Below, one piece after another: positions 1 to 20,534 of a stretch of DNA of 20,534 nucleotides (positions are counted from its first letter, which is position 1; each line of letters starts with the position of its first letter). Source of the stretch: a virus; IMG/VR virus record IMGVR_UViG_3300025122_000209, positions 1 to 20,534 of that record; one strand, written 5' to 3'. The notes beneath the pieces are model-generated. The model was not told the DNA's origin. It ran no database searches and saw only the letters and a list, made by a program, of their open reading frames with translations. The position numbers and the translations under genes were made by a program.

Positions 1-11
1 TTGATTGACAT
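1..11 (-). CDS. 5' end of a further minus-strand gene (partial)
   Basis: Only the start is in the window: an ATG at 11-9 followed by codons for Ser and Ile, then the edge. It is called because a strong Shine-Dalgarno sequence (AGGAG, 25-21, inside an A-rich stretch) sits nine bases upstream, in the same layout as the other genes here. The product cannot be named from three codons. It follows the tubulin-like gene with a 68-base gap, so it may belong to the same transcript or have its own promoter. Confidence 0.6.
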
Positions 12-79
12 ATTTCTTGTCTCCTTTTTTTGTTAAAGTCAGTACAATAACTCTCTTGTACCGCTATTTTTATATAATA
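12..79 (-). promoter_or_regulatory. Leader with RBS, inverted repeat and AT-rich possible promoter
   Basis: This is the gap between the tubulin-like gene and the next gene. Read on the minus strand it holds an AT-rich block with TATTATATAAAAATA (about 81-67), then an inverted repeat GTACAA / TTGTAC with an 8-base loop (42-61), then AGGAG (25-21). The AT-rich block could be a -10 or late-type promoter, but no convincing -35 was seen and it deviates from the T4 late consensus TATAAATA. The inverted repeat is weak (6 bp) and lacks a following T-run, so it is not called a terminator. Confidence 0.3.
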
Positions 80-946
80 CTATAAATTTAAATCTTTGTC
101 AAGCCTAAACTTGTTATTTTGTACCACAGTGCTGTTCAACAAACTAAATGCATAGATGTCATTGTAACTTGTTGAAAAAACTCCATAGCTCATCTTCATT
201 TTATCATGTTGTTTTTGTTCTTTTAATTGCTCTTCGATCTTTTTTAATAATGTTCCATCGGTTTGTAATATTTTTTCAGGTACTCCATAATAGTATCTCT
301 TTTCGCGTGGAATGTCAAGATCAAAAAATTGTTTTTCTTCACCGGTTTCATAGTTTAATAAACTAAAAGTTGACATCCTTGCAGTCTCCACAAAAGGTGC
401 AAATGTATCAGTCTCTGCTTCTGAATTATTCAATACATTCATCATGTGTATTGTATGTACAATTAATTCATTTAATTTATTAAAATGCTCTCGGATGGGC
501 GTATCTCCAATAATTTTAGCTACTTCTGTGTTATCCACCAGATATATTCTTTCAAGCAGCGCGCTGCGCGCGTATTCTTGGAGCACATGAAAGATAACAT
601 TATCATTAAGAATTTTTAATTCGGAAAGTAATAAACGATTTGGTTTGATATATAATACGCTTATTTGACATTTATGTTTTATTTGCTCTAAAATTCTAAG
701 TATTGAGGCCGAAATGAAACCGCAGCTAGTTACGACTAAAATATCATCTTTTACGTCCTTAAGAAAGCGCTTTAAATTCGGACAATTTTCTTCATATTTT
801 TCAGGGTGATCATATTCTGGAAAGTTATAGCTGCGCGCAGCTTCCTTAAGGTGGGTGTCTATCTTATATATTTTATATTGAGGGTATTGAGAAAACTTAT
901 CAGCAATATTGCAACCCGCTTTTCCTAATCCAATTATCGTTTGCAT
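80..946 (-). CDS. Divergent FtsZ/tubulin-like protein
   Basis: This 288-residue protein follows the order of elements in the FtsZ/tubulin GTPase domain. It has a glycine loop after the first strand (IIGLGKAGCN, residues 4-13) and an acidic strand end (IDT, 29-31). A hydrophobic strand then leads to the T4-loop position (DILVVTSCGFISAS, 68-81), followed by a KP motif (101-102), a helix and D/N strand end (LVDNTEV, 136-142) and FNKLNELI (155-162), which resembles FtsZ helix 7. DTFAPFVET (180-188) sits where the synergy loop would be. The GGGTG(S/T)G signature is absent, so GTP binding is doubtful. The C-terminal third is unassigned and the chain is shorter than FtsZ. It is translationally coupled to the polymerase upstream (TAATG overlap). 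Phage tubulins are known (PhuZ, TubZ), but this one is much more divergent. A Rossmann NAD-binding protein is the main alternative. Confidence 0.5.
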   Translation of the reverse strand: MQTIIGLGKAGCNIADKFSQYPQYKIYKIDTHLKEAARSYNFPEYDHPEKYEENCPNLKRFLKDVKDDILVVTSCGFISASILRILEQIKHKCQISVLYIKPNRLLLSELKILNDNVIFHVLQEYARSALLERIYLVDNTEVAKIIGDTPIREHFNKLNELIVHTIHMMNVLNNSEAETDTFAPFVETARMSTFSLLNYETGEEKQFFDLDIPREKRYYYGVPEKILQTDGTLLKKIEEQLKEQKQHDKMKMSYGVFSTSYNDIYAFSLLNSTVVQNNKFRLDKDLNL

Positions 947-2130
947 TATTTCACATTCATCCTTTTCATCTCGCCAAAGTTTTTGCCGCCGAAAACATTT
1001 ACTTTAAATTTGCCTAACTCTGTAATTGCAAATTCTTCTTTTATTTCATTTACCATTGCCTCGTCCTCTTCGGCCAAGTCGATTATAAGAGAATCGTGCA
1101 AACAAAATGCGACTTGAGATCTCTTGTCTTTAAGTAGTTTCCAAACTTTAATCATTTGTCGAAGAAATAAATCAGCCGCCGTTGATTGAATAATATAATT
1201 TAAGGCGTGATGTTTGTCTGCTTCAATTTCTCTATTAAAATATGTTTTAATATGAGTTCCATCCCAATATTTTGTTAAAAGTTCTTCTCGATTATATTCT
1301 TGGCTTGGTAGATGGTCTTTTGATTCTGGATTATATAGCCACGCAAATATTCTCTTTTTTGCTTCGTCTCTAGTACCTGTTCCTTTATACACATTTTTTA
1401 AATTCCATTCATGTAAATCCTCTTTTGGCTGTTCCCTCCCTAAAAGTGCCAACATTACACGAAGCTCTGCGGCATTATAATCTAACTCTAAAAACCACTT
1501 ATTATTGGGTTTTAAAATTATTCTATATTCTTTGTCCATTGTTAAGATTGGAAAAGCTTTTGACGTGAGTCTTCCAGTTTTAGTACCTTGCATGTTATAT
1601 GTAATGTAAGGGGACGTTTTGTTTATTTTTTTAAGAAATTTCCGCACTTTAAATTCATGGCGGCGAGCATCCAAGGGAGCTGCGTTTATATTTAATTTTG
1701 TATTCTTGATCTCTGTTAAAACTTTTATAAGGTCGACCATGAATTCATAATTATGCGGTTTTTTAAAATTTGAAAAAATATAGGCGCAAATTTTGTCTTT
1801 GATTCGTCCATAGTTTAATAGAAAGTGTGGGGGAACAAGATCAAAAAAACAATGTTCGTTAAGATCCAACTTTGCTTCGCAAGTCGCTCTATGGAAGGCC
1901 TCTAGTTTTTTATTTACACTTTCCCATTCTTTTCTCAGGTGGTCAGGGCATATTTCATTTAAATCCTTTCCACCACAATAGTATTTTGCATACTCAATGC
2001 GTTTATCCCGCAGTGTTTCAGAGTAATCCCATGTTTTTGTAAGAGAGGGCGGTATCTTGTCTTTGTGAATTTTGTCTTTTACACAAATGGCCACGCATTT
2101 CTTTTTGTCATCAAATGTTTGAAAAATCAT
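946..2130 (-). CDS. Minimal family-A DNA polymerase (polymerase domain only)
   Basis: This 394-residue protein carries the family-A polymerase motifs in order. TGRLTS is at 185-190, and motif A DYNAAELR has catalytic D217 and E222. Motif B on the O helix is R254-x3-K258-x3-F262-x3-Y266. QSTAAD is at 315-320, and motif C HDS has catalytic D346, with the usual Glu replaced by Ser. F262 occupies the position of E. coli Pol I Phe762. The first 170 residues show no 3'-5' exonuclease motifs that I can recognise, and the spacing from motif A to motif B and on to QSTAAD is shorter than in Pol I, so the fingers look trimmed. T7-type enzymes are about 700 residues, so this is a polymerase core only. 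It starts four bases after the upstream stop with a weak RBS and overlaps the next gene by one base. It presumably synthesises or repairs phage DNA in the infected cell. The family call is firm. Confidence 0.9.
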   Translation of the reverse strand: MIFQTFDDKKKCVAICVKDKIHKDKIPPSLTKTWDYSETLRDKRIEYAKYYCGGKDLNEICPDHLRKEWESVNKKLEAFHRATCEAKLDLNEHCFFDLVPPHFLLNYGRIKDKICAYIFSNFKKPHNYEFMVDLIKVLTEIKNTKLNINAAPLDARRHEFKVRKFLKKINKTSPYITYNMQGTKTGRLTSKAFPILTMDKEYRIILKPNNKWFLELDYNAAELRVMLALLGREQPKEDLHEWNLKNVYKGTGTRDEAKKRIFAWLYNPESKDHLPSQEYNREELLTKYWDGTHIKTYFNREIEADKHHALNYIIQSTAADLFLRQMIKVWKLLKDKRSQVAFCLHDSLIIDLAEEDEAMVNEIKEEFAITELGKFKVNVFGGKNFGEMKRMNVK

Positions 2131-2134
2131 CTAT

Positions 2135-3562
2135 CTAATATTTAGTGCTTTTAGTTGTCGGCATTTTTTCTTTTTTCATTATAGCAGGCATTTTATAAGA
2201 ATACAAGCCCGAACTAGTTGAATCACCAAAATAGTTTATCCTAAAAGGAGGCACTTTGTCAATAGGTATTTCTTTATATATTTTTGTTTGTTTGGTTACG
2301 TGGCCGATGTATGCGACGGCGGCCTCAATGCCAAAAGTCTTATGAAAATTAGATGCCTTTTTCAGTACTGCCTTAAGCTCTCTTGGCACGTACTTAATAT
2401 TACTTTCCGCTAATCTTAATTTAAAATAAAACTCTAAAAAATATTCATCATCATATTGTTGTTTAAATGTTTGTGGGAGGGGTTCGTTGGTTGGCCAGTC
2501 GAGGGGGATGTCGCCATCATCAAAATAAATAGAAACCTTTTCTCTGAAGCCTTCCTTGAAAATCGTTTTGTATCTGCTTGAATTAATAGGGGCCCACGTT
2601 GCATTCATGCAATTTTTCGCTTCATAAATTGTACCATAAGTACTGGTCTTGGGTTCTGTTATCAAAGATACATACATATTCCATAGACGCGCTTTAATAC
2701 TTTCATAAGAAAAATATTCGCTTTCATAAAAATAAGTGGAAAAAACATTATTATCTTCTAAGCCGACGCCAAAACGCTCCATGTAGCCGGTCGGATGTGG
2801 TTCATTATCGGGCCAAATGCCAGTCATAGGAGGCGAATCCATATTTGCAGCTATCCTCCACGGGGCATTTTTATCCACATAAAATCCAAAATTTGCTGCT
2901 ACTTTTAAATATCTATTAAAAGAAGGTGCCGAAAGAAATCGTTTATAATTAACTAAATCATCGCCATGAGGCAAATTTTCCAATTCAATAAAAAGCCCAC
3001 TAATAGCGTTTGGGCAGAATGGAGAGACAATAAAGGCAGTCTTGGTAACAGGAAGCTCATTTGACATTGCTTTAGTATAATGTAAAAATTCTCGCGTTAA
3101 ATCGTCGAAATTTCTAATTTTTCTATTTATCCTTGGCACATTCATATATTCATTGGCGAATATTTCAAAGACGTTTTTAACAAAATGATCGTTGTAGGCC
3201 TGATGTACATTTACTAGTGCTGATTTAGGTATAAAAGAAGAAAACATATCAGTAAAAAGCCTTTGGTTGGAGGCCATAGCCCTGTCCATAAAATTTTTAA
3301 AATCTCGAAAAGCGACTGCTACAAAATCTAAAGCTAACATCAAACCTGCCCCAGGTAACTGAGTCATATTAATCTCGGAGGGATATATGGGTGTGCCATG
3401 TATATCTACTTTGCCATAAAAAGGTTTTTCATATAAAAGATCCAAAGGGGTTAGGTCGAGAAGACGAGAGAAAGACTTTTCTCTATATAAAAGCCGCTGC
3501 TCAAACATTTGTGGCTCAACCGTGGAGTTGTTAGCGTACGGCGGGAGGATGTTGTTGGCCAT
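2135..3562 (-). CDS. Unrecognised protein, probable virion component
   Basis: I do not recognise this 475-residue protein. It is rich in aromatic residues (many Tyr and Phe) and in Pro and Asn, has no signal peptide or clear membrane segment, and ends in a lysine-rich tail. It contains proline/tryptophan-rich stretches such as WPDNEPHPTGY and LDWPTNEPLP. The gene starts after an 82-base gap behind the hub-like gene, with AAGGG about 12 bases upstream of ATG, and ends four bases before the polymerase start. Lying between baseplate and replication genes, it could be a structural protein or a tail-fibre or baseplate attachment protein. That rests on location alone. Confidence 0.55.
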   Translation of the reverse strand: MANNILPPYANNSTVEPQMFEQRLLYREKSFSRLLDLTPLDLLYEKPFYGKVDIHGTPIYPSEINMTQLPGAGLMLALDFVAVAFRDFKNFMDRAMASNQRLFTDMFSSFIPKSALVNVHQAYNDHFVKNVFEIFANEYMNVPRINRKIRNFDDLTREFLHYTKAMSNELPVTKTAFIVSPFCPNAISGLFIELENLPHGDDLVNYKRFLSAPSFNRYLKVAANFGFYVDKNAPWRIAANMDSPPMTGIWPDNEPHPTGYMERFGVGLEDNNVFSTYFYESEYFSYESIKARLWNMYVSLITEPKTSTYGTIYEAKNCMNATWAPINSSRYKTIFKEGFREKVSIYFDDGDIPLDWPTNEPLPQTFKQQYDDEYFLEFYFKLRLAESNIKYVPRELKAVLKKASNFHKTFGIEAAVAYIGHVTKQTKIYKEIPIDKVPPFRINYFGDSTSSGLYSYKMPAIMKKEKMPTTKSTKY

Positions 3563-3644
3563 TAGTATTTATTCCCTTTTTAATAATTAGTTTGTTTGCT
3601 CTATTTTCAATGGTTGAATCTAGCATCTCTCGCTATTTTAAATA

Positions 3645-6617
3645 TCAGGGGTTACTAGGAGGAATATTTTTTACAGCATTTCCAGCTTCATGTTCGGCGT
3701 CTATTTGTTTCTGTTTGAGTTCCGCTTGTTTTGCTTCTGGTTCGTCTTTAACTTTTTGCGCGGCAGCTTTAGCTTTTTTCTTTGAGGCTGTGATAGCTGA
3801 ATCAGTGTAGAGTAAAGTAGCTCCTATACGTGTTTCCCATTTACCGGAGCTTATGTTGGTTTCAACGCTCATTACATTATAATACCCCCCATTCATGATA
3901 TTATGTTTCTCGAAAAGACCGCCACTAATTAGAGCAGTGTTGACATAAAATTTTTGGCCTATCGTAAAGTATGGATTTCCTATTAAAACCATTTCGCACT
4001 TAAAATATTTGGGTTGTATATTGCCGCGGCCAGGCAGCACACCACTGCCGGCCCCTGTTCTCATCATAGACATCGCAAATTCTGGACTTGCTACTTCTGT
4101 AAATTTTATACTTTTTAGAAGGCCTGTGCTTGGACCTCCTACCATAAAATGTGGAATGCCTTCTAGCTTGTCTTGTATAGGATCTGCCACTTGGAGACCG
4201 AGCGCTCTTTCTTGGAAAGGGTCGTCGACACGAGGGGCTAGCAAAAACGCGCTAGACAATTTATTAATGGGTATTTTTTTTGCGACATTGTATTTTTTTT
4301 CATTCTCAATTCCCAGATCTAATACGGGATTAAGGTGCACGCCGCTTTTCATCTTACTTTCTAGAAACTTTTTTGGTAAGCCAAGTGGTGTAAGTTCAAG
4401 TGCAAATTTTTTAGAGGAGGTTGGATTAACCATTGCAAGGCCTTCCGCTGCGATGCCGGACGGCGCAGTGATTTTATCGACAATGAATTGCATTAAGTCT
4501 TGGATGAAAACTTTAAGAGCGTATGATTTTTTTCCTTCTGCTACGATTTTTTGAGCTAGGAAAATTGTAAAAAATTCTAAAGATATTGGAAGATGATACA
4601 AACTAGCTATTGTTGCATTGTTTGCCATCGGAGCATTAAACTCCATGTTACCAAAGATCAACCTGTATCCTGGTATTTGTTCTTCTAACCCTTCGCCAAA
4701 TTTGCCATAATCAAATATAGTTGATATTAAATCACCTAACATAAAAAACATAATTTTCTCGCCTTTGCTGGTATCTTCTGAAGAAAATAACTCAGAGGCG
4801 CCTCCGATCTTTTTAAAGGTATTGATGGTAATCTCTTCCCCTGAAGGGGTGGTTAGTGTCTCTATTAATTTTTCCGCCTTTAATTTCTCTTTCAAATTTT
4901 TTGCCGCTTGCTTTGGGTCCAGCCCCCCTGTTTGGGCGCCGGCGGCGGGTGGTGCAGATTTTGCAGAATCTTGTTGAAGTGTTGACATCGCTTCCGTTCT
5001 TTCTTTTTCTGTCATGTTGACGAGACCTTTGACATCCACGCCGGAGTCTTCCAGTGCGCTAAGCTCTTTAGCAGAGAGACCGGTTTCTTGCATAGCTTTG
5101 CGTTTGAATTTGTCAAGACCCTCTAAGAGTTCTCGATAGCCTGTAAAACTCTCAAAAGCTTTATTTTTGTGAATATTTATCCAGGCTACTCGATCCTTTT
5201 TCATTAGCTGTTCTACGTGCGCAAATAAATTTTGGGCGCGCATGTTTGCTTCTAAGGCTTGTATCCCTTTTAATACTTGATTTCGCTTCTTTTTTAATTC
5301 TACTGCATATTTTACTGAATTTTCGGCGGTGGCGATCTGCTTTCCTATTTCTGCACCTACCTTTTTGGTATCCATTCCGGCGCCGCTAGCAGCGGACAAT
5401 AAATTTTTATCTATAGGTATGCCCTTGGCGGCCGCCTCAAGTTCGCTTTTAAGAAAATCTTGAGTGCTCTGATATCCTTTTAAAGTTTCTTTAAATGCTT
5501 CGTAGTCCTTTGAAAGTTGTTTTTGAAGATCCACATAAGTTGCATCATCCCCCTTGGCAGCTTTTACAAGATCTTCTATTTTTTTTCGGGTGGCTTCAAG
5601 CTTTTCTAAAGCTGCTTTTTGCTTTTTTAAATCTGAGAGTTGTTTTTTGTTTGCTCCGAAAGCTTTCTTTGTTGCATCCCACTCGCCAGTCGCTTCGAGT
5701 TTAATTAGCTGAGCTTTTAATGTTCGAATGTTTTTATCATCAATATTATAGCTATTTAAAATATCAGAGTTGATAGTTTTGAATGCGTTTTCTAGCGCGC
5801 CTTGATATTGTACAGTTACCTTTACAGAGCCGTTTTCCATAAATTCCATATCGTGTTTATGAAAAGTGAGAACAAAATTCATTCTAGAGTTTTTTGCAGC
5901 GGAAGCGAATAAGGCGCCTTTCGTCGTCTCTTTAAAGATGGGATTTTGTTCGTTGGCGCCCCACCCTATTGAAAGTTTTATTTGTGAAAAAGCTGGAAGC
6001 GATTCGGCTTTCGTATCTGAGCCCTTTGTGCTTGCGGGATATCTAATTAAATCTGCATACTGAACTTCGTGACCGTCTTTGGTGCCCCATGTTTTAAATA
6101 AAGTTTTCACATCATTAAAAACCAAATTTAATGTAACGCTCACAAAGTTTGCTTGGTAAGGGTTTTTACCTATACCATCCATTTTTACGGAGACACTTTC
6201 TATTCCTGCTTCTCTCCCACGAAAAGGGGCATTTAGGAGATTGGCACTGGTCCAGTCCTTTTGAAAATTGGTAAAAGAAGTGAAGGGAAGGAGCACTTCA
6301 GTAACTCGTTTTTTGTCTTTTGTGTAAATTTTATATATTTCGATTTGAGGAACTAGCTGAGCATAATCTATGGGCCGGCCCTCAAAGAAAGTCATAACCT
6401 CTTTTGATATTGTTAGCCGATTTAAAACCATTTCACTGCTATTTTTTGTATCTATTAGTTTGACATATTTACTAGGATTTATTTTTTTCGTCAATGGTTT
6501 TACAAGGGGGTACATATAATTTAATAAATATGCTTGTTTGTACCAAGATTGTTGTAGATTAGCGTCTTGTAGCTGCCGCGTCTCTTTATAATTTTTTTGC
6601 TTTTCGGTTGTTGACAT
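3645..6617 (-). CDS. Large baseplate hub-like protein with internal coiled coil
   Basis: This 990-residue protein has three parts. Residues 1-285 are beta-rich, with phage-hub-style text such as GIESVSVKMDGIGKNPYQ followed by strands. Residues about 290-520 are charged and heptad-like (many K, E, L, A), predicting a long coiled coil, and an Ala/Pro/Gly linker follows near 555-575. The C-terminal 350 residues are beta-rich again, with GNPYFTIGQKFYVN and GYYNVMSVETNISSGKWETR, which resemble the hub domains of contractile tails where a 'GxPxxxxGxxxYV' strand precedes a GYY...V turn. The final 30 residues are Lys/Ala/Glu-rich. It follows the gp53-like gene by eight bases with a weak RBS. It may be a hub or an elaborate spike-carrying protein; I see no lysozyme or peptidase motif. 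The hub assignment is inferred. Confidence 0.5.
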   Translation of the reverse strand: MSTTEKQKNYKETRQLQDANLQQSWYKQAYLLNYMYPLVKPLTKKINPSKYVKLIDTKNSSEMVLNRLTISKEVMTFFEGRPIDYAQLVPQIEIYKIYTKDKKRVTEVLLPFTSFTNFQKDWTSANLLNAPFRGREAGIESVSVKMDGIGKNPYQANFVSVTLNLVFNDVKTLFKTWGTKDGHEVQYADLIRYPASTKGSDTKAESLPAFSQIKLSIGWGANEQNPIFKETTKGALFASAAKNSRMNFVLTFHKHDMEFMENGSVKVTVQYQGALENAFKTINSDILNSYNIDDKNIRTLKAQLIKLEATGEWDATKKAFGANKKQLSDLKKQKAALEKLEATRKKIEDLVKAAKGDDATYVDLQKQLSKDYEAFKETLKGYQSTQDFLKSELEAAAKGIPIDKNLLSAASGAGMDTKKVGAEIGKQIATAENSVKYAVELKKKRNQVLKGIQALEANMRAQNLFAHVEQLMKKDRVAWINIHKNKAFESFTGYRELLEGLDKFKRKAMQETGLSAKELSALEDSGVDVKGLVNMTEKERTEAMSTLQQDSAKSAPPAAGAQTGGLDPKQAAKNLKEKLKAEKLIETLTTPSGEEITINTFKKIGGASELFSSEDTSKGEKIMFFMLGDLISTIFDYGKFGEGLEEQIPGYRLIFGNMEFNAPMANNATIASLYHLPISLEFFTIFLAQKIVAEGKKSYALKVFIQDLMQFIVDKITAPSGIAAEGLAMVNPTSSKKFALELTPLGLPKKFLESKMKSGVHLNPVLDLGIENEKKYNVAKKIPINKLSSAFLLAPRVDDPFQERALGLQVADPIQDKLEGIPHFMVGGPSTGLLKSIKFTEVASPEFAMSMMRTGAGSGVLPGRGNIQPKYFKCEMVLIGNPYFTIGQKFYVNTALISGGLFEKHNIMNGGYYNVMSVETNISSGKWETRIGATLLYTDSAITASKKKAKAAAQKVKDEPEAKQAELKQKQIDAEHEAGNAVKNIPPSNP

Positions 6618-6625
6618 TTGTTTTT

Positions 6626-6970
6626 CTACTCAAAAAAGTCTAAAAGAACATTTAAGGGTTTTGGAACAAGGACAACCTCTCCTGGTTCGTAATCAGACTC
6701 TAAAGGCAGTTTATTAAACCAAGGTATAATCCACCATAAAGAAGGGTCTCCATAATGTTCTGCTGCAATCTTATAAAATCTACTCCCAATTCCCCAAATT
6801 TCGTTTTCAATATCTAGTTGCCCGAGTACATCACTAGAGGGATAATCTATATTAGGAGTCGCAAAGTGTCTTATAAGGCGTACATCTCTATTAGAAAGTT
6901 GTTCGATGTATTGGCCCGAAGCATTTTTTAAAATATCCCTATTTGTATATCGTGAAAAATTATAAGCCAT
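6626..6970 (-). CDS. gp53/LysM-like baseplate protein
   Basis: This short 114-residue protein has a C-terminal half that reads as a LysM-like or tail-protein-X module. RFYKIAAEHYGDPSLWWIIP (about 63-82) is followed by N-K-L and the proline-bounded strand GEVVLVPKPL. Small proteins of this kind sit in the baseplate (T4 gp53 wedge, P2-type protein X) and usually help join the hub or wedge to the tube rather than digest cell wall. The gene starts with ATG immediately after the upstream stop codon (TAG ATG), with AAAGGA about ten bases upstream, so translation is probably coupled. Placement between a tube-adaptor candidate and a hub candidate fits a baseplate role. Confidence 0.7.
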   Translation of the reverse strand: MAYNFSRYTNRDILKNASGQYIEQLSNRDVRLIRHFATPNIDYPSSDVLGQLDIENEIWGIGSRFYKIAAEHYGDPSLWWIIPWFNKLPLESDYEPGEVVLVPKPLNVLLDFFE

Positions 6971-7885
6971 CTATATATATCCTTTCCCGGTGTTAGAAGA
7001 GGTGGCGGGCCTGTGCCCATGGGGGGAAATATTAAGATTCTGGTCCGACTGTGCGTTTGTCACTTGATTATGAACTCCCTGTGGGTCAGCAGCTCTTTCC
7101 GACGCGTTCGTGGGGCCGGATATAGCAGCGTTGGCAACCCCCGCTGTAGTTTCGCTAGCTGGTGTGGTTTCTCCCACGCGTGCATCAGATCCTAAATCAC
7201 CAAACCGGCCCGCATTGTACGGAAAATTGTTGCCATAGCCGTTTGGGCTAAATTCACCATTGTACCACCCTACAAGCTGATCATGAACAACCGTAAAATT
7301 AAAATTAACTTTGATTTCCCGAGGAAGTGCACGATACGCGGTATCGTCGCCTTCTTTTCCGAAGGCAACATTTTTAGCAACTGCACCTAATTGATGATCA
7401 AAGGTGGTGATATAGCCAGTTAGACCTCGGGCTAGTGGGCCCTCAATTTCGCCAAAACTTGAATAGCTTCCAATATAATTTCCATATTTTATTCTAAAAA
7501 ATGGAGGCGCACCCAAAATGGCAGGAGGGTCTCCATCAATAGAAACGCCGGCTGTAAAATAAGCAGGATATAAAAGCTGTGTCAGTAAATTTATATTACG
7601 TACGTTGTTAACTACGCCACCTGCACCATCAATAATATGATGTGCGCGACAAACGAAGTTAATACTCATTGTCCTTCCTGTGTTTTTATAGGTTGGAATA
7701 GGGTCCATTCGGCCATAAACCGGTTCATCAGAGTAGTTTGGGTTGAAGGTTTGTGCAACATTCAGATCCTCGACCGGAATTGTTATATCCTTGCTACGCG
7801 CTGAGGTGCGCTGTAATTGTACATGGAGAGGTTCAAACGAAAATGTTTTATATGACTCTTTAAATCTTGATACTGGCGTTGGCAC
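6971..7885 (-). CDS. Probable tail-tube initiator or baseplate adaptor protein
   Basis: This 304-residue protein starts with GTG, fixed by AGGAG about seven bases upstream. Residues 1-220 form a probable beta-rich domain. It contains VYGRMDPIPTYKNTGRTMSINFVC (56-79), then NINLLTQLLYPAYF (97-110) and PPFFRIKYGNYIG (127-139), a pattern common in phage proteins next to LysM/gp53-like genes that cap the tube at the baseplate. Residues about 225-304 are Ser/Thr/Ala/Asn-rich and probably disordered. The RBS lies over the end of the tape-measure gene and the start follows its stop by ten bases. A role as tube initiator (like T4 gp48/gp54) is inferred from order and style. A general virion protein call is safer. 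Confidence 0.5.
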   Translation of the reverse strand: MPTPVSRFKESYKTFSFEPLHVQLQRTSARSKDITIPVEDLNVAQTFNPNYSDEPVYGRMDPIPTYKNTGRTMSINFVCRAHHIIDGAGGVVNNVRNINLLTQLLYPAYFTAGVSIDGDPPAILGAPPFFRIKYGNYIGSYSSFGEIEGPLARGLTGYITTFDHQLGAVAKNVAFGKEGDDTAYRALPREIKVNFNFTVVHDQLVGWYNGEFSPNGYGNNFPYNAGRFGDLGSDARVGETTPASETTAGVANAAISGPTNASERAADPQGVHNQVTNAQSDQNLNISPHGHRPATSSNTGKGYI

Positions 7886-7895
7886 TCTTTTGCTC

Positions 7896-10115
7896 CTATT
7901 GTATGGCTTCTCTCATACGCATGTCTACGTTTTCATCAACCGATCTGTGTATAACTTTATCATCTATTTTTATAATATTTTCTATGGTGGCCTTGAAGCC
8001 GGCATTAGGCCCTAAGATTTCTTTTATCACCTTCAAGGCGGCTTCGTGTGTGGGTTCAGGCCGTGGCGCTGCGGGGATCCCTGCTTTTATTTGTTGAAAT
8101 GTTGGTGTGGCCCGGGCACTTTCGACGTTGGTGCCCGTCACTGGCGTGGGGCCCACGGCCGTGCCCCCAATAACATCATCTAGCATAATTTCCCCCATCT
8201 TTTTCACAACATCAAGTGGGGCTGTGGCTTGTCTTAGGATTGCTTTTCCAAAATCTCCGGCCTTGGCGTGTGATTCGGCAGCTTTGTAGGCATTCGCAGT
8301 AGCCTCCGCCATTCCTACAACATATTTACGTATGTAAGTTTCGGACGATTCCCCAATCTGAAACATGGTATTATTAACGGCGCGCGCGCCTTTTTCAATG
8401 TGATCAAAGGCGCCGCCCACCAACATCGCACTTTCCTTGGCCGCGGCGAATTGTTTGCCAAACTCTGTGGCATTCTGTGCGACATCACCTGTTGCTTTGA
8501 ACATGTCTCGTGCACTTACTGCATTTTTTTCCATTGCCGCCGTCTTCGCTTCAATAACATCCTGGCCGGCCCCTAACAATTTGTGTGCCTCAGCTATATC
8601 TGTAATGCCTAGCTGCTGCGCAATTGCTTTTTGCTTAAAACGATCCATGTCTCGGAAACTTTCGCCGCTGGCTTCCACGGCTTCTCTTAACATTGCGATT
8701 CTTTCTTCTTCGGTGGCGTTAACCAGATCCATGGTATTTAAGTATGGACCTCCCAACATTGCATTCAGCTGTCCGGCTTTTTCGGCAGCTTGGTCCATGT
8801 TATCAAATTGGCCGGCGACACTCATAAGTGTTGTCATTTCAACCCCGGTCTCTGCAACAGTAACAGACAGTTCTTTAAATATTTCCTTTGCTCTGGGTAA
8901 TGAATAAACTGATAATTGTTTCATAGCTGTAGCGAATTGTGTTGCGACTACATTGGTCATTTGACCTGTGGCTGCGGCCAGATTTACAATTTCTTCACCT
9001 AACTTCTCACTGTGACCAACAACGTCAGAGACTCTGTAAGTTTTACCAAGTATGTCCACCATAGAGCCATAAGTACTTGTCTCAATACCAACAGTTTTAA
9101 ACTTGAAGGCCAACTCCGTGAGGCCGTTGGCTACGTGGGCGCTTCGGCCAGATAGGCGCCCCATTGCAGTACCCATAGTGCGCGAACTAGTCGCCATTGC
9201 CTTCATAGCGTCGCCGATATCTGCTTGTGTGATTCCTAAATGTTGATTTTCTCTTTGCATCTGTATGATACGCTCACTGAGAGATTCCATACCGGGTATA
9301 CTTTTACGAACTGCCATATCCATGCGTGATACCTGGCCCATGGCACGTGCAAGGCCCGTCTGTTGAGTGTTGATTGCTTTGTTAGCCTCATTGGCTACTG
9401 AAATCCAATCCTGGGTTGTCTCAATTAATTTATCCGCGGCGTATGTCGCGCCTTTATATATGAGGGCGCCGGTGGCCCCGGCCATGAGCGCTTTTCCTCC
9501 TTTCCCCTTCGTCCCTGCCTTCACCGTTTGTTCAGCCACCTCTGCCCCTGGCTTTATCATTTGCTTAACTTTGGATACGACTTTTCTTCCACCTTTGCGG
9601 CGGCCGGCCGATGCGAGGAGAATGCCGCTGGCGCCGGCGGCGGTGCCTGAGAGGAGATCTCCCATATCCATTTGGGTTTTAGCTAGTCGTTTGGTCGTTG
9701 TGGCGCGCTCGGCAGTCTTTTTGTTGATTTTAGTCTGTTGATCTGTTTCTTTTATGAGATTGTTTAGTATTTTTGCTTGTTCGGAATTTTGGTCTTGGAG
9801 ACTTTGGCGGATGGCGATGAGCGCATCTCTCTGGCCTTCGGCTGCGATCATCGCTTTTTGGTTTAAATCTGCACCTAGCATCCGCACGTCTAGGGAGGCA
9901 TTCATCGCGTCGTTGGTAGCCGCTGTTGCGTCCTTGCCTTGCGCAAGGGATACAGCTATGCGTTGAGCAATCTCAGCGTTTTCTTTTAGTTGAGTGCCTT
10001 GAGCTAAGAGTGCCGCGAGGCCGGCCTCTAAAGTTTTTTGTAATTCGGCGCCGGACTCGCCCATCGCGTCGAGAGCTTTTTTTAGCGCAGCTGCTTGTTC
10101 TGGTGTTAGTGCCAT
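7896..10115 (-). CDS. Tape measure protein
   Basis: This 739-residue, mostly alpha-helical protein is rich in Ala, Glu, Met and Lys with few aromatic residues. Coiled-coil-like N-terminal helices (1-150) are followed by a Gly/Ala-rich, partly hydrophobic segment (151-235, including GTAAGASGILLASAG and MAGATGALIYKGATYAA). Long helices follow, with typical tape-measure text such as SLSERIIQMQREN, NVVATQFATAMKQLS and DMDRFKQKAIAQQLGI. It directly follows the gp26-type chaperone and its frameshift extension, the canonical position. At roughly 1.5 angstroms per residue of helix the tail would be about 110 nm, slightly longer than T4 (gp29, 590 residues). AGAAGGG before the ATG sets the start. The protein is expected to fill the tube lumen and set tail length. 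Confidence 0.9.
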   Translation of the reverse strand: MALTPEQAAALKKALDAMGESGAELQKTLEAGLAALLAQGTQLKENAEIAQRIAVSLAQGKDATAATNDAMNASLDVRMLGADLNQKAMIAAEGQRDALIAIRQSLQDQNSEQAKILNNLIKETDQQTKINKKTAERATTTKRLAKTQMDMGDLLSGTAAGASGILLASAGRRKGGRKVVSKVKQMIKPGAEVAEQTVKAGTKGKGGKALMAGATGALIYKGATYAADKLIETTQDWISVANEANKAINTQQTGLARAMGQVSRMDMAVRKSIPGMESLSERIIQMQRENQHLGITQADIGDAMKAMATSSRTMGTAMGRLSGRSAHVANGLTELAFKFKTVGIETSTYGSMVDILGKTYRVSDVVGHSEKLGEEIVNLAAATGQMTNVVATQFATAMKQLSVYSLPRAKEIFKELSVTVAETGVEMTTLMSVAGQFDNMDQAAEKAGQLNAMLGGPYLNTMDLVNATEEERIAMLREAVEASGESFRDMDRFKQKAIAQQLGITDIAEAHKLLGAGQDVIEAKTAAMEKNAVSARDMFKATGDVAQNATEFGKQFAAAKESAMLVGGAFDHIEKGARAVNNTMFQIGESSETYIRKYVVGMAEATANAYKAAESHAKAGDFGKAILRQATAPLDVVKKMGEIMLDDVIGGTAVGPTPVTGTNVESARATPTFQQIKAGIPAAPRPEPTHEAALKVIKEILGPNAGFKATIENIIKIDDKVIHRSVDENVDMRMREAIQ

Positions 10116-10172
10116 TTGATACCCTTCTTACAAAAATGTTCTATTATAATTAGTTGAGGGCTGTAATTTTAA

Positions 10173-10361
10173 CTATTTTCTTGAGCGGTGTGCAGAATTA
10201 TAGGCTTCGGCTTCTTCTTCTTTCTGTTTAACGAGCCTTTCGAAAAACCATTTACGCAAACCAATTGGAAGATTATAGGCTTCGATAAGACTCCAATTAC
10301 CATGGTATTTTAGTAAAAAGAATTGCTCATATACTTTTTCTATATACTCAAGCGTTAAACC
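10173..10361 (-). CDS. Frameshift extension of the tail assembly chaperone
   Basis: A 62-codon open frame follows the zero-frame end of the gp26-like gene and ends at TAG (10175-10173). It is too short for routine ORF listing. The peptide includes YEQFFLLKYHGNWS and IEAYNLPIGLRKWFFERL, a style typical of small proteins just before tape-measure genes. There is no ATG or GTG in frame before this conserved part and no RBS; the first TTG lies inside it. It overlaps the end of the upstream gene, so the plausible route is a ribosomal frameshift from that gene, giving a fusion of about 347 residues. By analogy with lambda G/GT, the extension would bind the tape measure or tube. The open frame is seen; the frameshift is inferred. 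Confidence 0.75.
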   Translation of the reverse strand, partial: GLTLEYIEKVYEQFFLLKYHGNWSLIEAYNLPIGLRKWFFERLVKQKEEEAEAYNSAHRSRK

Positions 10362-11217
10362 AAAAAAAGTCTGTAGTGAGGGGGACCTCCAGGACCCCCT
10401 CGTAGGCGCATGACGAACAACTGAAAGAGTGTTTCATATCGAGAGAAGGTATTAATTTTTCATATGTTCCTTTTATGTGGCGCCCATGCAAGGCGGGCAA
10501 TGTGTTGATAAAATCGTTTAAAGGTGCTGGATCCCTTATATCATTAACTGAGACAATCACTAATCTTAAAAAATCAGTGGCTGGGGTCTCTGGAAAGTTT
10601 CTTTTCTTTTTGTGTTCTTGTAACTGCGCAATTTGTTTTTCGTCTTTTCCCGTCAGCAAGCGAACTTCAATTACGTATTGTGTCTTAGGGAGTGGCACAA
10701 GGAAGGTACCTGTATCTGTTTTTTGAATTCCGTGCTCTGCCATAAATTCGTCAGAAGAAGAGTGTACCTCTAGGGAACTTAAATCAAAAGAATAATTTTG
10801 AGTTTCATCACATTCCGGGCATGTGACTGAAGTCTCATATATCGCACCATAGCCATGCGCGCGCGCCGCTACAAGTAGTGCATTTTTATCTCCTAAAAGT
10901 AAGTCATCTATTTTTATTTTTTTATCTACGATGATGCTTTCAAGCATCCTGTCTAGGGCGAGGCCCTTTCTCAACAAAGCCACGGAAGTTAAAATATCTT
11001 CTTCTTTGGTGGTCATATGTTTAATTTCTATAACTTCTTGATTAAAGAGCGGATGCTCAGGGGGGTAGAAGAGTCCTCTGCTCGGAAGTTCAACAAATTC
11101 AGTGGGAGTTATAAATTTTAAACTTCCCCCTTCCAAATTTGGTTGTTTCAGTTCTGTATTTTTTTCGGTTGGGGTGGTAGGTACCCCAAGTCTGTCTTCA
11201 TTGGATCTTGCACTCAT
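10348..11217 (-). CDS. gp26-family (T4_baseplate) tail assembly protein
   Basis: This 289-residue protein matches the T4 gp26-type baseplate/chaperone family by its ordered motifs. ELPSRGLFYPPEHPL is near 43-57, IKHMTTKEEDIL at 65-76 and LLLGDKNALLVAARAHGYG at 106-124. Two CxxC pairs (C133/C136 in CPEC and C267/C270 in CSSC) could bind one zinc ion. The chain ends TTDFFWFNA. It is expressed after the two tube genes and before the tape measure. GAGG upstream of ATG sets the start. The last codons run through seven consecutive T, where a shifted frame continues for 62 codons, so two products in unequal amounts are likely. It probably acts during baseplate and tape-measure assembly and may not stay in the virion. 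Confidence 0.85.
   Translation of the reverse strand: MSARSNEDRLGVPTTPTEKNTELKQPNLEGGSLKFITPTEFVELPSRGLFYPPEHPLFNQEVIEIKHMTTKEEDILTSVALLRKGLALDRMLESIIVDKKIKIDDLLLGDKNALLVAARAHGYGAIYETSVTCPECDETQNYSFDLSSLEVHSSSDEFMAEHGIQKTDTGTFLVPLPKTQYVIEVRLLTGKDEKQIAQLQEHKKKRNFPETPATDFLRLVIVSVNDIRDPAPLNDFINTLPALHGRHIKGTYEKLIPSLDMKHSFSCSSCAYEGVLEVPLTTDFFWFNA
10362..10368 (-). promoter_or_regulatory. Candidate +1/-2 frameshift slippery site (T7 run)
   Basis: On the minus strand the zero frame reads GAC TTT TTT TGG, then TTT AAC GCT TGA. The seven T (10368-10362) lie four codons before the stop. A -1 shift would meet TAA at once, whereas a +1 or -2 shift enters the 62-codon extension. A run of identical bases allows tRNA-Phe to re-pair after slipping by one or two bases. 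A -2 shift is known for the equivalent Mu-type tail genes. I did not identify a convincing stimulatory pseudoknot by eye. Confidence 0.6.
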
Positions 11218-11255
11218 TTTTACCTCGTTATTTTTTTATTTAACTCTTTTAAGTT

Positions 11256-11993
11256 TTAATAGCCGCGAACAAGCCATCTCGAACCTTTGTTCTCCCAATT
11301 GCTAAGGTTACTATTTTGGGCGCTGGCTGCGGCGTCTAACCTTCGTTCTAATTCTCTTTCACTCCAGCCTTGTGTAAATTTGAAGTTTTTATACGCAAAA
11401 GTTAATTCTATCGTGGCCAAAGTTTCCGCGCTGTAGTCGATGTCAGAAAAATTTACTCCTTTCAAAATTGGCTTGTATATGCTCCATTCGCCGTTAGCGC
11501 CTCCTCGACCGTCCAGTTCGAGGATCGTGATAACTTGGGGAGTTCCTTCTGCATAGCCATCAAGGAATCGCTGATAAGTTGCGTTTTCAAATCCATCTCG
11601 ATGGCCCAGAGCAGCCTCTTCAAATGTCCATGTTTTCTGCATCATAGACAGGGCCGCTTGAATATGGCCTGCCGTGTCAGCGCCCTGTGTGCCAAACACG
11701 TTTACGTCCGCCAAAGTAACTGTAAGGTCCTTTGTTGTAAATTTCTGTGTTGGATAATCTATTTTCGCGTAGTCGCCGGAATGTAGTTGGTATTCGCCAA
11801 CTTGAGTCTCTATATCGGTGTATCCAGGGCGGCTAAAGCTTTTAACCATGTAGGGAGGAAACCCATTAAAGTCTGATCCCCCAAACATTAGATCTCCAAA
11901 TAACAATATGGCTTCAAAAGATCTTTTTGGTCTTACACTGGAGTTGCTCCAAAATTGCCACATCCCGGGGGAAAATATTTTACGATCAGCCAT
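11256..11993 (-). CDS. Tail tube protein, second paralogue
   Basis: This 245-residue protein is of the gp19 tube type. It shares a template with the gene just upstream: FWS plus a short run then PKRSF (about 14-26), a KDLTVTLAD strand (88-96), and W-S-I-Y-x5-KGVNFSDIDYSAETLATIELTFAY near 168-197. Tube proteins polymerise into the rigid inner channel of the contractile tail. It has an extra C-terminal tail of about 45 residues, charged at first (SERELERRLDAA) and then Asn/Trp-rich. Only seven bases separate it from the first tube gene, with AGGT as RBS. The two copies have clearly diverged, so they may form different parts of the tube or one may be a minor end protein. Confidence 0.75.
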   Translation of the reverse strand: MADRKIFSPGMWQFWSNSSVRPKRSFEAILLFGDLMFGGSDFNGFPPYMVKSFSRPGYTDIETQVGEYQLHSGDYAKIDYPTQKFTTKDLTVTLADVNVFGTQGADTAGHIQAALSMMQKTWTFEEAALGHRDGFENATYQRFLDGYAEGTPQVITILELDGRGGANGEWSIYKPILKGVNFSDIDYSAETLATIELTFAYKNFKFTQGWSERELERRLDAAASAQNSNLSNWENKGSRWLVRGY

Positions 11994-12000
11994 TATTTAC

Positions 12001-12633
12001 CTATCCAAAAAGATCCGTAGTTTTTTCTATAGAACCCATCTCTTTTTTATACTTTTCAATGGTCTTCGCCTGTGGCAGCCCGCTGGTCATAACAGGTTTA
12101 GGAACTGGGTTTTCTGGCGTGCCATCGCCTTCGTATTGGGCCCAATCATATGTAAAGGTTAACTCAACGTTTAACATCTCTTCGGTGTTGTAATCTAGGG
12201 CACCAAAATTAACCTTTGAAAGCCACGCATTATGTAAAGTCCAGCGCTCAATTTGCTGACCCTTTCCATCTAATTGCGAGATTGCTGGGACTCCTACGGC
12301 AAGGTTTGAGTCTTTCTTTGTCATGGAAATCGATGCATCTGCTTCGGTAGTAGGAATAGCATAACCAGAGGCCTGCAAAATTTTAACTATTTTAGAAGAA
12401 GCGTCTGGATATACGGGGTCGACCAATGTTACTGTAACATCCTCCCACGTTACTCGGCCGGGATATTTAAAAGTGTGAGCAATATACTGGTGATTAACCG
12501 GCGCTACAGAAAAGTTCGGTTTTCCCACCTTTGTAATAACATACGTAGGAATATGATCAAATATCAATACCCAGCGAAAAGATCGCTTTGGATCAATTGT
12601 TGTCGAACTCCAGAAATTGGTCTTCTCGGCCAT
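12001..12633 (-). CDS. Tail tube protein, first paralogue
   Basis: This 210-residue protein of the gp19-like tube type lies directly after the sheath gene, the usual place for the main tube subunit. Shared elements with the next gene are FWSSTTIDPKRSFRWVLIF (7-25), WEDVTVTLVDP (59-69), ERWTLHNAWLSKVNFGALDY (129-148) and LNVELTFTYDW (153-163). The remainder after about 165 is Pro/Glu/Lys-rich. AAGGAG, about ten bases before the ATG, is a strong RBS, in keeping with a high-copy product. Sheath and tube subunits are normally made in equal number, so coupled transcription with the sheath gene makes sense. Which paralogue forms the bulk of the tube cannot be decided from sequence. Confidence 0.8.
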   Translation of the reverse strand: MAEKTNFWSSTTIDPKRSFRWVLIFDHIPTYVITKVGKPNFSVAPVNHQYIAHTFKYPGRVTWEDVTVTLVDPVYPDASSKIVKILQASGYAIPTTEADASISMTKKDSNLAVGVPAISQLDGKGQQIERWTLHNAWLSKVNFGALDYNTEEMLNVELTFTYDWAQYEGDGTPENPVPKPVMTSGLPQAKTIEKYKKEMGSIEKTTDLFG

Positions 12634-12686
12634 TTTTTAATATCTCCTTTTTATCCTCTATTAATAAATAGAGTTAAATTAAATTT
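12634..12686 (-). promoter_or_regulatory. Sheath-tube intergenic leader with AT motif and small hairpin
   Basis: The gap holds an inverted repeat CTCTATT-AATA-AATAGAG (plus strand, 12656-12673) and, within it on the minus strand, CTATTTAT (12671-12664). A strong AAGGAG RBS follows. The same octamer lies in front of the sheath gene and the first neck gene. The stem is AT-rich and has no following T-run, so it is not a classical terminator. It may be an mRNA processing or stability element, or a promoter part. Confidence 0.35.
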
Positions 12687-15600
12687 TTAGTCCTCAAAAG
12701 ATGCGCCTGAGTCCGTAATAATGAAATCAATTGCGATATACTCAATTGCACGTGCTGGCTTTATGTATAGCTTTGCATACAAAATATTTCTATCGATGAG
12801 ATCTGGAGTTGTAGTTGTCTCATCTAAAATTAACTTATACTCTGTAATACCCAAGCCTGCTTTCACATCACTAAGGAAAGGATTAACTTTTGATTTAAAT
12901 CTATTCCACGTTACTTGAACATTTTGATCAAACAAAATTGTTGCAGCAAACCGTGAAACTTGCTTTTTCAAGAAAAGAACAAGTCGTCGAACATTAATTC
13001 TATCAAGGGCTGAAGGAGTTAGCTGTAAAGTTTTTTGACCAAAGATTACAATTCCTTCTGCTGGGAACGAAGCGATTGGATTAATGTTCACCTCGTAAAG
13101 CCTATCTCGATCTTTTGAAGTAAGGCGCTGTTCCACTCCAACAACTGGGATGCCGGCTGCACGATTTGCGCTCAGGCCGCCGCGAGTAAACCCTGCGGGA
13201 GCAAACCAAAGTTGCGATGTTGCTTCTCCATAAGCCATCGCACCCAGAGCAACGACAGAGGGGGGAACCCAGAGCGTAGAACCGTTGATGGTATCGCGAA
13301 TTTGAACCCATGGGTAATAAGCGCACCCATAACTACTATTAACCTGCAAGTCATTTCTTTTGTTAGTAATTACTGCATCTAGGTCGCCTGCACGAGCTGC
13401 TCTTGCGCTGCTGTTTTGGGCTGCTGGAGTGTATCCACCTTTAAGGTCAATAATTGCCAAAGCATCCGCACGACTTTCGCACATCTCAACCAACTTGGTA
13501 TTAAGTTCGTTGTCAGTAATACCAGGCATCGCCACCAAATTATATTCGACAACTTCTGGGTCGCGTAAAGAATCAATAGCCACATTAACAGAATTGAACG
13601 CCGAGTTATTCTCTTGGGTGAGGGTGGTGCTGGTGGTAGTATCTAAAATTCTATTGTTAAATGGATCTTTTTCTGTGATGTCCACTCCGTCGGCGCCGCC
13701 ATGTAGAACTGTTGTAAAACGATTCCAACCTGCGGTTGGGCCGCCTTTGTTGACATCAATGACATTTTCGTAAGAAGCGGTTAACGCACCTCGACTGCCG
13801 TCCGCGGCGGCGACCTCTCCGGAGCCAGTGTGTGCTGTATACGAGAACCCCGACGCGCGGGATCCGGATTCATATACTGCGTCATTGCCATACTTAAGGA
13901 CATAGCCTGACGAGGAAACATTGATATTTCTCACCTCATCGAGAGAAAAGATAAAAGAATCTTCGGTGAGGTTAGTAGTCGATGCATCATGACCATTTAA
14001 GTCCTCGCATTTTGTTCTTAAGTGATCGAAGACGCTCGCATTAAATGTATTCGTAGAACCGAAATTAGTGTCTACGCCGAAATAAGCATCTTTAGGATCC
14101 GATTGTGGACCACGAGAAGCGGTTGCGCGCAGATATAAGCTCGGGTATTTAAACCTAGCGGACACCACATTGCCAGAAAGCGAAGCGCTAATTGTTCCAA
14201 AAAAGCCTCCGTGGCCGGCCGGCGAGTCGCTTCCCGATTCCACAAAAATTTGTGCATCGGCGGTTGGGATACTCATTTTCGCTGTGCCGGCACCGGAAAC
14301 ATTGTAGAGTACGGCGGAGGCGCCAGTCGCGCTGTCGGCGCCCGATACGGCAAAGCCAAGATAACGCGGGGGACCATAAACACCGAAAGGCAAGCACTCT
14401 GCAGTTGTGGCGGCGCGATCTACATCTTCATCCATCACCACGTAAATCCAGTCAGAGCGGTTAAAGTGATCTCCAAAGGCGCGATATCGACGATCTGTGT
14501 CATCCCATTGCTCAGTTTTATTGCCGATCTTTCGAGCAAGGTAATTTGACGATCCCGGATTTAAGTTGCAATTATTATACTGTTCTATAATTTTAGGTGC
14601 AGCATCTGTATCGTCTATGTGCCGTACCACTACACTGAAACTACCGTAAGGATTGTTATTAGGATCGTTAGATGCTTTGATATCTTGGATGGAAATTTTG
14701 ATTTTACGTTGTGTTTCTTCTCCCAACTCGCGTGCCGCGAAGCGGAATAATTTTTGCATGTCCCCGGGGTAATAAGAGCCGGTGGATCCTCCAAAATCTT
14801 GTGAAATGAACCATCCTGTTTTGGCAAATTGGCCACTGGGGCTTTTAGATTTGCCCATACGAAAGTCGGCACCATCGGTACCGCCTAGTGGTGTAGCCAA
14901 TCTTAAAATAACTCCATATGTTTGGCCGGGAAGCGTTCCACTTACACCTAGGGGGCCGCCGGCGCCGTTAGTACCCAGGAAGCTCTTGACGCTTCCTTCA
15001 AAAGATTCACCAAGCCAGAAAGAAGATGAAGCATTGCCAGCTAACTCGGGATTAGTCAACGTTGGGTTTGTATTAAACACTTTTCTGATAAAACGTGGTG
15101 AATCGGAATTAAAATCAAAAGAGCTATCTTGAATAACTGTACCGGCTTGATTTGCAACCACCACTTTAAATGTGGGGCCAGTGTCAACCGCCCGCATAAA
15201 CGAACGGTATCCTTTCCCGAAAATCCCCTTGTCTGTGGGGCCATCCTGGAGGTCTACTGTTTGGCCAGATAATTGAATATTTCCACCCTGTAGATACCAT
15301 ATGGCAGCTAGCGTGCCGGTCAATTGACGAGACCACCGGGAATTGTGGTACGACGACGACAGGATATGGCTGGCGGCGTTGTCGTTGGCGTATGGGTCTT
15401 CACAAATGAAGAGGCCATATGCACCACCATTAGTGGCATTGGAGGTGGTCGATGAGACATTGACTGTCTTCCAACCGGCGTACCCGGACTTTATAGTAGC
15501 CTCAGAGTTGGTTTGACCCAACAGCCGAACTGCCGTAACTGGAGAATTATTTCGAAGCCATGCTTGCGCAGCATATGCTGCATAAGTTGGGGCAGTAAAA

Positions 15601-15827
15601 TTTCCATATCGCCACACGTCGCCGCCTTGGCCTCCTGGGGATGGTTTGCCAAAAATATCAATGAAATCTACAAAAGAATCAACTTGAACTGGCTTGAGGG
15701 CCGGCCCTTGAGAAAATCTACCAATTATTGCGGGCCCTATCTCTGCAGGCTGACTTGGTAACTGTGAATTATCAATTTCCGTAATAAAAATTCCGGGAGA
15801 TATAAACTTAAACTTTCTATATGACAT
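12687..15827 (-). CDS. Tail sheath protein (oversized)
   Basis: This contractile tail sheath has 1046 residues against 659 in T4 gp18. The N-terminus FISPGIFITEID (8-19) is the classical sheath opening (PGVYxxExD). The C-terminal 150 residues are also characteristic: YEVNINPIASFPAEGIVIFG followed by QKTL, INVRRLVLFLKK, LFDQNVQVTWNRFKS, and a closing beta strand with ARAIEYIAIDFIITD. These ends carry the conserved core that contracts around the tube. The long middle (roughly 130-800) is Gly/Ser/Asn-rich with many beta-type stretches and probably forms inserted domains on the outside of the sheath. A clear AAGGAG RBS precedes the ATG. The upstream leader has the CTATTTAT motif. The sheath call is secure; the domain borders are estimates. 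Confidence 0.93.
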   Translation of the reverse strand: MSYRKFKFISPGIFITEIDNSQLPSQPAEIGPAIIGRFSQGPALKPVQVDSFVDFIDIFGKPSPGGQGGDVWRYGNFTAPTYAAYAAQAWLRNNSPVTAVRLLGQTNSEATIKSGYAGWKTVNVSSTTSNATNGGAYGLFICEDPYANDNAASHILSSSYHNSRWSRQLTGTLAAIWYLQGGNIQLSGQTVDLQDGPTDKGIFGKGYRSFMRAVDTGPTFKVVVANQAGTVIQDSSFDFNSDSPRFIRKVFNTNPTLTNPELAGNASSSFWLGESFEGSVKSFLGTNGAGGPLGVSGTLPGQTYGVILRLATPLGGTDGADFRMGKSKSPSGQFAKTGWFISQDFGGSTGSYYPGDMQKLFRFAARELGEETQRKIKISIQDIKASNDPNNNPYGSFSVVVRHIDDTDAAPKIIEQYNNCNLNPGSSNYLARKIGNKTEQWDDTDRRYRAFGDHFNRSDWIYVVMDEDVDRAATTAECLPFGVYGPPRYLGFAVSGADSATGASAVLYNVSGAGTAKMSIPTADAQIFVESGSDSPAGHGGFFGTISASLSGNVVSARFKYPSLYLRATASRGPQSDPKDAYFGVDTNFGSTNTFNASVFDHLRTKCEDLNGHDASTTNLTEDSFIFSLDEVRNINVSSSGYVLKYGNDAVYESGSRASGFSYTAHTGSGEVAAADGSRGALTASYENVIDVNKGGPTAGWNRFTTVLHGGADGVDITEKDPFNNRILDTTTSTTLTQENNSAFNSVNVAIDSLRDPEVVEYNLVAMPGITDNELNTKLVEMCESRADALAIIDLKGGYTPAAQNSSARAARAGDLDAVITNKRNDLQVNSSYGCAYYPWVQIRDTINGSTLWVPPSVVALGAMAYGEATSQLWFAPAGFTRGGLSANRAAGIPVVGVEQRLTSKDRDRLYEVNINPIASFPAEGIVIFGQKTLQLTPSALDRINVRRLVLFLKKQVSRFAATILFDQNVQVTWNRFKSKVNPFLSDVKAGLGITEYKLILDETTTTPDLIDRNILYAKLYIKPARAIEYIAIDFIITDSGASFED

Positions 15828-15904
15828 GACCTAATTCTCCTTTGGCAAATATGTTTTTTCTTTAATAAATAGTAATGGAATAAAGCAAAAACCTTTTTAA
15901 GATT
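15828..15904 (-). promoter_or_regulatory. Leader of the sheath gene with RBS and AT motif
   Basis: This is a 77-base gap. On the minus strand it contains ACTATTTATTAAAG (octamer CTATTTAT at 15872-15865) and, closer to the start, AAAGGAG as a strong RBS for the sheath. The octamer also occurs in the leaders of the first tube and first neck genes. No terminator-like hairpin was seen. A promoter or processing role is possible but unproven. Confidence 0.35.
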
Positions 15905-16810
15905 CTAATCTATATAAAAATCGCTTTTGGGATCAAATTCTTGAGTATCGCCTGTAATTACGCGTTCTCGGGGAATTTTAACTTCTACTGCATTTTCGCG
16001 TCTAATGATTTTAGGTCGTATTTGATTTTTGCCTTCTCCAATCAAGTATCCCAAAACATCAAAACTAATTTTTGTTTTATAGTTTCTTTCTTCATCCGTG
16101 TACTGTGCAAGATTGGTCTCTTGCGCTATGGTTTTCATAAATACTTCATATGAGTGACCAGAACGTTCAATGATAAATGAATTGATATGGCCACCGAGCT
16201 TTGTAAACGGTTGCAACATCTGATTCATTTGTTGCTGATAATTTGAATTCAAGGTGATATCGTATTTAATATCTACATAAACGGGTTGTGGCATATATAA
16301 AGTCTCTGTTACAATCTTTCTATTTTTTTTCCCAACTTTCGGGTAGTAAGATTGTCTTCCTGGCGTGCGATTGGCGGCGCCATATTTCTTTCTATTATCT
16401 GCAACGGAAAAGTTATTTGTTTTATCTTGCACAATCCTTCTTCCAATCATGATCCTTCCTCCGTGATAGGGCCCATTCATGAATGGGGCTGCACCATAAT
16501 ACTTTCCTTTCTTAGTCAAGTCTTTGTTAATGGATGATCTTTCAATGCTTATAATTGGATAAATTAAGGTACCATCTAAATCATATAATTCTTTCTTTTC
16601 TTTTGTGAAAAAAGCACGTTCTGGGGAAGACCAAATAATCGGCACTTTTTTCCATCCTTTGTTGGTTTCTGTCTTAATGGCCATTTCTTCATTAATGAAA
16701 TCATAAAAAGCAAAATCAATTGTTTCTAAGTTTGAGGGTTCTGTCGAGGCATCGCTAAAAAGATCATCAGCGTTTTCTATACCTGTGTATGAATAATCAT
16801 TAGGTGGCAT
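15905..16810 (-). CDS. Neck protein, possible gp15-like tail terminator/sheath stabiliser
   Basis: This 301-residue protein lies directly before the sheath gene. Residues about 172-260 include PQPVYVDIKYDITLNSNYQQ, followed by a helix (MNQMLQPF, 195-202) and strands ending ISFDVLGYLIGEG (248-260). This two-strand/helix layout is typical of tail terminator proteins that cap the tube and sheath at the head side, including T4 gp15. Residues 105-165 are Lys/Arg/Gly-rich and may be a loop or extension. The gene overlaps the previous one by 11 bases, so their translation is probably coupled. The gp15 label rests on layout and position rather than a firm match; another neck protein is the alternative. 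Confidence 0.5.
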   Translation of the reverse strand: MPPNDYSYTGIENADDLFSDASTEPSNLETIDFAFYDFINEEMAIKTETNKGWKKVPIIWSSPERAFFTKEKKELYDLDGTLIYPIISIERSSINKDLTKKGKYYGAAPFMNGPYHGGRIMIGRRIVQDKTNNFSVADNRKKYGAANRTPGRQSYYPKVGKKNRKIVTETLYMPQPVYVDIKYDITLNSNYQQQMNQMLQPFTKLGGHINSFIIERSGHSYEVFMKTIAQETNLAQYTDEERNYKTKISFDVLGYLIGEGKNQIRPKIIRRENAVEVKIPRERVITGDTQEFDPKSDFYID

Positions 16811-17306
16811 CGAATGTTCCCTCCCTCGCTTTTACGCACTTTGCTTCAATTTCAAAAACTCTCTCCCAGCCAGCCCAGGCTTGTCCAAATATTTGCTTTG
16901 GATAGTTAAGAGTCAAAATTTCGAAATGATCTTGACCATATAAAACAAAATCACCCTCACGTACATACAGGTCCTGATCTTCCACTAGGCGCCTCCTATG
17001 AAATTTAACTAAAATTGTTAATCTTTTGTCAATTCCTAAGTTTGATATTGTAGTAGTATATCCTTCCCATGTAACAAGTGCATTAACTTTTACAGGGGCT
17101 AAAAAATTCTTTTCAACTGCCTCTCCGTACAAAGGGTGAAAATTGGTGTTCTCTATGCTAATGGGGTAATAAATAAGTTCCTGTCCTATAACACGTTCTA
17201 TTAGCTCATCATTTACTTGTTTTACAAGGTCGCGCTCTTTTTTTCCTAAAAAGAGAGGCGGCGGGGGCGCAGCAGGTTGGGACCATTTATTTTTGTCTAA
17301 TGGCAT
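16800..17306 (-). CDS. Neck/head-tail connector protein, possibly gp14-like
   Basis: This 168-residue protein has a Pro-rich start (PAAPPPPLF, 11-19), a charged helix (KKERDLVKQVNDELIERVIG, 22-41), then YYPISIENTNFHPLYGEAVEK and several strands ending in WERVFEIEAKCV. The style 'ERDL..QVNDELIE..IGQ..YYP....T..HPLYGEA' is one I associate with small neck or connector proteins encoded between capsid and sheath genes of T4-like phages. The start lies six bases after the preceding stop, with a G-rich but poor RBS, and the gene overlaps the next by 11 bases. Assignment to gp14 is by order and size and is tentative. Confidence 0.5.
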   Translation of the reverse strand: MPLDKNKWSQPAAPPPPLFLGKKERDLVKQVNDELIERVIGQELIYYPISIENTNFHPLYGEAVEKNFLAPVKVNALVTWEGYTTTISNLGIDKRLTILVKFHRRRLVEDQDLYVREGDFVLYGQDHFEILTLNYPKQIFGQAWAGWERVFEIEAKCVKAREGTFDAT

Positions 17307-17312
17307 TTCATG

Positions 17313-18617
17313 CTACCCCACAAACACCTTCATTGGCACATATTTTTCGATGGTATTGACACTATCTGAAATTTTAGCATCATTTTCCATTAGCTTAGTA
17401 TATGTTAATTCATCTAAGATGGTCTTTAGTTCTTCTCTTAAATCTTTTTGTTCGGTCTGGGCCTGGGTGACTAAGTCTTTTCCGTCTAAAGTTACAGAAT
17501 CACCAGGAATGGGTATTGTTGCAAATTTACTTCTTATAGTTCCTAATATTCCCTTAGATAACGATAAGGCAAATCTACGAATCCACTGTTTTCCAATTGC
17601 ATTAATATTGTCATAGGGAAGATTTTCAAAAGGAAGTGTATTCATGTTGTTTATCCCCTCGATTGGGGCGCCTCCGCCTCGTCCAGATACATCTCCAGCG
17701 TCCCATGGATCGGAATCTACAAAGAACTCCAAAAAAAACTGACTCGGGCTAGTGGTAACAATAGCGGGGAATAATCTTATTTTATTGTTTTTTATCTCAT
17801 ATGAATAGTGTGAATTTCTTGTATAAATAGCGTCTTCAAAAGCCATGGCCTGCGCTTTGTTTTGCCACGGTGGAATTATCTGGAATGTTGAATCATCTGT
17901 CCACTGGCCATAACTAGATAAATCGCCAACTGTGTTTAGGCCTCCGTAGTATCCGTAAAACCGCCACATAGCTTGGGGTGATTTATAATATACTCTTGTA
18001 ATATTAATTCTTTTATTGCCAATTTTACCGGAATACTCCTTAGAAGAATCAGTTGCTGCAGACGAAGATAAGATTTTCTGCAGGTCGAAATCTTGGTCTC
18101 CGTTAGAGCCGCTAAAAGAGGCCGAATAAATTGTTGTTTCTCCGCCAAATCCCGCTTCAGTCGAAACACCGTAACCCACCCTTCGGGCATATGCAAATTC
18201 AAAACGAGGAAATTTAAGATTAATGTTTTTACCAGATAAGCCATCAGTGCTTTTAATTTGACCCTCATGATCAAAGGTGCCTGTTGTAGCGCCCAATAAG
18301 TCTGAAAGTGAATTTTTTGCTTGATGAATATTAACGAGGTAAGAATATTCTAGGAGGGCCTCTTCATATGTGGCGAATACGCTGCCACTTGTTAATTCAA
18401 CATCTAATACATCACCACCAAATTTTTTGTATGTGTAGGCTACCTGTTCGGCGGCGCCTGAACAAAAGTATTGAGAAAACAATCCTGATGGGGTGCTAGA
18501 ATCCGAGTAAATCTGGAAAGGTAGAGAATTGTTGTTTTCTACATCGCCGGGAACGCTAGCGGATGGAAGCACCACGGTGCTCGTCTGAGATTTTGGGTTT
18601 AAGGCCGGGACTGCCAT
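17313..18617 (-). CDS. Neck/head-completion protein, possibly gp13-like
   Basis: This is a 434-residue virion protein. The N-terminal part contains AYTYKKFGGDVLDVELTSG (60-78) and FATYEEALLEYSYLVNIHQA (81-100). The last hundred residues contain KQWIRRFALSLSKGILGTIR and SKFATIPIPGDSVTLDGKDL, followed by a charged helix (EQKDLREELKTILDELTY) and an end VPMKVFVG. The middle is Ser/Gly/Asn-rich with beta-type segments. In T4-like gene order the first large gene between the capsid block and the terminator is a neck protein such as gp13. The gp13 label is uncertain; a virion role is well supported by context. GAGGAG about 11 bases upstream sets the start, and the leader carries the CTATTTAT motif. 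Confidence 0.5.
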   Translation of the reverse strand: MAVPALNPKSQTSTVVLPSASVPGDVENNNSLPFQIYSDSSTPSGLFSQYFCSGAAEQVAYTYKKFGGDVLDVELTSGSVFATYEEALLEYSYLVNIHQAKNSLSDLLGATTGTFDHEGQIKSTDGLSGKNINLKFPRFEFAYARRVGYGVSTEAGFGGETTIYSASFSGSNGDQDFDLQKILSSSAATDSSKEYSGKIGNKRINITRVYYKSPQAMWRFYGYYGGLNTVGDLSSYGQWTDDSTFQIIPPWQNKAQAMAFEDAIYTRNSHYSYEIKNNKIRLFPAIVTTSPSQFFLEFFVDSDPWDAGDVSGRGGGAPIEGINNMNTLPFENLPYDNINAIGKQWIRRFALSLSKGILGTIRSKFATIPIPGDSVTLDGKDLVTQAQTEQKDLREELKTILDELTYTKLMENDAKISDSVNTIEKYVPMKVFVG

Positions 18618-18634
18618 TTAATTAATTCTCCTCG

Positions 18635-18644
18635 CTATAAATAG
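18635..18644 (-). promoter_or_regulatory. AT motif CTATTTATAG upstream of the neck gene
   Basis: This is the third leader copy of CTATTTAT, 27 bases before the ATG and directly upstream of GAGGAG. On the opposite strand it reads TATAAATA, a perfect T4 late-promoter core, but pointing away from the gene. Whether it is a promoter, a processing site or chance is open. Confidence 0.3.
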
Positions 18645-18668
18645 TTTGAGGAATGCTAAATGAGCATA

Positions 18669-18917
18669 TTAGTCCTTTTTAGCAGTGGTTTTCTTTTTAG
18701 TGCGGCCGGATTTTTTCTTTTTAGTCACGGCTTTCTTCAATACTACCTTTTCTTCAATAATTGGATCTTCCTCAACAATTGGCTCTTCCTCAACAGCTGG
18801 AAGCTCTGGTGTCTCGGCATCAGTAGTCTCTTTTTTTAACGATTGCAAAAGAGGGTGCGCAGCATATTTTTTGCCAAGTTTAGATAATTTAGTTAACAGT
18901 CTTCTTTTCTTACCCAT
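18669..18917 (-). CDS. Small lysine/glutamate-rich protein
   Basis: This is an 82-residue protein of strongly uneven charge. The N-terminal 30 residues are basic (GKKRRLLTKLSKLGKK), the middle (34-56) is acidic with a hexapeptide-like repeat (VEEEPI, VEEDPI, IIEEKV), and the C-terminal 26 residues are nearly all Lys/Thr/Ala, like a histone H1-type tail. I do not recognise the family. A perfect-looking RBS (AAAGGAG, eight bases before ATG) and a location just downstream of a terminator argue that it is a real gene. The basic tail could bind DNA or RNA and the acidic segment could bind basic proteins. It might be packaged, but that is a guess. Confidence 0.75.
   Translation of the reverse strand: MGKKRRLLTKLSKLGKKYAAHPLLQSLKKETTDAETPELPAVEEEPIVEEDPIIEEKVVLKKAVTKKKKSGRTKKKTTAKKD
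18745..18798 (-). repeat. Three imperfect 18-base tandem repeats
   Basis: Units are at 18745-18762, 18763-18780 and 18781-18798. The last two differ at three positions (GGatCTTCCTCAACAatT versus GGctCTTCCTCAACAgcT) and the first is more diverged. They encode the acidic hexapeptide repeats of the small Lys/Glu-rich protein, suggesting growth by slippage or duplication. Confidence 0.7.
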
Positions 18918-18934
18918 AGTGAACTCCTTTTGTT

Positions 18935-18948
18935 ATATTATATAATAT
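18935..18948 (-). promoter_or_regulatory. Possible promoter or operator: AT palindrome before the 82-residue gene
   Basis: ATATTATATAATAT is a perfect 14-base palindrome between terminator 18967-18997 and the RBS. It contains TATAAT, but no clear -35 was seen. As it lies right after a terminator, a new start of transcription here would make sense. It resembles, but does not match, the T4 late core TATAAATA. Confidence 0.35.
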
Positions 18949-18966
18949 TGTATTGGAGATTTTAAG

Positions 18967-18997
18967 AAAAAGCCCCACCTCCCGAAAGAAGTGGGGT
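18967..18997 (-). terminator. Intrinsic terminator after the decoration-like gene
   Basis: On the minus strand, CCCCAC pairs with GTGGGG (18996-18991 with 18978-18973), with two more inner pairs after one mismatch, a six-base loop, and then a T-run (18971-18967). It lies about 40 bases past the stop of the 167-residue gene. The plus strand also has T bases after the stem, but the minus-strand signal is the one that fits gene direction. Confidence 0.85.
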
Positions 18998-19037
18998 TTT
19001 GAGATGTTAACAATGCTTATATAACTATTGTTAATCG

Positions 19038-19541
19038 CTAGCTGGCTTTGGTTAGCGTCAGCTTGCTGGAAGCTGTCGCGTGGGTTCCAAACCCATGTAC
19101 AAAAAACAAGCTGCCGTTGGATACAATATCAACCCAGGCGCCTGCCAGACATGTATCGACAAAAGTGATGGTGTCGGCATCGGCGTCAGATGTTACAGTC
19201 TGCGACGAGCCGTCTGCATCAACAACATTAACTTGCCCGGTGATCACATTTTCAGAACCAGATGTCTGAACGATACCGGCGGCACCTGTGGCTGTCAAAA
19301 TAACTTTTATGTGCCACCCGGCCGCAATGTCTGCGACTGCCGGCAACGTGATCGTGTTAGCAGACGATGCATCCATGAAAATAACTTTTCCTGAGTCAGC
19401 TGCTGCTAATTGTGTGCTGGTGCCGGTTGGTGACGAACTCGCTTTCTTAAAATGTATCGTTGATCCATTTAATGCCAAATCGCGATCTTGCGCTTCCAAC
19501 AGCGCCTCTACCCTCGCTAATCCTACTCTCTTGCTACCCAT
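19038..19541 (-). CDS. Probable head decoration or fibre-type virion protein
   Basis: This 167-residue protein begins with a basic helix (MGSKRVGLARVEALLEAQDRD, split here as residues 1-21) and continues as a beta-rich domain. GKVIFMDASSANTITLPAVAD (51-71) is followed by GWHIKVILTATG, GSENVITGQVNVVDADGSS and a closing strand with GAWVDIVSNGSLFFVHGFGTH. The strand-turn pattern 'sGkvi.lda..antitLPa...aG' is common in phage fibre and capsid-surface domains. Its position directly after the major capsid gene supports a capsid decoration role, though a neck fibre is possible. GGAGGG upstream of ATG is a strong RBS, and the gene is framed by a promoter-like site and a terminator. Confidence 0.65.
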   Translation of the reverse strand: MGSKRVGLARVEALLEAQDRDLALNGSTIHFKKASSSPTGTSTQLAAADSGKVIFMDASSANTITLPAVADIAAGWHIKVILTATGAAGIVQTSGSENVITGQVNVVDADGSSQTVTSDADADTITFVDTCLAGAWVDIVSNGSLFFVHGFGTHATASSKLTLTKAS

Positions 19542-19569
19542 AATCTAAAACCCTCCATTGGCTTTTCGC

Positions 19570-19577
19570 CATTTATA
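19570..19577 (-). promoter_or_regulatory. T4-like late promoter candidate
   Basis: The minus strand reads TATAAATG, one base off the T4 late consensus TATAAATA, 29 bases upstream of the decoration-like ATG. It follows the capsid terminator, so an independent start is expected. There is no clear -35, as usual for late promoters. A short stem (TGGC-GAAAA-GCCA) lies between it and the RBS GGAGGG, and an inverted repeat TGAACT/AGTTCA (19597-19613) lies just upstream. Confidence 0.5.
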
Positions 19578-19707
19578 ATCATGTCAAAAACACGGGTGAA
19601 CTTCTTCAGTTCATAAGTAAGTAGTCTCCATAGCTTGAAATCTCAAAAAATTGGCCTCGTAAAATTTTGGCAAATGCGTTTTTTTAAGATCATTTTGTTT
19701 TGAGCAT

Positions 19708-19741
19708 AAAAAAGCCCCAGTTTCCGAAGAAACTGGGGCTT
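19708..19741 (-). terminator. Strong intrinsic terminator after the major capsid gene
   Basis: There is a perfect 13-bp stem (AAGCCCCAGTTTC / GAAACTGGGGCTT) closed by a UUCG tetraloop on the minus strand (CGAA on plus, 19725-19728), followed by six T (19713-19708). It starts about 30 bases after the stop of the capsid gene. This is a textbook efficient terminator and is also expected to shield the 3' end of an abundant mRNA. Confidence 0.95.
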
Positions 19742-19770
19742 AGTAGTTTAAAACTAAACTAAATTAGTTT

Positions 19771-20534
19771 TTAGCTAGTTGCACCACTCTCACCAAGGAG
19801 TCCGCGTACGATGACTAAGCCATACATATCAGGACGAACCATTTTCTTGGCGTATCGAGTCATGACACCCTTACGGGGCACGAAGTCTTCCACACCAAAG
19901 ATTGTGGGAGTAACTTGCAACGGCACATAAGGAGCATATACATAGCCACTTTCAAGGAAGCTATTGCCCTTACGTCCAACAAGACAAAGGTTACGCGGGA
20001 AGTAAGGATCAACGTAAACGTCAAACTTCTTACTAATGCTACCAACCTTTTGGCCACCTGCAACACCTTTGTTGTCATCAGCAGTCACGCTAGCTCGGAA
20101 ACCAGCAGTAAACTCCATAATGTTTGCAACTTCAGGAGAGGTAACGATAAAGTTAGCACCACCACGCAAAGTCTTACGGTGGATCTGAGCGGAAACGTCA
20201 TTGATCGTCTCAATGAGGGTTTCATACCACTCAGAAACAGTACCGGTGAAGTCGGGTGCGGCCGCTGCCGCGCCAACTTCAACACCAGTGTCTCTACGCA
20301 AGAACATACCAGGCGAGCGAGCCCAGTAATAAGTACTAGCTGCAGCGCCATTGACAAGGTCCGACAAGATCTCACGGTCGATCTCAAGAGCAATTTGCTC
20401 GGAAAGAATCGATGTAAGTTCGACTTCAGCATCCAGATTATGGTAGGCATTAAGATCCTGACCAAGTTCTGGTGTCCATTTGGCTTTCAACTTTTTAGTG
20501 ATTGCCGTGACAGACACTGAATCGACCTTTAAGT
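19771..20534 (-). CDS. Major capsid protein, gp23-like (C-terminal part)
   Basis: About 254 codons are visible. The frame stays open to the window edge, so the start lies outside; the GTG near 20517 is internal. The text KVDSVSVTAITKKLKAKW then TPELGQDLNAYHNLDAEVEL and a following IALEIDRE helix matches the gp23-type core, where a helix-rich region with 'WTPELAQDL...H..DAE.EL..IL..EI..EI.RE' is conserved. ANFIVTSPEVANIME and the closing strand (YAKKMVRPDMYGLVIVRGL) also fit the HK97-fold of T4-like capsids. It is followed by the strong UUCG terminator. This protein builds the head shell. The identification is firm; the missing N-terminus, including any protease cleavage site, cannot be judged. 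Confidence 0.92.
   Translation of the reverse strand, partial: LKVDSVSVTAITKKLKAKWTPELGQDLNAYHNLDAEVELTSILSEQIALEIDREILSDLVNGAAASTYYWARSPGMFLRRDTGVEVGAAAAAPDFTGTVSEWYETLIETINDVSAQIHRKTLRGGANFIVTSPEVANIMEFTAGFRASVTADDNKGVAGGQKVGSISKKFDVYVDPYFPRNLCLVGRKGNSFLESGYVYAPYVPLQVTPTIFGVEDFVPRKGVMTRYAKKMVRPDMYGLVIVRGLLGESGATS

Follow-up and report, generated by a model that had tools for sequence, protein, structure and literature searches.

A predicted tubulin/FtsZ-fold protein with altered nucleotide loops, encoded behind a short family A DNA polymerase in a Far-T4-like phage fragment

The window analysed here, a stretch of 20,534 nucleotides from an IMG/VR viral record, carries on its minus strand a gene whose product, according to structural models, almost certainly has the tubulin/FtsZ fold and whose homologues lie directly behind the gene of a short, divergent DNA polymerase. 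In our best explanation, to which we give a probability of about one half, the protein would be a non-hydrolysing tubulin-fold scaffold or an accessory protein of phage replication. The phage tubulins known so far have been described from jumbo phages or partition systems, as filaments driven by GTP. In the family described here the guanine pocket ranges from seemingly intact to absent while selection on the gene stays strong, a natural series that makes the role of a tubulin without GTP testable. The decay of the GTP machinery in a protein that is kept points to tubulin as a structural part and not a GTP-driven motor; divPolA1, a polymerase still unexplained, also gains in it a candidate partner. 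A literature search, with bioRxiv and most subscription papers outside its scope, returned no report of the family.

A sequence-only reading had proposed a divergent FtsZ/tubulin-like protein at this end of the window without naming a strand. The reading frame lies on the minus strand (Table 1), and the plus strand across the same positions is interrupted by many stops. The window protein aligns without gaps to eleven homologues of 77-89% identity, the dN/dS of the gene is 0.04-0.09 and its homologous loci number more than 200; because of these findings, and because separate predictions for two members gave the tubulin fold and structure searches recovered it, a chance ORF is ruled out. The residues VTSCGFIS read at the T4 position were confirmed, and so was the FtsZ/tubulin order of motifs: the glycine loop is followed by IDT (residues 29-31), a strand leading into the T4 position (67-73), KP (101-102), the D/N strand end (138-139) and a long helix corresponding to H7 (151-173). 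In one homologous locus (L037:407-1185) a frameshift breaks the reading frame, which may be a sequencing error or a real break.

Table 1. Positions in the window of the tubulin-fold gene, its putative functional elements and the adjoining genes.
Feature	Position	Strand	Basis
Predicted tubulin/FtsZ-fold protein, 288 aa	80..946	minus	ATG at 946, stop 82-80; AlphaFold2, fold matches, dN/dS
T1 loop GLGKAGCN, residues 6-13 (GxGxxG, retained)	908..931	minus	G8 in 148/150 and G11 in 139/150 dereplicated members
T4 (glycine) loop position, residues 72-79, VTSCGFIS	710..733	minus	alignments
End of helix H5, residues 122-128, LQEYARS	563..583	minus	Q123 in 150/150, R127 in 149/150, S128 in 149/150 members
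N139, putative equivalent of the FtsZ guanine-contact Asn after S6 (IPND)	530..532	minus	profile alignment; co-retained with N159
N159, putative equivalent of the FtsZ guanine-contact Asn/Asp in H7	470..472	minus	profile alignment; co-retained with N139
T7 (synergy) loop position, residues 170-178, NVLNNSEAE; Asn kept	413..439	minus	profile alignment
Short family A DNA polymerase (divPolA1 type), 394 aa	946..2130	minus	PF00476, E 3.4e-17; alignment A4, invariant palm motifs
Start of the next gene, ATG at 11-9, preceded by AAGGAG	1..11	minus	gp32-like ssDNA-binding protein in relatives

The AlphaFold2 model of the window protein, obtained with an input alignment of 62 homologues (A2), reached a pLDDT of 92.8 and a pTM of 0.90, and that of the distant homologue L195 reached 96.1 and 0.92. 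A Foldseek search of the PDB with the window model returned FtsZ and TubZ, with an E value of 3.9e-13 to FtsZ. In VIA-align comparisons the top match was CetZ 3zid (Z 24.8, rmsd 3.1 over 265 residues), and TubZ 4ei7 gave a Z of 24.0 over 284 residues and tubulin and FtsZ a Z of about 22, the matches extending over 264-284 residues; the L195 model gave similar values, again within the tubulin superfamily. Across the whole chain, the models and fold matches comprise a GTPase-type Rossmann domain, the long core helix H7 and a C-terminal activation domain. The predicted fold is that of tubulin, FtsZ, CetZ and TubZ and not that of a plain Rossmann dehydrogenase, the outcome that the sequence-only reading had set against its own proposal. 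The model is compact: short elements between S2 and S4 replace H2, T3 and H3 of FtsZ, the C-terminal helix H11 is absent, and the chain ends after a strand (265-272) and a short disordered tail; the L195 model has a short C-terminal helix.

Sequence profiles barely detect this kinship. The Tubulin profile PF00091 matched, below its curated cut-off, 4 of 62 members in one hmmscan (best E 0.0073) and 2 of 97 in another (best E 0.019), so that the profile check suggested earlier gave no significant match and alone would have failed. Profile searches of PDB sequences found no tubulin, a tblastn search of the phage record collection with the protein gave no match, and the family is recognised by neither Pfam nor PHROGs. 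The viral structure library BFVD contained remote phage FtsZ/tubulin matches of 10-14% identity and no close match.

In the alignments the loop at the T4 position is conserved in its altered form, a point that the earlier reading had left to an alignment of homologues. It reads TSCGxISA, with small variations, in the subclade of the window protein, where it is one residue shorter than in the rest of the family, and GSGx[IV]SGA in most members, as against GGGTGTGA in FtsZ; the signature GGGTG[ST]G is absent from the window protein and from the family, in which the central Gly is replaced by Ile or Val. The homologue L195 has a GGGK loop. Together with the fold searches, this conservation supports the proposed divergent kinship with FtsZ and tubulin and the degeneration of the GTP loop. 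At the T7 position, N170 falls near the Asn of the FtsZ loop in the profile alignment. Positions 172, 174 and 175 are acidic in none of the 150 members, nor are the positions aligned with D209 and D212 of FtsZ, in a register set by a weak profile alignment, and about 55% of the members, the window protein included (E176), have an acid at position 176, with no T7 column higher; judged from these columns, the family appears to lack a conserved acidic T7 catalytic residue. The altered T4 loop and the aspartate positions that are never acidic suggest that GTP hydrolysis has been lost or is weak, and the acid at position 176 indicates that residual hydrolysis may persist in the family.

The residues expected to contact guanine were counted in 150 dereplicated sequences (<80% identity), with homologues fetched solely through the neighbouring polymerase, by which the retrieval bias of the first scans was avoided. 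In FtsZ and tubulin the residues equivalent to N139, N159 and the T4 loop form part of the pocket for the guanine nucleotide. Both N139 and N159 are kept in 116/150 members, among them the window protein. N139 is missing in 34/150, and N159 is missing in 32 of those 34 and in none of the 116 others; likewise, the third Gly of the T4 loop is replaced by Asp or Glu in 28/34 members without N139, against 1/116 with it. In the first set (98 sequences) the strongest covariation with N139 was found at positions 159, 76 and 10, all of them pocket positions, and in the larger set position 159 covaries with N139 most by far, while several non-pocket columns track clades. The Fisher values for the coupling (1e-30 and 2e-23) are inflated, since they ignore kinship: the tree has only about 7 changes, with 3 independent pairs on supported branches and 7 in all, a number that does not suffice for a sign test that takes phylogeny into account. 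In nearly all of these pairings N159 and the T4 residue follow N139, and never in the opposite direction. By these counts most lineages retain the guanine-contact residues, and in others the residues have gone together.

The pocket-less proteins, to which L054 belongs, are under strong purifying selection and are not decaying, with an omega of 0.043 in one close pair and a pN of 0.074 against a pS of 0.78 in another pair. Q123, R127 and S128, at the end of H5, are essentially invariant in both the pocket-retaining and the pocket-less classes, which suggests that the conserved role is probably carried by a surface other than the nucleotide site. A longer invariant motif, FHVLQEY, seen in alignment A2, was discarded as an artefact of the retrieval bias of the scan pattern; only these three residues of the region hold in the sets fetched via the polymerase.

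In the window the polymerase gene and the tubulin-fold gene share a nucleotide, the TAA stop of the former running into the ATG of the latter (TAATG, 948-944). Among the testable loci, the tubulin-fold gene is found directly behind the divPolA1 gene in 204 of 205, a count that includes overlapping records of some contigs, and the gap is at most 60 nt in 159. The sole exception, L268, was rejected as a case of gene loss: other genes are inserted there and the contig ends early. The usual order in the first 78 loci places the tubulin-fold gene after baseplate genes, the gene of an unknown protein (about 380-560 aa) and the short PolA, and ahead of an MT-A70 methyltransferase or WYL_2-like gene (where present), a gp32-like SSB (complete in L011 and L110), RecA, a 5'-3' exonuclease, DnaB and ribonucleotide reductase. 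An operon position of this kind is linkage and not contact. In four loci (L110:8806-9369, L041, L047 and L053) an MT-A70 type methyltransferase gene is inserted directly behind the tubulin-fold gene, and a 475-aa protein with no Pfam or PHROG match (window 2135-3562) directly precedes divPolA1 in relatives (cluster 4, 61 loci).

The polymerase agrees in context and features with divPolA1 (PMC11348598): the palm motifs are kept, and a PolA-type exonuclease domain was not found in it. The published divPolA1 has a truncated thumb and a dead exonuclease, and the 14 genomes of that study have a regular polymerase besides it; genomes named there include MK892584, LR796625 and MK892766 (PMC11348598). 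Relatives of the window polymerase number at least 596 among the matches listed. Short exonuclease-less PolA genes of the divPolA1 type (window 946-2130, L162-L383) lie on at least several hundred IMG/VR contigs, compared with 14 genomes in PMC11348598. All ten contigs of 156-204 kb (G001-G006, G013-G016) encode a family C (DnaE-type) polymerase of about 1,150 aa, which is probably the main replicase, and in the long contigs neither a family B polymerase nor a PolA-type exonuclease domain was found; each of the ten has two unlike DNA polymerases. This finding rules out PolA as the sole replicase, and divPolA1 may therefore be a repair enzyme.

The window is part of a myovirus genome, with genes for a gp23-type major capsid protein, sheath, tube and baseplate and with the tubulin-fold gene at one end. 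The nearest neighbours of its capsid fragment are uncultured phage LR756508, Flavobacterium Immutovirus, Microcystis phage Mel-JY01, uncultured LR756511 and Rhodothermus phage RM378, by which the phage appears to belong to the neighbourhood of the Far-T4 phages (PMC4360716); with these it shares a gp23 capsid related to their reference RM378 and a modular T4-like genome, and no tubulin or FtsZ-like gene figures in their description (PMC4360716). The sister phages Immutovirus, Mel-JY01 and LR756508 have the same replication module but no tubulin-fold gene in it; in Immutovirus and relatives, SSB, RecA, exonuclease and helicase come after a short PolA that lacks an exonuclease. Tubulin is not mentioned in the divPolA1 study (PMC11348598). 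The gene probably arrived behind divPolA1 on one occasion and has been retained since, and the family is probably present on several hundred environmental phage contigs.

One copy of the tubulin-fold gene and no other recognisable tubulin were found per long contig (ten contigs in one check, 12 in another), and a heterodimer with a second, canonical tubulin was rejected, as 12 long contigs gave no PF00091 match and one family member each. Multisubunit RNA polymerase beta' (PF00623) was not found in the ten 156-204 kb contigs, which are possibly incomplete. With a single copy, no other tubulin and no beta', the setting is not that of the nucleus-forming phages of PhuZ.

Known systems resemble the family in part. 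PhuZ (phiKZ gp39) is likewise a phage-encoded tubulin fold with a glycine-rich T1 loop and an IDT region (PMC3678025, PMC4244570), and the profile pair gives a weak match over residues 1-98 only (E 5e-4). PhuZ has GTPase activity, forms filaments and uses a C-terminal helix and acidic tail in polymerisation (PMC3678025, PMC4244570), whereas the family has an altered T4 loop, no conserved T7 acid, no H11 or tail, no accompanying multisubunit RNA polymerase and another genomic place. TubZ, from type III partition of plasmids and phages, is, with CetZ, among the closest groups in whole-chain comparison; however, the window protein is about 100 residues shorter, its T4 and T7 loops are degenerate, and it is encoded in a replication operon, with polA, SSB, RecA and others as neighbours. 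The CetZ, FtsZ and FtsZl families share the fold, yet they carry the GGGTG[ST]G loop (PMC2875224) that is absent from the window protein, and identity to them is 10-16%. Because the defining features tested are missing, the protein is not a member of the PhuZ, TubZ or FtsZ families and represents a new family of a known fold.

In the explanation we prefer, that of a non-hydrolysing scaffold or accessory protein, a reduced tubulin-superfamily protein would have become a fixed component of the Far-T4-like replication module, made together with the exonuclease-dead divPolA1. Most members would bind guanine nucleotide as a structural or assembly cofactor and not as fuel; the window protein probably binds it too, less certainly so because of its shortened T4 loop. 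Another surface would bind replication partners and carry the conserved role, and head-to-tail self-assembly may occur alongside. Of the three guesses offered by the sequence-only reading, that of a non-hydrolysing or differently liganded relative fares best, given the altered T4 loop, the lack of a conserved T7 acid and the loss of the pocket as a unit. A new filament family, another of the three, is conceivable. A related reading, conceivable but to our mind short of probable, takes the fold as a nucleotide-free replication factor that partners the divergent polymerase, with nucleotide binding optional and discarded by several lineages.

A GTP-binding filament with an unusual but working active site, which would polymerise and position or segregate the DNA of the phage in the manner of PhuZ and TubZ, would suit the fold with its H7 and activation domain, the high similarity to TubZ, the pair N139 and N159 kept in 116/150 members, the weak profile similarity to PhuZ and E176 in the T7 loop of the window protein. 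We consider it unlikely, however, as the T4 signature and a conserved T7 acid are absent, conserved lineages have lost the pocket, the H11 and long acidic tail with which PhuZ and TubZ assemble are missing, and the RNA polymerase beta' of nucleus-forming phages was not found in the ten 156-204 kb contigs. Similarly doubtful is a monomeric subunit of divPolA1, a processivity factor or thumb substitute in which the fold is merely a scaffold and no filaments form. The near-obligate adjacency with its TAATG overlap would fit such a subunit, as would the conservation of pocket-less members and a polymerase whose thumb is truncated and whose exonuclease is dead (PMC11348598), but Immutovirus, Mel-JY01 and LR756508 have divPolA1 without the tubulin-fold gene, and other proteins of the operon are encoded almost equally close.

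The guess that the protein caps or inhibits host FtsZ, blocking division during infection, found no support and is very improbable: a tubulin fold could mimic the end of a protofilament, but in 204/205 loci the gene keeps its set place among the replication genes, which fits such a role poorly, and the nucleotide face has changed repeatedly although a cap would need to match a conserved host FtsZ. An NAD-binding Rossmann protein, tubulin-like at the N-terminus only, can practically be dismissed. Some members do match TrkA_N and saccharopine dehydrogenase in Pfam (best E 0.0023), but these matches are weak (E 0.002-0.1), the best whole-chain PDB matches all belong to the tubulin superfamily, and dinucleotide-fold proteins rank far below tubulins in the viral library.

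A motif scan for bacterial relatives found none. One locus found via the polymerase (L242, CP070664.1 2246049-2259236) places the polymerase, tubulin-fold, SSB and RecA genes inside a MAG of candidate division WOR-3; because stretches of N lie nearby, it is probably a phage fragment brought there by a scaffolding or binning artefact and not a host record. Elsewhere in the window, two adjacent genes (11256-11993 and 12001-12633) encode tail-tube (gp19-like) paralogues, one of them weakly recognisable, and the tail sheath protein encoded at 12687-15827 has 1046 aa, with its recognisable sheath domains confined to the C-terminal third.
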